From Aequorivita todarodis (GTDB lineage: Bacteria; Bacteroidota; Bacteroidia; Flavobacteriales; Flavobacteriaceae), in NCBI RefSeq assembly GCF_028561335.1, contig NZ_JAQQTG010000006.1:317-64316 (forward strand): a DNA stretch of 64,000 nucleotides. Reading direction: 5' to 3'. Both the position numbers and the translations under genes were made by a program. Numbering within the stretch: position 1 is the stretch's first letter; each line of letters opens with the position of its first letter. Under the pieces are notes generated by a model that ran no database searches, was not told where the DNA came from, and saw nothing but the letters and a program-made list of their open reading frames with translations. Below are positions 1-64,000 of the stretch, in pieces.

Positions 1-6
1 AAGTGG

Positions 7-30
7 TTCCCCCTTCGGGGGCTAGGGGGC
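7..30. repeat. C/G-rich hairpin repeat in the 23S-5S spacer
   Basis: A CCCCCTTCGGGGG hairpin is followed by CTAGGGGGC. The same motif returns as two inverted copies around 21875-21989, so this is a dispersed short repeat. It lies just upstream of the 5S rRNA, in what is probably the 23S-5S spacer; no 23S sequence was recognised. Confidence 0.55.
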
Positions 31-35
31 AGATC

Positions 36-146
36 TAAGGTGGCTATAGCGACGGGGCTCACCTCTTACCATTCCGAACAGAGAAGTTAAGCCCGTTTGC
101 GCCGATGGTACTGCTATCCAGTGGGAGAGTAGGTCGCCGCCTTCCT
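36..146 (+). rRNA. rrf: 5S ribosomal RNA
   Basis: The sequence has the usual 5S landmarks: a GGTGGCTATAGCGACGGGG start, the CACCTCTTACCATTCCGAAC loop region, AGAAGTTAAGCCC, and the GTGGGAGAGTAGGTCGCCGCC 3' arm, which pairs with the 5' end. Total length is about 110 nt, normal for 5S. It is followed at once by a strong terminator, so it is the last gene of an rRNA operon whose 16S and 23S genes lie before the window. The exact ends are approximate by a few bases. Confidence 0.95.
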
Positions 147-147
147 T

Positions 148-182
148 TAAAGACCCGATCTTACGATTGGGTCTTTTTTTTT
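148..182 (+). terminator. rRNA operon terminator
   Basis: AAAGACCCGATC and CGATTGGGTCTTT form a long stem with a very short loop, followed by a run of T. It ends the rRNA operon directly after 5S. Confidence 0.85.
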
Positions 183-216
183 GGGATAGATTGAATTCTC
201 TCCCACTGCCGTGGGT

Positions 217-276
217 GGCAGGGGCGGCGGGCCCGAAATTTTTCAATAGTGGGGGCATCTGAATGCCGCCCCTGCC
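217..276. repeat. 12-bp perfect inverted repeat with 36-base loop
   Basis: GGCAGGGGCGGC at 217-228 and GCCGCCCCTGCC at 265-276 are exact reverse complements. The arms are much richer in G+C than the surrounding spacer, which suggests a mobile palindromic repeat or a structured RNA element. Confidence 0.6.
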
Positions 277-302
277 GTTTTTACCTCTAAAGACGCCTTC
301 CT

Positions 303-341
303 TTAAAACCGTCATCATTTACTTGATGGAGGTTTTTTTTT
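303..341 (+). terminator. Second terminator-like hairpin after 5S
   Basis: AAACCGTCATCA pairs with TGATGGAGGTTT apart from one mismatch, and a run of about nine T follows. It may be a back-up terminator for the rRNA operon, preceded by a copy of the GCCTTCCTTTAAA string that also precedes the first terminator. Confidence 0.6.
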
Positions 342-402
342 TGAACAAATTGGCGTCAAAAACCAGTTGGGTACACATCGAAAGGTGACACAAAAGATAG
401 CG

Positions 403-501
403 TCAAAGACCCGAGCGTTCAATAAAACCTTCCATCTTTTTCAATAAGATAATAGGGATTTCTTCAACTGTTTTAGGCTTTACTGCTACTTCATTTTTCA
501 T
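403..501 (-). CDS. Doubtful 32-residue open reading frame
   Basis: An ATG-to-TGA frame encodes a short charged peptide beginning MKNEVAVKPKTVEEIP and ending in ERSGL. No signal peptide, ribosome binding site or -7 promoter element was found. It runs divergently from the helicase gene. It may be a chance frame or a vestige; I do not recognise any family. Confidence 0.2.
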   Translation of the reverse strand: MKNEVAVKPKTVEEIPIILLKKMEGFIERSGL

Positions 502-536
502 TATATTTATTCAGAAAATAAAGTAGCTTTCCACAA

Positions 537-2966
537 ATGCTGAAAAATCCGGAAATAGACCTCGCCTGGGATTTCGTCAACAATACCGACAGAACTATTT
601 TCTTGACCGGAAAGGCAGGAACGGGCAAGACTACATTTCTCCATAAATTAAAAAACGAGTCCCTTAAAAGACTGGTGGTGGTTGCGCCTACAGGAGTTGC
701 GGCTATCAATGCGGGTGGCGTAACCATCCATTCCTTTTTTCAACTTCCTTTTGGGCCGATATTGCCCGAAACGGAAAAGCTTCAGAATAATTCATTTTCA
801 AAAAAATTTAGCAGAAATAAAATCAACATCATAAAATCCTTGGATTTGCTGATCATTGACGAGATAAGTATGGTGCGGGCCGACTTATTGGACGGCATAG
901 ATCAGGTTTTACGGCGGTTTCGCGATAGGAATAAACCCTTTGGAGGCATCCAACTTTTGATGATCGGCGATCTGCAGCAACTTTCGCCCGTAATAAAGGA
1001 GGAGGAATGGCAACTTCTAAAACAACATTACAGTACGGGATTTTTCTTCGGAAGCAAAGCATTTCAGGCTTCCAATTCACTTTCAATAGAGTTAAAACAC
1101 ATTTACAGGCAGGAAAGTGCGGAGTTCATAAAAATTTTGAACGAAATAAGAAATGATAGGCTAAGTGCCGAATCCTCGGAAGTATTGAACAAGCGTTATC
1201 TGCCACACTTTTCAGCAAATACCGCAGATGGATATATAACGCTTACCACCCACAACAACCGGGCTGACAGGATTAATTCCGCTGAATTGAAAAAACTGAA
1301 GGGGAAAACTTTTGTTTACGAGGCGGAAATAGAAGGCAAATTTCCAGAATATACCTACCCAACGCACCCAGAACTGGAACTGAAAGTGGGCGCACAGGTT
1401 ATGTTCATTAAAAACGACAGTTCTCCGGAAAAGCGCTATTTCAACGGAAAGATTGGAACCGTTCTCAGTTTGGACGAAGATGAAGTAGTAATAAAATGCC
1501 CGGAGGACGATTTCCCCATTGTAACCACGGCCGAAGTCTGGAAAAACATCAATTATTCCATCCAAAAGGAAACAAAGGAAATTGTTGAGGACGAAATGGG
1601 TTCCTTTACCCAGATTCCCCTGCGGTTGGCTTGGGCCATTACCATCCACAAAAGTCAAGGACTTACTTTTGAAAAAGTAATCATCGATGCGGGCGAGGCC
1701 TTTGCCCACGGCCAAACCTACGTAGCTTTGAGCCGCTGCAAAACCTTGGAAGGCATTGTTCTGACCGGGCCATTGGGTCAAAAAAGCATTATCAATAATC
1801 ACGAGGTTGCATCGTTCAGCAAAAATGCGGAGGAGAACCAGCCCGATACCTCGGTTTTGGAGGCTTCGCAAAAAACCTATCAACTAAACCTGATTGATGA
1901 AATTTTCGACTTTTATTCCTTTTTGCATCCCGTGGGAAGGATTATTGACATTTATTATAAAAACAAAACCAGTATCCAAGGAAATTTACTGGAACAATTG
2001 ACTATTCTGAAAGAAAATGGCGTAACAAAACTTTTAAAAATCAAAGCCACTTTTAAATCTGAACTTGTAAGGTTAAGTGAAACCGTTGCCCCGGAAAACA
2101 ATACTGCTCTGCAGGAACGCTTCAAAAAGGCGGTCGCTTATTTTGAAAAACACATCGAGGATTATATCAAAATACCTTTGAACGAACTCAATTATAGCAC
2201 GGACAACAAGGCGATACGGCAAGAAATTGAAAACCATTTGGAAACCTTGGAAAATTTGTTGGCCATCAAATCCTTCTGTTTTGCAGGTTTAAAAAAGGGG
2301 TTCAATACTTCGGAATATTTATCGTTACGTGCAAAGGCAGTGCTTCAAAAGGAAGAAAAACCGAAACGGCAGAAAAAGGAGTTCATCGCTTCAACCGAGC
2401 ATCCTGTTTTGTTTGAAAGGCTGCGGGAACTTCGCACTAAATTTTCAGAAGAAGAAGGGATTGCTCCTTATCAGGTTTTCACCCAAAAAGCTCTCTATGA
2501 AATGTGTCAGGTTTTGCCGAGAAATTCCAAACAATTACGAGCTATAACCGACATCGGGAAGGTAAGGCTCGAAAATTATGGTTCCGCAATTCTCGAACTT
2601 ATTACGGATTATTGCGAAGAGAACGATATAGCGCCAAAAACTGAGGCTGCTACAATTCCGAAGAAAAGCAGCACCCAACAAATTTCGTATGAATTATTTA
2701 AAAGTGGAATGAGTATTCCTGAAATTGCGAAAGAACGGAATTTTACCACGCGCACTATCGAAGGCCATCTCAGTGCATATTTAGCAACGGGCGAAATTAA
2801 AATAACCGACTTAATGCCAGAGGAAAAATTCCTTGAACTTAAAAAAATTATGGAAACCGTGCCTTATGAAGGTTTCGGGGATTTAAAGAGCAAAATTGAC
2901 GAGAAGTTTACCTATAATGACTTAAGAATGGTTTCCAATGCCATTCAATTTTCCAATAACAAATAA
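537..2966 (+). CDS. PIF1/RecD2-like superfamily 1 helicase with HRDC and C-terminal HTH domains
   Basis: This 809-residue protein is a predicted ATP-driven DNA helicase. The Walker A motif GKAGTGKTT is at residues 25-33 and the Walker B motif LLIIDEIS at about 104-111. A second RecA-like domain, with LAWAITIHKSQGLTFEKV and YVALSRC, follows near residues 360-405, as in the PIF1 and RecD2 groups. The C-terminal part holds an HRDC-like helical domain (about 622-695, HPVLFERLRELR) and a helix-turn-helix domain (about 712-790, SIPEIAKERNFTTRTIEGHL) of the type fused to Bacteroidota helicases. Together these suggest a cytosolic enzyme acting on DNA ends, stalled forks or structured DNA; the substrate is inferred. 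It stands alone between a spacer and a convergent ZIP operon. The domain set is known in this phylum; the precise role is not. Confidence 0.85.
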   Translation: MLKNPEIDLAWDFVNNTDRTIFLTGKAGTGKTTFLHKLKNESLKRLVVVAPTGVAAINAGGVTIHSFFQLPFGPILPETEKLQNNSFSKKFSRNKINIIKSLDLLIIDEISMVRADLLDGIDQVLRRFRDRNKPFGGIQLLMIGDLQQLSPVIKEEEWQLLKQHYSTGFFFGSKAFQASNSLSIELKHIYRQESAEFIKILNEIRNDRLSAESSEVLNKRYLPHFSANTADGYITLTTHNNRADRINSAELKKLKGKTFVYEAEIEGKFPEYTYPTHPELELKVGAQVMFIKNDSSPEKRYFNGKIGTVLSLDEDEVVIKCPEDDFPIVTTAEVWKNINYSIQKETKEIVEDEMGSFTQIPLRLAWAITIHKSQGLTFEKVIIDAGEAFAHGQTYVALSRCKTLEGIVLTGPLGQKSIINNHEVASFSKNAEENQPDTSVLEASQKTYQLNLIDEIFDFYSFLHPVGRIIDIYYKNKTSIQGNLLEQLTILKENGVTKLLKIKATFKSELVRLSETVAPENNTALQERFKKAVAYFEKHIEDYIKIPLNELNYSTDNKAIRQEIENHLETLENLLAIKSFCFAGLKKGFNTSEYLSLRAKAVLQKEEKPKRQKKEFIASTEHPVLFERLRELRTKFSEEEGIAPYQVFTQKALYEMCQVLPRNSKQLRAITDIGKVRLENYGSAILELITDYCEENDIAPKTEAATIPKKSSTQQISYELFKSGMSIPEIAKERNFTTRTIEGHLSAYLATGEIKITDLMPEEKFLELKKIMETVPYEGFGDLKSKIDEKFTYNDLRMVSNAIQFSNNK

Positions 2967-2991
2967 TACAAATTGCTTCTCTCCGGCGATT

Positions 2992-3663
2992 TTAAATAAA
3001 ATAAGCTAATATCACTGCCAATATAACCGCCGTCATTTTTGAAAGATTAAACTTATGATTTTTGGAACTTTCAAAAAGAATGGTCGTGGAAACGTGCAGA
3101 AAAATTCCGATTACCACTGCGGTGAGTTGGGTTTCGTATTTGTGGATTCCTTCATAATTGGAGGCGAGATAACTTCCCAAAGGCGTTAGTAGCGCAAAGA
3201 AAAACAGAAAGAGCAGGGTAGTAGTCCTCTTATAACCTGCCGTTATAAAAAAGAAAGAGAGAATAATGGCCACGGGTATTTTATGGATGATAATGGCCAA
3301 CAACAGATTGTTATCTTCCGAAATGGGAAAACCTTCCAAAAACGCATGAATACCCAAACTTAAAAAGAGAATCCACGGAAAATGTTTGTGCTCGGCATGC
3401 AAATGTACGTGCCCGTGTTCTGCTCCCTTTGAAAAGAATTCCAAGAAAATTTGAAGCAAAATACCCAACATTATATAAACGCCAATACTTTTTGAAGGGG
3501 TTTCAAAAACGTGGGGAAGTAGTTCAAAAACGGTAATGGAGAGCAGGAAAGCGCCGCTGAATGCCAAAAAGACTTCCATATTGCGCAATTCTTTTTTCTT
3601 TAAGAACAACGCCACGAAATAGCCTATTGCCACGGCCAAAAAAAGCAATAAATAATTCATCAA
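2992..3663 (-). CDS. ZIP family divalent metal transporter
   Basis: A 223-residue membrane protein with about seven or eight hydrophobic segments. A histidine-rich cytosolic loop (GAEHGHVHLHAEHKH, about residues 80-94) and the motifs HAFLEGFPI (about 106-114) and HKIPVAI (about 127-133), where the metal site lies, are typical of ZIP carriers, which import zinc or related divalent ions. It overlaps the upstream methyltransferase gene by four bases (ATGA), so the two are translated from one transcript. The metal is not shown by the sequence. No metal-responsive operator was recognised. Confidence 0.85.
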   Translation of the reverse strand: MMNYLLLFLAVAIGYFVALFLKKKELRNMEVFLAFSGAFLLSITVFELLPHVFETPSKSIGVYIMLGILLQIFLEFFSKGAEHGHVHLHAEHKHFPWILFLSLGIHAFLEGFPISEDNNLLLAIIIHKIPVAIILSFFFITAGYKRTTTLLFLFFFALLTPLGSYLASNYEGIHKYETQLTAVVIGIFLHVSTTILFESSKNHKFNLSKMTAVILAVILAYFI

Positions 3664-4391
3664 TTGAAAATTAATATAAGGCGTTCGGAACTATTTTTAT
3701 CAAATTTGTTTAAATGATAATCGCCGAACGTATGTTTTAGTTCAACTTCTGCTGCTTCAAAATATATGTTGAAATCTTCCAAAGTAAGGGCTTTTACGCG
3801 TTCCGTGAAAAAGTAGTCCTCACCTTCCTCCTTAAAACGGATGTTTTTGATGATGTAGCCATCTTCAACATATTTTTCAAGGTGAAAAACGATATTGCCA
3901 ATCTTTTTCCTTTCTGAGGGAATCATGTTTTTGATTGCGAGCTCAACATTTAGAAAATCTATCACGCCGTGGCCCTCGGGTTTTAATTCAGCTTTGATTG
4001 CCTTTATGGTTCGCAGGTTGTCTTCTTCATTTTCGAAATATCCAAAACTGGTAAAAAGGTTGAATACTGCGTCAAACTGTTTTGGATAGGGCAAACACAT
4101 ATCGTGGACCTCAAAATGAAGCCCGGGCTTTTCGTATTGTTTGGCATATTGAATACTTTCCTCGGAAAGATCTACGCCGGTAACGTCAAAGCCCTGTTTG
4201 TAAAGATATTTGGAGTGGCGCCCGCGGCCACAGGCCAAATCTAAGATGGAATCCTTCGGTTTCAGGTTTAAAAACGCGGTAAGCTGGTTCATAAAAAGTG
4301 CCGCTTCCCGGTGGTTTCGGTCCTTGTAAAGAATGTGGTAATAAGGGGTGTTGAACCACGAAGCGTACCAATTGTCTTTTTCTTTTTGCAT
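3660..4391 (-). CDS. Class I SAM-dependent methyltransferase
   Basis: A 243-residue soluble protein with a standard motif I (ILDLACGRGRHS, residues 49-60) and an acidic residue after strand 2 (VTGVDLSEESI), which hold S-adenosylmethionine. The substrate cannot be told from sequence; close relatives are annotated only as class I or type 11/25 methyltransferases. The stop codon overlaps the start of the ZIP transporter, so this is the first gene of a two-gene operon. It is divergent from the THUMP methyltransferase gene. Confidence 0.85.
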   Translation of the reverse strand: MQKEKDNWYASWFNTPYYHILYKDRNHREAALFMNQLTAFLNLKPKDSILDLACGRGRHSKYLYKQGFDVTGVDLSEESIQYAKQYEKPGLHFEVHDMCLPYPKQFDAVFNLFTSFGYFENEEDNLRTIKAIKAELKPEGHGVIDFLNVELAIKNMIPSERKKIGNIVFHLEKYVEDGYIIKNIRFKEEGEDYFFTERVKALTLEDFNIYFEAAEVELKHTFGDYHLNKFDKNSSERLILIFN

Positions 4392-4420
4392 AGTTCTCGT
4401 TTCGCCCTGCTAAAATACTG

Positions 4421-4428
4421 TATTTTTG
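4421..4428 (+). promoter_or_regulatory. Candidate -7 element for the THUMP methyltransferase gene
   Basis: TATTTTTG matches the Bacteroidota -7 consensus TAnnTTTG about 80 bases before the ATG. No clear TTG was seen at -33, so this is weak. Confidence 0.35.
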
Positions 4429-4509
4429 TGGCCTTATTAAACTGAAGTTTTTTAATTTCATCAAAATAGACAATTAATCAAAAATTACCTGCCTTTGCGG
4501 GCCTCACTT

Positions 4510-5667
4510 ATGACAAAGAATTTTAAAATGGTGGCGAAAACCCTTTTTGGGATGGAGGAACTGCTGGCGCAGGAGCTTCGCCAATTGGGTGCCTCGGCTA
4601 TTGAAATAGGTACCCGAAATGTTTCCTTTGAAGGGGATACGGGATTTATGTACAAGGCCAATCTCTGCTGCCGGACGGCCATCAAAATACTTAAGCCCAT
4701 TACCGCTTTCAATATTTTTACTGAAGAAGATCTTTATAAGAAAATTTATGAAATGCCCTGGGAAAATTATATGGACGTAAAAGGTACGCTGGCCGTTAAT
4801 GCTACCGTTTTTTCTGATGTGTTCACGCATTCCCAGTACATTGCTCTTAAAACGAAAGATGCAATTGTGGACAGGTTTCGCGATAGGGAAGGCGAGCGGC
4901 CGGATGTAGATTTGGACCATCCCACACTTCGGATAAATATCCATATTGACAGAAACATTTGTACAGTTTCCTTGGATAGTTCTGGGGAATCGTTGCACAA
5001 ACGGGGTTATAAGGTGGAAAGCACCCTTGCCCCCATAAATGAAGTGCTTGCGGCAGGAATGCTAATGCTCGCGGGCTGGCAGGGGCAATGTGATTTTCTG
5101 GACCCGATGTGCGGCGGAGGAACCCTGCTCACGGAAGCAGCAATGATAGCCTGCAATATTCCGCCGAACCTGAACCGTGAGGAATTCGGTTTTGAAACCT
5201 GGCCTGACTTTGATGTTGACCTTTATGAAAAGATTGAAGAGGCGGCCCTAAAAAAGGTTCGCGATTTTCCGCATAAAATCTATGGTTTTGATACCGATCC
5301 CATTGCAATACATAAGGCTAAGGAAAATATCAAAAGCGCCAATTTGCAGGATTTTATTGAAGTGAAGCAACAGGATTTCTTCGAGAGTGAAAAGCAAAAT
5401 GACAAACCCTTGTATATCGTTTTCAATCCGCCGTATGACGAGCGAATCTCGGTGAACGATGTGGAAGAATTTTACAGCGCCATCGGTAATACCTTGAAGC
5501 GCGGTTATCCGGGAACGCAGACGTGGATGATTACTTCAAATATGGAAGCCTTGAAATTTGTGGGTCTTCGTCCTTCAAAAAAGATAAAACTCTTCAACGG
5601 AAAGCTGGAGTCTAAACTGGTGCGGTACGAAATATATGAGGGCAGCAGGAAAGCCAGTAAACAGTAA
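4510..5667 (+). CDS. THUMP-domain class I rRNA methyltransferase (RlmL N-terminal/TrmN-like)
   Basis: The protein of 385 residues begins with a THUMP RNA-binding region (roughly residues 40-150) and ends with a Rossmann methyltransferase domain that carries the N6/N2-guanine signature NPPYDE at residues 306-311. This is the layout of RlmL, which makes m2G2445 in 23S rRNA, and of relatives that act on tRNA; the RlmL assignment is inferred. The ATG at 4510 is preferred over an in-frame TTG five codons upstream because the family starts close to the NFKMVAKTLFGMEELLAQEL segment. The RlmK half found in the E. coli fusion is absent. Tandem 13-bp repeats follow the gene. Confidence 0.85.
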   Translation: MTKNFKMVAKTLFGMEELLAQELRQLGASAIEIGTRNVSFEGDTGFMYKANLCCRTAIKILKPITAFNIFTEEDLYKKIYEMPWENYMDVKGTLAVNATVFSDVFTHSQYIALKTKDAIVDRFRDREGERPDVDLDHPTLRINIHIDRNICTVSLDSSGESLHKRGYKVESTLAPINEVLAAGMLMLAGWQGQCDFLDPMCGGGTLLTEAAMIACNIPPNLNREEFGFETWPDFDVDLYEKIEEAALKKVRDFPHKIYGFDTDPIAIHKAKENIKSANLQDFIEVKQQDFFESEKQNDKPLYIVFNPPYDERISVNDVEEFYSAIGNTLKRGYPGTQTWMITSNMEALKFVGLRPSKKIKLFNGKLESKLVRYEIYEGSRKASKQ

Positions 5668-5674
5668 CACAGTA

Positions 5675-5760
5675 TTCAGTCGCGGTTTTCAGTCGCGGTT
5701 TTCAGTCGCAGTTTTCAGTTGCAGTTTTCAGTTACAGTTTTCAGTTGCGGTTTTCAGTTG
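5675..5760. repeat. 13-bp tandem repeat, about 6.6 copies
   Basis: The unit TTCAGTCGCGGTT is repeated head to tail from 5675, with later copies drifting to TTCAGTTGCAGTT, TTCAGTTACAGTT and TTCAGTTGCGGTT. The array fills the space between two convergent genes and encodes nothing. Confidence 0.9.
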
Positions 5761-5767
5761 GAAGAAA

Positions 5768-6502
5768 TTATTCCACCTTTGAGGGCTGGGGGGCCGTTTT
5801 CTTAAAAATAGGAATCAAATAAGAAATTGAATACCCGTACCCAACGCCAAACTCACTATAATCATACGTTCTGTTGAAACCGGGAATGTAAAGGTTTGCG
5901 AAGTTCTCGGGTTCGTCCTCGGCGATTTTTCTTTTTAACTGAACGTTTATGGAGAGATACAGATTATTGAGTATTTCGGTTTTTACGCCAACGATCAATT
6001 CGGCCCAGTGGGCTGTTAAACCTGTATATTCCTGTGAATCGTAAATTGTTTGCGTGGGAAAAGCGGGGTTATCTGTATAAATTCTATAACTTGTAAGTTC
6101 CTGCTTAAAGGTTGAAAAACCATACCGCAGCCCAAGTGTAATGGCGTTTTCCATCCCCAGCCAGTTTTCATAGGCGTTGTAATCAAAACCTATTTTGGCA
6201 TAGCTGCCGCTGGTCTTTGCGGAAATATAAGGCTCATTCCAGTCCTTTTTTTCATTGCCCAGTTCCACGGCGGCGTAAAACTTTTTGGCAACCCGGAAAT
6301 CGCCCATCACCTCAAATCCGGAATAGCCGTCTTCAATCAACGTTCGTAAAGGCTTGGCCAAATCAACACCAACCCGCAATCCAAATTTCTCAATTTTTGG
6401 AATTGTATCGTTGGCTGTTTCACTTTTCTTTTGCGCCACCATTGCTTGCGTGCCGCAAAAAAGACTAATGCAGCATAGTAATGTGGGCGCTATTTTCATC
6501 AT
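5768..6502 (-). CDS. Probable outer-membrane beta-barrel protein (DUF6048-like)
   Basis: A 244-residue protein with a signal peptide (about residues 1-23, ending near AMVAQ) followed by alternating beta strands rich in aromatic and glycine residues, for example GLRVGVDLAKP, LGLRYGFSTF and FGVGYGYSISYLIPIF near the C-terminus. This suggests a small barrel exported to the outer membrane. The start overlaps the end of the upstream DUF6452-like gene by 38 bases, and that gene overlaps rlmD, so all three form one operon. The trio is, as I recall, common in Flavobacteriaceae, and the function is unknown. Two ATG codons stand side by side at the start; either may be used. Confidence 0.75.
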   Translation of the reverse strand: MMKIAPTLLCCISLFCGTQAMVAQKKSETANDTIPKIEKFGLRVGVDLAKPLRTLIEDGYSGFEVMGDFRVAKKFYAAVELGNEKKDWNEPYISAKTSGSYAKIGFDYNAYENWLGMENAITLGLRYGFSTFKQELTSYRIYTDNPAFPTQTIYDSQEYTGLTAHWAELIVGVKTEILNNLYLSINVQLKRKIAEDEPENFANLYIPGFNRTYDYSEFGVGYGYSISYLIPIFKKTAPQPSKVE

Positions 6503-6965
6503 TTACAGTTTCTCGTATTACAGTAACTTGTTTTATCCAATTTCCAGTTCCTCCTTCTTGTTCCAAATCTGCATCCAGATTGTGGAATTCGGTTTTAAAA
6601 CCACAAGCACGGTTCACGTAGTCATTTTGTCTTCGGTAAACGAACATCACCTTATCTATATTGGTCAACGTGTCATTGGTTCTAAAAGTTGTTCTTATGA
6701 ATTTATATTTTGTGGTATCTGAAGTCGTGCTAAGAGGTATGGCGATTTCTTTTGTGTTTTCAAAGGAAATTACTTCCACAGGGTTTTCATAGTCTGTTTG
6801 GACACTCAACACATTTACATTTTTCGTATTGGCTGGGTTTGCAAAATCATTAAAGGCAATGACTACTTTTGCCGTAGTTGCGGTATCGGGTGGACAAATA
6901 TCGTCCTTTGTGCAGCCTTTAAAGGTAAAAACTATTAGGATTGGTAAAATAATTCGTTTAATCAT
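6465..6965 (-). CDS. Lipoprotein of unknown function (DUF6452-like)
   Basis: A 166-residue protein with a lipoprotein-type N-terminus (MIKRIILPILIVFTFKGCTK; the cysteine is residue 18). The remainder is a predicted beta-rich periplasmic domain with three further cysteines (DDICPPD, the lipid site aside, and NRACGF). It starts in an ATGA overlap with the rlmD stop codon and its 3' end overlaps the barrel-protein gene, so it is translationally coupled on both sides. Its pairing with a predicted outer-membrane barrel suggests a shared envelope job, which is inference. It resembles the flavobacterial DUF6452 family from memory. Confidence 0.75.
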   Translation of the reverse strand: MIKRIILPILIVFTFKGCTKDDICPPDTATTAKVVIAFNDFANPANTKNVNVLSVQTDYENPVEVISFENTKEIAIPLSTTSDTTKYKFIRTTFRTNDTLTNIDKVMFVYRRQNDYVNRACGFKTEFHNLDADLEQEGGTGNWIKQVTVIRETVNDENSAHITMLH

Positions 6966-8383
6966 ATTTTTGAATATCGTTTTTCCAAAAGTACAACATT
7001 TTCCACGTGGTGCGTCTGTGGAAACATATCTACGGGCTGCACCTTGGTAACTTTATATTTCGCATCCAAAAGGGCCAAATCGCGGGCTTGGGTTGCGCTA
7101 TTGCAACTTACGTACACAATTTTATCAGCACCAAGATTCAAAAGTTGGGCCACAACATCTCCGTGCATGCCGTCCCGCGGAGGATCTGTGATAACAATGT
7201 CTGGATTGCCGTGTGCCGTTATAAATTCTTCATTAAAAACCTTTTTCATATCGCCAACGTAAAATTCCACGTTTTCAATATTGTTCAATTTCGCGTTTTC
7301 CTTTGCTGCGGAAATAGCGTCCGGCACGGCTTCAACGCCAATTACCTTTTTCGCCTTTTTAGCTACAAATTGTGCAATGGTTCCCGTTCCCGTGTAAAGA
7401 TCATAAACCAATTCATTACCGGTAAGTCCCGCAAAATCACGGGTTATTTTGTAAAGTTCGTAGGCCTGTTCGCTGTTGGTTTGGTAAAAGGATTTGGCGT
7501 TTATCTTAAATTTCAAACCTTCCATTTCCTCAAAAATATGGTCCCTTCCGTGGAAAAGTTCAATTTCCTGATCGTAGAGCGTATCGTTTCCTTTGGAATT
7601 GATTACGTATAAAAGCGAAGTAATCTGCGGAAATGCCTCGGCAATGGCATTTAACAGCAAATCTCTATTTTCTTCGTCTTCGTGAAAAAACTGAAGCAAT
7701 ACCATAATTTCCCCGGTGGAAGAAGTGCGGATCATCAAGGTCCTTAAAAAACCTTCCTGATTTCTCGTGTTGAAAAAAGTTAAATTCAATTCCTCCGCTT
7801 TCGCTTTTACAAAATCACGAATGGCATTGCTCGGGTCGGCTTGCAGGTAACAAATTTCAAGATCTAAAATCTTGTCCCACATACCGGGAATGTGGAACCC
7901 AAGGGCATTCCGATTTTCTATTATTTTGTCGCTCTTTATCTGCTCCATCGTTAGCCATTTGTTATCGCTGAAGGAAAATTCCATCTTATTGCGATAAAAG
8001 TATTGTTTTTCGGAACCCAAAATAGGCTGAATTTCGGGTAATTCAACCTTGCCTATGCGTTTTAGGTTTTGTTCGATTTCCTTTTGTTTAAAGAAGAGTT
8101 GATGCTCGTAGCCCATGTCCTGCCACTTGCAGCCGCCACAAGTCCCAAAATGCGGACAAACGGGCTCGACCCTTTTCTCGGAATATTTTGAAAACGAAAT
8201 GGCAGAACCTTCGTAAAAAGCCTTTTTCTTTTTAAAGGTTTGTACGGTAACCACATCGCCGGGCACGGCATTATCTATAAAAACTACCCTTCCGTCCGGG
8301 GCTTTGGCAACGGCTTTGCCCTTTGCGCCCGCGTCAATCACTTCAAGGTCTTCTAGTACTATTCGCTTATTTTTTCTCGCCAT
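6962..8383 (-). CDS. rlmD: 23S rRNA (uracil(1939)-C5)-methyltransferase RlmD
   Basis: This 473-residue enzyme has an N-terminal TRAM domain (about residues 1-65), the iron-sulfur cysteine set beginning C76, C82 and C85 (CPHFGTCGGC), and a C-terminal methyltransferase domain. The domain includes DPPRDGMH and the catalytic cysteine C427 in VYVSCNSATQ. It methylates uracil at C5 in 23S rRNA (the RumA/RlmD family; whether U1939, U747 or tRNA U54 is the target cannot be decided here). It heads an operon with two envelope proteins by four-base and 38-base overlaps. On the minus strand TATTTTTG lies at 8389-8396, only six bases before the ATG, so a nearly leaderless mRNA is possible. Confidence 0.9.
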   Translation of the reverse strand: MARKNKRIVLEDLEVIDAGAKGKAVAKAPDGRVVFIDNAVPGDVVTVQTFKKKKAFYEGSAISFSKYSEKRVEPVCPHFGTCGGCKWQDMGYEHQLFFKQKEIEQNLKRIGKVELPEIQPILGSEKQYFYRNKMEFSFSDNKWLTMEQIKSDKIIENRNALGFHIPGMWDKILDLEICYLQADPSNAIRDFVKAKAEELNLTFFNTRNQEGFLRTLMIRTSSTGEIMVLLQFFHEDEENRDLLLNAIAEAFPQITSLLYVINSKGNDTLYDQEIELFHGRDHIFEEMEGLKFKINAKSFYQTNSEQAYELYKITRDFAGLTGNELVYDLYTGTGTIAQFVAKKAKKVIGVEAVPDAISAAKENAKLNNIENVEFYVGDMKKVFNEEFITAHGNPDIVITDPPRDGMHGDVVAQLLNLGADKIVYVSCNSATQARDLALLDAKYKVTKVQPVDMFPQTHHVENVVLLEKRYSKI

Positions 8384-8530
8384 AGGCGCAAAAATAGCAC
8401 AATTGTTAGGTTTAAATCCTGTTAAGCCTTCAAAAAATGTGGGATATATTTAGTAATTTGCAGCCCACGGAGGATTCCGCTCCGAAAAGCAGGAATCGAA
8501 ACTTTTTTACTTCAAAATTATTACAATCTT

Positions 8531-9775
8531 ATGTCAGTTTTAGAGCACACAGCTTCCCAAAAAGCTATCGATTTAGAAAACAAGTATGGAGCCCACAATT
8601 ATCATCCGCTTCCCGTGGTTTTGAACAGGGGAGAGGGCGTGTATGTTTGGGATGTGGAAGGCAAGAAATATTACGACTTTCTTTCGGCCTATTCCGCGGT
8701 AAACCAGGGTCATTGCCACCCGAAAATAGTTGGGGCAATGACCGAACAGGCAAAAACATTGACCCTTACTTCGCGGGCGTTTTATAACGATATGCTTGGG
8801 AAATATGAAAAATTTGCCTGCGAGTTCTTCAATTTCGACAAATTGCTGCCCATGAATACGGGTGCCGAAGCTGTGGAAACCGCTTTAAAAATTTGTAGAA
8901 AATGGGCGTATGAAAAGAAGGGCATCGATGAAAATGAAGCCGAAATAGTCGTTTGTGAGAACAATTTCCACGGAAGGACCACTACTATTATTTCCTTTAG
9001 CAACGATCCCGTGGCGCGAAAGCATTTTGGCCCCTATACCAAAGGGTTTATAAAAATTGAATACGACAATCTGGAGCAATTGGAAAAACATCTGGCAAGC
9101 AATAAGAACATTGCGGGTTTCTTGGTGGAGCCTATTCAAGGCGAAGCGGGCGTATATGTGCCTTCGGAAGGCTATTTGCGCAAAGCGAAGGCTTTATGTG
9201 AAAAACACAACGTACTTTTTATTGCGGACGAAGTACAAACGGGAATCGCCCGTACCGGAAAGCTTTTGGCCTGCGACCATGAAAATGTAAAGCCCGATAT
9301 TCTTATACTTGGCAAGGCAATGAGTGGCGGTGCCTATCCGGTTTCTGCGGTTTTGGCGAATAATCATATTATGGAAGTTATCCAACCGGGCAATCATGGC
9401 TCTACTTTTGGTGGAAACCCTGTGGCCGCCGCGGTTGCCATTGCGGCGTTGAGTGTGGTTAAAGATGAAAAGCTCGCGGAAAACGCCGAAAGACTTGGCA
9501 AAATTTTTAGGAGCGAACTGAACAAGTATATTGAAAACAGCAACATTTGTAAGCTGGTTCGCGGCAAGGGTCTTTTAAACGCAATTGTGATCAACGATTC
9601 GGAAGATAGCGATACCGCTTGGAACATCTGTTTAAAACTGCGGGACAACGGGCTGCTGGCCAAACCCACACACGGAAACATCATCCGGTTTGCGCCGCCA
9701 CTGGTAATGAACGAGAAACAACTGATGGATTGTGTTTCAATAATTATTGAAACGTTGAAGGGCTTTGAAAAATAA
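8531..9775 (+). CDS. rocD: Ornithine--oxo-acid aminotransferase
   Basis: A 414-residue class III PLP aminotransferase that converts ornithine and 2-oxoglutarate to glutamate-5-semialdehyde and glutamate. The cofactor lysine is K262 in [15 protein letters not shown], with D233 (FIADEVQTG) near the PLP ring nitrogen, and the N-terminal segment [21 protein letters not shown] is characteristic of ornithine aminotransferase rather than acetylornithine aminotransferase. Proline dehydrogenase elsewhere in this window (44638-45810) yields the same semialdehyde pool, which fits arginine and proline catabolism. The gene appears monocistronic and is followed by a bidirectional terminator. Confidence 0.93.
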
Positions 9776-9777
9776 AA

Positions 9778-9799
9778 CTTCGACTGCGCTCAGTTCGAC
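9778..9799. repeat. Short dispersed repeat CTTCGACTGCGCTCAG...
   Basis: The string CTTCGACTGCGCTCAGTTCG lies between the rocD stop and its terminator. Similar strings are, from memory, common between genes in flavobacteria. The 9-base core GCAGTCGAA recurs in reverse orientation at 63197-63205. Confidence 0.4.
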
Positions 9800-9848
9800 G
9801 CATTAAACAATGTGGGATTGCATCGTGCCTCGCATTAATTCTAAAATC

Positions 9849-9884
9849 AAAACGGCCCCGAGAATATCGAGGCCGTTTTTTTTG
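9849..9884. terminator. Bidirectional terminator between rocD and the T9SS cargo gene
   Basis: AAAACGGCC pairs with GGCCGTTTT, with an inner CGA/TCG pair, and T runs follow on the plus strand and A runs on the other side. It serves two convergent genes. Confidence 0.8.
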
Positions 9885-9926
9885 TAGTATGGGAAAAATA
9901 AATCCTTCTTGGAGAGGGATTTTCTC

Positions 9927-11852
9927 TTATTTATTGTGGACTATAACTTTATAGTCTAAAATAAAATCTTCTGAAGTGGTAAGTTTTACCAAATAAACAC
10001 CATCACTTAAGTTACCGGTATAAAAGCTATATTTATTTTTGGAGCCCAAGTTTTTCTCTTGGATCACCAATTTGCCGTTCATATCATAAACCATTGCAGA
10101 ATTGATGGTATATCCTTCTGGGTTGCTAACTTCCATTTGCTGTACTGGGTTGTTTTGGAATACATTCACATTTGCCAAAACAGCATCCTTGGCTTCAAGC
10201 TCAGTTTGCGGCGTATCGCGTTTTATGTTCGGGTTGCGGAAAACGATAAAAAATCTGTTGTCATAGGTGCCTGCCGGTAATGTTAGGATAACGCCAGAAG
10301 CAGTTGCGTTGTTCAATTCTTTATAGGTGTTTTCTTGGCTGTCGAAAAGATAGGCGTGTTGGTATGGTTTTTTAACTTCCTCAACTACAACCAAACGTAT
10401 TTGTGCGTTGTTTTTTACTTTAAAGGCTATTGGTATTTGCTTGTCCAAGCTGTAATTTGTGCCGTTGATTACATAAGGTTTGCGGTCATTGTCATTGCCA
10501 ATAGGAAAGTAAGCATCCGTCTTCAGGTCTTGGGCGCTCAATCCATCCAAACCACGGTCGTAACCATCGGTAGCTTGATCGTAAAAAGCAATTACCATAT
10601 CTCTGGTTACCGCTTCATCAAAAATTGCCCAAATACGTGTTTGTGGTGTACGGTTATCTACATTCGTTGTGGTTTCTGCGGAAGTGGATAAGGTTGGTCC
10701 TCCAGCATTGTTGCCTTCGTCTGGGGTAGTATTACCGTCCGGTCTTTGGAAAACGGAACCAGCGGTATCTTCTTTGAAAAACACTCTGTATGAGTTTTTT
10801 ATTTTAACAGGACCGTTGGCATCCCCTACAAACATAATGCCTTGGCCAATAGGTGCGAAGCGTTTGTTTTGATCGGTACCACCAGTTCCTACTTGCGTGC
10901 CATTTCCTCCACCAGAGTTATAGTAATAAAAAGGAGCTTCGGCATAAACTCCTAAAGTCCCCGGAGGAATATTATTAGGAATGTTATCTGTATCTTCTGT
11001 CCCCACAGTATAAACGCCATAGCCATAAGGTTTTTGGGAGTAATAATGAGAAGCTACAGTTCTATCTTCATCATAATACCTAAATGTACCCAAGGCAGCA
11101 TTGTCTGGCAAATCATAAAAAAGTTTATTTAAGTCTAAAGCAGATGGATAGGGGTTTCCGGCAAGGGTCATTAAACCTGTATCTACCGGAATAGTAAAGG
11201 TGCCACTGTTTGGTCTTCCTCTAAAGTCATAAGTTACGTTGATACCTGGAACTGCCCAACCTACACCTTTCATGGTAAAACCATATCCTGGAGGTACAGC
11301 AGTGTTAGCGTTTATTCGTTGATAGTCGGCTTCGGCTTCGGTTCCGGGAAACTTATGAGTGTAAAGCCAACGGGTGGAAATTGTCATGGGGGTTGGTGAT
11401 CCATCTTTATATGGAGTAATAGCAGCTAAACGGGCTGCAGTTACACTTGTTAACGGCAAGGGTTCATATACATTTACAATACCAGCCCATGGATTGCCAG
11501 CTGGTTGTGGAGTGGCTAAAGTGCCCGGGTAGCCGACTGGTGAGCACCAATAGTAATATGCCCAATTATTAGTTTCCGGGGTGTTTTGTTGCACGGAAAG
11601 CTGGCCATTTCCACTATTGTTAGATGTGGTTCCTCCCTGTATCAACTGACCGTTCTCTCGCAAATAAATACTTGCTTCGGTAGTACTCGGGCCATTGGTG
11701 TTTCTGGTCAAATTTATTTCATTTGCAACGTATAGAACCTGATCCTTTACATACACATAGGAATCAGTAGTACCGTTCGGCTTGACGCTTAGCTGCGCGA
11801 ACGCACCGGCAGTTGTTAAAAGTAAAGTTGAAAAGAGTAGTAGGTTTTTCAT
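9927..11852 (-). CDS. Secreted surface protein with type IX secretion sorting domain
   Basis: A 641-residue protein with a Sec signal peptide (about 1-19, ending AGAFAQ), a long central region rich in Asn, Gly, Pro and Tyr with no recognised enzyme motif, and a C-terminal type A sorting domain of about 75 residues. In that domain NVFQNNPVQQMEV, MVYDMNGKLV and LSDGVYLVKL are the typical blocks. Such proteins are moved across the outer membrane by the type IX system, cut and anchored at the surface or released. Its first part (WAYYYWCSPVGYPG and similar) resembles the long flavobacterial cargo proteins of unknown role. PorX and PorQ of the same pathway occur at 49.8-51.4 kb and 35.8 kb. Confidence 0.85.
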   Translation of the reverse strand: MKNLLLFSTLLLTTAGAFAQLSVKPNGTTDSYVYVKDQVLYVANEINLTRNTNGPSTTEASIYLRENGQLIQGGTTSNNSGNGQLSVQQNTPETNNWAYYYWCSPVGYPGTLATPQPAGNPWAGIVNVYEPLPLTSVTAARLAAITPYKDGSPTPMTISTRWLYTHKFPGTEAEADYQRINANTAVPPGYGFTMKGVGWAVPGINVTYDFRGRPNSGTFTIPVDTGLMTLAGNPYPSALDLNKLFYDLPDNAALGTFRYYDEDRTVASHYYSQKPYGYGVYTVGTEDTDNIPNNIPPGTLGVYAEAPFYYYNSGGGNGTQVGTGGTDQNKRFAPIGQGIMFVGDANGPVKIKNSYRVFFKEDTAGSVFQRPDGNTTPDEGNNAGGPTLSTSAETTTNVDNRTPQTRIWAIFDEAVTRDMVIAFYDQATDGYDRGLDGLSAQDLKTDAYFPIGNDNDRKPYVINGTNYSLDKQIPIAFKVKNNAQIRLVVVEEVKKPYQHAYLFDSQENTYKELNNATASGVILTLPAGTYDNRFFIVFRNPNIKRDTPQTELEAKDAVLANVNVFQNNPVQQMEVSNPEGYTINSAMVYDMNGKLVIQEKNLGSKNKYSFYTGNLSDGVYLVKLTTSEDFILDYKVIVHNK

Positions 11853-12044
11853 ATTTTTACGGTTTTTAAAAGCATTGATGTTGGGGCAACAAAGCCTTTT
11901 TTGACGGTTTAAATTTAAAAATAAAATTCAATATATTGTATAGTTTGCTGCAAAATACATAAAAATTTCGTTATTAGGCGATTAACAGCGTTAAATGGTA
12001 GGTGCGGCAACTATTAGGGAATTAATACATAAAGTAAGTTTTCT

Positions 12045-12590
12045 ATGGAGATCGGCGATAAGGTTTCGGTATTGGATGATGCCATTTCAGGCGTGGTTAC
12101 TGCCTTGAAGGGCAATGAGGTGACCATTATAACGAATGATGGTTTTGAACTGGACTTTTTTAAAAACGAACTGATTGTTATGGACGGTTCGCTATCAAAA
12201 AGAGAGCTGGCCCAGATGGACGTTTCTTCCATTATTTCAGAAAAACAGCACAAAAAGCCTGGAAAGACCAAACGAATAAAGCCGAAGGAACGCAATTTGC
12301 CCCCGATGGAGGTTGATCTGCACATCAACCAATTGGTGCCAAAAACCCGCGGAATGGACAATTATGAAATGCTGACCATCCAGCTGGATACGGCAAAAAG
12401 GCAGTTGGATTTTGCTATTTCCAAACGAATCCAAAAAGTGGTTTTTATTCACGGCGTGGGCGAAGGCGTTCTTCGCACAGAGCTGGAGTATCTTTTTAAC
12501 CGGTATGATAACCTGAAATTCTACGATGCCGATTATCAAAAATACGGACGTGGGGCTACCGAGGTTTATATTTATCAGAATGTGAAGTAG
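12045..12590 (+). CDS. Smr-domain protein with DUF2027-like N-terminus
   Basis: A 181-residue protein. The first 50 residues form a small beta domain (MEIGDKVSVLDDAISGVV) like the DUF2027 region of Bacteroidota MutS2-related proteins. The last 90 are an Smr domain with DLHINQL at 91-97 and HGVGEGVLR at 136-144. Stand-alone Smr domains bind or nick branched nucleic acid or act on RNA, for example in ribosome rescue; the target here is unknown. The linker (about 68-85) is very basic, which fits nucleic acid binding. The gene seems single. Confidence 0.8.
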   Translation: MEIGDKVSVLDDAISGVVTALKGNEVTIITNDGFELDFFKNELIVMDGSLSKRELAQMDVSSIISEKQHKKPGKTKRIKPKERNLPPMEVDLHINQLVPKTRGMDNYEMLTIQLDTAKRQLDFAISKRIQKVVFIHGVGEGVLRTELEYLFNRYDNLKFYDADYQKYGRGATEVYIYQNVK

Positions 12591-12619
12591 GGATTAGAAA
12601 AACAGGTTGCAGAATTGGG

Positions 12620-12691
12620 ATGCTTTGGGATCAACTGGCGGCGAATCCAACATTTTCGGCCATTGTGAACGGCTTTAACAGCGGGAATTAA
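12620..12691 (+). pseudogene. Possible 23-codon gene remnant
   Basis: A short frame starting MLWDQLAANPTFSAIVNGF and ending in NSGN reads like a protein C-terminus rather than random sequence. It follows the Smr gene with no stop-to-start logic of its own. It could be the tail of a lost gene or simply chance. Confidence 0.15.
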
Positions 12692-12745
12692 TTCAATCTC
12701 GAATCAAAAAAAATCAACAAAGCCCGAATTAACCATTTAACGAGT

Positions 12746-13633
12746 TCAAAATTCCGGGGTGGTTGTTTTAGGGATGGTTTCCACATTATTTAGGGTCCCC
12801 ATATTCAGCGTTTCCTGCGTAATTTCTTCTTCACCGTTTACTAAAACCAAATTCTTCAAAACAATTTTTACGCTTTTAATGATTTTATAAGTGTGCTGGC
12901 GATATTGGTTAATGTCATAATCAACGGCTACGGCAGGGTTTAGGTAATCCGCGCCCACGCTGGAATCCGTAACGTCGTTTCTTGGGTCCAAATTTCCGTC
13001 CTTGTCTTCGTCCCGCGTTAGCACGCCGTCGCCGTCATCATCGGGATCTAGATAATCGGGTGTTCCATCACCATCGGTGTCCAACGGATTTGTGAAGGGG
13101 TCGTTGTCGCCATCGGCATTTTCAATATCCAGTTCAAGCGCCGTGGGCACGTTGTCGCCATCGTCGTCCACATCGTATAAATCCGGGAGGCCATCACCGT
13201 CAGTATCACCGTCAAATTCTTTATCTGCTGGAACGCCGTCATTATCATCGTATCCAAAAGTAGTTGTGAATTCGGCAGTGCCCGAGGCAGCAAAATAATC
13301 TACGGTAACCCTTGGTGAAGTGGGCGGAATGCTGCTGCAAAAGTAGCCGTTGCCCAACACCCCGTCATAGGTGCGGTAGTTCACAAAATTTGTGGTACCG
13401 TTAAGAATATATGGCTTAAGGCCTTCGGTTTTATAGAGACTGTCCGTTACGCCCAGTTTTAGCGAAAGGCTTTCCAGCGCTTCGGGGTTGACCTTGAAAA
13501 AAACGAAATTGCCCAAATCGCCACAGCTTTGCAGTTCGGCATCATCAAAATTGAAGGTGGTTATAATAATATCGCCGTCATCGCAGCTTTGTAGAAGGAT
13601 TGTAGCCAAAAAAAGGAAAAGAATTTTTTTCAT
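12746..13633 (-). CDS. Lipoprotein with thrombospondin-3-like calcium repeats
   Basis: A 295-residue lipoprotein. The start at 13633 is chosen because it gives a clean lipobox signal (MKKILFLFLATILLQSC, lipidated cysteine 17); upstream in-frame codons give an implausible N-terminus. Residues 128-220 carry repeated acidic loops such as DGDTDGDGLPD, DVDDDGDNVP, DTDGDGTPDYLDPDDDGDG and DEDKDGN, which bind calcium in thrombospondin type 3 proteins. The C-terminal part is beta-rich. It is probably anchored in the outer membrane. Function unknown; no partner is evident, because its neighbours are unrelated and in other orientations. Confidence 0.8.
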   Translation of the reverse strand: MKKILFLFLATILLQSCDDGDIIITTFNFDDAELQSCGDLGNFVFFKVNPEALESLSLKLGVTDSLYKTEGLKPYILNGTTNFVNYRTYDGVLGNGYFCSSIPPTSPRVTVDYFAASGTAEFTTTFGYDDNDGVPADKEFDGDTDGDGLPDLYDVDDDGDNVPTALELDIENADGDNDPFTNPLDTDGDGTPDYLDPDDDGDGVLTRDEDKDGNLDPRNDVTDSSVGADYLNPAVAVDYDINQYRQHTYKIIKSVKIVLKNLVLVNGEEEITQETLNMGTLNNVETIPKTTTPEF

Positions 13634-13823
13634 TCGTATTAAATATTTTGATAAAGAGGAACGCTTTGACCGCGCTAAGCAGCACGGGTCCGAAATCCCT
13701 AAACCATTCATCTTTGCTTTGTATAACCCGCGAATGGGTATTTCATCTATGTAAAAATTACCAACAGCTACAAAGTAACGCATTTCTTTTTAACTGAAAC
13801 GTCAGCAAAACTGTTTTAATATG

Positions 13824-13831
13824 TATTTTTG
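13824..13831 (+). promoter_or_regulatory. Candidate -7 element for the cysteine desulfurase gene
   Basis: TATTTTTG fits TAnnTTTG 78 bases before the ATG. A matching -33 TTG was not seen. Confidence 0.35.
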
Positions 13832-13908
13832 CGAACCGAAATTATTGAGCGGAATTTACATGAAAATTGAATTCGGCCACAGCCCGATTTTACAAAAATA
13901 TTTATTGA

Positions 13909-15066
13909 ATGAAAAAAGTATATTTTGATAGTGCAGCTACCACCAAGCCAAGAGACGAAGTGATTAATTGCATTACTGAAGTTTTAAAAACAGAATACGG
14001 AAACCCTTCATCTACACATTCTTACGGTAGGTCATCAAAATCGTTACTCGAAAACGCGCGAAAGGAAATAGCAAAATTGTTGAATGTATCTGCAAGTGAA
14101 ATAATATTCACTTCCGGCGGAACGGAGGCAGATAATTTAATACTTAACAGTGCTGTGCGCGATCTTGGCGTTAAGCGGGTTATCTCCAGCCGTATTGAGC
14201 ATCATGCGGTATTGCACACGTTGGAATGGCTTCAAAAGGAATATAATGTTCAAGTAGATTTTGTGAATTTAAAGGAATGCGGATATATAGACTACGGGCA
14301 TTTAGAAACCCTTTTGGAAAATACTTCGGAAAAAACGTTGGTAAGCTTGATGCATGTTAACAATGAAGTGGGAAACCTTCTGGATTTGGGGCGGGTAGCG
14401 CTTCTCTGTAAAGAACATAAAGCGCTTTTCCATAGTGATACCGTACAATCCGTTGGGCATTTTGAACTTGATTTTAAAGAAATACCCATCGATTTTGCAG
14501 CTGCCGCAGCACATAAGTTTCACGGGCCCAAAGGCGCTGGTTTTGCTTTTATTCGGAAAAATTCAGGGATACGGGCCTTGATACACGGTGGCGAGCAGGA
14601 GCGAGGCATGCGCGCTGGAACTGAAGCGGTCTATGCAATAGCGGGAATGGCGGAAGCGCTGAAGATTTCGTATCAAAACCTTGAAAAGGAACGAAAATAC
14701 ATTACCGAGCTCAAGGATTATTTTAAAGAACAGCTTTCAGAAAACATTCCAAACGTAAAGTTTAACGGAGGTTGCGACGATAATGAAAACAGCACCTATA
14801 CGCTATTGAACGTCTGTTTGCCCATTTCCGAAGAAAAAGCGATGCTGCTTTTGTTTCAGTTGGATTTAAAAGGAATAGCCTGTTCCAAAGGAAGCGCCTG
14901 CCAGAGTGGGAGTGAAGGGGGCTCGCACGTTTTGAACGAAATTCTTTCCGATGAGGATTTAAGCAAACCCTCCATTCGTTTTTCCTTTTCCAGTTTCAAT
15001 AAAAAGGAAGAAGTGGATTATGTGGTGGATGTTTTGAAGGAGTTTATTGATAACGGGATTGGTTAG
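13909..15066 (+). CDS. Cysteine desulfurase (NifS/IscS class)
   Basis: A 385-residue PLP enzyme that takes sulfur from cysteine to give alanine and a protein persulfide for Fe-S clusters or thiolated tRNA. The cofactor lysine is K203 in AAAAHKFHGPKG, and the persulfide cysteine is C331 in GSACQSGSEGGSHVL, on the long flexible loop of the IscS/NifS class rather than the short SufS loop. No iscU, suf or tRNA-thiolation gene is adjacent, so its partner is unknown. The gene is single, with AT-rich upstream DNA and short repeats downstream. Confidence 0.88.
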   Translation: MKKVYFDSAATTKPRDEVINCITEVLKTEYGNPSSTHSYGRSSKSLLENARKEIAKLLNVSASEIIFTSGGTEADNLILNSAVRDLGVKRVISSRIEHHAVLHTLEWLQKEYNVQVDFVNLKECGYIDYGHLETLLENTSEKTLVSLMHVNNEVGNLLDLGRVALLCKEHKALFHSDTVQSVGHFELDFKEIPIDFAAAAAHKFHGPKGAGFAFIRKNSGIRALIHGGEQERGMRAGTEAVYAIAGMAEALKISYQNLEKERKYITELKDYFKEQLSENIPNVKFNGGCDDNENSTYTLLNVCLPISEEKAMLLLFQLDLKGIACSKGSACQSGSEGGSHVLNEILSDEDLSKPSIRFSFSSFNKKEEVDYVVDVLKEFIDNGIG

Positions 15067-15134
15067 TTATTCTGCCAGTTGATGAGTCTGAACAAGAGGC
15101 AATGAAAATTCGCTAATTCACAAGGCATAGGGAA

Positions 15135-15192
15135 GTCATTAAATAATGACAACCTACACAATCTTGAATCTTGAATTTTAAATCTTGAATCA
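15135..15192. repeat. Palindrome and AATCTTGAAT repeats after the desulfurase gene
   Basis: GTCATTA-AA-TAATGAC at 15135-15150 is a perfect 7-bp-arm palindrome. It is followed at about 15160-15190 by three copies of AATCTTGAAT or close variants. The spacer lies between two convergent genes and may aid termination. Confidence 0.5.
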
Positions 15193-15193
15193 C

Positions 15194-17653
15194 TTAAAAC
15201 TTCGCAGTAAGCCGAACGTTGAAAACACGTGGGGTCAAGTAGTTCGGGATTGCATACTGAACTTTGGTGTAAACATCTCTCACAAAAGTATTGGTGATAG
15301 AGTTCTGCACATCAAAAATGTTGAATATTTCCGCGCCAATAGAAAGTTCCTTAAAAGGTTTCAGCCAGCCGCTATCCCTTAATTTCGTGTCATCCACAAG
15401 CACGTAGCTCACGCCAAGATCGGCGCGTTTGTAATCGGGCAAACGGGTTTGATACTTGTAAGGATCTGCATAACTGGGCGATCCGCCGGGAAGACCGGTA
15501 TTGTACGTTAGGTTTAAATACATTTTAAGTGAAGGAATTACCTTTACGTAATCCTGAAACAACATTCCAAACTTCAAACGTTGGTCCGTTGGCCGGAAGA
15601 TATAGCCGCGATCATCAATGTTTTCCTCGGTCTTCATATACCCAAAGCTCAACCAGCTCTCCGTGCCGGGAACAAACTCTCCCGCCAATCGCAAATCGAG
15701 CCCGTAGGCGTATGCAACCGCATTGTTGGTAGCACGGTAGCGGATGCGGACGTTTTCCAGGGTATATGGGTTTACGTCGGTTAGATGTTTGTAATACAAT
15801 TCAGAGTTCAATCTAAAGGCCCTATCCCACATTTTGAAACTATAATCGTTTCCAAAGACAATGTGAATGGATTTTTGGGCTTTCACGCCGGGGCGAACCG
15901 TTCCAGAGGAATCGCGCAATTCCCTATAAAAAGGAGGCTGCTGATATACACCGCCCGAAAGACGGAAAAGCATATCCATTTCCCAGTCGGGTTTTAATGC
16001 AACCTGAGCCCTTGGGCTGAAAACGGTCTGCGAAGTGCTGCTTATGTTTTTTCCGCTCACCGTCCAATTATGTGCGCGAACGCCAGCGTTCAACCAAAGA
16101 TCGCTATTTCCTAAGCTGGTTTTGCGGCTCCATTGTGCATAACCGGAAATTCGGTCAATTTGTGTGTCGTTGAGTGCGCGAACGTTTGTATAGGGTACAA
16201 TAGGAGAAGTATCCGGCTCGTAGGGTTGGTTGTTGGGCGGGAATATGGGTGGGCGGATAGAAAACCCGGCCGAGTCTATTATTTCATATTCCTGCACACG
16301 GTCACGGATGTCCTCGCGGGTATATTTTATACCGTATTCTATATTGTTTTCTTCAATGGAGAGATTACCCTTGTGTTCTATGTTTAGAATTAAAGCGTCC
16401 AAATCATTTCTGGCATGGGTAAGCTGGCCACCTATGCCACGGGTAAATTCAACCGTGCCCAATTCCTCGCTGCCTATTTCGGTGTTCACTTCGCCCAAGC
16501 GGTACTCTGCAAGAATATCATAATATTCCTGCTCTGTGGTTTGGTAAAGGGAGGCTATAAATTTTGCCGTATAATTTTCTGAAACCACCCAAGTAGATTT
16601 CAAGGCGCCAAAATAGGTATTGTAACGGTCTTCTTCACGGCCTTCATAAAACACAAGAAGGGCGATGGGGTCTGTAATGGTCCCAAAATTTGTTTGTCTG
16701 GTTAGCGGTCTGTAATTGTATTCGTTTATGGAAACATTCCCCAAAAAGCTAAGCTCAAAGCTATTGGTCAACTTATAGGTTAAATACGTTTGTGCATCGG
16801 CAAATTTTGGACGGTAGTTGGTTTCGGTCTCTTTGGCCTTTACCAAAAGACTGTTGTCGCGATACCGGATTCCCAAAATCCCGGAAAGGCGTCCGTTTTT
16901 GGAAATTCCTTCCACGGAACCGCTGGCCCCCAAAAGGCTTGCGTCTATCGTTGCGCCAAAATCAACGGGTCTGCGGTAGGTAATGTCCAAGACCGAGGAA
17001 AGTTTGTCGCCGTATTTCGCCTGAAAACCTCCAGCGGAAAAATCAACATTGCTGGTAAGATCACTGTTCACAAAACTTAAACCTTCCTGCTGCCCACTTC
17101 TGATTAGGAATGGCCGATACACTTCAATTTCGTTTACATAAACCAAGTTTTCATCATAGTTTCCGCCGCGAACCGCATATTGTGTGCTCAATTCATCATT
17201 GCCATTTACCCCGGGAAGTGATTTTAAGAGGTTCTCAACACCGGCATTGGCGCCCACCATTTTGCGGATCACTTCGGGTGAAATGGTCGTTACGCCTTCC
17301 ACACGTTTGTTTTCACGACCCGAAATAACCACCTCGCTAATTTGCTCGATACTGGTGTTCATCACCGGATTCAGCTCATAATCTTCGTTGGGCGAGAGGT
17401 TTACGGTAACCTGAACTTTTTTATGGCTAACGTGTGAAAACGTTATGGTTACATCTTCATTTGAAGGAATTTCCAGCAAATAAAACCCGTTAAAATCTGT
17501 GATGGTCCCAGAGTCTTTATAAGTTACGTTGGCACCGGAAACCGGAATGTTGTTTTCGTCAAGAATGATTCCTTTAATAACGGCTTTCTGAGCAAACACA
17601 ACGGTTGCGAAGCAAAATAAAAGGAGGGTGAGCGGTAGTTTTATTGTTTTCAA
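15194..17653 (-). CDS. TonB-dependent outer-membrane receptor
   Basis: An 819-residue protein with a signal peptide (about 1-21, ending VVFAQ), a carboxypeptidase-regulatory-like domain (about 25-95, DENNIPVSGANVTYKDSGT and DFNGFYLLEIP), a plug domain (about 110-230, LLKSLPGVNGNDELSTQYAVRGGNYDENL) and a long beta barrel ending in FNVRLTAKF with the expected terminal aromatic residue. It takes up a ligand across the outer membrane using TonB energy; the ligand cannot be told, and no SusD-like partner is present. It lies nine bases after the M23 peptidase gene and is probably co-transcribed with it. Confidence 0.9.
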   Translation of the reverse strand: MKTIKLPLTLLLFCFATVVFAQKAVIKGIILDENNIPVSGANVTYKDSGTITDFNGFYLLEIPSNEDVTITFSHVSHKKVQVTVNLSPNEDYELNPVMNTSIEQISEVVISGRENKRVEGVTTISPEVIRKMVGANAGVENLLKSLPGVNGNDELSTQYAVRGGNYDENLVYVNEIEVYRPFLIRSGQQEGLSFVNSDLTSNVDFSAGGFQAKYGDKLSSVLDITYRRPVDFGATIDASLLGASGSVEGISKNGRLSGILGIRYRDNSLLVKAKETETNYRPKFADAQTYLTYKLTNSFELSFLGNVSINEYNYRPLTRQTNFGTITDPIALLVFYEGREEDRYNTYFGALKSTWVVSENYTAKFIASLYQTTEQEYYDILAEYRLGEVNTEIGSEELGTVEFTRGIGGQLTHARNDLDALILNIEHKGNLSIEENNIEYGIKYTREDIRDRVQEYEIIDSAGFSIRPPIFPPNNQPYEPDTSPIVPYTNVRALNDTQIDRISGYAQWSRKTSLGNSDLWLNAGVRAHNWTVSGKNISSTSQTVFSPRAQVALKPDWEMDMLFRLSGGVYQQPPFYRELRDSSGTVRPGVKAQKSIHIVFGNDYSFKMWDRAFRLNSELYYKHLTDVNPYTLENVRIRYRATNNAVAYAYGLDLRLAGEFVPGTESWLSFGYMKTEENIDDRGYIFRPTDQRLKFGMLFQDYVKVIPSLKMYLNLTYNTGLPGGSPSYADPYKYQTRLPDYKRADLGVSYVLVDDTKLRDSGWLKPFKELSIGAEIFNIFDVQNSITNTFVRDVYTKVQYAIPNYLTPRVFNVRLTAKF

Positions 17654-17662
17654 AAGCTAAGG

Positions 17663-19354
17663 TTAGGGATGTTTTCTGAAAAATTTTGCTTCAAATGTAG
17701 CACTATTTCCAACATTATCTATTACTATAAGTTTGAAATTGTTCTCGGTTTCCAAATTTATATTATCATTGAAATTATAAGTTAGAACGTCTTTTTTGTA
17801 ATCATATTCCATCAAAATGAATTTTCCGTTGATGGTTCCCCTGTACGAACTGATGCCGCTCAGATCGTCAGTTATTTTCACTTTAAGAAAATTTTGGTGG
17901 CTTATCCATTTTCCTTCGGCAAAGTTTACGGGTTTTACAGTAGGCGGCGTTGTGTCAATGGCAACAGTGTAGCTACCAAAAGTCCTAATTTTCGCTGTTA
18001 ATTTGTCGCCGTTGCGGGTTGTGGAAGTGTATAGGGGCAATCCTTTATAATTAAGCCTTCCAATATAAAGTTTGTCCTTGTCTGATTCGTGATAGTTTGA
18101 AATATCGGCCGTGATTGAAATATTGCTATGGATAGGTATAACATCTTCGTGAAATTTCAATATATCGCCTTCGTCTTTTATATCCAAGTAAGTGTCTTCA
18201 TATAAGCTATTGGCAGGAATATAAATACTGAATTTGCCCTTGGTTATTGAGGTGGCGTGGTCTGCATAAATATAATCCGCTGTCTTTTCCACCTTTTTGG
18301 GATCCAATATCTCCATTTTCTTGCCTTCAATAGGAATTGAAACCTGCATGGTGTTTCCTTTGAAGTCGGAAACGTCTATTGTGTAAATTGAAGATAGGCT
18401 GTCATTAACGGTGATATAGCCATTATCGTCTTCTTTTGTAATTATGCTCAAAGGATTGTTGGGCTCCCTAAAAAGCTTTTGGACCATACTTTTATTGGTT
18501 TCATAGTAATTGTAATCCGTATAACGATTCAAATAGCGCGTTTCGGAAAAAGCAAATTTGTTGAAGAGCACTTCAAACTTTTCAGTGCCGTTGAACTGGG
18601 TATTTATTTTATAGGAACCATTTTTATTTGAAGCTCCATCCTGCTGGTCAAAGGTGGTTATTCCGAAGCCAATTTTACCATAAGCGGTCAGGCTTTCGGT
18701 TTTATAGGTACCGTCCTTTTGTTTTATCAGCCTTAGTTTTGTTCGGTTCTGGCTTTGGTTTACGTGCGCATCCTCGCCCGTGGGATATGCGAAAACGGCA
18801 CTCACAATGGGTTTTTTTGAATCGGGTATCTCAATTCCAAACAGAAGCGGGTTCATAGGTCTTTGGGAAGAATCCCGGATTTCGAAATGCAAATGCGGCC
18901 CGCCGCTGCCGCCTGTGTTTCCGGTGTATGCAATGAGGTCTCCTTTTTTAACGGGCAGAAGTGTTTTCTCCGGAAAAAGCTCAATTTCAAAAGTCTCTTT
19001 TGCGTATTGGGTGTCCTTTGCATATTTTTCAATATCGCCGGCAAAGCTCCGCAAATGGCCGTAAACAGTAGTGTAGCCGTTGGGATGAAGAATATAGAGT
19101 GCTTTTCCGTAACCATAATGCTGAACGTTTATTCGGCTTACGTATCCATTTGCCGGGGCATAAACCGGAAGCCCTTCCCGCTGTTCCGTTTTAATGTCCA
19201 AACCGCTGTGAAAATGGTTGGCGCGCATTTCGCCAAAATTGCCCGCAAGGACCATATTGATATTTAGTGGGTTGGAAAAATAGTCTGTGGGAATACCATT
19301 TTGGCTGTATGCAAACCCGCCAAAAAGCAGGAGCATGGATAAAAATTTCTTCAT
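17663..19354 (-). CDS. M23 family metallopeptidase
   Basis: A 563-residue protein with a signal peptide (about 1-18, ending AYSQ). The LytM/M23 zinc domain is near the N-terminus: HSGLD (H49, D53), a second histidine in VYGHLRSF near residue 100, and the HLHFEIR motif at 154-160. The rest, about 400 residues, is beta-rich with no recognised motif. M23 enzymes cut peptide bonds in peptidoglycan or activate amidases, so a periplasmic or outer-membrane role is expected. It precedes the TonB receptor by nine bases, an arrangement that suggests joint expression, perhaps with peptidoglycan remodelling around the receptor; that link is inference. Confidence 0.88.
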   Translation of the reverse strand: MKKFLSMLLLFGGFAYSQNGIPTDYFSNPLNINMVLAGNFGEMRANHFHSGLDIKTEQREGLPVYAPANGYVSRINVQHYGYGKALYILHPNGYTTVYGHLRSFAGDIEKYAKDTQYAKETFEIELFPEKTLLPVKKGDLIAYTGNTGGSGGPHLHFEIRDSSQRPMNPLLFGIEIPDSKKPIVSAVFAYPTGEDAHVNQSQNRTKLRLIKQKDGTYKTESLTAYGKIGFGITTFDQQDGASNKNGSYKINTQFNGTEKFEVLFNKFAFSETRYLNRYTDYNYYETNKSMVQKLFREPNNPLSIITKEDDNGYITVNDSLSSIYTIDVSDFKGNTMQVSIPIEGKKMEILDPKKVEKTADYIYADHATSITKGKFSIYIPANSLYEDTYLDIKDEGDILKFHEDVIPIHSNISITADISNYHESDKDKLYIGRLNYKGLPLYTSTTRNGDKLTAKIRTFGSYTVAIDTTPPTVKPVNFAEGKWISHQNFLKVKITDDLSGISSYRGTINGKFILMEYDYKKDVLTYNFNDNINLETENNFKLIVIDNVGNSATFEAKFFRKHP

Positions 19355-19447
19355 CGTGTAAAAATAAGAATACGCTATAACTAAAAGGGGAGAGGGGCTG
19401 ATTTATTGTACTATTTTTCAATATTACAAAAAATTATGGAAAACTTC

Positions 19448-19477
19448 TTGCTTATTAGGGATGGTATGCTAACTTTG
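19448..19477 (+). promoter_or_regulatory. Promoter of the coiled-coil/zapA operon
   Basis: TTG at 19448-19450 and TAACTTTG at 19470-19477 are separated by exactly 19 bases, which fits the Bacteroidota sigma factor consensus (TTG-N19-TAnnTTTG). The start codon is 27 bases further on. This is the best promoter match found in the window. Confidence 0.7.
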
Positions 19478-19504
19478 TGAAAGAAGTATTGAACGCAGAT
19501 TTTA

Positions 19505-19795
19505 ATGAGTAATCTTTCTGAAATAGTTGATTCTCTTGAACATAGGATTGGCAAACTGCTTAGCAGGCATGAAAAATTAAAAAAAGCCAATGCGGAATTG
19601 GAAGAAGAACTCACCGTTTTAAAATCGAAACAGCAACAATTTGAAACTGAAATTGAAGCTTGGGCCGAAAAATGTAACTCATTAAAACTGGCAAATTCAA
19701 TGCTTGGCAGCGACCAACATAAACGAGAAACTAAACTCAAGATAAACGCTCTAGTTCGGGAAATTGACCATTGCATAAGCCAGCTTTCCGAATAA
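19505..19795 (+). CDS. Small coiled-coil protein upstream of zapA (ZapB-like candidate)
   Basis: A 96-residue protein, nearly all predicted helix with heptad-like spacing: LEHRIGKLLSRHEKLKKANAE in the first half and FETEIEAWAEKCNSL in the second. It is charged and without membrane segments. It is followed ten bases later by zapA under one promoter, then the 6S-type RNA and rny. In E. coli ZapA works with the coiled-coil protein ZapB; size, structure and linkage suggest a similar partner, but there is no clear sequence match and this is inference. The family is conserved in flavobacteria as far as I recall, without a known role. Confidence 0.75.
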   Translation: MSNLSEIVDSLEHRIGKLLSRHEKLKKANAELEEELTVLKSKQQQFETEIEAWAEKCNSLKLANSMLGSDQHKRETKLKINALVREIDHCISQLSE

Positions 19796-19805
19796 AATTA
19801 TAACG

Positions 19806-20096
19806 ATGGCCGAACCATTAAAAATAAAACTATCAATTGCAGACAGGGTGTATCCCCTGACCATCAACCCCTCGCAGGAAGAGGGATTGCGGTTGGCGAG
19901 CAAGAAGATAGAAGAAATGATCAAGAAGTTCGAGCAAAGTTATGCCGTCCGCGACAAACAGGATGTATTGGCCATGTGTGCCCTCCAGTTTGCCGCCCAG
20001 GTAGAGCAAAAACAAATTGATAAATCTAGCGACACACAGGAAACGGAAGCAAAGCTCCAGGCTTTGGACCGTTTGCTGCAGGAGCAGCTATCATAA
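19806..20096 (+). CDS. zapA: Cell division protein ZapA
   Basis: A 96-residue protein. The N-terminal beta-alpha segment (KIKLSIADRVYPLTINPSQEE) and the following helical region (RLASKKIEEMIKKFEQ) match ZapA, which bundles FtsZ filaments and forms tetramers through its coiled-coil tail. The cell-division site is the expected location. The gene sits in an operon with the upstream coiled-coil gene (gap of ten bases) and just before a 6S-type RNA, a neighbourhood also seen in other phyla, where zapA precedes ssrS. Confidence 0.88.
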   Translation: MAEPLKIKLSIADRVYPLTINPSQEEGLRLASKKIEEMIKKFEQSYAVRDKQDVLAMCALQFAAQVEQKQIDKSSDTQETEAKLQALDRLLQEQLS

Positions 20097-20119
20097 CGTT
20101 CTTTAAATTAAATAAGGTA

Positions 20120-20290
20120 CTGCCTACATTAATACTAATTTTTGGTAAACTCAACAGGAATTCTTTAAAAAGGGTGAGTTGAAGTTGTAAAAGCGAGCCG
20201 TCTTTGAGCGGATACTTGACCAGCTTGTTAACCCTAAACTTGTTTTTAAGGAGTTTATTCAAAATAATAATATTGATGTAGGCTTTTTTT
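20120..20290 (+). ncRNA. ssrS: 6S-type regulatory RNA (6S-Flavo class), between zapA and rny
   Basis: GCCTACATTAATA at 20122-20134 pairs with TATTGATGTAGGC at about 20271-20283, closing a domain of about 165 nt that ends in a run of T (20284-20290). Inside, AACTCA near 20148 pairs with TGAGTT near 20175, and a partly open middle follows, like the bulged rod that lets 6S RNA imitate an open promoter and bind RNA polymerase. The zapA neighbourhood, the size and the terminal stem match the flavobacterial 6S RNA family. The exact 5' end is inferred from the stem. Confidence 0.8.
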
Positions 20291-20311
20291 ATATACATAA
20301 ATCAACGAAAA

Positions 20312-21874
20312 ATGGACATCATAACTACAATAATCATTGCTGTCGTTGGTATTGTGATTGGGTTTTTTATTGCAAAAATACTGGAGCGAAACAACGCTTC
20401 CCAGCTTATAGCCAGAGCAAAAAAAAGCGCAGTATCAATACTGAAAGAAGCGAAAGCCGAAGCAGAGACGATAAAAAAAGACAAGATACTTCAGGCCAAG
20501 GAAAAGTTTTTGGAATTGAAGTCTGAACACGAAAAGGTAATCCTCAACCGCGACAAAAAGATTTCGGAAGCAGAAAAAAGAATTCGCGATAAGGAATCAC
20601 AGGTTTCCAGCGAGCTCGCAAAATCAAAAAAGCTAAATGCTGAATTAGAAGAAAAACAAACCGATTACAACGAAAGGATCTCGATACTTGAAAAAAAACA
20701 AAGCGAGGTAGAGAAACTGCACCGCAGCCAAGTGGAACAACTGGAAGTAATCAGCAGCCTTTCCGCGGAAGACGCGAAGGCACAGCTAATGGAAAGCCTT
20801 AAGGACGAAGCCAAAACACAGGCAATGGCCTATGTCCAAACGTCCATGGAAGAGGCAAAAATGACCGCCCAGCAGGAAGCCAAAAAAATAATCGTCAATA
20901 CCATTCAACGTATCGGGACCGAAGAAGCTGTTGAAAACTGTGTTTCGGTTTTTAACCTTGAAAGTGATGACGTTAAAGGTAGGATTATTGGCCGCGAAGG
21001 GCGAAATATCCGCGCTATTGAGGCCGCAACAGGGGTCGAGATAATTGTTGACGATACCCCGGAAGCCATTATCCTTTCCTGTTTTGATTCCGTAAGAAGG
21101 GAAATTGCCCGTTTGTCGCTGCATAAATTGGTGACCGATGGCCGTATCCATCCCGCGCGTATTGAAGAAGTGGTCCAAAAAACCACCAAGCAAATAGAGG
21201 AAGAAATTATTGAAGTCGGCAAAAGAACCGTTATCGATTTAGGAATCCACGGGCTGCATCCAGAACTTATAAAAGCAGTGGGGCGTATGAAATACCGTTC
21301 CTCTTACGGTCAAAACCTTTTGCATCACTCCCGCGAAGTTGCACGACTTTGTGGCGTAATGGCGGCGGAACTCGGTTTAAATGCCAAACTGGCAAAACGA
21401 GCTGGATTGCTCCACGATATAGGAAAAGTACCCGAAACCGAGACTGAAATGCCCCACGCACTTTTGGGAATGCAGTGGGCAGAAAAGTACGGCGAAAAAC
21501 CAGAGGTCTGCAACGCCATCGGCGCCCACCACGATGAGATTGAAATGACGGGATTATTGTCTCCAATTGTTCAGGTTTGCGATGCTATTAGCGGCGCCAG
21601 ACCTGGAGCAAGACGTCAAGTGTTGGACTCTTATATTCAGCGTTTGAAGGATTTAGAGGACATCGCTTTTGGTTTCGGCGGTGTTAATAAAGCGTACGCC
21701 ATACAAGCGGGCCGCGAGCTTCGTGTAATGGTGGAAAGCGATAAGGTAAGCGATGAAAAGGCCGCCCAACTGTCCTTTGAAATTTCACAAAAGATACAAA
21801 CCGATATGACCTATCCGGGACAAGTGAAGGTCACCGTTATTCGTGAAACGAGAGCGGTTAATATTGCAAAATAA
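20312..21874 (+). CDS. rny: Ribonuclease Y
   Basis: A 520-residue endoribonuclease. It has an N-terminal membrane segment (residues 1-27, [19 protein letters not shown]), a long charged coiled coil (about 30-200), a KH RNA-binding domain (about 210-275, [17 protein letters not shown]) and an HD domain with [16 protein letters not shown] and [10 protein letters not shown] that supplies the metal site. It starts mRNA decay at the inner membrane. Length and domain order match B. subtilis RNase Y. It follows the 6S-type RNA and is followed by a terminator between inverted repeats. The next gene, xerD, converges on it. Confidence 0.95.
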
Positions 21875-21989
21875 TAGCCCCCTAACCCCCCAAGGGGGAA
21901 CTCTTACTGAAACCCAATAAAAAGCTCCGAAAGGAGTTTTTTTGTTTTTCACAACAGTGGAATTCCCCCTTTGGGGGCGGAGGGGGCTA
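21875..21989. repeat. Inverted G/C-rich repeats flanking the rny/xerD terminator
   Basis: The block at 21875-21900 (TAGCCCCCTAACCCCCCAAG, then GGGGAA) and the block at 21963-21989 (TTCCCCCTTTGGGGGCGGAG, then GGGGCTA) form an imperfect inverted repeat. It starts right after the rny stop codon and ends at the xerD stop codon. A related single copy is at 7-30. It is probably a dispersed palindromic repeat of the genome. Confidence 0.75.
21919..21944 (+). terminator. Terminator of rny
   Basis: AAAAAGCTCC and GGAGTTTTTTT pair closely around a four-base loop and run into T, between the two inverted repeats. The A run on the other side lets it also serve xerD. Confidence 0.75.
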
Positions 21990-22889
21990 GGCTTCCTTTC
22001 TTGGGTGGTACCGATTAATGACCTCCGTTAAATGCTTCCTGTCAATATGTGTATAAATCTCGGTAGTGGTAATGCTTTCGTGACCGAGCATTTGCTGAAT
22101 GGCGCGAAGATCTGCTCCATTTTCCAAAAGATGGGTTGCAAAAGAATGACGAAAGGTATGGGGACTGATGCTTTTCCGAATGCCTGCTTTTTCGGCCAAA
22201 CGTTTCACGATGGTAAATATCATTGCGCGCGTTAACGGCCTTCCGTGCTGGTTTAGGAAAACGGTATCCTTTGCCTTGGGGTCAATTTCTTGGTGCACGC
22301 GAATCTCCTTCCTGTAAATAGTAATGTATTTTTCGGTAATTGGCCCAATGGGCACCAAGCGTTGCTTATCGCCCTTGCCCGTAACTTTTATAAAACCTTC
22401 CTCAAAAAAAAGGTCGGAGATTTTAAGGCTTGTAAGTTCTGAAACCCGCAGGCCGCAGCCATATAGCGTTTCGAGGATTGCACGGTTGCGCTCGCCTTGT
22501 TTTGAGCTCAGATCTATTGCGTTTATAAGCGCATCAATTTCTTCAACAGCCAAAGTATCTGGCAATTTTCTTCCCAGTTTTGGGGCTTCAATAAGCTCTA
22601 ATGGGTTGGTTTTTCGGTAATCCTCAAAAATTAGGTAATTGAAAAACCCTTTCAAACCCGAAATCAATCGGCTTTGGGAACGGGGATTTACTTTTTTGGC
22701 AATTTCATAAATGAATTGTTGCAGCGTTTCTTCCGAAATGGAAACGGGGGAAATGTCCATTTCATTGGTTTCCAGCCAGCGCATCAGTTTTTTTACGTCC
22801 AATGAATAGTTGATGATGGAATTTTCGGAAAGCCCACGCTCCAAACGGAGGTAGTTTTGATAATCCTTCAAAGTTTCGTTCCACTTCAT
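21987..22889 (-). CDS. xerD: Site-specific tyrosine recombinase XerD
   Basis: A 300-residue recombinase with a SAM-like core-binding N-terminal domain (about 1-90) and a C-terminal catalytic domain. The catalytic set includes the arginine in GCGLRVSELTS and H244, R247, H270 and the nucleophile Y279 (HTFRHSFATHLLENGAD, LGHESITTTEIYTHI). Length and motifs match the chromosomal XerD that resolves dimers at dif with XerC or a relative, not a phage integrase: no attachment site or phage gene is near. It is convergent with rny. In flavobacteria xerD is often close to aroQ, as here, with three barrel genes in between. Confidence 0.88.
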   Translation of the reverse strand: MKWNETLKDYQNYLRLERGLSENSIINYSLDVKKLMRWLETNEMDISPVSISEETLQQFIYEIAKKVNPRSQSRLISGLKGFFNYLIFEDYRKTNPLELIEAPKLGRKLPDTLAVEEIDALINAIDLSSKQGERNRAILETLYGCGLRVSELTSLKISDLFFEEGFIKVTGKGDKQRLVPIGPITEKYITIYRKEIRVHQEIDPKAKDTVFLNQHGRPLTRAMIFTIVKRLAEKAGIRKSISPHTFRHSFATHLLENGADLRAIQQMLGHESITTTEIYTHIDRKHLTEVINRYHPRKEA

Positions 22890-22959
22890 ACCGCTATATT
22901 ACTATTAAAAACAATAGTTAACAAAAAACTAAATGTATTTTAAGGCATAACATTAAGGG

Positions 22960-22967
22960 TATCTTTG
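22960..22967 (+). promoter_or_regulatory. Candidate -7 element for the first barrel gene
   Basis: TATCTTTG fits TAnnTTTG 33 bases before the ATG; the -33 region has TTT rather than TTG. Confidence 0.4.
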
Positions 22968-23000
22968 CGTTTTAATTGAAACCTCAAAAAAAAAATTATT

Positions 23001-23549
23001 ATGAAAAAATTGATTGTAGCAGTACTTACATTATTTATTGGCACCACCGCTTTTTCGCAGGAACTTGATCTTGGGGTAAAAGCTGGGGTTAACTTTTCAA
23101 AAATTTCAGACATAGATAATCTTTCCAATAAAACGGGTTTTCAGGCGGGTGTTTTCGCCGGAATTAAGTTTACCGACAAGGTAGGTATTCAGGCGGATGT
23201 GCTGTATTCCCAGCAGGGCGCTGAGTTTGATTACGGAAAGTTTGACCTGAATTATGTAAACATCCCAATTGTTTTGAAATACTATTTAGTGCAAGGATTA
23301 AATGTTCAAGCAGGACCGCAATTTGGGTTTATTTTGGATGATGATATTTATGATGATCGCTTTGGAACCAATTCAATTGATGCCAATACAGAAAAAAGTG
23401 ATGTGTCGGGAATCGTGGGCGCAGGTTACGATTTTCCGTTCGGGATTAGAGTGGACGCCCGTTATAACTTTGGTTTTACGGATGTCGTAAAAGACACTAA
23501 GAGCAAAAACAATGTGTTTTCGGTAGCCTTGGGGTATTCGTTCCTATAA
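23001..23549 (+). CDS. Outer-membrane beta-barrel protein (porin family), copy 1
   Basis: A 182-residue protein with a signal peptide (about 1-20, ending TTAFSQ) and eight predicted strands, including LDLGVKAGVNFSKIS, VGIQADVLYSQQGAEF, LNYVNIPIVLKYY and VQAGPQFGFIL, ending VFSVALGYSFL. This is the small OmpA/OmpX-like eight-strand barrel common in Bacteroidota. The terminal aromatic residue is near the C-terminus, as the BAM complex needs. It is the first of three adjacent related genes, each with its own terminator, so probably expressed independently. Role unknown. Confidence 0.85.
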   Translation: MKKLIVAVLTLFIGTTAFSQELDLGVKAGVNFSKISDIDNLSNKTGFQAGVFAGIKFTDKVGIQADVLYSQQGAEFDYGKFDLNYVNIPIVLKYYLVQGLNVQAGPQFGFILDDDIYDDRFGTNSIDANTEKSDVSGIVGAGYDFPFGIRVDARYNFGFTDVVKDTKSKNNVFSVALGYSFL

Positions 23550-23570
23550 AAACCTAAAATTTAAAATAGT

Positions 23571-23600
23571 AAAGCCGCCTGATTTGGGCGGTTTTTTTTA
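23571..23600 (+). terminator. Terminator of barrel gene 1
   Basis: CCGCC and GGCGG pair across a short loop and a run of T follows. Confidence 0.75.
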
Positions 23601-23731
23601 TAAAATAATTAAGAAAAGGCCGCGAAAAGGCTTAAAAATTGGTTGTTTTTTCGTTAAAATATAACAAAAGACGGGAATGGGATATTTAATATTTTGGTTC
23701 TTTGGGCTATTAACGAAAAAAATCAGATGAT

Positions 23732-24358
23732 ATGAAAAAGTTATGTTTTATTACAGCAATTACAATTATGTCAATAACTGCAATGAAGGCCCAAGAAGTT
23801 AGGATTGGCGCCAAAGGTGGTTTAAACCTGGCAACTTTTAGCGGTGATGTTGAAAATGCAGACAATAGAACAGCCTTCCATCTTGGGGGATTGGTAGAGA
23901 TTCCATTCAGCGAAAGATTTTCCATCCAGCCAGAGATTTTATATTCGGCCCAGGGAGCTAAATACGACGACGCGGGTTCCTTTGGAGGCGTGCCGTATAA
24001 CTATACGGTCACTACCAAATTAGATTATATTCAAGTACCCGTGATGGCCAAGGTATATTTAGTGGAAGGCCTTGCACTGGAAGCCGGCCCACAGGTGGCA
24101 TTTTTAGTCAATGACAAATATGAATATGACGGAGATTTAGGTCCGTTTGAAGGTAGTGGCGAAGGTGATTTAGATGAAAATGATCTTTCAACCATAGATG
24201 TATCCTTAGGCGCAGGTGCTTCCTATAGACTGCCCATGGGTTTGTTTTTGGGAGCCCGATATAACTTTGGGTTAAGCAACGTAAACGACGCTGCCGATAA
24301 GGATGATTATAAAATACATAACAATGTATTGCAGCTTTCGGTAGGTTATTCATTTTAA
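23732..24358 (+). CDS. Outer-membrane beta-barrel protein (porin family), copy 2
   Basis: A 208-residue paralogue of the genes on either side. It has a signal peptide (about 1-20, ending MKAQ), the strand motifs VRIGAKGGLNLATFSG, FSIQPEILYSAQGAKYD, LDYIQVPVMAKVYLVEG and LALEAGPQVAFLV, and an acidic loop before the C-terminal strands (GSGEGDLDENDLST). It ends LQLSVGYSF. The barrel is longer than copy 1 because of loop insertions. It lies in a tandem cluster and is closer in sequence to copy 3 than to copy 1, so a second duplication is likely. Function unknown. Confidence 0.85.
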   Translation: MKKLCFITAITIMSITAMKAQEVRIGAKGGLNLATFSGDVENADNRTAFHLGGLVEIPFSERFSIQPEILYSAQGAKYDDAGSFGGVPYNYTVTTKLDYIQVPVMAKVYLVEGLALEAGPQVAFLVNDKYEYDGDLGPFEGSGEGDLDENDLSTIDVSLGAGASYRLPMGLFLGARYNFGLSNVNDAADKDDYKIHNNVLQLSVGYSF

Positions 24359-24392
24359 GGAAACAACTTCTTTGTGATAAGTTATTGAGTTT

Positions 24393-24424
24393 TAAAGCCG
24401 TCCTGAGAGGGGCGGCTTTTTTTG
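24393..24424 (+). terminator. Terminator of barrel gene 2
   Basis: AAAGCCGTCC pairs with GGGGCGGCTTT and continues into a run of T. Confidence 0.75.
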
Positions 24425-24595
24425 TTAAAAATTTTAGAAAAATATGATTTTAATCATTTAAAGAAATATGAATTTATCGTTCATTTGTTACGGTTAGTAA
24501 TAAAACGCCTTTTTTGAAAACCTATCGATTTTCAAAATCGATTCGAATATTAGAAAATTATTTTTATTTTAGTATTTAGCTATCTGTAAATATCC

Positions 24596-24627
24596 ATGTT
24601 ACATATGTTATAGGTTTTGTAACATAT
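24596..24627. promoter_or_regulatory. Dyad of TGTTAC half-sites upstream of barrel gene 3
   Basis: ATGTTACA (24596-24603) is inverted to TGTAACAT (24618-24625), and ATATGTTA (24603-24610) to TAACATAT (24620-24627). The nested dyads lie just before the candidate -33 TTG, where a regulator would act. Confidence 0.45.
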
Positions 24628-24635
24628 ACTTATTC

Positions 24636-24662
24636 TTGATAGTACCATTATTTATATATTTG
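24636..24662 (+). promoter_or_regulatory. Candidate promoter of barrel gene 3
   Basis: TTG at 24636-24638 and TATATTTG at 24655-24662, 16 bases apart, match the Bacteroidota consensus with slightly short spacing, 39 bases before the ATG. Confidence 0.5.
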
Positions 24663-24701
24663 AACTGACGCTATTGTCAACAACCTTAAATTTTAATTAT
24701 T

Positions 24702-25337
24702 ATGAAAAAACTTTTACTTCTTACTGCAGTTGCATTATTTGCATTTACTACTGCGCAATCCCAAGAATTCCGCATAGGGGCTAAAGCGGGTTTAAACGTT
24801 GCTTCCATCGGCGGTGATTACGTTGGTGGTTTAGATCCCCGCGTAAGTTTTCACTTAGGTGGATTGGTAGAAATACCATTGGCAGGAAAATTCGCCCTTC
24901 AACCTGAGCTTTTATATTCTTCCCAAGGCGCCAAATACGGTAGTTATCTAGGAGTTGATTTAGGAGATTATGAAGAAAAGATTCTTCTAGATTATATAAA
25001 TGTTCCGATTATGGGAAAATATTATATAATAGAAGGCTTGAGTGTTGAGCTTGGACCGCAAGTTGGAATTCTTGTTAATGCGAAGTACAAAGGTGAAGAT
25101 GAAGATGGTTCTTTTGATGTTGATGCAAAAGAAGATTATAATTCTTTAGATATTGCAATAGGTATTGGCGCTAGTTATCGTTTGAATAACGGCGTATTCT
25201 TTAGTTTAAGATTTAACAAGGGATTAATGGATATTTCTGACGATGATGACGAATATTTTGAGGAAGGAAACTATTACAGATATTCCTATAAAAACCAAAA
25301 CAACGTTTTCCAGGTTTCAGCGGGATATTCCTTCTAA
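24702..25337 (+). CDS. Outer-membrane beta-barrel protein (porin family), copy 3
   Basis: A 211-residue paralogue. The signal peptide (about 1-20, ending TTAQSQ) is followed by FRIGAKAGLNVASIGG, FALQPELLYSSQGAKYG, LDYINVPIMGKYYIIEG and LSVELGPQVGILV, then an acidic stretch (KGEDEDGSFDVDAKEDYNS) and terminal strands ending FQVSAGYSF. The acidic outer loops are longer than in copy 1. Upstream it has the richest regulatory region of the three. The gene is ended by its own terminator before aroQ. Confidence 0.85.
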   Translation: MKKLLLLTAVALFAFTTAQSQEFRIGAKAGLNVASIGGDYVGGLDPRVSFHLGGLVEIPLAGKFALQPELLYSSQGAKYGSYLGVDLGDYEEKILLDYINVPIMGKYYIIEGLSVELGPQVGILVNAKYKGEDEDGSFDVDAKEDYNSLDIAIGIGASYRLNNGVFFSLRFNKGLMDISDDDDEYFEEGNYYRYSYKNQNNVFQVSAGYSF

Positions 25338-25360
25338 AACTACTTGAAAATTATTTTATA

Positions 25361-25392
25361 AAAGCAGGAGCCAGGTTCCTGCTTTTTTTTAT
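25361..25392 (+). terminator. Terminator of barrel gene 3
   Basis: AAAGCAGGA pairs with TCCTGCTTT around a short loop and runs into T, 17 bases before aroQ. Confidence 0.8.
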
Positions 25393-25408
25393 TTGATATA
25401 TTTACGAT

Positions 25409-25825
25409 ATGAAAATAATCATCATCAACGGTCCAAACCTGAACCTGCTCGGCAAACGTGAAAACGATATCTATGGGGATGTAAGCTTCAACGATTTTTT
25501 TGAAAGCTTACGAAAAAAGTATGCAAACCAAGAGATTTCCTATTTTCAGTCGAATATAGAAGGGGAACTGATCGATAAACTTCAGGAAGTCGGTTACAAC
25601 TATGACGGTATCATTTTAAACGCTGCGGCCTACACCCATACTTCCGTAGGTATCGCAGATGCCGTAAAGGCAATATCTACGCCTGTTGTGGAAGTGCATA
25701 TCTCCAACACCTTTTCAAGAGAGGATTTTAGACACAAAAGCTACATTTCGCCAAATGCAAAAGGGGTGATCGTAGGTTTTGGGTTGCGCGGCTATGAGTT
25801 GGCTTTGCAGAGTTTTTTGAAATGA
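25409..25825 (+). CDS. aroQ: Type II 3-dehydroquinate dehydratase
   Basis: A 138-residue enzyme that dehydrates 3-dehydroquinate to 3-dehydroshikimate, the third step of the shikimate pathway. The signature IINGPNLNLLGKRE, catalytic R17 and Y22, and the substrate-binding IILNAAAYTHTSVGI and VEVHISNTFSRE segments are all present. Length is a little below the usual 145 but complete. AroB of the same pathway is at 43.5-44.6 kb. It converges on lpdA across a shared terminator. Confidence 0.93.
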   Translation: MKIIIINGPNLNLLGKRENDIYGDVSFNDFFESLRKKYANQEISYFQSNIEGELIDKLQEVGYNYDGIILNAAAYTHTSVGIADAVKAISTPVVEVHISNTFSREDFRHKSYISPNAKGVIVGFGLRGYELALQSFLK

Positions 25826-25909
25826 CCCCTTCCGTCTTTCAAGTCGCGAAAAGCGATTTGAAATCCACCTTCCCCTGAAAAAGAGGGAGAAGGCATTTTT
25901 GATAAATAA

Positions 25910-25936
25910 AAAAAAAGCTCCGAGTTGGAGCTTTTT
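25910..25936. terminator. Bidirectional terminator between aroQ and lpdA
   Basis: AAAAAAGCTCC and GGAGCTTTTT pair around GAGTT, with A and T runs on both sides, and serve two convergent genes. Confidence 0.75.
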
Positions 25937-25977
25937 CAGTCTTATGTCTTCCGTCTTAAAGCGAAGCGGTCTTACGT

Positions 25978-27354
25978 CTATAAGTGAATCACTTCCCCAT
26001 AAGCATCGGCGACCGCTTCCATTACGGCCTCGCTCATCGTTGGGTGCGGGTGGATTGCTTTTAACACTTCGTGGCCAGTGGTTTCCAGTTTTCTTCCCAA
26101 AACAGCTTCGGCAATCATATCGGTTACGCCAGCACCAATCATATGGCAACCCAGCCATTCGCCGTATTTGGCATCAAAAATCACTTTTACAAAACCGTCC
26201 TTTTCACCCGAAGCACTTGCCTTTCCGCTCGCACTGAAGGGGAATTTTCCAACTTTCAGTTCATATCCAGCTTCCTTGGCTTGCTTTTCGGTCATCCCCA
26301 CACTTGCAATTTCTGGCGAAGCATACGTACAGCCCGGAACGTTTCCGTAATCAATCGGTTCTACGTTTAAACCGGCAATTTTTTCAACACAGGTTATTCC
26401 TTCGGCAGAGGCAACGTGGGCGAGGGCAGGGCCGGGCACCACATCGCCAATGGCGTAGTAGCCCGGAATGTTGGTTTGGTACCAATCATTCACCATAATC
26501 TTTCCTTTATCGGTAACGATGCCAACTTCCTCCAGTCCAATATTTTCAATGTTTGAGGCAATTCCCACAGCGGATAGCACGATTTCTGCTTCCAGCGTTT
26601 CTTCGCCTTTGGAAGTCTTCACGGTGGCTTTTACCAGTTTTCCAGAGGTATCCAATTTTTCTACGGAAGAATTGGTCATCACTTTAATACCCGCTTTTTT
26701 GAAGGAGCGCTCAAATTGTTTTGAAACGTCCTCATCTTCCAGCGGCACAAGGTTTGGCAAAAATTCAACGATAGTTACCTCGGTGCCCATGGAGTTGTAG
26801 AAATGTGCAAACTCAACGCCTATGGCGCCACTGCCCACAACTATCATACTTTTTGGCTGTTTTTTTAGTGTCATCGCCTCGCGGTAGCCAATCACTTTTT
26901 TGCCGTCCTGTTTTAGGTTTGGCAATTCGCGGGAACGCGCACCGGTTGCAATGATTATATGGTCTGCGGAATATTCCTTTCCGTCAACATCTACTTTCTT
27001 TCCGGGTTTGATTTTTCCGAAGCCGTTGATAACGTCAATTTTGTTCTTCTTCATCAAAAACTGCACGCCTTTGCTCATGCCATCGGCCACACCGCGGCTC
27101 CGTTCAATTACTTTTCCGAAGTCCTTATCAAATTCCTTTACGGTTAGCCCGTAACTGTCTGCATGTTTTAGGTAATCAAAAACCTGGGCGCTCTTTAAAA
27201 GCGCTTTGGTAGGGATACATCCCCAGTTCAGACAAACGCCCCCAAGGCTTTCCTTTTCAATGATGGCGGTCTTTAAACCTAATTGTGAAGCCCTTATGGC
27301 GGTAACATAGCCGCCCGGACCGCTTCCTAAAACTATTACGTCGTATTTGCTCAT
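25978..27354 (-). CDS. lpdA: Dihydrolipoyl dehydrogenase
   Basis: A 458-residue flavoprotein, the E3 component that reoxidises dihydrolipoamide in the pyruvate, 2-oxoglutarate and branched-chain dehydrogenase complexes and in glycine cleavage. It has the FAD motif VIVLGSGPGGYV (about 6-17), the redox pair C41 and C46 in GGVCLNWGCIPT, the NAD motif (about 170-200, VGSGAIGVEFA) and the catalytic HPHPTMSE near residue 435. Length and motifs are normal. None of the E1 or E2 genes is adjacent. A repeat-rich spacer separates it from msrB downstream of the same strand. Confidence 0.92.
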   Translation of the reverse strand: MSKYDVIVLGSGPGGYVTAIRASQLGLKTAIIEKESLGGVCLNWGCIPTKALLKSAQVFDYLKHADSYGLTVKEFDKDFGKVIERSRGVADGMSKGVQFLMKKNKIDVINGFGKIKPGKKVDVDGKEYSADHIIIATGARSRELPNLKQDGKKVIGYREAMTLKKQPKSMIVVGSGAIGVEFAHFYNSMGTEVTIVEFLPNLVPLEDEDVSKQFERSFKKAGIKVMTNSSVEKLDTSGKLVKATVKTSKGEETLEAEIVLSAVGIASNIENIGLEEVGIVTDKGKIMVNDWYQTNIPGYYAIGDVVPGPALAHVASAEGITCVEKIAGLNVEPIDYGNVPGCTYASPEIASVGMTEKQAKEAGYELKVGKFPFSASGKASASGEKDGFVKVIFDAKYGEWLGCHMIGAGVTDMIAEAVLGRKLETTGHEVLKAIHPHPTMSEAVMEAVADAYGEVIHL

Positions 27355-27445
27355 TTTTTGTGTTTAAGTCAGAATATTTGAAGGTACGAAATTACAAAAT
27401 TCCAAGTAACAAGCACCAAATTCCAAATAAATTCCAAATAACAAT

Positions 27446-27462
27446 CCAGATAGCTATCGGGG
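27446..27462. repeat. GATAGCTATCGGGG palindromic repeat, copy 1
   Basis: CCAGATAGCTATCGGGG is one of three related copies (others at 52798-52812 and 56866-56881). It lies inside a run of AAATTCCAAATAA repeats in the spacer between lpdA and msrB. Confidence 0.55.
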
Positions 27463-27503
27463 CCAAAACCCAAATAAATTCCAATAGTGAAAATTCAAAA
27501 AAC

Positions 27504-27545
27504 AAAAAATTCCAAAAGATTGCCCCTTTGGAATTTTATTTTTTG
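27504..27545. terminator. Terminator of the msrB operon
   Basis: On the minus strand AAAATTCCAAAG pairs with CTTTTGGAATTTT and is followed by T, 10 bases or so after the msrB stop. The hairpin is built from the AATTCC repeat. Confidence 0.6.
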
Positions 27546-27555
27546 GTTTTCGAAT

Positions 27556-27960
27556 TTATTTCTTTTGAAAATTAAGTGAAAGCGAATTCACACAATACCG
27601 TTGTCCCGTTTCGGTGGGTCCATCCTCAAAAACATGCCCCAAATGGCTTCCACAGTTGGAGCATAGAATTTCCGTTCGCATCATTCCGTGGGTGGTATCC
27701 TTTATGTATTCCACGGCACCTTCAATGGAATCGTCAAAGGATGGCCATCCGCAATTACTTTCAAACTTGTTGTCGCTTTTGAAAAGCGGGGTGTGGCACG
27801 CACCGCAAAGGTAGGTGCCGTTTTCAAAAGTAAGATTGTATTCCCCGGTTCGTGGAAACTCCGTTCCTTTCTCGCGGAGGATGTGGTAGCGTTTTTCGCC
27901 CAGTTCCTCGCGCCATTCGGCTTCCGATTTTGTAATGGGATATTTATTTGGATTCTCCAT
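27556..27960 (-). CDS. msrB: Peptide-methionine (R)-S-oxide reductase, cytosolic
   Basis: A 134-residue MsrB that reduces R-methionine sulfoxide in proteins. The catalytic cysteine is in RYCVNSLSLNF near the C-terminus, and zinc is held by the pairs CGAC and CSNC. There is no signal peptide, so it should be cytosolic. Its start lies 17 bases inside the upstream lipoprotein MsrB, so the two are translationally coupled. The pair looks like a duplication followed by a change of compartment. Confidence 0.92.
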   Translation of the reverse strand: MENPNKYPITKSEAEWREELGEKRYHILREKGTEFPRTGEYNLTFENGTYLCGACHTPLFKSDNKFESNCGWPSFDDSIEGAVEYIKDTTHGMMRTEILCSNCGSHLGHVFEDGPTETGQRYCVNSLSLNFQKK

Positions 27961-28441
27961 TGTCTGGTATAAATTTTAAGGCCACGCCGTTAATACAGTG
28001 TCTTTTTCCTGTGGTTTCCTTTGGACCGTCGTTAAACATGTGTCCCAAATGCCCGCCGCAGGTAGCGCAATGCTCCTCCGTTCTTGTGTAACCAAGTTTA
28101 TTGTCTGTTGAAAAGACGACATTGCCTTTAATTTCCCTATCAAAACTTGGCCAGCCCGTGCCGCTATCGAACTTATGTTTACTTTCAAAAACGGGGGTTC
28201 CGCAACCTGCGCATACGTAGGTGCCAACTCGGTGATTGTCGTTCAACTCACTGGTGAAGGCGCGCTCGGTTCCTTCGTGGCGCAGCACATTGTAGGCTTC
28301 GGGAGACAGTTGTGCTTTCCATTCGGCATCGGTTTTGGTCACCTTAAAGGTTTCCTGTTTTGCTGCCTTGCTTTTTTGGGCGGGAGCATTACAACTGAAG
28401 AGCAAAAAGCTAAAAACAAATAAGGTGCTTAAAAACTTCAT
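27944..28441 (-). CDS. msrB: Peptide-methionine (R)-S-oxide reductase, lipoprotein form
   Basis: A 165-residue MsrB with a lipoprotein signal (MKFLSTLFVFSFLLFSCNAP, lipid cysteine 17) and a spacer of about 15 residues. The zinc pairs are CAGC and CATC, and the catalytic cysteine lies in RHCINGVALKF. It is expected to repair oxidised proteins in the periplasm or on the outer membrane. It is preceded by a collagen-like lipoprotein gene with a one-base gap and followed by the cytosolic MsrB with a 17-base overlap. A dedicated electron donor is not in view. Confidence 0.9.
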   Translation of the reverse strand: MKFLSTLFVFSFLLFSCNAPAQKSKAAKQETFKVTKTDAEWKAQLSPEAYNVLRHEGTERAFTSELNDNHRVGTYVCAGCGTPVFESKHKFDSGTGWPSFDREIKGNVVFSTDNKLGYTRTEEHCATCGGHLGHMFNDGPKETTGKRHCINGVALKFIPDNGESK

Positions 28442-28442
28442 T

Positions 28443-28964
28443 TTAAAGTTCTATTTTTTCAATTTGCGAATCGTCCATTTGCATCATTTGCAGCAATTCC
28501 TTCATTGAAGGGTTTGTTCGGGCAAATTCTGCGGGAACAACAGCTATACGGAATGTTTGATTGTTTGTGAAATCTGTTCCTAAAGTATTTAGATCAAAAT
28601 TTCCGTCTAAAAATATTTTCACATCCAAAAATGTATGGTCGAAACTATATAATAATGTCCCTTGGTTTAGAAAGTATGTTTGTGGCAGTTGTTCCCAAAC
28701 ATCGATAGGGCCACCATTTCCGGGAATCACTTCAACCAAACGGTAAACCAAAATAGCGTCACTTTCATATACTTCCACATTTGAAGGGTAGGCAATTAAG
28801 TTTTCGAAATTATTACCGCTATTGAAATTAACGGTTGTTTCAAAAACCTGTGCATAAACCAATCCACCGTCCAATCCCGGAGGTCCCGGAGGCCCTGGAT
28901 CGCCTTCGCAGGAAGTAAATAAAACTGTTGTTGAAAGGGCTAAAAAAAGAAGTATGTTTTTCAT
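28443..28964 (-). CDS. Lipoprotein with short collagen-like segment
   Basis: A 173-residue lipoprotein (lipid cysteine 19 in TTVLFTSCEGDPG). It has a GPPGPPG-type collagen-like segment (GDPGPPGPPGLDGG) right after the lipid site, then a beta-rich region (FETTVNFNSGNNF, RLVEVIPGNGGPIDVW) and a C-terminus with MKELLQMMQMDDSQ. The last part is unusually rich in methionine for a protein made beside two methionine sulfoxide reductases. It is the first gene of a three-gene run (one-base gap to the next), so it may be a substrate or a scaffold for MsrB; this is inference. The family is not recognised. Confidence 0.75.
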   Translation of the reverse strand: MKNILLFLALSTTVLFTSCEGDPGPPGPPGLDGGLVYAQVFETTVNFNSGNNFENLIAYPSNVEVYESDAILVYRLVEVIPGNGGPIDVWEQLPQTYFLNQGTLLYSFDHTFLDVKIFLDGNFDLNTLGTDFTNNQTFRIAVVPAEFARTNPSMKELLQMMQMDDSQIEKIEL

Positions 28965-29185
28965 AATATAGGTTTTTTAAAATTTCTATGGTTTCTGAAT
29001 GTTCAAAAGTCGTTCCAACTTTTAAGAGTGAATAAATTTAAAGGCTTCCGCAACACTTCACTATTAAAGAAACACTAAAGTTTGTAGTTTTTGGAACAAT
29101 TATTGAAAAATCCAATTTTAGAATAATTTTAATAGTCTGCTACGTTTTATATTTCTAATTTTAACATTTAAACAAAACCATCATT

Positions 29186-30007
29186 ATGAAATTTTCAAAA
29201 TCACTTTCCATTTTACTATTGGGAGCGCTCGCAGTGGCCTGTAGTACAAATCCCTTCACGGGAAAACAAACCTTGGCTCTGGTCCCAAATTCGCAGATCC
29301 TGCCGATGGCTTTTCAGCAATACCAAGAGTTTTTATCTGAGCATAAGGTTGTAAACAATACGGCAGATGCACGGATGGTTAAAAGTGTAGGGCAAAAAAT
29401 TGCCGCTGCTGCAGAAAGGTACTTGACCGCAAACGGCTATGCAGGGTATTTGGCCGATTACAGATGGGAATACAATCTTGTGGATAGTAAAGAGGTAAAC
29501 GCGTGGTGTATGCCCGGGGGAAAAATAGTGGTTTATACGGGTATTTTGCCAATAACTAAGGACGAAGCAGGATTGGCGGCAGTTATGGGCCACGAGGTTG
29601 CGCACGCCCTTGCCAACCATGGGCAACAGCGAATGAGTGCTGCCCAATTGCAACAAGTGGGCGCTGTGGCGGGAAATATAGCCTTGGCAAACAACCCGGA
29701 GAACCAGCAGATTTTCAATACGGCCTATGGCTTGGGAACTAACGTGGGGGTAATGCTTCCTTTTAGCAGAAGCCACGAAACCGAGGCAGACCATATTGGG
29801 CTTATTTTAATGGCCATTGCTGGTTATGAGCCTGCGGTTGCCGCAGAACTTTGGCAACGCATGCAAGCCCAGGAAAACGGAAATACACCACCAGAATTTT
29901 TAAGCACTCACCCTTCCAGTAGTACGAGAATCCAAAACATTCAGGCTTGGGCTCCCGAGGCAAGGGCCGAAGCCAGAAAATTTGGGGTTACCAATTTCAA
30001 AAGATAG
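29186..30007 (+). CDS. M48 family zinc metalloprotease, lipoprotein
   Basis: A 273-residue lipoprotein (lipid cysteine 19 in ALAVACSTN). The zinc motif HEVAHALANH is at residues 136-145, and the third ligand is in HETEADHIGL near 204. This is the BepA/LoiP/Oma1 type of periplasmic M48 protease, which in other bacteria assists or clears outer-membrane proteins. It is complete, and no TPR region is fused. The gene stands alone and is divergent from the msrB group. Confidence 0.88.
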   Translation: MKFSKSLSILLLGALAVACSTNPFTGKQTLALVPNSQILPMAFQQYQEFLSEHKVVNNTADARMVKSVGQKIAAAAERYLTANGYAGYLADYRWEYNLVDSKEVNAWCMPGGKIVVYTGILPITKDEAGLAAVMGHEVAHALANHGQQRMSAAQLQQVGAVAGNIALANNPENQQIFNTAYGLGTNVGVMLPFSRSHETEADHIGLILMAIAGYEPAVAAELWQRMQAQENGNTPPEFLSTHPSSSTRIQNIQAWAPEARAEARKFGVTNFKR

Positions 30008-30045
30008 CATAGGGGTCACCTAAATTTTTAATCGATTATTTTCAA

Positions 30046-30071
30046 AATCCCGCAAGAAGCGGGATTTTTTA
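30046..30071 (+). terminator. Terminator of the M48 gene
   Basis: AATCCCGC pairs with GCGGGATT around AAGAA and a T run follows. Confidence 0.8.
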
Positions 30072-30105
30072 TTAGTTTAGTAACCTCAAAAAATGGAAAG
30101 CCAAC

Positions 30106-31425
30106 ATGCCCAACTTACCTAAAGGAAGTAAAAAACTGCTAAATGCCTGGGCTTTTTACGATTGGGCAAATTCAGTTTACAGCCTCGTAATCGCTTCGGC
30201 TATTTTTCCTATTTATTATCAGGCACTTTTTAAAACAGCTGATGTTACAACGGTTTCTATTTTGGGTGGAAATATTCGCAGCACGCCTTTAATTAGTTAT
30301 ACCACGGCCGCAGCATTTTTGTTGGTCGCTTTTATTTCGCCATTGCTTTCGGGGATTGCCGATTATGTGGGCAATAAGAAGAATTTTATGCAGTTTTTCT
30401 GTTATCTGGGGGCGCTATCGTGTATGGGGCTTTATTTTTTCAGTATTGAGAATATTCACATCAGCCTTCTTTTTTATTTTTTTGGATTGATCGGCTTTTG
30501 GGGCAGTCTGGTTTTCTATAACTCCTATTTGCCCGATGTTGCTTTTCCCGAGCAGCAGGACAGGGTGAGCGCCCGCGGCTATTCCTATGGATATATAGGA
30601 AGTGTTGTTTTGTTGCTTTTCAATTTGGGAATGGTCATGAACCCTGAAACCTTCGGGTTTGGGGAAGGGGGCGAGGCAAGTATGGAGGCCATGCGCTGGT
30701 CTTTTGTTAGCGTAGGTGCTTGGTGGATTCTCTTTAGCCAGTATTCTTTTTATTTTCTTCCGAAAGGAAACAAAAGTGGAAAAAAAGTAAGCACCAAAAT
30801 ACTTTTGAACGGTTTCCGGGAATTGAAAAGTGTCTATAATTCGCTTTCAGAAAATATTCAGCTTAAAAGATATCTGGCGGCATTCTTTGTTTACAGCATG
30901 GCCGTACAGACCGTGATGCTGGTAGCCACCTATTTTGGGGAACAGGAAATTGCCTGGGGGAGCGACGACGCAAAAACAATGGGGTTGATTGTAAGTATTC
31001 TTATCATCCAGCTTGTTGCGGTGGGAGGTGCTATTTTAACATCGCGTGCCTCGGGAAAATTTGGAAATATTCCCGTTCTGATCGTAATAAACATAATTTG
31101 GGTAGGCATTTGTGTGGTCGCATTTTTTATAGAACTGCCCCTTCAATTCTATGCCACTGCGGGAGTGGTGGGCTTGGTTATGGGCGGAATACAATCGCTT
31201 TCACGATCCACCTATTCAAAATTTTTGCCCGACACGAAAGACACTACCTCCTATTTCAGCTTTTATGATGTTGCCGAAAAGATTGGGATTGTAATAGGAA
31301 TGCTGATTTATGGATTTATCGATCAAATAACCGGGAGTATGCGCAACTCCATATTATTTCTCGTTTTGTTTTTTATGACGGGCGTATTTTTACTATTAAG
31401 AGTACCAAGAAATAAAACCAATTAA
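30106..31425 (+). CDS. MFS transporter, UMF1/Atg22-like family
   Basis: A 439-residue inner-membrane protein with about 12 hydrophobic segments. The N-terminal AWAFYDWANSVYSLVIASAI and the conserved GGIQSLSRSTYSKFLP near residue 360 are typical of the UMF1 family (Vps22/Atg22-like), which in yeast moves amino acids out of the vacuole. The bacterial substrate is unknown. It is followed after 47 bases by the repeat lipoprotein gene in the same direction. There is no dedicated transport partner. Confidence 0.85.
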   Translation: MPNLPKGSKKLLNAWAFYDWANSVYSLVIASAIFPIYYQALFKTADVTTVSILGGNIRSTPLISYTTAAAFLLVAFISPLLSGIADYVGNKKNFMQFFCYLGALSCMGLYFFSIENIHISLLFYFFGLIGFWGSLVFYNSYLPDVAFPEQQDRVSARGYSYGYIGSVVLLLFNLGMVMNPETFGFGEGGEASMEAMRWSFVSVGAWWILFSQYSFYFLPKGNKSGKKVSTKILLNGFRELKSVYNSLSENIQLKRYLAAFFVYSMAVQTVMLVATYFGEQEIAWGSDDAKTMGLIVSILIIQLVAVGGAILTSRASGKFGNIPVLIVINIIWVGICVVAFFIELPLQFYATAGVVGLVMGGIQSLSRSTYSKFLPDTKDTTSYFSFYDVAEKIGIVIGMLIYGFIDQITGSMRNSILFLVLFFMTGVFLLLRVPRNKTN

Positions 31426-31472
31426 ACAATTTTTGTTTAAGTTTGCGTTTATTACCTACAAACTACTTATTT

Positions 31473-32864
31473 ATGAAGAAAATGTATCTTTTGAAAGGAA
31501 TGCTTCTTGCATTTATAGTCTTTCAATTTTTTTCCTGTGAAAACGAGCCCCTCACAGGTGAATTTGTCCAAGAGGAGCAAAACGATGCCGATGAAGGACA
31601 GTTTAAAGCCCAAATTGCCGGACAGGAATTTATTGCAGCCTCAACCAGTGCAACAATGACTTCTGAAAATGAATTGGTTATTACAGGTTCAAAACCCGGT
31701 GGAGAAGATATTGTTTTGGGCATTGCCAATGCTGCGGTTGGAACATTTAGCTTAACCACAGGAGGTACCAATGAAAATGCCGGAGCTTATTTTGACGGTT
31801 CGGTAAACCTGCTTCCTTATATTTCTGCCCAAGCCTTGGGAGGTTCGGGACAATTGAAGATTACCGAATTGAATACCGACGCAAAAACGGTTTCGGGAAC
31901 CTTCAGTTTTGTAGGGTTCCGTGTAAAGGTTGACGGAAATGGCGACCCGGTCCTTGACGGAAATGGCAATCCCGTTATGGAAAGCATCGAAATTTCAAGA
32001 GGCGCATTTAATGCAATATCATATATCCTTGACGATACCGGAGGCGGTGGCGGAAACACTCCCGAAAACGAATTTTTCGCAAAAGTGGACGGCGTTGATT
32101 TTGTACCCGATACTATTTCGGTTACAGAACCCTTAGTCGGCGATGTACATATGATCAAGATTGAGGCAAGGAATGCCGAAAGACAGCTCATGCGTATTGA
32201 TATTCCGCGTTCATTGGGTGTGGGTACCTTCAATATGGTCCGAATTTCAGATGGAACAAAATTGATAGCCCTGTACAATGCCGGCGATGGCGCGGAAAAC
32301 CTTACTTCCGATCCCGGAACGATAACAATTTCTGAATTTGACCTTGAAGCGGGAGTGCTGAAAGCTACTTTCAACTTTACGGGAACAGATCCGCTAAACC
32401 AATTGCCGGATATAGTTGAAGTAACGGAAGGCAGTTTTACCGCATATTTTGAAGGGGTTCCCGGGGCAAACAATACCTTCTCTGCAAATATTGACGGAGC
32501 AGCGTATGCTCCAGATGAGCTAATTGTTGAAACATCTGTTGTTAACCAGTATCCAAGAGTTTCAATAACAACGACCAAAGACGACAAAAGGATGGTGCTT
32601 ACGTTCCCATTGACAGTTACCGAAGGTACTTTTGAAATGGGAACCGAAGTTATTGATGGTGATGAAATTGTAGCAACCTACACGCCAGTAGTCGGAACGT
32701 CAATTACCTACGTTTCAATTCCCGGAAGTTTGGTGATTACCAATTACGACCTTGCCAACGGAATCATTGAGGGAATCTTCAACTTTACGGGAAGGGATGC
32801 TTCCGGACAAGATCCGACGATTTATCAAATTACGGGAGGGGAATTTTTAGTGGTACTTCCGTAA
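31473..32864 (+). CDS. Lipoprotein with three tandem DUF6252-like domains
   Basis: A 463-residue lipoprotein. The ATG at 31473 gives a good lipobox (MKKMYLLKGMLLAFIVFQFF then SC); an earlier in-frame TTG at 31443 would only add an odd tail. Three related beta domains follow, each starting with a phrase like FKAQIAGQEFIA, FFAKVDGVDFVP or FSANIDGAAYAP and continuing to a GTF-type strand (VGTFSLTTGG, VGTFNMVRI, EGTFEMGTE), then YDLxxGxxxGxFNFTG. Domains are at roughly 35-160, 185-310 and 325-460. Flavobacterial proteins of this type are annotated DUF6252 and have no assigned role. Probably outer-membrane or surface. Confidence 0.8.
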   Translation: MKKMYLLKGMLLAFIVFQFFSCENEPLTGEFVQEEQNDADEGQFKAQIAGQEFIAASTSATMTSENELVITGSKPGGEDIVLGIANAAVGTFSLTTGGTNENAGAYFDGSVNLLPYISAQALGGSGQLKITELNTDAKTVSGTFSFVGFRVKVDGNGDPVLDGNGNPVMESIEISRGAFNAISYILDDTGGGGGNTPENEFFAKVDGVDFVPDTISVTEPLVGDVHMIKIEARNAERQLMRIDIPRSLGVGTFNMVRISDGTKLIALYNAGDGAENLTSDPGTITISEFDLEAGVLKATFNFTGTDPLNQLPDIVEVTEGSFTAYFEGVPGANNTFSANIDGAAYAPDELIVETSVVNQYPRVSITTTKDDKRMVLTFPLTVTEGTFEMGTEVIDGDEIVATYTPVVGTSITYVSIPGSLVITNYDLANGIIEGIFNFTGRDASGQDPTIYQITGGEFLVVLP

Positions 32865-32884
32865 GAAAAAATACAGCCTGCCGC

Positions 32885-32921
32885 AAAAGCCGTCTTTGGG
32901 ATATCCTAAGACGGCTTTTTC
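32885..32921 (+). terminator. Terminator of the repeat lipoprotein gene
   Basis: AAAGCCGTCTT pairs with AAGACGGCTTT around an 11-base loop and a T run follows. Confidence 0.8.
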
Positions 32922-33058
32922 AATTCTCGCTTTGCGATTTTCAGAATAAAAGCAAGAGCATAACTGGCACAACTCTTGAATTATAGAAGAAAAGAGGCTG
33001 TAAAACGTTTGATATTCAGCGTTCTTTCATAAAATAAATAGAAACTTTATACTAATTA

Positions 33059-33092
33059 GACACTGTGCGCAATTCATTTGTGACACAATGTC
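33059..33092. promoter_or_regulatory. Dyad upstream of lon
   Basis: GACACTGTG (33059-33067) is an inverted repeat, with one mismatch, of CACAATGTC (33084-33092). Flanking TTAG and CTAA extend it. The second arm ends 12 bases before the lon ATG, where a repressor would block transcription or initiation. No TAnnTTTG was found near. Confidence 0.45.
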
Positions 33093-33104
33093 CTAAAACA
33101 ATAT

Positions 33105-35555
33105 ATGGCAAATTCAAAACTTACATCATTAGACAAGTTGTCATTTCAGGATTTAAATGAAGATGCAGAATTTATCCCGCTCATGTCTTCCGAAGACGAA
33201 GATGCAATGCACAAAGAAGAGCTTCCTGAAATACTTCCCATTTTACCCCTTAGAAACACCGTGTTGTTCCCCGGCGTTGTAATCCCGATTACTGCGGGAC
33301 GCGATAAGTCAATTAAACTTATAAACGAAACAAACAAGGGGAATAAGGTTATAGGCGTAGTTTCACAAAAGGATGAAAATGAAGAGGAACCAGATATTGG
33401 GGACATCAATACCATTGGTACCGTGGCCCAAATTCTGAGGGTCCTGAAAATGCCCGACGGCAATACTACGGTAATCATTCAAGGAAAAAAGCGCTTTGAG
33501 GTTACAGAGGTGATAACCACCACTCCATACATGACCGCGACCATTAGAGAGGTAGCCGAAGCTCGTCCTGAAAAGGAAAGCGAAGAGTTTAGGGCAATCA
33601 TCGATTCCATAAAGGAAATGGCGCTGCAAATAATCAAGCAAAGCCCGAATATTCCCTCGGAAGCGGCCTTTGCCATAAAAAATATTGAAAGCTCCAGTTT
33701 CCTTATCAATTTTGTTTCTTCAAACTTAAATATTGAAGTTGAGGAAAAACAAGCGCTTTTGGAAATAAACAACCTGAAGGATCGCGCACTGGAAACGCTT
33801 CGGTATATGAATATGGAAATCCAGAAGCTTTCGCTCCGCAACGATATACAAAGCAAAGTCCAGAGCGACATCAACCAACAACAGCGCGAGTATTTTCTTC
33901 AACAACAGATGAAAACCATTCAAGAGGAATTGGGCGGTTCAACAATGGAAGAAGAGATAGAGGAGATGAGCGTACGTTCCAAAACCAAAAAATGGAGCAA
34001 AGAGGTTGAAAAACATTTTCAGAAAGAGCTTTCCAAAATGCAACGCATGAACCCGCAAGTGGCAGAATACAGCATTCAGCGCAACTATTTGGAGCTGCTT
34101 TTGGAATTGCCTTGGAACAAATACAGCAAGGACAAGTTCGATTTAAAACGCGCCAGAAAAGTTTTGGATCGCGACCATTACGGACTTGATGACGTTAAAA
34201 AGCGGATCATCGAATACTTGGCGGTTTTGAAATTGCGAAACGATATGAAATCGCCAATCCTTTGCCTTTACGGCCCTCCGGGAGTTGGTAAGACTTCTTT
34301 GGGAAAATCAATCGCAGAAGCCTTGGGCAGAAAATACGTACGGATGAGCTTGGGCGGCCTTCGCGATGAAGCTGAAATCCGCGGGCACCGAAAAACCTAT
34401 ATAGGTGCCATGCCCGGACGGATTGTTCAAAGTATCAAAAAGGCAGGGACCAGCAATCCCGTTTTCGTTTTGGATGAAATTGATAAAATTTCAGCAAGCA
34501 ACCAGGGAGACCCGTCCTCAGCGATGCTTGAAGTGCTGGACCCAGAGCAAAACAATTCGTTTTACGATAACTTTTTGGAGCTTGGCTATGATCTTTCCAA
34601 AGTGATGTTTATTGCTACCTCAAATAGTTTGAGCACCATTCAGCCCGCATTGCGAGACAGGATGGAGATTATAGACGTTACAGGTTATACCATAGAGGAA
34701 AAGGTGGAAATTGCAAAAAGGCACTTGCTTCCAAAACAATTGAAAGAGCACGGAATGAAGAACGATGCCCTGAAAATCGCGAAGCCACAACTTGAAAAAA
34801 TCGTGGAAGGATACACCCGCGAAAGTGGCGTGCGAGGTTTGGAAAAACAGATCGCCAAAATGGTCCGTTATGCCGCGATGAAAATTGCGATGGAAGAAGC
34901 ATACGAAGTGAAAGTTACCAATGAGATTATCGTTGAGGTTTTGGGCGCCCCCAGGATGGAACGCGATAAATATGAGAATAACGATGTAGCAGGCGTGGTT
35001 ACGGGCCTTGCGTGGACAAGGGTTGGTGGCGACATACTTTTTATAGAATCTACGCTTTCCAAAGGAAAAGGTACTTTAAATATGACCGGAAACCTTGGAA
35101 AAGTCATGAAGGAATCTGCCACCATTGCTTTGGAATACATAAAATCCAATGCCGAGCAGTTAGACATTAATCCAGATATTTTTGAAAATTATAATGTCCA
35201 TATTCACGTACCGGAAGGAGCTACGCCAAAAGACGGGCCAAGTGCTGGAATAACGATGCTCACTTCCTTGGTTTCACTTTTTACACAGCGGAAAGTAAAG
35301 AAATCCATTGCGATGACCGGAGAAATAACACTTCGCGGCAAAGTGCTGCCCGTTGGCGGAATTAAGGAAAAAATACTTGCCGCAAAACGCGCCCGTATCA
35401 AGGAAATTCTTCTTTGTGAAGACAACAAACGCGATATAGAAGAAATAAAACCCGAATATTTAAAAGGCTTGACTTTCCATTACGTTAAGGATATGAGCGA
35501 TGTCTTGAATCTGGCATTGACAAAGGAAAAGGTAAAAAACGCCAAAAAACTTTAA
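33105..35555 (+). CDS. lon: ATP-dependent protease Lon
   Basis: An 816-residue cytosolic protease of the bacterial LonA type. It has an N-terminal substrate-binding domain (about 40-240, [20 protein letters not shown]), a coiled linker, an AAA+ domain with Walker [10 protein letters not shown] near 390 and Walker [10 protein letters not shown], and a C-terminal serine-lysine protease domain with S713 (DGPSAGITM) and K756 (GGIKEK). It degrades misfolded and regulatory proteins. A hairpin terminator follows at 35605-35655. The dyad just upstream suggests stress control by an unidentified regulator. Confidence 0.95.
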
Positions 35556-35604
35556 ACAGTTTTCCTTAATGATTTCAGTTGTAAAAACCGTTGCGTTTTG
35601 TAAT

Positions 35605-35655
35605 ATTTTGACGATAGTCCCAAATTCTAAAGGGATTGTCGTCAAAATTTTTATT
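35605..35655 (+). terminator. Terminator of lon
   Basis: ATTTTGACGATAGTCCC pairs with GGGATTGTCGTCAAAAT over 17 positions if G-U pairs are allowed, and is followed by TTTTTATTTC. Confidence 0.7.
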
Positions 35656-35838
35656 TCATTTTTTAGGAATGGGAAAAAAGGAGGTTTTGTTCATTCTTGT
35701 TTCAGAAAGGTAAAAATGCGCATTGGGGCTATCAATTATATTTTTTTAAAAAGAACAAATGTTATGGATGTTTCTTTCCTTTGCAAAAATAAATTATACT
35801 TGCATTCGTTTAGTTTTTAGTTACGGTAACTCGCGTCT

Positions 35839-36858
35839 ATGGCCCAAAAGGTTTTTTTAGTTGTTTCGCTTTTTGTATCTCAGCTTTTGGTAGCGCAGAT
35901 AGGGGGAAGGGCAACGTATCAATTCCTGAATTTGGTGAACAGTCCAAGAATGGCTGCCTTGGGCGGAAAGGTGGTTACAAATTACGACTACGACCCTACA
36001 CAAGGCCTTTTCAACCCGGCGAGCATCAACCCGGCGATGGACAACCAATTGTCGCTTAACTACACAAACTACATTGGCGATGTAAACTACGGTACCGCTG
36101 CATACGCTTATCTTTGGGACCGAAGGACGCAAGTATTGCACGCAGGGGTAACCTATGTGAATTACGGAAAATTTGATGGGTATGATGAAACTGGAAACCC
36201 AACCAGCAGTTTCAGCGGGGGTGAAGTGGCCCTTTCCCTTGGCCATGCCAGAAACATTGCATTTACCAACTTTCACGTTGGGGTAAACCTGAAACTTATT
36301 TCTTCAAAACTGGAGAATTATTCCTCATTTGGGGGCGCGCTGGATATCGGCCTTATGTACGTGTATGAAGATTGGGACCTTCACATAACCGGAGTTGCCA
36401 GAAATATTGGGACACAATTTACACCTTATCACGAAGAATACGAACCGTTGCCGTTTGAGATAATTTTAGGAATTTCACAAACTTTGGAAAACATTCCGAT
36501 TCGTTGGCATTTCACAATGGAAAATATGCAGCAGTGGAATATTGCATTTGCAAATCCCGCCCGATCCGAAACCGACCTGGAAGGAGAGACCACTGAAGAA
36601 AAGATTACTTTTGTTGACAATGCTTTTAGGCATATGATCGCGGGAATTGAACTTTTTCCCGAAAGTGGATTCAATATCCGTTTGGGTTATAATTTCAGGC
36701 GGGGCGAAGAGCTCCGTATTATTGAGAAACGCTCCTTTGCCGGACTTAGCGCGGGCTTTGCGATTAAATTGAATAAATTCAGGCTGAGCTATTCCTATTC
36801 AAAATATAGTTCTGCGGCATCATCGAGCTTCTTTGGGCTAAACATAGACCTTCAGTAA
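35839..36858 (+). CDS. porQ: Type IX secretion system protein PorQ
   Basis: A 339-residue outer-membrane protein with a signal peptide (about 1-20, ending LLVAQ) and a FadL/PorV-like 14-strand barrel fold. It carries the typical opening ATYQFLNLVNSPRMAALGGK, the repeated aromatic strands and the C-terminus FFGLNIDLQ. PorQ is a component of the type IX system whose exact role is less clear than that of PorV. The stop codon overlaps the cmk start by one base (TAATG). The lon-porQ-cmk order is, from memory, widespread in Flavobacteriaceae. The cargo at 9.9-11.9 kb and PorX at 50-51 kb are other parts of the pathway in this window. Confidence 0.85.
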   Translation: MAQKVFLVVSLFVSQLLVAQIGGRATYQFLNLVNSPRMAALGGKVVTNYDYDPTQGLFNPASINPAMDNQLSLNYTNYIGDVNYGTAAYAYLWDRRTQVLHAGVTYVNYGKFDGYDETGNPTSSFSGGEVALSLGHARNIAFTNFHVGVNLKLISSKLENYSSFGGALDIGLMYVYEDWDLHITGVARNIGTQFTPYHEEYEPLPFEIILGISQTLENIPIRWHFTMENMQQWNIAFANPARSETDLEGETTEEKITFVDNAFRHMIAGIELFPESGFNIRLGYNFRRGEELRIIEKRSFAGLSAGFAIKLNKFRLSYSYSKYSSAASSSFFGLNIDLQ

Positions 36859-37553
36859 TGCATAAAATTACCATCGCCATTGACGGATATTCCTCTACGG
36901 GAAAAAGCACGGTTGCAAAACAACTTGCCGATTCTTTGGGCTATGTCTATGTGGATAGTGGGGCTATGTACCGCGCCGTAACACTTTACGCGATGCAAAA
37001 CGGCATTATTTCAAAAAAACATTTTGACACTGAAAAATTAAAAGAATCACTTTCCTCAATCCATTTAAAATTTAAAAAGGAAGCAGGCTGGAACAAAGCG
37101 CACATTTTTTTGAACGGAACAGATGTGGAAAACGAAATCCGCAATCTTGAAGTTTCAGAATTTGTGAGCCCTATAGCCACTGTTCCCGAAGTGCGGACAA
37201 AATTGGTTGCCCAGCAGCAGCAAATGGGGCAGGAGAAGGGAGTGGTAATGGACGGTCGCGACATAGGAACGGTAGTTTTCCCCAATGCAGAATTGAAAAT
37301 TTTTATGAATGCCTCTGCGCCCGAGCGTGCACAAAGAAGGTATAAAGAACTTTTGGAAAGGGGAGATGTCGTTACCTTTGATGAAATCCTTAAAAATATC
37401 AAGGAGCGCGACCATATTGACACCACCCGGGAAGATTCCCCATTGCGAAAGGCTGCTGACGCTATTGAAATAGACAATTCTGAAATGAATCTTGAAGATC
37501 AATTCCACGTAGTACTGCAATTGGCAAAAGACCGAATTGCCGGCCGCGTTTAA
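36858..37553 (+). CDS. cmk: (d)CMP kinase
   Basis: A 231-residue nucleoside monophosphate kinase that makes CDP or dCDP from CMP or dCMP. The P-loop GYSSTGKST is at residues 10-18. DSGAMYRAVTLYA binds the monophosphate, and DGRDIGTVVFPNAELKIF and RGDVVTFDEILKNIKERD match the rest of the family. It starts at the one-base overlap with porQ, so the two are co-expressed, although no functional link between pyrimidine metabolism and secretion is known. Confidence 0.93.
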   Translation: MHKITIAIDGYSSTGKSTVAKQLADSLGYVYVDSGAMYRAVTLYAMQNGIISKKHFDTEKLKESLSSIHLKFKKEAGWNKAHIFLNGTDVENEIRNLEVSEFVSPIATVPEVRTKLVAQQQQMGQEKGVVMDGRDIGTVVFPNAELKIFMNASAPERAQRRYKELLERGDVVTFDEILKNIKERDHIDTTREDSPLRKAADAIEIDNSEMNLEDQFHVVLQLAKDRIAGRV

Positions 37554-37627
37554 AATTTTCCCTTTCACAAACTTCCTTTTTTCTTAAATCTTTTCTATAC
37601 TTGGGCTATCCTAAAAATTCATAAAAA

Positions 37628-38056
37628 ATGGGCTTTTTTCAAGAGTTTAAAAATTTTGCCATAAAGGGAAATATGATCGATATGGCGGTGGGTATTGTTA
37701 TTGGTACCGCTTTCAACAACGTTATCAGCACCATCGTCAAAAAAATTGTGATGCCACCTCTTTCCTTGCTCACCGATGGCGTAAACCTTTCGAACAAAAA
37801 ATATGTGCTCCGTGCCGCCACGGATTCTGCAGAAGAAGTAACCGTGGGTTATGGAGAGCTAATTGAGGTTCTGATCGATTTTTTCATAATTGCGTTTACT
37901 ATCTTTTTGGTAATTAAAATAATCAACCGGTTTAAGAAAAAATCTGAAGACCCCCACGACAAAACAGTTGAAACGCCCAAAAACATTCAACTTCTTTCAA
38001 ATATTGAAAAGTTAATGGAAGAGCAAAATACACTTTTGAAAAGCAAGAAAGACTAA
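37628..38056 (+). CDS. mscL: Large-conductance mechanosensitive channel MscL
   Basis: A 142-residue inner-membrane channel that opens at high membrane tension after osmotic down-shock. It has the amphipathic N-terminus MGFFQEFKNFAIKGNMIDMA, TM1 (about 17-40, VGIVIGTAFNNVISTIV), a periplasmic loop and TM2 (about 79-102, IEVLIDFFIIAFTIFLVIK), followed by a charged helix bundle. Length is typical. The end of the gene overlaps by four bases the convergent lipoprotein gene. Confidence 0.95.
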   Translation: MGFFQEFKNFAIKGNMIDMAVGIVIGTAFNNVISTIVKKIVMPPLSLLTDGVNLSNKKYVLRAATDSAEEVTVGYGELIEVLIDFFIIAFTIFLVIKIINRFKKKSEDPHDKTVETPKNIQLLSNIEKLMEEQNTLLKSKKD

Positions 38057-38427
38057 GGTCCAACCTTTCTAGCCGATGCCTTGCTGGTCTTTGTTTTTCC
38101 AACTTCGCTGAATTCAAACGTATAGGTATTCTTATGGGTAGTCAAAATCTTGATGAGTATGGCCTTTTTTTCAGCCTGATTTTTTGGATGGAGTTTCTCC
38201 AAAACATATTCACAGTCATTGATCCAGCGAATGGAAGAGGTATCGCTTTTGCCATCAAAAAAATCAATTTCAATGGAATCGTTGCGGGTTATGGTTGTTT
38301 TAAATACTTCCGTACCGGAAAGGGCCTCAAACTCGAACGTTCCGGTCCTAAAATCGGAGCAATTACGCTCACCCTCATAACAACTGGCGAAAAAAAGTAA
38401 GGAAACTAAAAGGAAAGAAAAACGCAT
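38053..38427 (-). CDS. Small lipoprotein of unknown function
   Basis: A 124-residue lipoprotein with the lipobox LFFASC (cysteine 16) after a clear signal. The mature part has two more cysteines (ERNCSDF, NDCEYVL) and a beta-rich pattern (GTFEFEALSGTE, TYTFEFSEVGKT), like the short Bacteroidota lipoproteins found near mscL. The last four bases overlap the mscL stop in a convergent arrangement. The family is not known to me by function. Confidence 0.7.
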   Translation of the reverse strand: MRFSFLLVSLLFFASCYEGERNCSDFRTGTFEFEALSGTEVFKTTITRNDSIEIDFFDGKSDTSSIRWINDCEYVLEKLHPKNQAEKKAILIKILTTHKNTYTFEFSEVGKTKTSKASARKVGP

Positions 38428-38471
38428 TTCAAATTTTTTATGCGAATTTCCGAAATTTTACCGAAAGCAGC

Positions 38472-38879
38472 TCAGTTTTGGTAAACATTAAAGCTGCCAT
38501 CCCTGTAAAAAATGACAATCCTTTCAATAGTTTCTGAATTTTGATTGCTCCGAACGGTTTTATCAGCTTCCACATTATTTTTATTTGAAAAAAGATCTTC
38601 CGCAGCAATTGGTTTTTGTTTTGGAGCAGCTATGGCATTTCTATTTTCAGGAATCGTGGGGAAAGAGCCTTTTCCGAATAGGAGCCAATTCATTTCCACT
38701 TCCGGAAATTGCTGAAGTAGCTTCATTACAAATTCCAAGCTCGGCTTATTTCTTCCTGATAACAAATGTGAAATAGTGGAGCGGTTAAAATCCAATTTTT
38801 CTGCAAATGCGGTGGCCGTAATACCGTAATATTCCAGTATTTTTTCAAGCCTTTTTACGAAATCCGAGCTGTTTATCAT
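38472..38879 (-). CDS. XRE family transcriptional regulator
   Basis: A 135-residue regulator with an N-terminal helix-turn-helix (about 5-60; TATAFAEKLDFNRSTISHLL with GRNKPSLEF) and the WLLFGKGSFP segment found in many Bacteroidota phage-repressor-like regulators, then a charged linker and a C-terminal segment (ETIERIVIFYRDGSFNVY) of unknown role. The ATG at 38879 is preferred over the one at 38900 because the candidate -7 element (38911-38918) would leave almost no leader for the latter. The -7 element is covered by a TTACAnnTGTAA dyad, so the protein may repress itself. It faces the M14 peptidase gene across a dyad-rich region. Confidence 0.85.
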   Translation of the reverse strand: MINSSDFVKRLEKILEYYGITATAFAEKLDFNRSTISHLLSGRNKPSLEFVMKLLQQFPEVEMNWLLFGKGSFPTIPENRNAIAAPKQKPIAAEDLFSNKNNVEADKTVRSNQNSETIERIVIFYRDGSFNVYQN

Positions 38880-38907
38880 TGTAACATTAGTTGTACCCAA
38901 TTAACGG

Positions 38908-38919
38908 TTACAAATGTAA
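38908..38919. promoter_or_regulatory. Palindromic operator overlapping the XRE gene promoter
   Basis: TTACA-AA-TGTAA is a perfect dyad. On the minus strand it contains TACATTTG (38911-38918), a TAnnTTTG -7 element, so binding here would block the XRE gene. The same half-sites recur in front of the M14 gene. Confidence 0.55.
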
Positions 38920-39065
38920 ATTATTTTAAGCCATCTGCCTAAAAACAATAGAAATATTACATTTTTAATTATAATTATACTTTATATAAAGTACTATAAA
39001 ATACTAATAAGCAGATATTTAATTATCATTTTATATATTTGATACCAAACATTGTAAATTCACGT

Positions 39066-39089
39066 GTAAAACATACGCGTTATGTTTAC
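39066..39089. promoter_or_regulatory. Imperfect dyad in the XRE-M14 intergenic region
   Basis: GTAAAACATA and TATGTTTAC are inverted around CGCGT, one base out of register. It is a further TGTAAA/TTTAC site in the row leading to the M14 promoter. Confidence 0.4.
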
Positions 39090-39116
39090 CGATGTAAGCA
39101 AGAAGATGCATTTTTC

Positions 39117-39159
39117 TTGTTTACACTTGTAAACTAAGCATTGTTTAACTTTGTAAACT
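39117..39159 (+). promoter_or_regulatory. Tandem operator sites over the M14 peptidase promoter
   Basis: Two 19-bp units, TTGTTTACACTTGTAAACT (39117-39135) and TTGTTTAACTTTGTAAACT (39141-39159), share 16 of 19 positions with a 24-bp period. The first holds the perfect dyad GTTTACA-CT-TGTAAAC and the TTG of a -33 box (39127-39129). The second holds the -7 element TAACTTTG (39146-39153). The ATG follows at 39172. Confidence 0.6.
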
Positions 39160-39171
39160 TCAAATTTGAGT

Positions 39172-40317
39172 ATGGAAATAAACGGTTGGTATCGGGATCA
39201 TTTTGAATTTCGGATAGGCGGTAGATATATTGCAATGCGGCACATTTATCCGTTGCTGGATATGTATAAATTGAAGTATGAAATTTCGGTTCCCGGGCTT
39301 TCGGAAATGGGTCAGGATATTCCGTTGATTAAAATTGGGGGAGGTTCTGAAATTGTTTTGGGCTGGTCCCAAATGCACGGAAATGAATCTACCACGACCA
39401 AGGCGCTTTTCGATTTTTTAAAGTTCATAAGTCAGAAACAGTATTTTCAAACTGAAATTGAGGAATTTTTACATAAATATACTTTTTACGTTTTCCCGAT
39501 ATTAAACCCCGATGGCGCTAAATTATACACCAGGGAAAACGCGAATAATATCGATTTAAACCGCGATGCGAAGCGTTTATCGCAAAAGGAAAGCCAATGC
39601 CTGCGTAAAATATTCGATGCCGTTAAACCGTCGTTGTGCCTTAACCTTCACGACCAACGCTCCATTTATGGTTTTAAGGACGGCAAGCCAGCCACGGTTT
39701 CGTTTTTAGCTCCCGCCGCCGATGAAAAGCGAACGACAACAGATTCCAGAAAAATAGCGATGCAGCAAATCGTTAAAATGAATACTTTTCTGCAGCAGTA
39801 CATACCGGGGCAGGTGGGGAGGTATGACGACAGCTTCAATGAAGCCTGTGTTGGCGACACCTTCCAAAAAGCTGGTGTGCCTACCATTTTGTTTGAGGCA
39901 GGACATTTCAATCGGGATTACCAGCGTGAAACAACACGTGAATTTATTTTCTATTCCTTGCTCTCCCTGTTTGAAATTATTGGCGGCAAGAGCCAATCAA
40001 TACGCTATGGGCAGTATTTTGACATTCCTGAAAACCTTAAAAACTACAACGATTTCATCCTTCGAAATGTAAAACTACCGGATGAAAAAAAGTTGGTTTC
40101 CATTGCGGTTCAATATGAAGAAGTTTTAAGGAATGATGAGATAATCTTTTCACCGGTAATTGACGCAATAGGAAATTTGAAAAATAAATTTGGCCATAAG
40201 GAGAAGGATGCCAAAGGAGCCGAAATTTTAACAAATTCGCAAGATAAATTAACAGTTGGGACTAATATTTCAGAAATAATAGATAAATTCGATAAATCGA
40301 TAATTTATTTTCAATAA
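39172..40317 (+). CDS. M14 family zinc carboxypeptidase
   Basis: A 381-residue protein without an obvious signal peptide. The zinc ligands are H69 and E72 (MHGNE) and H160 (LNLHDQ); N-D-L-N-R-D (IDLNRDAK) provides the substrate arginine, and the catalytic glutamate is E242 (ILFEAGHF). It belongs to the M14 carboxypeptidase group, close to the succinylglutamate desuccinylase-like and murein-tripeptide types; the substrate is unknown. The ATG at 39172 is chosen over an in-frame TTG two codons earlier. The promoter is covered by tandem operator sites next to an XRE regulator, so expression is probably conditional. Confidence 0.82.
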   Translation: MEINGWYRDHFEFRIGGRYIAMRHIYPLLDMYKLKYEISVPGLSEMGQDIPLIKIGGGSEIVLGWSQMHGNESTTTKALFDFLKFISQKQYFQTEIEEFLHKYTFYVFPILNPDGAKLYTRENANNIDLNRDAKRLSQKESQCLRKIFDAVKPSLCLNLHDQRSIYGFKDGKPATVSFLAPAADEKRTTTDSRKIAMQQIVKMNTFLQQYIPGQVGRYDDSFNEACVGDTFQKAGVPTILFEAGHFNRDYQRETTREFIFYSLLSLFEIIGGKSQSIRYGQYFDIPENLKNYNDFILRNVKLPDEKKLVSIAVQYEEVLRNDEIIFSPVIDAIGNLKNKFGHKEKDAKGAEILTNSQDKLTVGTNISEIIDKFDKSIIYFQ

Positions 40318-40345
40318 TTAAGTTCTTTTATATAATAAAACTTTC

Positions 40346-40353
40346 TAATTTTG
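40346..40353 (+). promoter_or_regulatory. Candidate -7 element for the Lrp/AsnC gene
   Basis: TAATTTTG fits TAnnTTTG, 20 bases before the ATG; the -33 region is only a weak match. Confidence 0.4.
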
Positions 40354-40373
40354 CGGAAAAGAACAAAAAAGTT

Positions 40374-40853
40374 ATGGCAAAATTTAAATTAGACGATACA
40401 GATCACAAGATTCTCGGTTTATTGATCGATAATACACGAATTCCCTTTACCGATATTGCAAAAAAACTCGATATTTCTGCGGGAACTGTCCACGTACGCG
40501 TAAAAAAGATGGAAGATGCCGGCATTATAACCGGATCCTCGCTTCAGGTTGATTATAAAAAACTGGGGTATTCCTTTATAGCCTATGTGGGGGTTTTCAT
40601 TTTTAAAACTTCGCAAACACAGTTTGTATTGGAGCGAATAAGCCACATTCCGTTTGTGACCGTGGCCCACGTAACTACGGGAAAATTTAATATTTTCTGT
40701 AAAATCAGGGCGCGGGACACGGCGCACGCCAAGGATATTATTTACGAAATAGATGATATTGAGGGTGTTAGCCGTACGGAAACCATGATTTCTATGGAGG
40801 AGAGCATTAACGACAAAAAAAGATTGCTCCATTCTATTTTCAAAGAAATATAA
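40374..40853 (+). CDS. Lrp/AsnC family transcriptional regulator
   Basis: A 159-residue regulator with an N-terminal winged HTH (about 5-60; DHKILGLLIDNTRIPFTDIA and ISAGTVHVRVKKMEDAGII) and a C-terminal ligand-binding RAM domain (about 70-150, with TVAHVTTGKFNIFCKIRA). Such regulators respond to amino acids and control their transport or breakdown. Target genes cannot be named; amino-acid catabolic genes (prodh, ald, rocD) occur elsewhere in the window but are not adjacent. It ends at its own terminator. Confidence 0.88.
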   Translation: MAKFKLDDTDHKILGLLIDNTRIPFTDIAKKLDISAGTVHVRVKKMEDAGIITGSSLQVDYKKLGYSFIAYVGVFIFKTSQTQFVLERISHIPFVTVAHVTTGKFNIFCKIRARDTAHAKDIIYEIDDIEGVSRTETMISMEESINDKKRLLHSIFKEI

Positions 40854-40878
40854 TATTTTTTACCCAATTTTATATTAA

Positions 40879-40908
40879 AGCCTTTGCCTAACAGCAAAGG
40901 TTTTTTTT
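40879..40908 (+). terminator. Terminator of the Lrp/AsnC gene
   Basis: AGCCTTTGC and GCAAAGGTT pair around CTAACA and a long T run follows. Confidence 0.78.
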
Positions 40909-40928
40909 ATCTTTCGTAAAAAAAGTAT

Positions 40929-41444
40929 ATGCTCCCTACAGCTATTTCTCCTTCAGAATATAATCCGTATTACGGACACTACATAGGGTTGGTAGAAAAC
41001 ATCAATTTGATGGATGCCCTTTCAGAGGGGCTGAACGCTACCCACGGATTTTTTGAGGGCATACCCCCTAATAAATGGAACCACCAATATGCGGCCGGCA
41101 AATGGACACCCAAGGATATACTGCAGCATATTGCCGATACCGAAAGGGTTTTCGCTTACAGGGCTTTATATTTTGCCCGTAGCAATAATGCCGAACTCAA
41201 AGGATTTGATGAAAATATATTTGCTGAAAATGCCCTTGCAGGCACCAAAACAGTTGCTGATCTTTTGCAAAACTATGTTGCCGTGCGCAACGCTACGCTA
41301 AATCTGTTTAAAAATTTTGACGAGAGCCAATTGAAGCAGAAGGGCCGGGCCAATGGAAGCGATATGTCCGTCAGGGCTGCGGGATTTGTAATTTGTGGCC
41401 ACGAAATACATCATTGTAACATACTACGGGAGCGTTATCTATAA
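40929..41444 (+). CDS. DinB family protein
   Basis: A 171-residue four-helix DinB-like protein, with a metal-binding triad suggested by the histidines in LQHIADTERVFAYRA and GHEIHHCNILRERYL. The family includes DNA-damage-induced proteins and thiol transferases (bacillithiol or mycothiol). It starts MLPTAISPSEYNPYYGHYI and shares a TAATG one-base overlap with the YihY-like gene, so the two are co-transcribed. The activity is unknown here. Confidence 0.85.
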   Translation: MLPTAISPSEYNPYYGHYIGLVENINLMDALSEGLNATHGFFEGIPPNKWNHQYAAGKWTPKDILQHIADTERVFAYRALYFARSNNAELKGFDENIFAENALAGTKTVADLLQNYVAVRNATLNLFKNFDESQLKQKGRANGSDMSVRAAGFVICGHEIHHCNILRERYL

Positions 41445-42391
41445 TGAAAGTTTTTAAGCTGTTAAAAGAAACATATTTAAGCTGGGATAAAAATGATCCT
41501 TGGGCAAAGAGTGCCGTTATCGCTTATTATGCACTTTTTTCGCTGCCGTCATTACTGATTATCTCGGTCCATTTTGCGGGCATTTTTTTTGGCAGGGAAG
41601 CTGTGGAAGGCAGAATAACAAGCGAAATTGGTAGCCTGATAGGAAAGCAGAGCGCAGACTTGATACAAACAATGATCATAAATGCAGCACTTTCGGAAAG
41701 TTCGGTACTCTTCATTATTTTTGGGATTGGGATATTGATTTTTGGGGCCACGGGTGTTTTTTTTCAACTTCAAAAAGCATTGAACGATATTTGGAGTGTT
41801 CGTGCCAAAAAAAATACAATCCTGGACACTTTAAAGCGAAGGGCTATTTCCTTCGGGATGGTGCTGGTTATCGGTTTGTTATTGCTTATATCTTTGGTTA
41901 TAACTTCGGCCATAAATGCCCTGAGTGATGTTATAGGCAACTACTATACAGACCTTTCGGCCCATATCGTGGAAATTCTAAATTTTATTTTTTCACAAAT
42001 CATAATTACTTCGCTATTTGCGGCAATCTTCACCTTGCTTCCCGATGTAAAAATAAAATGGAAAACCAATTTTATAGGCGCTTTTATGACTTCCTTGCTT
42101 TTTTTGGTGGGGAAGTATTTAATTGGGTTTTATTTCGCAAAATCGGACCCGGCTTCCATCTATGGAGCTGCGGGAAGTTTGGTGCTTATTCTTTTATGGG
42201 TCTATTACACCTGTCTTATTTTATTTTTTGGAGCAGAGTTTACGGTCAATTGGGCAATCTATCGAAACATAAAGATTGAACCCACCAGCAATGCGACACT
42301 TTCCTATGAGCGCGAAATGGAGGAGTTGCGCGAATACAAGCGAAAGGTGGAAGCCGATAAAAAAAAAGCCGAAACCTTACGGGGTAATTGA
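41444..42391 (+). CDS. YihY/BrkB family membrane protein
   Basis: A 315-residue inner-membrane protein with about six hydrophobic segments, beginning SWDKNDPWAKSAVIAYYALF. The centre contains GATGVFFQLQKALNDIWSVR and the C-terminal part FGAEFTVNWAIY, all typical of the BrkB/YihY family. A charged cytosolic tail follows (about 275-315, EREMEELREYKRKVEADKKK). The family was once named ribonuclease BN but lacks a proven enzymatic role. It overlaps the DinB gene by one base. Confidence 0.88.
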   Translation: MKVFKLLKETYLSWDKNDPWAKSAVIAYYALFSLPSLLIISVHFAGIFFGREAVEGRITSEIGSLIGKQSADLIQTMIINAALSESSVLFIIFGIGILIFGATGVFFQLQKALNDIWSVRAKKNTILDTLKRRAISFGMVLVIGLLLLISLVITSAINALSDVIGNYYTDLSAHIVEILNFIFSQIIITSLFAAIFTLLPDVKIKWKTNFIGAFMTSLLFLVGKYLIGFYFAKSDPASIYGAAGSLVLILLWVYYTCLILFFGAEFTVNWAIYRNIKIEPTSNATLSYEREMEELREYKRKVEADKKKAETLRGN

Positions 42392-42498
42392 TTCATTATA
42401 ATTCCTTAACAAAGATTAGTAAAAGATTAATATCGGAAAATTGATAGTCCGGTCTGCGCATGCTATTTTCCATGGAAATTAATTGTTTAACTGATAAA

Positions 42499-43059
42499 AT
42501 GAAAAAGATTATGAAGAAGAGAATCGCAATTTTAGCCACAGACGGATTTGAGGAATCTGAATTGAAATCCCCCAAAGAGGCGATGGAAAATGAAGGTTTT
42601 ATTGTTGACATTGTAAGCGAAAAGGAAGGAAAAATTAAGGCCTGGGCAGATGGCAATTGGAGCAACGAATACACTGTTGACAAAACACTGCAAAATGCTA
42701 CTGCCAGTGATTATAACGCATTGGTACTTCCCGGCGGTGTTATAAACCCTGACAAGTTGAGAAGAAACGATCATGCCTTAATGTTTGTGAAGCATTTCTT
42801 CGAACAAAAGAAACCCGTAGCGGCCATTTGCCATGGACCACAGATCCTAATTTCGGCAAATGTTGTAAAAGGAAGAAAAATGACTTCATTTAGTGCTATT
42901 AAAGTTGATTTAATCAACGCTGGAGCAAACTGGGTTGACGCAGAAGTCGTTGTTGACGAAGGTTTCGTAACCAGTAGAAACCCGAATGATTTGCCTGCTT
43001 TCAATTCAAAATTGATCGAGGAAATTAAAGAGGGCAAACACGAACTTCAGCATGCATAA
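42499..43059 (+). CDS. DJ-1/PfpI family protein (type 1 glutamine amidotransferase-like)
   Basis: A 186-residue protein of the PfpI/YhbO group. The nucleophile elbow is VAAICHGPQIL (the cysteine is followed by a histidine), and EESELKSPKEAMENEGF and ALVLPGGVINPDKLRRN are typical. Members act on damaged or glycated proteins and aldehydes, or as proteases. Several in-frame ATG codons precede; 42499 (MKKIMKKRIAILATDGFEE) is preferred since it gives the usual start, while 42460 adds an unlikely tail. The gene is single. Confidence 0.85.
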   Translation: MKKIMKKRIAILATDGFEESELKSPKEAMENEGFIVDIVSEKEGKIKAWADGNWSNEYTVDKTLQNATASDYNALVLPGGVINPDKLRRNDHALMFVKHFFEQKKPVAAICHGPQILISANVVKGRKMTSFSAIKVDLINAGANWVDAEVVVDEGFVTSRNPNDLPAFNSKLIEEIKEGKHELQHA

Positions 43060-43082
43060 TAGCAAGCGAAAGTTTTGAAAAT

Positions 43083-43111
43083 AAAAAAGAGGCAATCACG
43101 CCTCTTTTTTT
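43083..43111. terminator. Bidirectional terminator after the DJ-1 gene
   Basis: AAAAAAGAGGC and GCCTCTTTTTT pair around AATCAC. It also ends the convergent 97-residue gene. Confidence 0.82.
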
Positions 43112-43122
43112 ATGGAAGAGGA

Positions 43123-43416
43123 TTATTCCTCTTCATCCATTTTCTTTTTGTCCGGAATTTCGCTTATTGGCTCGTTGAAATCTGCATCATCGTAGTCGTC
43201 TTCGTCAAAATTTGCCATGCTTGTTTCAAGGCGCGAACTGACTTTTACCAGATATATTGTATCGTCAGTCCTTACCTCGACTGCTTCCACAGTTTCATTT
43301 TTGGCATTTTTGAACGTGATAACGTGGTCGTCATCATACCCGTCAGGATATTTTTCAACCAATAATGAAAGTATCTCTGGGGTCAACTTTCGGTAATCTA
43401 CAATGACTCGCTTCAT
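43123..43416 (-). CDS. Small acidic protein of unknown function
   Basis: A 97-residue protein. The first 60 residues (MKRVIVDYRKLTPEILSLLV, then KYPDGYDDDHVITF) look like a compact alpha-beta domain. The last 35 are a very acidic tail (FDEDDYDDADFNEP, KKKMDEEE). It seems conserved in flavobacteria, often near aroB, but I do not know the function. It is downstream of, and in the same direction as, aroB but on the far side of a 77-base gap, so co-transcription is uncertain: the order on the minus strand is aroB, then this gene. Confidence 0.7.
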   Translation of the reverse strand: MKRVIVDYRKLTPEILSLLVEKYPDGYDDDHVITFKNAKNETVEAVEVRTDDTIYLVKVSSRLETSMANFDEDDYDDADFNEPISEIPDKKKMDEEE

Positions 43417-43493
43417 TTAATATTTAATCTTTTGGTTTGTGGTTATAAAACTATTCAAAAATTGATGACTTAAAAATATTTTGAAGAAAATTT

Positions 43494-44564
43494 TCAGAAA
43501 TTTTTATAATAGTGAAATGCCCTGTAAATCAAATCGTTGCTAACTATGCAGTCCGTTCTGTGCTTGCCGATGTCTTCCAAAAGAACAAACAGCACTTGCC
43601 CGTTTCTGTTTTTTTTGTCGAAGACCAGCAGTTTTATGATGGCTTCAATATCCCTTTTGCTGAAAGTTTGCTTCGGAAAATACTTGAACATCGTTTTTGA
43701 AATATCGAGCAATGATTCGTTCGGAAGCCCATACGTTTCCATTGAAATGTAGGTAGCCAAAACTATTCCCGCCGCAACCGCTTCGCCGTGCAACAGGGTT
43801 TTCTTATCGGGGGCTTCAAGAAAATAGGATTCTATTGCGTGCCCGAGCGTGTGGCCGTAATTGAGGGTCTTTCGCAGGTTCTTTTCCAATGGATCTTTGG
43901 CGACAATTTCTTTTTTGATTTCAATGGAGTCCCAAATCAAGGCTTCAAATTCCGGTTTCTTGGAAACATCGATGTTTTTTATGCGCTCCCAATATTCCTT
44001 GCCGTGGATTATGCCGTGTTTCAACATTTCGGCAAGGCCGGACGTAATGTGCTCCGGTGGCAACGTATTTAGAAATTCGGTGTCTAAAATTACCATTTCG
44101 GGAAGATTGATTACGCCAATTTGGTTTTTTAAAGGCCCCAGATCAACCCCGTTTTTACCACCAATGGAGGCGTCAACCATTGCGAGTAGGGAAGTGGGGA
44201 TATTTATAAAGGAGATTCCGCGTTTAAAAGTGGAAGCCACAAAACCACCAAGGTCGGTAACCACGCCGCCGCCAAGGTTGATGATTAGGCTATTTCTATC
44301 TGCGCCCTTTTCAGAAAGGGCTTCCCAAACTTTTAAGCTCGTGCTTATGTTTTTATGGATTTCACCTTCTAAAATCGTAATTATTTCGGGGACAATTTCA
44401 ACATCTATCCGTTTCAATAGATAGTGCAGGCAGTGTTTATGGGTATTTTCATCGGTTATAACAAATACTCCGGAAGGTTTTGACTCCATTAGTAAATCTG
44501 AAAAGACCTCCCAAGCGGTCCCATTGCGAAAGACCTGACCTTTTTCATTTAGTGCTTTTCCCAT
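43494..44564 (-). CDS. aroB: 3-dehydroquinate synthase
   Basis: A 356-residue NAD-dependent enzyme that cyclises DAHP to 3-dehydroquinate, the second shikimate step. The glycine-rich NAD region LIINLGGGVVTDLGGFVAS and the active-site segment IPTSLLAMVDASIGGKNGVD are intact, and the metal histidines lie in LNYGHTLGHAIESY and LLHGEAVAAG. It is divergent from proline dehydrogenase, with TAGATTTG on the minus strand (44598-44605) as candidate -7 element. AroQ of the next step is at 25.4 kb. Confidence 0.93.
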   Translation of the reverse strand: MGKALNEKGQVFRNGTAWEVFSDLLMESKPSGVFVITDENTHKHCLHYLLKRIDVEIVPEIITILEGEIHKNISTSLKVWEALSEKGADRNSLIINLGGGVVTDLGGFVASTFKRGISFINIPTSLLAMVDASIGGKNGVDLGPLKNQIGVINLPEMVILDTEFLNTLPPEHITSGLAEMLKHGIIHGKEYWERIKNIDVSKKPEFEALIWDSIEIKKEIVAKDPLEKNLRKTLNYGHTLGHAIESYFLEAPDKKTLLHGEAVAAGIVLATYISMETYGLPNESLLDISKTMFKYFPKQTFSKRDIEAIIKLLVFDKKNRNGQVLFVLLEDIGKHRTDCIVSNDLIYRAFHYYKNF

Positions 44565-44597
44565 AACTTATTGATATTTCTCATATATTTAAAAGTT

Positions 44598-44615
44598 CAA
44601 ATCTAAGTATATTTG
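44598..44615. promoter_or_regulatory. Divergent -7 elements of aroB and the proline dehydrogenase gene
   Basis: On the minus strand TAGATTTG (44598-44605) points to aroB, and on the plus strand TATATTTG (44608-44615) points to the proline dehydrogenase gene; both fit TAnnTTTG and lie back to back. The -33 partners were not clear. Confidence 0.45.
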
Positions 44616-44637
44616 CACACTTTATTTTACTTTTTAT

Positions 44638-45810
44638 ATGACCTCAAACTCCCTCTTCGACAATACTGAAATTGCATTTCAACTAAAAAGTGATTCCGAA
44701 CTGGAACGCGCGTACTTTCTTTTCAAAATGATTTCCAAGGAACCCTTGGTAAGAATTGGTTCCGCGGTTACAAAATTCGCATTAAATGTAAACCTCCCGG
44801 TAGAAGGTCTGATACGCGCAACGGTTTTTGACCATTTTTGTGGCGGCGTGAATGAGAGGGACTGTATGCCTACCGTGGAAAAGCTTTTTAATGTGGGGGT
44901 TTCTTCAGTATTGGACTTTTCAGTGGAAGGAAAAGAGGAAGATGCACAATTTGAGGCCACGACGGATAAGGTAATTGAACTGACCGAACTTTCCAAAAAC
45001 ATGGAAGCAATGCCCTTTTCGGTCTTTAAGCCCACGGGATTGGGAAGGTTTAAAGTTTGGCAAAAAATCACGGAGAACCAGCCGTTGACCGATACTGAAA
45101 AAGGATATTGGAAAAATATAGAAAGCAGGTATGATCGGGTTTCAAAAGCAGCCCACGATTGCGGAATCCGTTTGCTTATTGACGCCGAGGAATCTTGGAT
45201 GCAGGACGCTGCCGACGCGCTTTGTGAAAAAATGATGGAAAAGTACAATACGGAACGTCCTATTGTTTTTAATACTTTGCAGTGCTATCGTTGGGACCGG
45301 TTGGAATATTTAAAAAAACTGCACAAAAAGGCCAAAACGAAGGGATATAAACTTGGGTTTAAAATCGTGCGCGGCGCCTATATGGAAAAGGAAAACGAGC
45401 GGGCAGTGGAAAAAGGATATAAATCCCCAATCTGCGAGAGCAAAAAGGCCACCGATGACAATTTCAACGAAATAATGAAATATATTTTGGACAATCTTAA
45501 TGATATTGAATTGTTCGTAGGAACGCATAACGAATACAGTACCTATCTGGCATTGGATATGATGACGGAAAAAGGAATTTCAAAAAGTGATGATCGGGTT
45601 TGGTTTGGCCAACTTTTCGGGATGAGCGATCATATTTCGTTCAATCTTGGAGCGGAAGGGTACAACGTTGCGAAATACATTCCTTTTGGCCCTGTGAAAG
45701 ATGTGATGCCTTATTTAATACGCCGTGCTGAGGAAAATACTTCTGTCGCCGGACAAACCAGCCGGGAACTTACGCTATTGAAAAAGGAAAAGGAGCGAAG
45801 AAAGCTTTAA
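44638..45810 (+). CDS. Proline dehydrogenase
   Basis: A 390-residue FAD enzyme with the TIM-barrel fold of PutA/PRODH. The motifs VFKPTGLGRF, RLLIDAEESWMQ, FNTLQCYRWDRLEYL, GFKIVRGAYMEKENERA and YIPFGPVKDVMPYLIRRAEEN are all present, and the last is the FAD/substrate arginine motif. It oxidises proline to pyrroline-5-carboxylate. It is the stand-alone form, not fused to P5C dehydrogenase, which is not in this window. It is divergent from aroB. Confidence 0.92.
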   Translation: MTSNSLFDNTEIAFQLKSDSELERAYFLFKMISKEPLVRIGSAVTKFALNVNLPVEGLIRATVFDHFCGGVNERDCMPTVEKLFNVGVSSVLDFSVEGKEEDAQFEATTDKVIELTELSKNMEAMPFSVFKPTGLGRFKVWQKITENQPLTDTEKGYWKNIESRYDRVSKAAHDCGIRLLIDAEESWMQDAADALCEKMMEKYNTERPIVFNTLQCYRWDRLEYLKKLHKKAKTKGYKLGFKIVRGAYMEKENERAVEKGYKSPICESKKATDDNFNEIMKYILDNLNDIELFVGTHNEYSTYLALDMMTEKGISKSDDRVWFGQLFGMSDHISFNLGAEGYNVAKYIPFGPVKDVMPYLIRRAEENTSVAGQTSRELTLLKKEKERRKL

Positions 45811-45861
45811 GAAAGTTTATGCTTAAAAAATATAAAGATGTAACTCCGAATGATAATTTTA

Positions 45862-46239
45862 TTATTTCTGAATAAGGTTGGCCTCTGTTACGGTTGCCAA
45901 ACTGTCGCAGTTTTCAATTCTTATTTTTAGGGTTTTTTCTGAAACTTTCCCTTTAATTACATACTGTTTGCAGGAATCCAGACGCGTATTGCTTTCAGAA
46001 AATACTACATCGCCGTCCTTCAATAAAGTTGAAATAGCCGAGGTGTCCATTTGGTTTTCGCGAAGAACTGTCAGCGTTTTTTCAGAAAAGGCGCGTTCTT
46101 TCAATCGGATGTTTTTGAGGGTCCTTGCGTCCAGGCCATAGGCACAAGATGTTTTTTTTCCGCTTAGAATAAAAAAGAGCAGGGCTATTCCAATTATAAA
46201 ACCACCTGAAAAATAGGCCAATCGGTATGCTAACTTCAT
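45862..46239 (-). CDS. Small membrane-anchored protein (DUF4258-like)
   Basis: A 125-residue protein with one N-terminal membrane segment (about 7-26, LAYFSGGFIIGIALLFFILS). A soluble domain follows (DARTLKNIRLKERAFSEKTL, SAISTLLKDGDVVFSESN, LDSCKQYVIKGKVSEKTLKI), resembling DUF4258 proteins of flavobacteria. Two cysteines (TSCAYG and DSCKQY) might form a disulfide. It lies just downstream of ald on the same strand (gap 48 bases) and could share its transcript. Function unknown. Confidence 0.7.
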   Translation of the reverse strand: MKLAYRLAYFSGGFIIGIALLFFILSGKKTSCAYGLDARTLKNIRLKERAFSEKTLTVLRENQMDTSAISTLLKDGDVVFSESNTRLDSCKQYVIKGKVSEKTLKIRIENCDSLATVTEANLIQK

Positions 46240-46287
46240 TTTTTGGGATTAGGATTAATTAATTCTTGGAGATTGAGGTGCCTTAAT

Positions 46288-47487
46288 TTAGAAAATCAAT
46301 AAATTAAGATCGCTGTAAGGCATGTCAAACCAATCTGCGACTGCCTTATTTGTCAAAATTCCGCGGTAAAAGTACAACCCATTTTTTAAACCGTTATCAA
46401 AACGGATGGCATTTTCCAATCCTCCGCTTTCGGCAATTTCCAAAATATAGGGTGTGAAGATGTTACTTATGGAAATAGAAGCGGTTTTAGGGTAGCGCGC
46501 GGGAATATTGGGCACGCCATAATGTATCACGTTGTGCTTTATGCAGGTTGGGTTGTCGTGGCTGGTCATTTCGGTAGTTTCAAAACAGCCGCCCATATCT
46601 ACGCAAACATCAATTATTACGGCGCCTTTTTTCATATTTCGCACCATTTCCTCAGTAACAATTATCGGGGCTCTATTTTGTCCGCGGACCGCGCCAATGG
46701 CAACATCGCAGCGCAAAAGGGCCTTCATTAAATTTTTTGGTTGTATCGTTGAAGTATATAGAATGCGATTCACATTCGTTTGAATTGTCCTCAATTTGGT
46801 AATGGAACTATCAAAAACTTTAACGTTGGCACCAAGGCCAAGCGCAGACCGGACTGCAAACTCGCCTACGGTGCCTGCGCCAATTACGACTACCTCAATA
46901 GGAGGGACGCCGCTTATGTTTCCAAAAAGCAGTCCATTTCCCTTTTTCGCATTTACCATTAGCTCTGCCGCAATCAGCACGGAAGCAGTTCCCGCGATTT
47001 CGCTTAAAGCTTTAACGGCGGGATAACTGTGGTCCTCGTCTTTGATAAATTCAAAAGCAAGGGCGGTAATCTTCTTTTTTGAGAGCGCATCGAAGTACGA
47101 TTTTTGTCGGGTTTTTAATTGCAATGCAGAAATTAGAACGGCTTTGGGCTTTATAAGTTCTAATTCTTCGAGGGTAGGTGGTTCCACTTTTAAAACTATT
47201 GGGCAGCCAAATACTTTTTTGGTATCCTCTGTTAATTTTGCGCCGGCTTCCGAGTAATCTTTGTCGGAAAACCCTGCCTCATTCCCAGCTCCTTTTTCAA
47301 TCAAAACCCTGTGGCCATTGCTCACCACGGCATTAACAGCATCTGGAGTAAGACAGATTCGTTTTTCCTGGAAATAGGTTTCTTTTGGAATACCTATGTA
47401 CAGTTCTCCTCTTTGCTTTGATATTTCAAGGGTTTCTTCCTGGGGAAGCAATTGTGCAATCGTGAAAGGTGATTTTGGATTTGGCAT
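46288..47487 (-). CDS. ald: Alanine dehydrogenase
   Basis: A 399-residue enzyme of the alanine dehydrogenase/transhydrogenase family, which interconverts alanine and pyruvate with NAD. It has GIPKETYFQEKRICLTPDAV near residue 30, the NAD-binding VVVIGAGTVGEFAVRSALGL (about 210-230), and GAVRGQNRAPIIVTEEMV and VIDVCVDMGGCFETT further on. It is about 20 residues longer than B. subtilis Ald, from an N-terminal extension usual in Bacteroidota. Upstream is the 3' end of the membrane-protein module. Confidence 0.88.
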   Translation of the reverse strand: MPNPKSPFTIAQLLPQEETLEISKQRGELYIGIPKETYFQEKRICLTPDAVNAVVSNGHRVLIEKGAGNEAGFSDKDYSEAGAKLTEDTKKVFGCPIVLKVEPPTLEELELIKPKAVLISALQLKTRQKSYFDALSKKKITALAFEFIKDEDHSYPAVKALSEIAGTASVLIAAELMVNAKKGNGLLFGNISGVPPIEVVVIGAGTVGEFAVRSALGLGANVKVFDSSITKLRTIQTNVNRILYTSTIQPKNLMKALLRCDVAIGAVRGQNRAPIIVTEEMVRNMKKGAVIIDVCVDMGGCFETTEMTSHDNPTCIKHNVIHYGVPNIPARYPKTASISISNIFTPYILEIAESGGLENAIRFDNGLKNGLYFYRGILTNKAVADWFDMPYSDLNLLIF

Positions 47488-47547
47488 AGTTCAAAACTTG
47501 ATTGTATCAATTTACGGAATAAATTTCATATTTGTTCAAGTTAAAAA

Positions 47548-48081
47548 TTACCGAAATAGATCTTTTATTTGTTGCCAAAAAGATCTTCTTTGGAGAAGCT
47601 CCTCTTCAAATGATTTCAAATCGTCTGCCCGCATCTGGCTAAAAAGCTTTGCACGGATTAAATAGACAAAGGGGACCAAGATCATCATTATAGGAATTAC
47701 GTAAACTATTTCAACCTCATCAACATCAAAATTTTGTTTTAGAATATTGAACAATTGAAAAACATACATGGAGAGCGGAACCAATATGATCCAATGCCAC
47801 CAGTGCTTGCAAGTAAAAAACCATATAAGCAATAAAATTACAGGAATTACCTTGCCTGTAAGAAACCAGGCATATTGATAAAGGGAAGGGAATTTTGTCG
47901 TAAACTTAAATAGAAAAGTTTCCCAAACTTGTGTGTTGTCTGGGAAACTTTCATACGAGTAATATATAAAAGGGGTAACCGCCATTATGAAGACGATGAT
48001 ACCACCCTGTATAAGGCTTTTTTTATCCGGCTGGCGGAACTTTAACCGTTCTCGCGTCGATTTGTTGTGGGGTTTGTTCAT
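47548..48081 (-). CDS. Conserved membrane protein, module copy A
   Basis: A 177-residue protein with three or four hydrophobic segments (about 24-42, 76-98, 105-122, 133-152), a basic N-terminus (MNKPHNKSTRERLKFRQPDK) and a charged C-terminal tail (LKSFEEELLQRRSFWQQIKD). Conserved features shared with copy B include YYSYESFP, WETFLF, TCKHWWHWIILVPLSMY, VDEVEI and YLIRAKL. The start is placed at the MNK codon since the frame further upstream is only a shadow of the small lipoprotein gene, which overlaps it by 59 bases. I do not recognise a functional family. Confidence 0.8.
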   Translation of the reverse strand: MNKPHNKSTRERLKFRQPDKKSLIQGGIIVFIMAVTPFIYYSYESFPDNTQVWETFLFKFTTKFPSLYQYAWFLTGKVIPVILLLIWFFTCKHWWHWIILVPLSMYVFQLFNILKQNFDVDEVEIVYVIPIMMILVPFVYLIRAKLFSQMRADDLKSFEEELLQRRSFWQQIKDLFR

Positions 48082-48163
48082 CCTGGATTCCTTCTGGGGT
48101 ACAAGAAGCAAATAATCCTGCGGCAAAAATTGCGGCTACAATAATAAGTTTTAGATTTTTCAT
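48023..48163 (-). CDS. 46-residue lipoprotein overlapping the membrane protein, copy A
   Basis: A 46-residue peptide beginning MKNLKLIIVAAIFAAGLFAS with a lipobox cysteine at position 21, then TPEGIQDEQTPQQIDARTVK and a PPAG end. It was missed by its size. It is 69 percent or so similar to copy B, has the same length, an identical leader arrangement and the same out-of-frame overlap with the following membrane-protein gene. The -7 element is at 48195-48202. It should be exported and lipidated at the inner or outer membrane. Its strict conservation between copies argues that it is real. Confidence 0.8.
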   Translation of the reverse strand: MKNLKLIIVAAIFAAGLFASCTPEGIQDEQTPQQIDARTVKVPPAG

Positions 48164-48557
48164 AATAGTAAGTTTTTGTGAGGTTAATATGGGTCAAACT
48201 TACAATCAAAAAACTTAAACATAATAATTATGTTTATGGTATCTTTACAGGTTATTCTGCAATAAAATGCTTTGAAATACATTCTAATCTCCAAATTGGT
48301 GTTAAAAATTTAACACTCCGAATAAATCAGGAATTATATTCTCTTATTTCAATGACACTTATTGGTTGGTTTGCTTCTGGTTTTTTTGTTCGTATATAGG
48401 TTTAGTTTTGAGGTTTTCTTTATGTATGCCATCACAAGGAATTTATGATAAACTGCCTTTTTTTGATAGCCGCTGTAATTTGCAAAAGGTCAAATCGCAA
48501 AAAAAATCAACGGTCTAAGGTACGGATTAAATTTGATATTGAATATAGTGAGGCGAA
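48164..48557. other. Spacer upstream of module copy A
   Basis: This 394-base AT-rich stretch contains the copy A leader and -7 element and a perfect 8-bp-arm palindrome at 48299-48316 (GTGTTAAA-AA-TTTAACAC). Beyond that I see no gene or RNA. Confidence 0.6.
48195..48202 (-). promoter_or_regulatory. Candidate -7 element of module copy A
   Basis: On the minus strand TAAGTTTG matches TAnnTTTG, 32 bases before the lipoprotein ATG. The leader contains AAGTTTTTGTGAGGTTAATA (plus-strand reading), nearly identical in copy B. Confidence 0.55.
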
Positions 48558-49070
48558 TCAAAAAAGATCCTTGATCTGTTGCCACAGGTTCTTTTTGACC
48601 CCCAAATCTTCTTCAAAACTTTTCAAATCCTTTTCCATCAATTTGTTCGAAAGCCTGGCCCTAATAAGGTAAACCAGAGGAATAATTACCAACATTATGG
48701 GGAAAAGCCACCAGATTTCTACCTCGTCCACAAAGCCCACGTCGTCATTTATAACGTTGAAAAGCTGGAAGGCAAACATACCTATGGGTATTAATATAAC
48801 GTGGTACCACCAGTGTTTGCAAGTAATAAACCAAATGACCAGCAACAATAGCGGTACAAACTTGCCCATCATGGTCCATACCGAAACATATACTTCCTGG
48901 TACCAGTTGGCATGATAGGTAAACAAAAAAGTTTCCCACGTATTGGTTTGTGGGAAACTTTCATAAGAATAAAATATATAGGGCGATGCCGCTATAATAA
49001 GTGCTATAATACTACCCGTGACTAGGGACGATGATTTTGCTTTTGTGGATTTGTTGGGGTGCTTGTTCAT
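48558..49070 (-). CDS. Conserved membrane protein, module copy B
   Basis: A 170-residue paralogue of the protein at 47548-48081, with the same hydrophobic layout, FYSYESFP, NTWETFLF, TCKHWWYHVILIPIGMF, VDEVEIWW, YLIRARL and LKSFEEDLGVKKNLWQQIKD. It starts MNKHPNKSTKAKSSS. It is overlapped at its 5' end by the second small lipoprotein gene (59 bases, different frame). The tandem arrangement shows a duplication of the two-gene unit. Both copies remain intact, so selection has kept both. Confidence 0.8.
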   Translation of the reverse strand: MNKHPNKSTKAKSSSLVTGSIIALIIAASPYIFYSYESFPQTNTWETFLFTYHANWYQEVYVSVWTMMGKFVPLLLLVIWFITCKHWWYHVILIPIGMFAFQLFNVINDDVGFVDEVEIWWLFPIMLVIIPLVYLIRARLSNKLMEKDLKSFEEDLGVKKNLWQQIKDLF

Positions 49071-49152
49071 CCTGGATGCTTTCTGGGGTGCAAGAAGCAA
49101 AGGTTCCCAATGAAAAAATTGCTGCGATAAAAAGTACTTTTAGAGTTTTCAT
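49012..49152 (-). CDS. 46-residue lipoprotein overlapping the membrane protein, copy B
   Basis: A 46-residue peptide beginning MKTLKVLFIAAIFSLGTFAS with lipobox cysteine 21, then TPESIQDEQAPQQIHKSKII and a VPSHG end. It has the same length as copy A; IQDEQ and PQQI are identical between the two. The gene overlaps the downstream membrane-protein gene by 59 bases in another frame. A -7 element (49184-49191) sits 32 bases before the ATG, as in copy A. The tail after the lipid site is short and probably extended. Confidence 0.8.
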   Translation of the reverse strand: MKTLKVLFIAAIFSLGTFASCTPESIQDEQAPQQIHKSKIIVPSHG

Positions 49153-49183
49153 AATATAAGTTTTTGTGAGGTTAATAACACTT

Positions 49184-49216
49184 CAAACCTACTATGAAAA
49201 AAGAAAAATAAAACAA
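49184..49216 (-). promoter_or_regulatory. Candidate promoter of module copy B
   Basis: On the minus strand TAGGTTTG (49184-49191) is the -7 element, with a TTG at 49214-49216 on that strand giving a 22-base spacer. The distance to the ATG is the same as in copy A. Confidence 0.55.
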
Positions 49217-49332
49217 TTATTTTTGCTATATATTTATAGATTTTTTAAGAATAAAATTCCCGCTTAATAATTTTTGCGATTTGGGGCAAACAATTAAAAA
49301 GAAATTATAGATAAAAATGTCTCGCTGCAATT

Positions 49333-49746
49333 TTAGTTCATTGGCAAAATTTTTAAGGTTCTACTTCCGTTATTGTTACTATTAATGATCAGTTTGGTGG
49401 CCTGCCGGGGTAAAAGTGCACTTACTTTCTCCGGCCATTCTATAAAGATATAGGCGCCACTGCATAAATAATCTTCCACGCCTATATCATAAGCTTCGGC
49501 AATATCGTTAATTCTGTAAAAATCAAAGTGATATACAACCCCATCCGTAGCTTCATATTCATTGACAATCGAAAAGGAAGGACTGCCCGATAGCTCCAGG
49601 ACCCCAAGTTGTTTTACAAGTTCCTTAATGAGTGTGGTTTTGCCTACCCCCATTTCACCATAAAGTAGGAATATATTGGATGCTGATGCCTTAAGGATTT
49701 GTGCAGCAACTTTGGAAATTTCGTTTTGGGTGTATGTGATTTCCAT
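49333..49746 (-). CDS. tsaE: tRNA threonylcarbamoyladenosine biosynthesis protein TsaE
   Basis: A 137-residue ATPase that supports t6A37 formation in ANN-decoding tRNAs with TsaB, TsaC and TsaD. The P-loop GEMGVGKTT is at 30-38, and the downstream DFYRINDIAEAYDIGVEDYL and IFIEWPEKVSALLP segments match the family. It is complete. Partner genes are not in this window. It lies 85 bases before porX, as in several flavobacteria. Confidence 0.92.
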   Translation of the reverse strand: MEITYTQNEISKVAAQILKASASNIFLLYGEMGVGKTTLIKELVKQLGVLELSGSPSFSIVNEYEATDGVVYHFDFYRINDIAEAYDIGVEDYLCSGAYIFIEWPEKVSALLPRQATKLIINSNNNGSRTLKILPMN

Positions 49747-49831
49747 TATAAAAACGGAACGAATATAAAAAATATATCAGTTAAATCCGCATATATTGAA
49801 AATTGTCTTAAACCGATATGATTTTAAAACT

Positions 49832-51382
49832 TTATCTGGGCGTTAAGACCGAAAACGGAATTATCATTTCTTCCAAGGAAACCCCGCCGTGTTGGTAGGT
49901 ATTTCTGTAATAACTTACGTAATGGTTATAGTTATTGGGATATGCAAAGAAATAATCTCCCTTGGCAAAAATAAACGAACTGCTCATATTGATGGTAGGC
50001 AAACAGATGGATTTAGGGTCTTTTGCCGCCAAAACCTCCTTGTCTTCATAAGTTAAGCTCTTTCCCGTTTTGTAACGAAGATTAAGACTGGTGTTTTTAT
50101 CGCCAATTACTTTTGAGGGATTTTTCACATTGATGGTGCCGTGGTCTGTAGTGATTATAAGCTTGAAGCCCAAACGCGCAGCTTGCTGTATTATCTCCAA
50201 CAGCGGCGAATTTTTAAACCAGCTCTGGGTTAATGACCGGTACGATTTATCGGTGGATGCCAATTCCTTGATGACCTCCATTTCAGTCTTGGAATGGGAG
50301 AGCATATCCACAAAATTATAGACCACCACCGTCAAATCTTCATCTTTATGGCTTCGGAAGTTTTCCACAAGCTTCTTGCCCTGTTTCAAACTAGATATTT
50401 TGTGATAGCTCCAGTTTAAGTCCAATTTTAGTCGCTTAAGCTGTCCGGCCAGAAACTCTTCTTCCTTCATATTTTTTCCGCCATCCTCGGTATCGTTCAG
50501 CCAAAGGTCTGGATGCAATTTTTCCATATCACTTGGCATGAGGCCTGAAAAAATGGCGTTTCGCGCATACTGCGTAGCCGTGGGGAGAATGCTGCAGAAA
50601 AGTTCCTCACTTGTTTTTTTGTAGATATTGGCCACCGTGGGTTCAAAAGCCTTCCATTGGTCAAACCTCAAATTGTCAATAACCACCAAAAGCGTTGGGG
50701 TTCCTTGCTGCAATTGCGGCTGTATCTTTTCCTTAAAAAGCGTATGCGACATAATTGGCGCCTCACTCGGATCCTCAAACCATTTTGGATAATTTTTATC
50801 AATAAACTTGCAGAACTGGCTATTGGCCTCTGTTTTTTGGGATTCCAAAATTTCAAACATCCCGGAATCTTCAATGTCTTCCAGCTCCAATTCCCAATAG
50901 ACCAATTTTTGGTAGAGGTCTTTCCATTCCTCAAAACTGTTCACCATGGAAAGGTCCATCGCGATTTTTCGGAATTCCTGTTGGTAATTGGAAGTGGTCT
51001 TTTCTGAAACCAGCCTGCTGTGGTCCAGATTTTTCTTCAAACTCAATAGAATCTGGTTTGGGTTTACGGGTTTTATAAGATAATCGGCAATTTTGGAGCC
51101 GATGGCCTCTTCCATAATGTATTCTTCCTCGCTTTTGGTTATCATCACTACCGGAATGGAGGCTTGCTGCTCCTTAATTTCGGTAAGCGTTTCAAGCCCG
51201 GAAAGGCCGGGCATGTTTTCGTCTAAAAAAATAATGTCGAAAGTTTCTTTTTTAATTTCTTCCAGGGCGTCGGTACCGCTCTGTGCGGTAGTTACCTTAT
51301 AGTTTTTGTTTTCCAGGAAGAGAATGTGCGGTTTTAGCAAATCTATCTCGTCATCTACCCAAAGTACTTTTATGTCGCTCAT
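49832..51382 (-). CDS. porX: PorX, response regulator/PglZ-domain protein of type IX secretion
   Basis: A 516-residue protein. The N-terminal receiver domain (1-120) has acidic residues D10 and D11, the phosphoacceptor D54 in IIFLDENMPG and the K in YLIKPVNP near 104. The C-terminal half is an alkaline-phosphatase-like PglZ domain (about 200-516; LRFDQWKAFEP, TTDHGTINV near 415). PorX acts with the kinase PorY and the sigma factor SigP in control of type IX secretion. The start at 51382 (MSDIKVLWVDDEID) is chosen since the upstream in-frame extension is unlike the family. PorY and the sor genes are not here. Confidence 0.92.
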   Translation of the reverse strand: MSDIKVLWVDDEIDLLKPHILFLENKNYKVTTAQSGTDALEEIKKETFDIIFLDENMPGLSGLETLTEIKEQQASIPVVMITKSEEEYIMEEAIGSKIADYLIKPVNPNQILLSLKKNLDHSRLVSEKTTSNYQQEFRKIAMDLSMVNSFEEWKDLYQKLVYWELELEDIEDSGMFEILESQKTEANSQFCKFIDKNYPKWFEDPSEAPIMSHTLFKEKIQPQLQQGTPTLLVVIDNLRFDQWKAFEPTVANIYKKTSEELFCSILPTATQYARNAIFSGLMPSDMEKLHPDLWLNDTEDGGKNMKEEEFLAGQLKRLKLDLNWSYHKISSLKQGKKLVENFRSHKDEDLTVVVYNFVDMLSHSKTEMEVIKELASTDKSYRSLTQSWFKNSPLLEIIQQAARLGFKLIITTDHGTINVKNPSKVIGDKNTSLNLRYKTGKSLTYEDKEVLAAKDPKSICLPTINMSSSFIFAKGDYFFAYPNNYNHYVSYYRNTYQHGGVSLEEMIIPFSVLTPR

Positions 51383-51572
51383 ATATGTATATTTGTCTTT
51401 ATGCTCCGAAGCCTTTGCCCTTTGTAGCAATTCTTTCATTGCGAAAGGGGCCGGCGTAGGAGTATATTAAATTTGTTTTGTGAATAATTCTCGCTGCTTT
51501 GAAGAATTTTCCTCAAAAATAGTCCTGAATTGTTTCAATAAACCATTGGAGCTATTAATTTAAAGTTAAAGT

Positions 51573-52817
51573 TTGAAAACCCTTCCGAAGCATAAAATTA
51601 TAAACGACCCGATCTATGGTTTTATTACCGTGCCGAGCGCGCTGGTTTTTAATTTGATGGAGCACAAATACTTTCAAAGGCTCCGTAGAATCTCCCAAAT
51701 GGGTTTTTCGTATATCGTTTATCCGGGCGCGCACCACACGCGTTTCCATCACGCGCTCGGCGCCATGTTTTTGATGCAAAAGGCCGTGCAAGTACTTAAA
51801 TCAAAAGGGGTTGCGATTTCTGAAAAGGAAGAGGAAGCGCTGTATATCGCCATTCTTTTGCACGATATTGGCCACGGCCCATTTTCGCATGCCATGGAAA
51901 ACAGCATTGTTGAAAACATAAGCCACGAGCAAATTTCCCTGCTTTTTATGGAGGCGTTAAACCGAAAGTTTAACAAGCAATTAACGCTGGCCATTCAAAT
52001 TTTCAAGGACGAGCACCCCAGAAAATTTCTCCACCAGTTAGTTTCGGGCCAATTGGATATGGACCGTCTGGATTATTTAAAACGCGATAGCTTTTACACG
52101 GGCGTTCCCGAAGGCACCGTAAATGCGCAGCGTTTGATAGCCATGCTGCACGTAAAGAACGATAAATTGGTGGTAGAGGAGAAGGGGATCTATTCGGTTG
52201 AAAATTTTCTCGTGGCCCGCCGTTTGATGTATTGGCAGGTCTATCTGCACAAAACCGGGATTGTAGCCGAACAGCTCCTGGTCCGGGTGCTGAAACGTGC
52301 CAAACAGCTCTCCGCACAAGGTATTTCGCTTCCGGCCAGCAATAGTCTGAAATTCTTTCTGAATAACAACATCAACCTGAAGGATTTTTCGGAAGAGGTG
52401 CTCGATACCTTTTCAAAATTGGACGATTTCGATATTATCTCGGCAATGAAGGCTTGGGTAAGCAACGACGATTTCGTTTTAAAAAATCTTTCAAAAATGC
52501 TTCTGAACCGTGATTTATTAAAGGTAAAAGTGAAATCGCAGCCATTTTCTTCCCAAAAAATAAAGGAGAAAAGAAACAAGCTTGTGGCAAAATATAATAT
52601 TTCAGAAGAAGAAGCATCCTATTTTGTGTTTACCGGCAAGCTCGAAAACCAAGCCTACAGCATGGAAAAGGACACCATAAACCTGTTGAAGAAAAACGGT
52701 AAGATAATAGACGTGGCCAAGGCAAGCGACCAGTTGAATTTGGAGGCACTCTCAAAATCGGTCGTGAAATACTATATGTGCTATCCAAAAAACAATAAGG
52801 ATAGCCATCGGGGCTAA
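51573..52817 (+). CDS. HD domain phosphohydrolase (SAMHD1-like)
   Basis: A 414-residue protein with an HD domain near residues 50-115 (HHTRFHHALGAMFLMQ, AILLHDIGHGPFSHAME) and a HEQ motif, then GQLDMDRLDYLKRDSFYTG. It is related to dGTPase/SAMHD1 enzymes that cut dNTP or similar nucleotides; the substrate is unknown. No ATG is available at the right place; the TTG at 51573 gives the usual N-terminus (MKTLPKHKIINDPIYGFITV). The last codons and stop (about 52795-52817) coincide with a dispersed palindromic repeat, which forms the tail KDSHRG. It is divergent from porX. Confidence 0.85.
   Translation: MKTLPKHKIINDPIYGFITVPSALVFNLMEHKYFQRLRRISQMGFSYIVYPGAHHTRFHHALGAMFLMQKAVQVLKSKGVAISEKEEEALYIAILLHDIGHGPFSHAMENSIVENISHEQISLLFMEALNRKFNKQLTLAIQIFKDEHPRKFLHQLVSGQLDMDRLDYLKRDSFYTGVPEGTVNAQRLIAMLHVKNDKLVVEEKGIYSVENFLVARRLMYWQVYLHKTGIVAEQLLVRVLKRAKQLSAQGISLPASNSLKFFLNNNINLKDFSEEVLDTFSKLDDFDIISAMKAWVSNDDFVLKNLSKMLLNRDLLKVKVKSQPFSSQKIKEKRNKLVAKYNISEEEASYFVFTGKLENQAYSMEKDTINLLKKNGKIIDVAKASDQLNLEALSKSVVKYYMCYPKNNKDSHRG
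52798..52812. repeat. GATAGCCATCGGGG repeat, copy 2, forming the end of the HD gene
   Basis: AGGATAGCCATCGGGG corresponds to the repeats at 27446 and 56866, with similar flanks (AACAAT before, CTAAATCC after). The stop codon of the HD gene lies inside it. Confidence 0.5.
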
Positions 52818-52934
52818 ATCCTTTTTTTCTATTTTTGCAGGAATGAAAACGAATGACCGAAAACCAATTCATTTAAAATTTATTACTTTGCGGTTGCTTT
52901 TAGATACTTCGGTCAAAATAAACCTTTACGCCCA

Positions 52935-53960
52935 ATGAAATTTACAGCTGCCCAAATAGCAGGAATTCTTAACGGAACCGTTGATGGCGATGAAGGTATA
53001 GAAGTTTCAAAACTCGCAAAAATAGAAGAGGGCAGCAAAGGCAGCTTGACCTTTCTGGCCAACCCGAAATACACACATTACATATATTCTACCCAGGCTT
53101 CAATTACCATCGTCAATGATGATTTTGTGGCCTCGCAGGACTTATCAACTACGCTTATCCGTGTTGAGAATGCCTATAAGGCCTTTTCGCAATTGTTGGA
53201 ATACTACAACCAGGTAAAGATGAACAAGACCGGTATAGAAAGTCCGGTGTATATTTCAGAAACTGCCAAATACGGCGAGAATCTTTATCTGGGAGCCTTT
53301 TCCTATATAGGAGAAAATGTAAAGATTGGTGATAATGTAAAGATTTATCCCAACGTATATATCGGGGATAATGTGAAAGTTGGCAATAACACTGTTCTTT
53401 TTACGGGCGCCAAGCTCTATTCCGAAACGGTAGTGGGCGAATCCTGCGTGATTAACAGCGGGGTAGTTATTGGGGCCGATGGTTTCGGCTTTACCCCGAA
53501 CGAAAAAGGCGAATACAAAAAAGTTCCCCAAACGGGCAATGTTATTTTGGAAGACCATGTAGATGTAGGCCCCGGCACCACAATAGATCGGGCAACGCTC
53601 GGCTCTACGTTGATAAAGAAGGGTGTAAAACTCGATAATCAAATTCAGATTGCCCACAACGTCACCATTGGCGAAAACACGGTAATTGCGGCACAAACGG
53701 GTATTGCAGGTTCTACCAAAATAGGAAAAAACTGTATCATCGGTGGCCAAGTGGGTATTGCGGGCCATATCACAATTGGTGATAACGTGAAAATTCAGGC
53801 GCAGAGCGGTATAGGAAGAAATGTGAAGGACAATGAAACTCTTCAGGGCTCTCCGGCATTCGGCTATGGAGATTTTAACAAAAGTTATGTATATTTTAAA
53901 AACCTGCCCAAAATAATGGAAAGGTTCAATATAGTTGAAAAAAAAGTCGATAATGAGTGA
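52935..53960 (+). CDS. lpxD: UDP-3-O-(3-hydroxyacyl)glucosamine N-acyltransferase LpxD
   Basis: A 341-residue left-handed beta-helix acyltransferase, third step of lipid A synthesis. The N-terminal domain (about 1-100) recognises uridine ([21 protein letters not shown]), and the hexapeptide helix carries the GADGFGF motif and the catalytic H241 in NQIQIAHN. It is trimeric and cytosolic. It overlaps lpxC/fabZ by eight bases. A second lpxD-like gene is found four genes later (56941-57879). A 31-codon frame of unknown value lies upstream (52843-52938). Confidence 0.93.
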
Positions 53961-55359
53961 AAGTGTGGTAAAACAGCGCACCATAGGTAAGGAAATTTCC
54001 CTTACCGGAGTGGGTTTGCATACAGGCAAAGAAGTTACGCTAACCTTTAAGCCTGCCCCCGAAAACCACGGATACAAATTCGTGCGGATTGATTTGGAAG
54101 GGCAACCCGTAATCGAGGCGGATGCCAATTTTGTAGTGAATACGCAGCGGGGCACAAACCTGGAAAAGAACGGGGTTAAAGTGCAAACTTCGGAACACGT
54201 GCTCGCGGCCTTGGTAGGGCTGGAGGTAGATAATTGTATTATCGAGATCAATGCTTCGGAGCCTCCAATTATGGACGGATCTTCCAAATTTTTTGTGGAA
54301 GCAATCGAAAAAGCCGGGGTAGTGGAGCAGGCCGCCCCAAGGGAAGAATATGTGGTAAAGGAAGTCATTTCTTACTTGGATGAAGAAACCGGAAGTGAGA
54401 TAATCGTAATGCCCGCTGACCAATATCAGGTGACTACTATGGTCGATTTCGGCACAAAAGTCTTGGGCACGCAGAACGCATCACTCAATAATATTTCAGA
54501 CTTTAAGAATGAAATTGCCAATGCCCGAACTTTCAGCTTTCTTCACGAAATTGAAATGCTGTTGGAACACGGCCTTATTAAAGGAGGCGATCTCAATAAT
54601 GCAATAGTTTATGTAGATAAACCACTTTCCCCCAGTACAATGGAAAAGCTGCGTTCCGCCTTCGGCAAGGATAACATCTCGGTAAAGCCCAACGGAATTC
54701 TGGACAACCTTACCCTTCATTATCCCAACGAAGCCGCAAGGCACAAGCTCTTGGATGTGATTGGCGATTTGGCCCTGGTGGGTACCCGCATTCGCGGAAA
54801 AGTGATTGCCAACAAGCCCGGCCATCACGTAAATACGCAGTTCGCGAAAAAACTTTCAAAAATTATAAGACTCGAAGCCAGAAACAGCGTTCCGAAATTT
54901 GACATCAACCAACCGCCCGTAAAGGACGTGAACCAAATAATGGCAATGCTTCCGCACAGACCACCGTTTTTATTGGTTGATAAGATTATGGAAATGACCG
55001 AGACCAGTGTGGTAGGTCTTAAAAACGTAACCATGAACGAGCCATTTTTCGTCGGTCACTTTCCCGGAGCTCCTGTTATGCCGGGAGTGTTGATTGTGGA
55101 GGCGATGGCGCAAACGGGCGGCATATTGGCCTTGAGCACCGTTCCGGATCCTGAAAATTACCTGACCTTCTTTATGAAGATTAACAATGTGAAGTTTAAG
55201 CAGCAGGTTAATCCCGGGGATACCCTAATCTTTGTATTGGAATTGATCTCTCCCATTCGCCGCGGCATTGTACATATGCAAGGAAACGCGTATGCCAATG
55301 GCAAATTGGTAACAGAGGCCGAACTGATGGCCCAAATGGTAAAAACAAAAAATTTATAA
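53953..55359 (+). CDS. lpxC: LpxC/FabZ bifunctional enzyme
   Basis: A 468-residue fusion. The first part (about 1-315) is LpxC, the zinc deacetylase that commits UDP-acyl-GlcNAc to lipid A. Zinc ligands include H82 in SEHVLAAL and the [14 protein letters not shown] motif, with a [15 protein letters not shown] segment between. The second part (about 325-468) is FabZ, the 3-hydroxyacyl-ACP dehydratase, with [14 protein letters not shown]369 (HFPG) and E383 ([12 protein letters not shown]). The ATG at 53953 overlaps the lpxD stop by eight bases; an earlier in-frame TTG is ignored. The fusion is usual in Bacteroidota and couples the split of hydroxyacyl-ACP between lipid A and fatty acids. Confidence 0.95.
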
Positions 55360-55448
55360 ATGAACCGGGCGCGTGCCAAAATCTGATTAAAAAAAATAGA
55401 TTTATGACCCGAGCACATTTCATCTATTAAAAACAATAAACAATAGAA

Positions 55449-56234
55449 ATGAATCAACCACTTGCATACGTCCATCCGGGCGCAAAAATTGCCAAAAACG
55501 TAGTGATTGAGCCCTTCACGACCATCCATAATAACGTCGTGATTGGCGAAGGGACTTGGATAGGCAGCAATGTAACCATTATGGAAGGAGCACGCATCGG
55601 TAAAAATTGCAACATTTTTCCGGGAGCTGTAATTTCGGGGATTCCGCAGGATCTTAAATTTAAAGATGAAGAAACTACCGTGGAAATAGGCGATGGCACA
55701 ACAATCCGTGAATATGTTACCATAAACCGCGGCACCATTGACCGCGGCAAAACCGTAGTTGGAAAAAACTGCTGGATAATGGCCTATTGCCACATTGCGC
55801 ACGACTGCATTGTGGGCGATAACTGTATTTTTTCAAACAACAGCACGCTTGCCGGACACGTAACCGTTGGCGACCACGTAGTTTTGGCAGGGATGACCGC
55901 CGTACACCAGTTTTGTATGATTGGCAACCACGCCTTTGTAACCGGGGGCTCGCTCGTGCGCAAGGACGTTCCGCCATACGTAAAGGCTGCCCGGGAGCCA
56001 CTCAGTTATGTGGGTATTAACTCTATAGGCTTAAGGCGAAGAGGGTTCAATTCCCAGAAAATATCGGAAATTCAAAACATTTACCGAATTCTATATCAAA
56101 AAAACTATAATACCTCTCAAGCAGCAGAAATCATTGAAGCCGAAATGGAGGCCACTCCCGAACGGGATGAAATACTTCAGTTCATCAAAAATTCCAAACG
56201 CGGAATTATGAAAGGTTATTTTAATTCAAATTAA
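55449..56234 (+). CDS. lpxA: Acyl-ACP--UDP-N-acetylglucosamine O-acyltransferase LpxA
   Basis: A 261-residue left-handed beta-helix enzyme, first step of lipid A synthesis, with catalytic H118 in CHIAHDC. The hexapeptide repeats (about 1-180; IEGARIGKNCNIFPGA-like turns) are followed by a helical C-terminal domain (about 190-261, VGINSIGLRRRGFNSQKISE). It sits 90 bases after lpxC/fabZ, so lpxD, lpxC/fabZ and lpxA form one cluster. Length and motifs are standard. Confidence 0.95.
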   Translation: MNQPLAYVHPGAKIAKNVVIEPFTTIHNNVVIGEGTWIGSNVTIMEGARIGKNCNIFPGAVISGIPQDLKFKDEETTVEIGDGTTIREYVTINRGTIDRGKTVVGKNCWIMAYCHIAHDCIVGDNCIFSNNSTLAGHVTVGDHVVLAGMTAVHQFCMIGNHAFVTGGSLVRKDVPPYVKAAREPLSYVGINSIGLRRRGFNSQKISEIQNIYRILYQKNYNTSQAAEIIEAEMEATPERDEILQFIKNSKRGIMKGYFNSN

Positions 56235-56278
56235 ACAACAAACAACAAACAATAAACAACAAACAATAAACCCTCCCA
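56235..56278. repeat. AACAAACA low-complexity spacer
   Basis: A run of ACAAACAACAAACAATAAAC units fills the gap between lpxA and efp. A related run is at about 56902-56935. Function unknown. Confidence 0.6.
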
Positions 56279-56845
56279 ATGGCAACATCATCAGATATTA
56301 GAAAAGGACTTTGCATCCGCTACAATAACGATATTTATAAAATTATTGAATTCCTTCACGTAAAACCGGGGAAAGGCCCCGCTTTTGTGCGTACAAAATT
56401 GAAAAGCGTTACCACCGGAAAAGTTATCGACAATACTTTTTCCGCAGGCCATAAAATTGAGGATGTGCGCGTGGAAACCCATAAATTTCAATACTTGTAC
56501 AACGAGGGCGATATGTACCATTTTATGAATACGGACGATTACTCGCAAATTCGGTTGATGAAAGATATTCTCGACACGCCCGAATTGATGAAGGAAGGCG
56601 AAATAGTTACGGTGCTTATCAACACAGAGGATGGGGCCCCACTTTCGGTTGAAATGCCCGCCCACGTAATTTTGGAGGTTACATCCACCGAACCGGGCGT
56701 AAAAGGAAACACCGCAACAAATGCCACCAAGCCTGCCATTGTGGAAACAGGTGCCGAAATCAACGTCCCACTTTTTATAAACGAAGGTGATAAAATCAGA
56801 ATAGACACCGAAAAAGGCCAATATCAGGAACGAATGAAGGAATAA
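56279..56845 (+). CDS. efp: Elongation factor P
   Basis: A 188-residue translation factor that relieves ribosome stalling at polyproline. Domain I carries the conserved loop HVKPGKGPAFV with K32 at the tip, the residue that receives modification in some lineages. The later domains (VDVR-like EDVRVETHKFQYLYNEGDMYH, and FINEGDKIRIDTEKGQYQER at the end) complete the three-domain fold. No EpmA or EpmB gene is near. It lies 44 bases after lpxA. Confidence 0.95.
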   Translation: MATSSDIRKGLCIRYNNDIYKIIEFLHVKPGKGPAFVRTKLKSVTTGKVIDNTFSAGHKIEDVRVETHKFQYLYNEGDMYHFMNTDDYSQIRLMKDILDTPELMKEGEIVTVLINTEDGAPLSVEMPAHVILEVTSTEPGVKGNTATNATKPAIVETGAEINVPLFINEGDKIRIDTEKGQYQERMKE

Positions 56846-56865
56846 CATAAATTCCAAATTCCAAT

Positions 56866-56881
56866 CCCGATAGTTATCGGG
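56866..56881. repeat. CCCGATAGTTATCGGG palindromic repeat, copy 3
   Basis: A near-perfect dyad in the spacer after efp, again within AAATTCCAAATTCC repeats. It matches the copies at 27446 and 52798. Confidence 0.6.
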
Positions 56882-56940
56882 CCAAAATTCCAAAAAACCA
56901 CAAACAATAAACAATTAACTTCAAACTCTAAACAGTAACC

Positions 56941-57879
56941 GTGAAATTCCCAACTCCCCAAACCCTTGAAAATATTGCCGTCATAATCGGTTCCGATTAT
57001 GTGGGGGAAGCCAATTTTCCGGTGTTTGGGATGAACGAGATTCACGTGGTACAGCCCGGAGATATTGTTTTTGTGGACCATCCGAAATATTACGACAAGG
57101 CGCTGCAATCGCAGGCAACGGTAATTCTTATCAATAAAAAGGTGGATTGCCCCGTTGGGAAAGCCTTGTTGATTTCCGAAGATCCATTTCGCGATTTCAA
57201 TAAACTCACACAATATTTTAAACCTTTTCAAAGTTCCAACAGCGCCATTTCAGAATCCGCCAAAATAGGCGAGGGTACTGTAATCCAGCCAAACGTTTTT
57301 ATTGGTAACAACGTAAAAATCGGGCGCAATTGCCTAATCCATTCCAACGTTGCCATTTATGACAATACCGTTATCGGAAACAATGTAACCATTCACGCTG
57401 GGAGCGTTTTGGGCAGCGATGCGTTCTATTATAAAAACCGCCCAGAAAAATTCGACAAACTTTTGAGCGGAGGAAACGTTGTGATTGAAGACAATGTGGA
57501 TCTGGGCGCGCTTTGCACCATAGACAAGGGCGTTACGGCCTCAACTACAATAGGCGAGGGCTCAAAGTTGGATAACCAAGTGCAGGTTGGCCACGATACG
57601 GTTATCGGCAAACGCTGCTTGATTGCATCGCAAGTGGGGATTGCAGGTTGCGTTCTAATTGCGGATTATGTAACCATTTGGGGGCAAGTGGGCATTACCA
57701 GCGGGATTACGATAGGCGAGAGGGCCGTCATTTCGGCGCAAAGCGGGGTGAGCAAATCGTTACCCGGCAACAAAGCTTATTTTGGGACCCCCGCAGACGA
57801 TTTTAGAACAAAATACAAGGAGTTGGCTTCCATAAAGCTTATTCCAGATATAATAAAAAAATTGGATGAACTGTCATGA
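56941..57879 (+). CDS. LpxD-like N-acyltransferase, paralogue
   Basis: A 312-residue left-handed beta-helix protein with a GTG start. The N-terminal domain (ENIAVIIGSDYVGEANFPVF, VQPGDIVFVDHPKYYDKALQ) is LpxD-like and the helix keeps the catalytic histidine in NQVQVGHDTVIG. The usual GADGFGF is altered to GSDAFYYKNRP. This variant may use a different acyl chain or UDP-sugar, perhaps a modified lipid A or another surface glycan. It overlaps the NTF2-like gene by four bases. Two LpxD-like genes in one lpx cluster is common in flavobacteria, but the second has no proven role. Confidence 0.85.
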   Translation: MKFPTPQTLENIAVIIGSDYVGEANFPVFGMNEIHVVQPGDIVFVDHPKYYDKALQSQATVILINKKVDCPVGKALLISEDPFRDFNKLTQYFKPFQSSNSAISESAKIGEGTVIQPNVFIGNNVKIGRNCLIHSNVAIYDNTVIGNNVTIHAGSVLGSDAFYYKNRPEKFDKLLSGGNVVIEDNVDLGALCTIDKGVTASTTIGEGSKLDNQVQVGHDTVIGKRCLIASQVGIAGCVLIADYVTIWGQVGITSGITIGERAVISAQSGVSKSLPGNKAYFGTPADDFRTKYKELASIKLIPDIIKKLDELS

Positions 57880-58289
57880 GCAATAAAGCAAAAGAAATAG
57901 TAAGGGATTTTTACAGGTCTGATATTTTAAGGGACGAAACGGTATTGGAACGCTTTTTCCATCCAGATTTGGTGCTTATTTGGAACAGTGCCAACGGCCT
58001 TTCCATTATGCACTATGACGATATTGTAAACTTTTTTGCAGAAGTTAGGCGCTCTTACAATGATTTAAGAGTGGAAGTGAGCCATTTGTTGGCAGACGGC
58101 CCGCATGTAACCATTCGCTATAAATATTACATCCGTACCATGGAAAATCCCGATGAGGAATTGGGAATAGCACATTTCATTGCCATTTGGGAAGTAAAGG
58201 ACAATAAAATCTATAGGGGATATCAAGTGAGCCAACCGGTTACCGACAAAGACGACACTAACGAAAGCTACCACAGGGTTAAGGTTTAG
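57876..58289 (+). CDS. NTF2-like (SnoaL-type) protein
   Basis: A 137-residue cytosolic protein with the cone-shaped NTF2 fold: AKEIVRDFYRSDILRDETVL, ERFFHPDLVLIWNSANG and HFIAIWEVKDNKIYRGYQVS. Members are isomerases, dehydratases or simple binding proteins. It overlaps the LpxD-like gene by four bases (ATGA), so it may be linked to the same modification. No substrate can be proposed. Confidence 0.8.
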   Translation: MSNKAKEIVRDFYRSDILRDETVLERFFHPDLVLIWNSANGLSIMHYDDIVNFFAEVRRSYNDLRVEVSHLLADGPHVTIRYKYYIRTMENPDEELGIAHFIAIWEVKDNKIYRGYQVSQPVTDKDDTNESYHRVKV

Positions 58290-58323
58290 CCCCTGATCCG
58301 CCGCGGCGGAGGAATTAAAGCTG

Positions 58324-58331
58324 TATCTTTG
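58324..58331 (+). promoter_or_regulatory. Candidate -7 element for sucD
   Basis: TATCTTTG fits TAnnTTTG, 75 bases before the ATG. Confidence 0.4.
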
Positions 58332-58405
58332 CCGAAATTCTAAAAAAGAAACTTCAAATTTTAATTGAATAATAAATAGAAATAAACAATAGAAAATACT
58401 TAAAA

Positions 58406-59278
58406 ATGAGCGTTTTAGTAAATAAAAATTCAAAAATAATAGTTCAAGGTTTTACCGGTAGTGAAGGTACCTTCCACGCCGAACAAATGATTGATTACGG
58501 AACCAATGTAGTGGGAGGGGTAACTCCCGGAAAAGGCGGCCAAGAGCATTTGGGAAAGCCAGTTTTCAACACGGTTTCGGAAGCAGTTGAAAAGACCGGA
58601 GCCGATACTTCTATTATTTTCGTGCCCCCGGCATTTGCTGCAGACGCCATTATGGAAGCCGCCGATGCAGGAATAAAAGTGATTATCACTATTACTGAAG
58701 GAATTCCTGTGAAAGACATGATTACCGCTTCCGATTATATAAAGGACCGAGACTCCCGTCTTATTGGCCCAAACTGTCCGGGCGTTATTACCCCTGGCGA
58801 AGCAAAGGTTGGGATTATGCCCGGTTTCGTTTTCAAAAAAGGAAAAGTGGGTATCGTTTCAAAATCGGGAACACTTACTTATGAAGCCGCAGACCAAGTG
58901 GTAAAACAAGGCCTTGGCATTACAACGGCTATCGGCATTGGTGGTGACCCCATCATCGGTACAACCACTAAGGAAGCTTTGGAAATGCTAATCAATGACC
59001 CCGAAAGCGAAGCCGTGGTTATGATTGGGGAAATTGGTGGCCAACTTGAAATAGATGCCGCCAACTGGTACAAAAACAGCAGCATTAAAAAACCGGTAAT
59101 CGGCTTTATTGCCGGTGAAACGGCGCCTGCGGGACGAACCATGGGCCACGCCGGAGCCATCGTTGGCGGAAGCGACGATACGGCACAGGCAAAGAAAAAA
59201 GTTATGCGCGAGTGCGGCATCCACGTGGTAGATTCGCCTGCCGAAATCGGGAAGAAAGTAAAGGAAGTTTTAGGCTAA
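58406..59278 (+). CDS. sucD: Succinate--CoA ligase, alpha subunit
   Basis: A 290-residue subunit of the TCA-cycle enzyme that turns succinyl-CoA into succinate with NTP formation. The CoA-binding fold begins with IIVQGFTGSEGTFHAEQMI, and the phosphohistidine is H248 in GHAGAIVGG. The usual IGPNCPGVITPGE segment is present. The beta subunit gene (sucC) is not adjacent; in flavobacteria it is commonly elsewhere. It ends at a terminator. Confidence 0.95.
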   Translation: MSVLVNKNSKIIVQGFTGSEGTFHAEQMIDYGTNVVGGVTPGKGGQEHLGKPVFNTVSEAVEKTGADTSIIFVPPAFAADAIMEAADAGIKVIITITEGIPVKDMITASDYIKDRDSRLIGPNCPGVITPGEAKVGIMPGFVFKKGKVGIVSKSGTLTYEAADQVVKQGLGITTAIGIGGDPIIGTTTKEALEMLINDPESEAVVMIGEIGGQLEIDAANWYKNSSIKKPVIGFIAGETAPAGRTMGHAGAIVGGSDDTAQAKKKVMRECGIHVVDSPAEIGKKVKEVLG

Positions 59279-59298
59279 ATCTTTTAATACATACAAAT

Positions 59299-59330
59299 GA
59301 AGCTCTGCAAAATTCGCAGGGCTTTTTTTA
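59299..59330 (+). terminator. Terminator of sucD
   Basis: AAGCTCTGC and GCAGGGCTT pair around AAAATTC and a run of T follows. Confidence 0.8.
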
Positions 59331-59352
59331 TGGAGAACCCGCAACCTTTTGT

Positions 59353-59360
59353 TATATTTG
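59353..59360 (+). promoter_or_regulatory. Candidate -7 element for fabG
   Basis: TATATTTG fits TAnnTTTG, 76 bases before the ATG and just before a hairpin in the leader. Confidence 0.4.
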
Positions 59361-59371
59361 ACCATAAGATA

Positions 59372-59407
59372 GAACCTGCAAGGTTTTCCAAACCTTGTAG
59401 GTTTTTT
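59372..59407 (+). repeat. AACCTGCAAGGTTT hairpin repeat in the fabG leader
   Basis: AACCTGCAAGGTTT pairs with AAACCTTGTAGGTT (one G-U pair) around TCC, and a run of T follows. Hairpins of this form are common between genes in flavobacteria. Its place, after the -7 element and before the start codon, could let it work as an attenuator. Confidence 0.6.
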
Positions 59408-59435
59408 ACCAACCATCAAAACACCTTTTAAAAAT

Positions 59436-60182
59436 ATGAAATTACTGGAAGGAAAAACAGCAATCATTACAGGCGGTAGCCGCGGAATTGGAAAAGGAAT
59501 CGTTGAAACATTTGCCCAGCACGGTGCCAATGTGGCTTTCACATATAGCTCTTCGGCCGAAGCGGCAAATGCTTTGGCAGATGAAGTTTCAAAATCCGGC
59601 GTGAAAGCAAAGGCCTATAAAAGTGATGCGGCTTCCTATGACGAATCCCAAAAATTGGCTGAAGAGGTTTTGAAGGATTTTGGAAGCATCGATATTCTCG
59701 TAAACAACGCCGGTATTACCAAAGACAACCTGTTGATGCGTATTTCCGAGGAAGATTTTGACAAGGTAATCGAGGTAAACCTGAAATCGGTTTTCAATAT
59801 GACCAAAGCCGTACAACGCGCTATGTTGAAACAACGCAAAGGCTCCATCATCAATATGAGCTCCGTGGTTGGTGTGAAAGGAAATGCCGGACAGACCAAT
59901 TACGCAGCCTCCAAAGCAGGAATTATTGGTTTTACAAAATCGGTCGCCCTGGAATTAGGTTCTCGCGATATTCGCTGTAACGCCATCGCTCCGGGTTTTA
60001 TTGAAACTGAAATGACCGGAAAACTTGACGAAGCCACCGTACAGGGTTGGCGCGACGCCATTCCGTTAAAGCGTGGCGGCACTCCGGAAGATATTGCAAA
60101 TGCTTGCGTTTTTCTTGCCAGCGACCTATCGGCTTATGTTACTGGCCAAGTGCTGAACGTTGACGGGGGGATGCTTACTTAA
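59436..60182 (+). CDS. fabG: 3-oxoacyl-ACP reductase FabG
   Basis: A 248-residue short-chain dehydrogenase that reduces 3-oxoacyl-ACP with NADPH in fatty acid synthesis. The cofactor motif TGGSRGIGKG is at 12-21, NNAG at 90-93, and the catalytic residues are S142/S143, Y156 and K160 (NYAASKAG). The C-terminus ends VTGQVLNVDGGMLT as usual. A leader with a strong hairpin precedes it. FabZ of the same cycle is fused to LpxC at 54-55 kb. Confidence 0.92.
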   Translation: MKLLEGKTAIITGGSRGIGKGIVETFAQHGANVAFTYSSSAEAANALADEVSKSGVKAKAYKSDAASYDESQKLAEEVLKDFGSIDILVNNAGITKDNLLMRISEEDFDKVIEVNLKSVFNMTKAVQRAMLKQRKGSIINMSSVVGVKGNAGQTNYAASKAGIIGFTKSVALELGSRDIRCNAIAPGFIETEMTGKLDEATVQGWRDAIPLKRGGTPEDIANACVFLASDLSAYVTGQVLNVDGGMLT

Positions 60183-60275
60183 AAAAGTGTTCAGTGGCAG
60201 TGTGCAGTTCTACTCTAAACTCATCAACATTTAAGCATTTAAACTTTTAAACCCCTAAACATTTAAACTTTTTCA
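60183..60275. repeat. Repetitive spacer after fabG
   Basis: The stretch GTGTTCAGTGGCAGTGTGCA resembles the 13-bp units at 5675-5760. ACATTTAA-like and TTTAAAC strings then repeat up to the next gene. No gene or RNA seen. Confidence 0.4.
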
Positions 60276-62309
60276 GTGTCCACAGAAACCATACTTTACA
60301 TAATCCTCGCCGGAGTAGTATCAATTGCTCTGGCGGTTTTTATGTATGGCTATAGGTCAAAACAAACTGGTTCGCTGCGATGGGTGTTTGGAATTCTTCG
60401 GTTTATAACCTTGTTTTCAATTCTGCTTTTGATTATCAACCCAAAATTTAAAAGTGAAACCTATACCATTGAAAAACCGAAACTTCCCGTGCTTATTGAC
60501 AATTCGGCTTCAATAGGGGAGTTGGGGCAGACGGAAAACGTTTCAGCATTACTTCAAAAACTGAAAGAGAATAACGAACTCAACGATAAATTTGATGTTT
60601 CCTATTATTCCTTCGGAAATGATTTCCGCGAAAGCGATTCCCTTTCTTTTGAAGAAAAAAACACAAATATTTCCAAAGCGCTGACTTCGGCCAATGAACT
60701 TTTCAAAAACCAAACGGCACCCACAATCGTCATAACCGACGGAAACCAAACCCTCGGAAATGATTACGAATTTTCTTCGGCTACGTTTGAAAACCCAATT
60801 TATCCAGTGATTTTGGGCGATTCCATACAATACACCGACTTAAAGATTGAACAACTAAACACAAACCGGTACGCATTCCTAAAAAACCAATTTCCCGTTG
60901 AAGTCATTTTAACGTATAGCGGGACAAGCCCGGTAAATTCTGAGTTTGTGGTGTCTCAAGGTGCTGCAACAGTTTACAGAACAAATGTTTCCTTTTCGGA
61001 AAACGAAACTTCAAAAACCCTTAACTTCACCTTAAATGCATCCAACGTCGGACTCCAAAAATACAGCGCGCAAATCCTGCCGCTGGCCGATGAAAAAAAC
61101 AAAACCAACAACAGCAAGCAGTTTGCCGTGGAAGTGATTGACCAAGCCACCAATGTTTTGGTCGTGAGCAAAATTACCCACCCCGATTTGGGCGCACTAA
61201 AAAAAGCGATTACCTCTAACGAACGGCGAACGGTTGCGTTTAAAAAACCTGCGGAAGCGGTAAGCGTTTTAAATGATTTTCAGCTTGTAATCCTGTATCA
61301 ACCGGACCGCAGTTTCGCTTCGGTTTTTGCTGAAATTGAAAAGTTGAATAAAAACACTTGGACCATTTCGGGCCTGCAAACGGATTGGTATTTTTTAAAT
61401 GGCACGCAGGACAATTTCACCAAAGAGGCTTCCAACGCCAGCGAAGACATACAAGCCGAATTGAACAGCAACTACGGCACTTTTGTGGTTGAGGATATTG
61501 GCTTTGACGATTTCCCGCCGCTCCACACAGAGTTTGGCGCATTGACCATCAGCGTTCCAAATGAAGTGATGCTGGCACAGACCGTGAGCGGAATCGAAAA
61601 TGGTAACCCTTTGCTCGCCACGATGGAAATAAACGGCAAACGCGACGCAATCTGGGACGGCGAAGGCTTTTGGCGGTGGCGCGCCCGCAGTTATTTGGAA
61701 ACCGAGAGTTTTCAAAGTTTTGACGATTTCATAGGAAACCTCGTTCAATATTTGGCTTCCAACAAACGCCGAAGCAGGTTGGAAGTCTCTTCGGAAACCT
61801 TCTATTACAACAATAATCCTATAAAAATTTCTGCCCAGTATTTTGATAAAAACTATGTTTTTGACAATCGTGCCTCGTTGAATATTTCGGTAAAAAATAC
61901 GGAGACGGAAAAACAGACCGTTTTCCCAATGCTTTTGCGAAACAATTATTACGAAGTAGATTTGAACAGCCTTCCGGCGGGAGAGTACAATTACACGGTT
62001 TCGGTGGCAAACGAAGCGGTTTCAAGCAGTGGCAATTTCACTATTTTGGATTTTAATGTGGAGCAGCAATTCCTCAATGCCGACGTTTCAAAACTTCGGC
62101 GTGTGGCCCAAAACACAAACGGGAAAGCCTTTTTTGCCACACAGGGCGATTTGCTTATCAATGCCTTGGTTGAAAATACTAACTTCCAAAACATCGAGAA
62201 AAGCGAGCAAAAAGTGGTACCTTTGGTGGATTGGAAATATCTTCTCGCCCTTATCGTTCTCGCCCTCGCTGCGGAATGGTTTATCAGAAAATATAACGGA
62301 CTTGTCTAA
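60276..62309 (+). CDS. Large membrane protein with VWA-like domain
   Basis: A 677-residue protein with two N-terminal membrane helices (about 5-27 and 39-56), a large soluble region and one C-terminal helix (about 654-672, WKYLLALIVLALAAEWFIRK). The first part of the soluble region has LPVLIDNSASI and PTIVITDGNQTLGN, like the metal-binding edges of a von Willebrand A domain, as in BatA-type proteins, but I did not find the full DxSxS pattern. Start is GTG. It is followed by a prohibitin gene 26 bases later, so a joint role in envelope quality control is possible. Function unknown. Confidence 0.75.
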   Translation: MSTETILYIILAGVVSIALAVFMYGYRSKQTGSLRWVFGILRFITLFSILLLIINPKFKSETYTIEKPKLPVLIDNSASIGELGQTENVSALLQKLKENNELNDKFDVSYYSFGNDFRESDSLSFEEKNTNISKALTSANELFKNQTAPTIVITDGNQTLGNDYEFSSATFENPIYPVILGDSIQYTDLKIEQLNTNRYAFLKNQFPVEVILTYSGTSPVNSEFVVSQGAATVYRTNVSFSENETSKTLNFTLNASNVGLQKYSAQILPLADEKNKTNNSKQFAVEVIDQATNVLVVSKITHPDLGALKKAITSNERRTVAFKKPAEAVSVLNDFQLVILYQPDRSFASVFAEIEKLNKNTWTISGLQTDWYFLNGTQDNFTKEASNASEDIQAELNSNYGTFVVEDIGFDDFPPLHTEFGALTISVPNEVMLAQTVSGIENGNPLLATMEINGKRDAIWDGEGFWRWRARSYLETESFQSFDDFIGNLVQYLASNKRRSRLEVSSETFYYNNNPIKISAQYFDKNYVFDNRASLNISVKNTETEKQTVFPMLLRNNYYEVDLNSLPAGEYNYTVSVANEAVSSSGNFTILDFNVEQQFLNADVSKLRRVAQNTNGKAFFATQGDLLINALVENTNFQNIEKSEQKVVPLVDWKYLLALIVLALAAEWFIRKYNGLV

Positions 62310-62335
62310 AAATTAATTCATAGAAAATATATAAA

Positions 62336-63151
62336 ATGGAAAAATTACCCAAACTCACAATACCCGTAATCGTAGGAATTATTTTACTCATTATTGTAGT
62401 GGCAAAATCTTCAGTAACTATTGGTTCCGGACACGCCGGGGTTCTTTACCAAACTTTCGGCAACGGGGTGGTTACTGACGAACCACCTCTTGGCGAGGGT
62501 TTTCACATTATCGCTCCTTGGAACAAGGTTTTTGTTTACGAAATTCGGCAACAGGAACTAAGCGAAAAAATGCAGGTACTGTCCTCAAACGGACTTGAAA
62601 TTAAGCTTGATGCCTCTGCGTGGTACCAGCCTGTTCCCAAGGATGTAGCAAAACTGCATCAAGAAAAAGGGGAAGATTATTTGCAGCGTGTTATCCAGCC
62701 CGCAATCCGTAGTGCCGCCCGTAGTGTTGTTGGTCGCTATACTCCAGAACAACTTTATTCTACCAAGCGGGATGCAATTCAGGAAGAAATTTTTGAGGAA
62801 ACCAAAAAGATTTTGGACAAGCAATACGTACAATTAAACGAAATTTTAGTGCGCGATGTTACCCTGCCGCCAACAATTAAGGACGCTATTGAACGCAAGC
62901 TTCGTCAAGAGCAGGAGTCTTTGGAATATGAATTCCGTTTGGAGAAAGCTACCAAAGAGGCACAAAAAGTTAGAATTGAAGCCCAAGGAAAAGCGGATGC
63001 AAATGCTATTTTAAGTGCTTCATTAACAGATAAAATCCTTCAGGACAAAGGAATTGACGCCACTTTAGAACTTGCAAAATCACCAAATGCCAAAGTTGTG
63101 GTGGTTGGTTCTGGCGATAGTGGATTGCCTTTGATTTTGGGGAATAACTAA
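62336..63151 (+). CDS. Prohibitin family (SPFH) protein
   Basis: A 271-residue protein with one N-terminal membrane helix (about 8-28, IPVIVGIILLIIVVAKSSVT) and an SPFH/band-7 domain (about 30-200, GHAGVLYQTFGNGVV, GFHIIAPWNKVFVYEIRQQE), followed by a coiled C-terminal part (EFRLEKATKEAQKVRIEAQG). Prohibitins make ring assemblies that hold membrane proteases and scaffolds. It follows the large membrane protein by 26 bases. No FtsH gene is near. Confidence 0.88.
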   Translation: MEKLPKLTIPVIVGIILLIIVVAKSSVTIGSGHAGVLYQTFGNGVVTDEPPLGEGFHIIAPWNKVFVYEIRQQELSEKMQVLSSNGLEIKLDASAWYQPVPKDVAKLHQEKGEDYLQRVIQPAIRSAARSVVGRYTPEQLYSTKRDAIQEEIFEETKKILDKQYVQLNEILVRDVTLPPTIKDAIERKLRQEQESLEYEFRLEKATKEAQKVRIEAQGKADANAILSASLTDKILQDKGIDATLELAKSPNAKVVVVGSGDSGLPLILGNN

Positions 63152-63238
63152 ACCTGTTGATAGGTCGAGCGTGTCACATTGATTGGAATCGAAGATGCAG
63201 TCGAAACCTTCTATTATTTATTTCTACAATCTAATTCT

Positions 63239-63267
63239 AAAAACCTTTCTTTATGGAAGGTTTTTTT
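63239..63267. terminator. Terminator between the prohibitin and symporter genes
   Basis: AAAACCTTTC and GGAAGGTTTTTT pair around TTTAT, with T and A runs that suit two convergent genes. Confidence 0.72.
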
Positions 63268-63276
63268 GTGATTTTA

Positions 63277-64000
63277 TCAATCTGTCTTTTGAAACGATTT
63301 AATAATCACCAACCCACAAATCACAGCCACAGCGGTTAAACCAAAGGCCAAAATGGTATTACTGTAAATAAAATTCCCAATGGCAAATAACGAGCAATAA
63401 ACGCCCACCACACCCGCGAAGAAACCAAGAATCTTCATACCAAAACCTTTGAACTTGGATTCTTTTCCGAAAATGAGACTGTTGAAACTGTTTAGTGTCT
63501 CCTCTTTTGAAGGTTTCGTTAAAAGGGTTACCAACACCCAGCCAATGGTGGTAATCACCACGCCCAGAACCAATTGCCAATGTCCGGCCATTTCAACCAT
63601 CGGATTTTCCATTTTTCCATTCACAAAAAAGAAAGCTGCGATTACAAAAGAAATAAGCATTGCCGCTATCTCGCTATACGGATTTATTCTGCTCCAAAAC
63701 CAGCGCAGGATAAAAAGTAGGCCAGTTCCTGCACCGATTGATAGCAATAAGTTGAAGCCGTCGCGCGCTTCTTCCAAAACGAGCGCCAATAGCCCTGCTA
63801 AAACCATCATTAATACGGTGGAAATTCTACCCACCGCAACTTGCTCCTTTCCAGTGGCCTCCTTCCGAAGAAAACGTACGTAGAAGTCATTGACTACATA
63901 CGAACTTCCCCAATTTAAGTGTGTGGAAATCGTGCTCATAAACGCTGCAATGAGCGACGTGATTACAATTCCCAAAAGCCCAGCCGGCAAAAAGGTAAGC
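63277..64000 (-). CDS. Sodium:solute symporter, C-terminal part (gene continues beyond the window)
   Basis: The visible 241 or so residues are the C-terminal part of an SSS-family carrier with at least seven hydrophobic segments. The visible part begins near LPAGLLGIVITSLIAAFMST and ISTHLNWGSSYVVNDFYVRF, which correspond to TM8 and its following loop in the family. The 5' end and signal of the substrate class lie outside, so the substrate is unknown. The C-terminus ends IKSFQKTD. It is convergent with the prohibitin gene. Confidence 0.85.
   Translation of the reverse strand, partial: LTFLPAGLLGIVITSLIAAFMSTISTHLNWGSSYVVNDFYVRFLRKEATGKEQVAVGRISTVLMMVLAGLLALVLEEARDGFNLLLSIGAGTGLLFILRWFWSRINPYSEIAAMLISFVIAAFFFVNGKMENPMVEMAGHWQLVLGVVITTIGWVLVTLLTKPSKEETLNSFNSLIFGKESKFKGFGMKILGFFAGVVGVYCSLFAIGNFIYSNTILAFGLTAVAVICGLVIIKSFQKTD

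Follow-up and report, generated by a model that had tools for sequence, protein, structure and literature searches.

In many marine flavobacteria the folding of an RNA and the sequence of a membrane protein have co-evolved, with the apparent stop of a small peptide transcript written into the codons of the membrane-protein gene. Two copies of this arrangement, each with a small gene (lip) and a partner gene (mem), lie in the window, the whole stretch of 64,000 nucleotides of Aequorivita todarodis DNA that was analysed. The comparisons below show that the predicted hairpin and U-tract within mem are conserved beyond what the codons need, and with compensatory change. Our best reading is that lip encodes a separately terminated exported peptide and mem its dedicated four-TM partner, the two being made in unequal amounts. 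We consider the mechanism as a whole, a cassette that gives lip a promoter and a putative intrinsic terminator for itself and nests it with the gene for a dedicated four-TM inner-membrane partner, to be moderately probable.

The two cassettes in the window

Both cassettes lie, with all their elements, on the minus strand where the original prediction had placed them, and the overlap between lip and mem is exactly 59 nt in each copy (Table 1). The leader 20-mer said to be common to both copies is present as written (AAGTTTTTGTGAGGTTAATA on the plus strand, TATTAACCTCACAAAAACTT in mRNA sense), as is a TAnnTTTG box before each ATG (TAAGTTTG and TAGGTTTG, each with 31 nt between box and ATG). TAnnTTTG is described in a passage of PMC6847099 as the ordinary Bacteroidota -7 promoter element, and 144 of 159 loci had it no more than 90 nt ahead of the small ORF, against 11.2 expected from letter shuffles. 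There was no clear -33 box, a TTG standing 17-26 nt before the -7 box in only 18 of these 144 loci. The perfect hairpin inside each membrane gene had not formed part of the prediction.

Table 1. Elements of the two lip-mem cassettes and their conserved neighbours in the window.
Feature	Position	Strand	Details	Basis
Copy 2 -7 promoter box (Bacteroidota)	49184..49191	-	TAGGTTTG; 31 nt between box and ATG	sequence
Copy 2 lip, small exported lipoprotein	49012..49152	-	46 aa; tail IHKSKIIVPSHG-stop	ORF, pN/pS
Copy 2 mem, four-TM membrane partner	48558..49070	-	170 aa	ORF, relatives, model
Copy 2 out-of-frame overlap	49012..49070	-	59 nt	sequence
Copy 2 RNA hairpin in mem	48927..48962	-	perfect 13-bp stem, 10-nt loop; codons ESFP..WETF	
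Copy 2 U-tract after hairpin	48921..48930	-	UUUUUUGUUU	sequence
Copy 1 -7 promoter box	48195..48202	-	TAAGTTTG; 31 nt between box and ATG	sequence
Copy 1 lip, small exported lipoprotein	48023..48163	-	46 aa; tail IDARTVKVPPAG-stop	ORF, pN/pS
Copy 1 mem, four-TM membrane partner	47548..48081	-	177 aa	ORF; 52% identical to copy 2
Copy 1 out-of-frame overlap	48023..48081	-	59 nt	sequence
Copy 1 RNA hairpin in mem	47914..47952	-	perfect 15-bp stem, 9-nt loop	sequence
Copy 1 U-rich stretch after hairpin	47908..47917	-	UUUUCUAUUU	sequence
tsaE, conserved upstream neighbour	49333..49746	-		Pfam TsaE 1.7e-34; synteny
ald (alanine dehydrogenase), conserved downstream neighbour	46288..47487	-		Pfam AlaDh_PNT; synteny

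Conservation of lip and of its pairing with mem

The original prediction would have given up the 46-residue frame had it not been conserved at synonymous sites in related genomes. That check was run on 16 genomes (loci L003-L018, from 15 named Aequorivita and one near relative), and the frame proved to be a real conserved gene, codons 1-27, which lie outside the overlap, being under purifying selection with pN/pS values of 0.24 for copy 2 and 0.17 for copy 1. The pair is also a lasting one, since a small exported ORF stands upstream of mem in 159 of 160 loci, namely 79 of 80 in named genomes and all 80 in other genomes; the sole exception is L072, whose small ORF is broken into two reading frames. 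Loci L083-L112, 30 in number, were kept outside the main counts because they include the window and in part its own species; they gave such an ORF in 29 cases; the exception, L112, has a lip-like ORF with three tail repeats downstream of mem instead. These comparisons show lip to be a genuine gene by the marks of selection, and lip and mem to be almost always neighbours.

Relatives of mem were found in 212 of 299 sampled Flavobacteriaceae genomes, and in named genomes 78 of 80 loci have them flanked by tsaE and ald; because the loci are related, such counts are not independent trials. Near-constant pairing, a conserved position and the joint retention of paralogous pairs in Kordia (L038, L044) and Aequorivita would also be expected if lip and mem were subunits of one envelope complex with no signalling role, and a similar expression logic could serve an uneven stoichiometry. 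That explanation is on the unlikely side, given that tandem lip genes and the repetition of the tail hint at a peptide that is released or works by dosage, and that the lipobox-region Cys is missing in 84 of 155 distinct loci.

The Cys count also bears on the naming of the small protein as a lipoprotein, which holds in Aequorivita, both window copies having the lipobox Cys, and fails family-wide, where 71 of 155 distinct loci have a Cys in the lipobox region. The predicted lipoprotein character of lip is thus lineage-specific and the common denominator is a C-terminal tail of approximately I(D/E)KxxIKVPxxG-stop. The form P-x(1,3)-G-stop was present in 128 of 155 distinct loci, and the residue before the stop was other than G in 24. 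At the lipobox Cys the window copies read CTPES/CTPEG, and so lack the K-(D/E)2 or S-D/E-rich stretch that directly follows the Cys in the surface-export signal described in PMC5080379. Tail divergence tracks mem divergence beyond that of ald and tsaE (partial r 0.457), whilst divergence of the signal peptide does not (partial r 0.05). The tail also tracks tsaE (partial r 0.332), which counts against our best reading. This test used 75 of the 80 named-genome loci, L079 having been excluded by hand and the rest because lip, a neighbour or a complete mem was missing.

The partner protein, originally given three or four helices, has four predicted helices. Copy 2 has clearly acidic outer loops (K+R 0; D+E 3 and 4), which cannot be said of copy 1 (K+R 2 and 1; D+E 3 and 3). 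As the prediction had it, no known family was recognised, all four proteins falling below every Pfam and NCBIfam cut-off. Neither a profile search against the PDB (best E 0.38) nor comparison of two AlphaFold2 models of copy 2 mem (mean pLDDT 75.1 and 75.0) with the PDB gave a significant match, the latter at E<=0.001, and the second model likewise had none at this threshold among viral structure predictions. We found no signalling or kinase domain in mem; a weak match of mem to a LytS-type histidine kinase (E 4.0e-5; Pfam His_kinase) was set aside, as it came from one genome and 64 model positions. For lip, matches to the PG1828 family lipoprotein (NF050142; 15.3 and 16.6 bits, cut-off 50) and to BhsA (NF047859; 16.8 and 20.0 bits, E 7.4e-3 and 7.9e-4, cut-off 90) lay below the cut-offs and were confined to the signal-peptide part, the first 31-34 residues.

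A terminator-like hairpin within the codons of mem

The hairpin and its U-tract lie near codons 37-50 of mem, directly behind the part that encodes the first helix and some 50 nt beyond the stop codon of lip. In the window the hairpin gave fold z values of -4.84 (copy 1) and -4.92 (copy 2), with 0 of 200 shuffles folding as well in either case. Across 155 genes, using 66-nt folding windows compared with 40 within-gene synonymous shuffles and setting aside L045 and L300, whose mem starts could not be placed, the mean z was -2.52 at residue 40; eleven of the other 12 positions lay between -0.29 and +0.13, and residue 20 gave -1.46. Values of z<-2 at residue 40 were found in 109 of 132 overlapping versus 3 of 22 non-overlapping loci (Fisher 4e-10), with L072, which also carries the hairpin, counted apart from the latter. 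A perfect stem of at least 9 bp, allowing G-U pairs, was present in 120/132 overlapping loci versus 160/660 synonymous shuffles.

Covariation was assessed with columns fixed by the protein alignment and without regard to the tree. In the overlapping loci pairing reached 87%, versus 79% in shuffles (maximum 81%), and the stem held 71 doubly changed cells versus 26 (maximum 38), a signal that was destroyed by sliding the columns; in the non-overlapping loci the values were 56% and 57%. For instance, F39-E46 (T-A) switches with V39-D/N46 (G-C). The U-tract of the overlapping loci contained 8.47 T of 10, compared with 7.25 by synonymous sampling, and that of the other 23 loci (L072 included) 6.43 compared with 6.09. 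The element therefore has the form of an intrinsic terminator, a stable stem-loop followed directly by a U-tract. A simple terminator scan flagged neither window hairpin, its loop limit being 3-8 nt and the loops here 9-10 nt.

Hairpins can also protect or pause, and the position just after the first helix would suit an element that acts on mem translation or on the stability of its mRNA, with no role as a terminator. We regard this as unlikely: the hairpin occurs in so few of the non-overlapping loci despite homology of the protein region, candidate terminators lie in the lip-mem gap of 12 of 23 such loci instead, enrichment of the U-tract is mainly a feature of overlapping loci, and two-domain mem paralogues without lip have no hairpins (13 genes, mean z -0.08). 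An overlapping lip is likewise found with a second partner family, as are hairpins (z<-2 in 7 of 13 genes, in the folding window at nt 150-210). It shares no detectable homology with the first (hhalign probability 7.5%), and at that value we claim no homology link between the two. From these alignments and folds we infer termination at the mem hairpin.

Loci without overlap

The prediction had read exact conservation of the overlap as a sign of translational coupling. Exactness holds for the two window copies and does not extend across loci: 59 nt is the most frequent length (40 of 62 overlapping loci in named genomes, 44 of 72 in other genomes), lengths run from 35 to 89 nt, and in 23 of the 155 distinct loci the genes do not overlap. 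The inference from overlap to coupling is not supported, because the overlap varies in length and the pair persists without it. In these 23 loci only 0.4 candidate gap terminators were expected; the rule giving 12 was broadened after the folds had been inspected, and an earlier, stricter rule gave 9 of 25. Eleven of the 23, including the Galbibacter/Joostella/Robertkochia clade with its tandem lip arrays, had no terminator in the gap under the broadened rule either. By these comparisons, non-overlapping loci mostly lack the predicted mem hairpin and about half have a candidate gap terminator. The evidence thus points to probable separate transcription termination of lip, within mem where the genes overlap or just before mem in the 12 gap loci.

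Peptide amplification, as tandem lip genes or as a repeated tail, was found in 11 of 23 non-overlapping and 0 of 132 overlapping loci. As many as seven lip genes stand before a single mem, and some precursors contain from two to six tails; outside the main count, L094 encodes one precursor with six tails (IDKFQKPPKHG) and L098 one with three.

Such amplification is hard to fit with lip as a single regulatory leader, an arrest peptide of the SecM, MifM or VemP kind whose nascent C-terminus stalls ribosomes and thereby controls mem. With SecM, MifM, VemP, ApdA and uDF_NAP-stop, as treated in passages of PMC10987492, lip shares a signal sequence and a conserved C-terminus just upstream of a membrane-protein gene, together with a short linker and a Pro near the stop. 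The N-terminal localisation signal and conserved C-terminus of Sec-monitoring peptides are thus found in lip; a place upstream of secA, secDF or yidC is not. The same passages give a spacer of >30 residues from localisation signal to motif end, whereas the 46-47-residue lip has about 25 after the lipobox Cys. Its final residues vary, its tails are repeated, and mem, because it has no Pfam family, is not a recognised Sec/YidC component or other localisation factor. An arrest peptide is therefore very unlikely.

A small peptide with a membrane partner, occurring in tandem copies, could instead be a bacteriocin-like or lysis-like agent with mem as its immunity protein, and extra mem-like genes without lip in some genomes resemble orphan immunity genes. 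The fixed site, the presence in 212/299 genomes and the purifying selection look like housekeeping and not like an arms race; PADLOC gave no match for mem or lip of copy 2, the copy searched, at E up to 1; and the flanking genes refound in named-genome loci, in a search for the window's own neighbours, were porX, tsaE, ald and putA and not export or maturation genes. We hold antagonism to be distinctly unlikely.

Proposed mechanism and relation to known systems

In our preferred reading of the overlapping loci, mem begins inside lip and the putative lip terminator is written into mem codons ~37-50. Most transcripts would stop at the hairpin, and lip would be made in larger amounts than mem. 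Once a ribosome had begun on mem, it would open the hairpin and allow the polymerase to pass, whilst one halting at the lip stop codon would never reach it, and so the start of mem and the completion of its mRNA would become one decision. A terminated transcript would contain mem without a stop codon, which would be costly if initiation at mem were neither rare nor coupled. More tentatively, the conserved C-terminal ~12 residues (IDKxxIKVPxxG) may be the active peptide, displayed on the cell surface or in the periplasm, and may act on mem as a specific partner, perhaps as ligand to receptor, a function that is plausible for this putative pair.

Peptide pheromone precursors are paired with membrane receptors in systems such as ComC/ComD and SHP/Rgg, and yeast alpha-factor has repeated units. 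Alike here are the small exported precursor, the putatively functional C-terminal segment, sometimes repeated (six times in L094), and the linked membrane partner; mem differs in having no detected kinase domain, and release and activity of the lip tail are putative. DAG-RiPP and ChrA-DybA precursors of Bacteroidota, as described in part of PMC12636315, are likewise small, with an SPII lipoprotein or SPI signal peptide and a functional conserved C-terminal motif. In those precursors an MNIO enzyme modifies the motif, which reads CPxCGxG; the lip tails examined lack CPxCGxG, no MNIO enzyme was present among the 10 window neighbours scanned with Pfam, and the regular partner of lip is a four-TM protein. 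Premature termination within ORFs is also described for E. coli in a portion of PMC7815308; by comparison with that account, the hairpin here is old, its covariation with amino acids extends over a family of bacteria, and the gene that it appears to serve is the overlapping one upstream.

A wider proposal is a family-wide peptide communication of Flavobacteriaceae. Exported IDKxxIKVPxxG tails, in some genera from precursors with two to six copies, would act on four-TM receptors that carry the terminator of the peptide gene, the start of receptor translation permitting completion of the mRNA. There would be two receptor families without detectable homology and, in some genera, an output branch of a linked CI-like regulator and two-domain receptor paralogues. 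The six-tail precursor in L094 led us to judge this more probable; it is still a tentative proposal that we would not favour as it stands. The HTH protein beside two-domain mem genes reached no Pfam family, and 'CI-like' is partly interpretive, the best PDB match being a CI repressor at E 0.05. As a part of the mechanism in the window's genome this regulator was dropped, there being no clear copy (best E 0.069).

Significance

A literature search, limited to titles and passages, turned up no description of the lip-mem pair, and a surface-level search no secreted peptide signal system for Bacteroidota. The pair reaches no Pfam or NCBIfam cut-off, yet most of the genomes sampled from this major family of marine bacteria contain it, and the features of its small member suggest the marks of a secreted peptide signal. 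The loci offer a natural contrast between overlap with a hidden terminator and a gap, often with an open one, with peptide amplification only in the gap loci, which would be useful for work on the limits that gene overlap sets to copy number and stoichiometry. If our reading is true, the terminator of one gene can persist for very long inside the codons of the next, and the conserved residues F39/V39, P40, W45 and E46/D46 of mem may owe part of their conservation to RNA.

The cassette and its chromosomal site

Two tandem cassettes lie between tsaE and ald on the - strand of the window, which its closest named relatives place in Aequorivita. Each consists of lip, a 46-codon gene for a lipoprotein-type peptide, and mem, encoding a four-TM partner, with the final 59 bases of lip shared, in another frame, with the start of mem. 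The positions that the original prediction gave for both lip and both mem genes were all correct. The cassette was preceded by tsaE and followed by ald in 78 of 80 named loci, the exceptions, in the stretch read, being L020 (without ald) and L048 (without tsaE). Strong lip matches were found in 23/28 Aequorivita genomes. In the other five (G574, G575, G582, G587, G594) tsaE adjoins ald with neither lip nor mem between them at that site, and this empty junction argues for clean gain or loss at one and the same place. The 125-aa protein encoded downstream of ald matched no Pfam family at 1e-3, but recurs next to ald in the majority of loci, and the same holds for the majority of cassette-free ones.

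Positions of the lip-mem cassettes and of related features
Feature	Position	Strand
lip, copy 1	48023-48163	-
mem, copy 1	47548-48081	-
lip, copy 2	49012-49152	-
mem, copy 2	48558-49070	-
-7 box (promoter element), copy 2	49184-49191	
125-aa protein	45862-46239	-
Second-family cassette (L331), outside the window	G000:C7:18712-19311	
Broken small ORF, locus L072	3906-4059	
Inverted repeat in gap, locus L045	~3934-3993	
Six-unit precursor, locus L094	-427 to -94 from mem start	

Relatives of mem were detected in 212/299 Flavobacteriaceae genomes, in 19/296 genomes of an order-level sample (two, G300 and G314, outside the family; one match, in G127, interrupted by an internal stop) and in 12/395 genomes of a phylum-level sample, all 12 within Flavobacteriaceae. 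Among the no-match genomes listed for the order and phylum samples, most belong to genus g127.

lip is a conserved gene

Sequence conservation shows lip to be a real gene. The predicted 46-residue frame proved to be under purifying selection outside the overlap (codons 1-27; pN/pS 0.24 for copy 2 and 0.17 for copy 1) across loci L003-L018, i.e. 15 named Aequorivita and one near relative; inside the overlap the same loci gave 0.41 and 0.40 in the lip frame and 0.50 and 1.14 in the mem frame. A small exported ORF lies upstream of mem in 79/80 named and 80/80 unnamed loci, the single exception being L072, where it is broken across two frames through either assembly error or a real change, and where the mem hairpin described below is intact (z -3.1). 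The small ORF also lies upstream of mem in 29 of 30 further loci (L083-L112, partly of the same species); in L112 (G219) nothing of the kind precedes mem, and a lip-like ORF in which a tail-like unit (KIEKARxTxQMIA) occurs three times lies downstream of it.

Counting each different mem protein once reduces the 159 lip-bearing loci to 155 distinct ones; in 128 of these lip ends in P-x(1,3)-G-stop, and in 131 its final residue is G. A Cys in the lipobox region occurs in 71/155, and since many Cys-less peptides have an SPI-looking signal peptide (e.g. ...FTAQAT|NLIDLNEQ..., the cleavage site being our own reading), lipidation appears to be dispensable. The promoter element TAnnTTTG lies within 90 nt upstream of lip in 144/159 loci (11.2 expected), this -7 box reading TAGGTTTG in 66 of the 144. 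According to PMC6847099, F. johnsoniae promoters (TAHHTTTG) almost never have G at the two variable positions; the TAGGTTTG box has G at both.

A terminator-like hairpin within mem

Both window copies of mem contain a perfect inverted repeat. Folding was assessed in 66-nt windows against 40 synonymous codon shuffles per gene for 155 mem genes, namely 154 with lip plus L072; this set differs from the 155 distinct loci by a few (L072 in; L045 and L300 out, their mem starts not being placeable). Each mem was begun at the ATG nearest the profile start, ignoring GTG/TTG. Across these phylogenetically related loci, excess folding peaked at residue 40 (mean z -2.52; z<-2 in 73% of genes), with a lesser signal at residue 20 (-1.46; 24%), whilst the other 11 positions gave mean z values of -0.29 to +0.13. 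At residue 40, z<-2 was found in 109/132 overlapping vs 3/22 non-overlapping loci (L032, L035, L262), plus L072, and a perfect stem of at least 9 bp (G-U allowed) in 120/132 overlapping loci vs 160/660 synonymous shuffles.

Covariation was examined over 12-nt arms whose columns were taken solely from the aligned proteins, giving 73 distinct arm pairs. Pairing was 87% vs 79% (maximum 81%) with the 3' letters shuffled, and doubly changed cells numbered 71 vs 26 (maximum 38); sliding the arms by 1-3 nt dropped pairing to 34-63%. The clearest coupling was of F39 (TTC) with E46 (GAA) vs V39 (GTC) with D46/N46 (GAC, AAC). Non-overlapping loci showed no arm covariation (56% paired vs 57%). The U-tract following the hairpin had 8.47 T of 10 in overlapping loci vs 7.25 demanded by the codons, whilst the excess in the other 23 loci (L072 among them) was slight (6.43 vs 6.09). 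Compared with dinucleotide-shuffled sequences, the two window hairpins gave z values of -4.92 and -4.84; a simple terminator scan of the window flagged neither.

Many loci (e.g. L299, L274, L321) have a second hairpin farther upstream, at mem codons 19-30 (GGGAGT...ACTCCC, then U-rich sequence). This residue-20 structure is strong elsewhere and weak in both copies of the window (z -0.10 and -0.77). Paralogues of mem that have two domains and lack lip folded no better than expected (mean z -0.08 over 880 windows in 13 genes, 5.1% with z<-2).

Terminator-like hairpins in the lip-mem gap

A terminator-like hairpin with U-tract was present in 12/23 lip-mem gaps (0.4 expected from dinucleotide shuffles) under a rule widened after the folds were inspected, the stricter first rule giving 9/25. 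Further hairpins were seen by eye in L043 and L045; the arrays of Galbibacter, Joostella and Robertkochia are among the other loci whose gap lacks a terminator. Galbibacter-clade gaps (L045, L033, L035, L040) contain a long inverted repeat, GGAT...AATTTGTG...ATCC, which is not terminator-like and is possibly an operator.

Besides its own promoter box, lip seems to have its own terminator, which in the overlapping arrangement would be encoded within mem. In both copies of the window ~50 nt separate the lip stop from the stem, so that a ribosome ending at that stop would be too distant to cover the stem, whilst one translating mem would run through it; on this geometry we infer that lip output would be high and mem output low, mem initiation favouring read-through.

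A parallel cassette with a second partner family

The same genome carries a second cassette (L331), in which a 51-residue lipoprotein overlaps a four-TM protein of a different family by ~80 nt; the final ~50 residues of that membrane protein hardly vary among five Aequorivita (profile A4). This partner family, which hhalign did not link to mem, occurs in 9/199 family genomes (narrower profile A4) and 6/296 order genomes (A5). A small exported ORF precedes and overlaps the gene in 19/22 loci (5/5, 8/9 and 6/8), L343, with internal stops, being left out. Seven of 13 second-family genes had z<-2 in a window at nt 150-210; those of them with a listed minimum (L244, L245, L247, L331) are Aequorivita, L333 provides an independent case (z -7.1 at nt 120), and L336 and L338 had no window below -2. 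Hairpins and an overlapping small ORF in a family not linked to mem suggest recurrence of the design itself and not of the gene alone.

Peptide amplification and a possible function

Tandem lip genes precede a single mem in Robertkochia (seven, nearly identical), Joostella (four) and two Galbibacter (three), the spacers in the arrays read being mostly short and unstructured, and the 12-residue tail, the conserved lip C-terminus, is doubled in Arenibacter, Maribacter and others (e.g. IDRTKIKVPANG-IDRTKIKVPTNG). Such amplification was found in 11/23 non-overlapping vs 0/132 overlapping loci (Fisher 6e-11, uncorrected for kinship), leaving out Kordia L038/L044, where the whole lip-mem pair is repeated. 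Two non-overlapping loci of one genus lie outside this count: L098 has three tails, and L094 encodes one exported precursor with six tandem IDKFQKPPKHG copies (FIDKFQKPPKHGFA-type units), an arrangement resembling a multi-copy peptide pheromone precursor.

The mem protein is predicted to have four helices with, by charge, the N-terminus in; its outer loops are acidic, more markedly in copy 2 than in copy 1, and P40, T83, W87, W88 and P95 are invariant in 95 aligned proteins. In some loci (L033, L035, L039, L040, L041, L043, L050, L053; also L169-L175) the opposite strand encodes, in the porX-tsaE interval or close to it, proteins of ~400 aa made up of two mem-like domains, adjoined by a ~125-aa CI-like HTH protein; in the stretch read, the HTH protein is present in 7/8 named loci with a two-domain mem and in 2/72 others.

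In 75/80 named loci tail distances tracked mem distances with ald and tsaE removed (partial r 0.457, vs 0.332 for tsaE), and signal-peptide distances did not (0.05). We take the tail to be the active part and mem its specific partner; the bolder option would be signalling between lip and mem.
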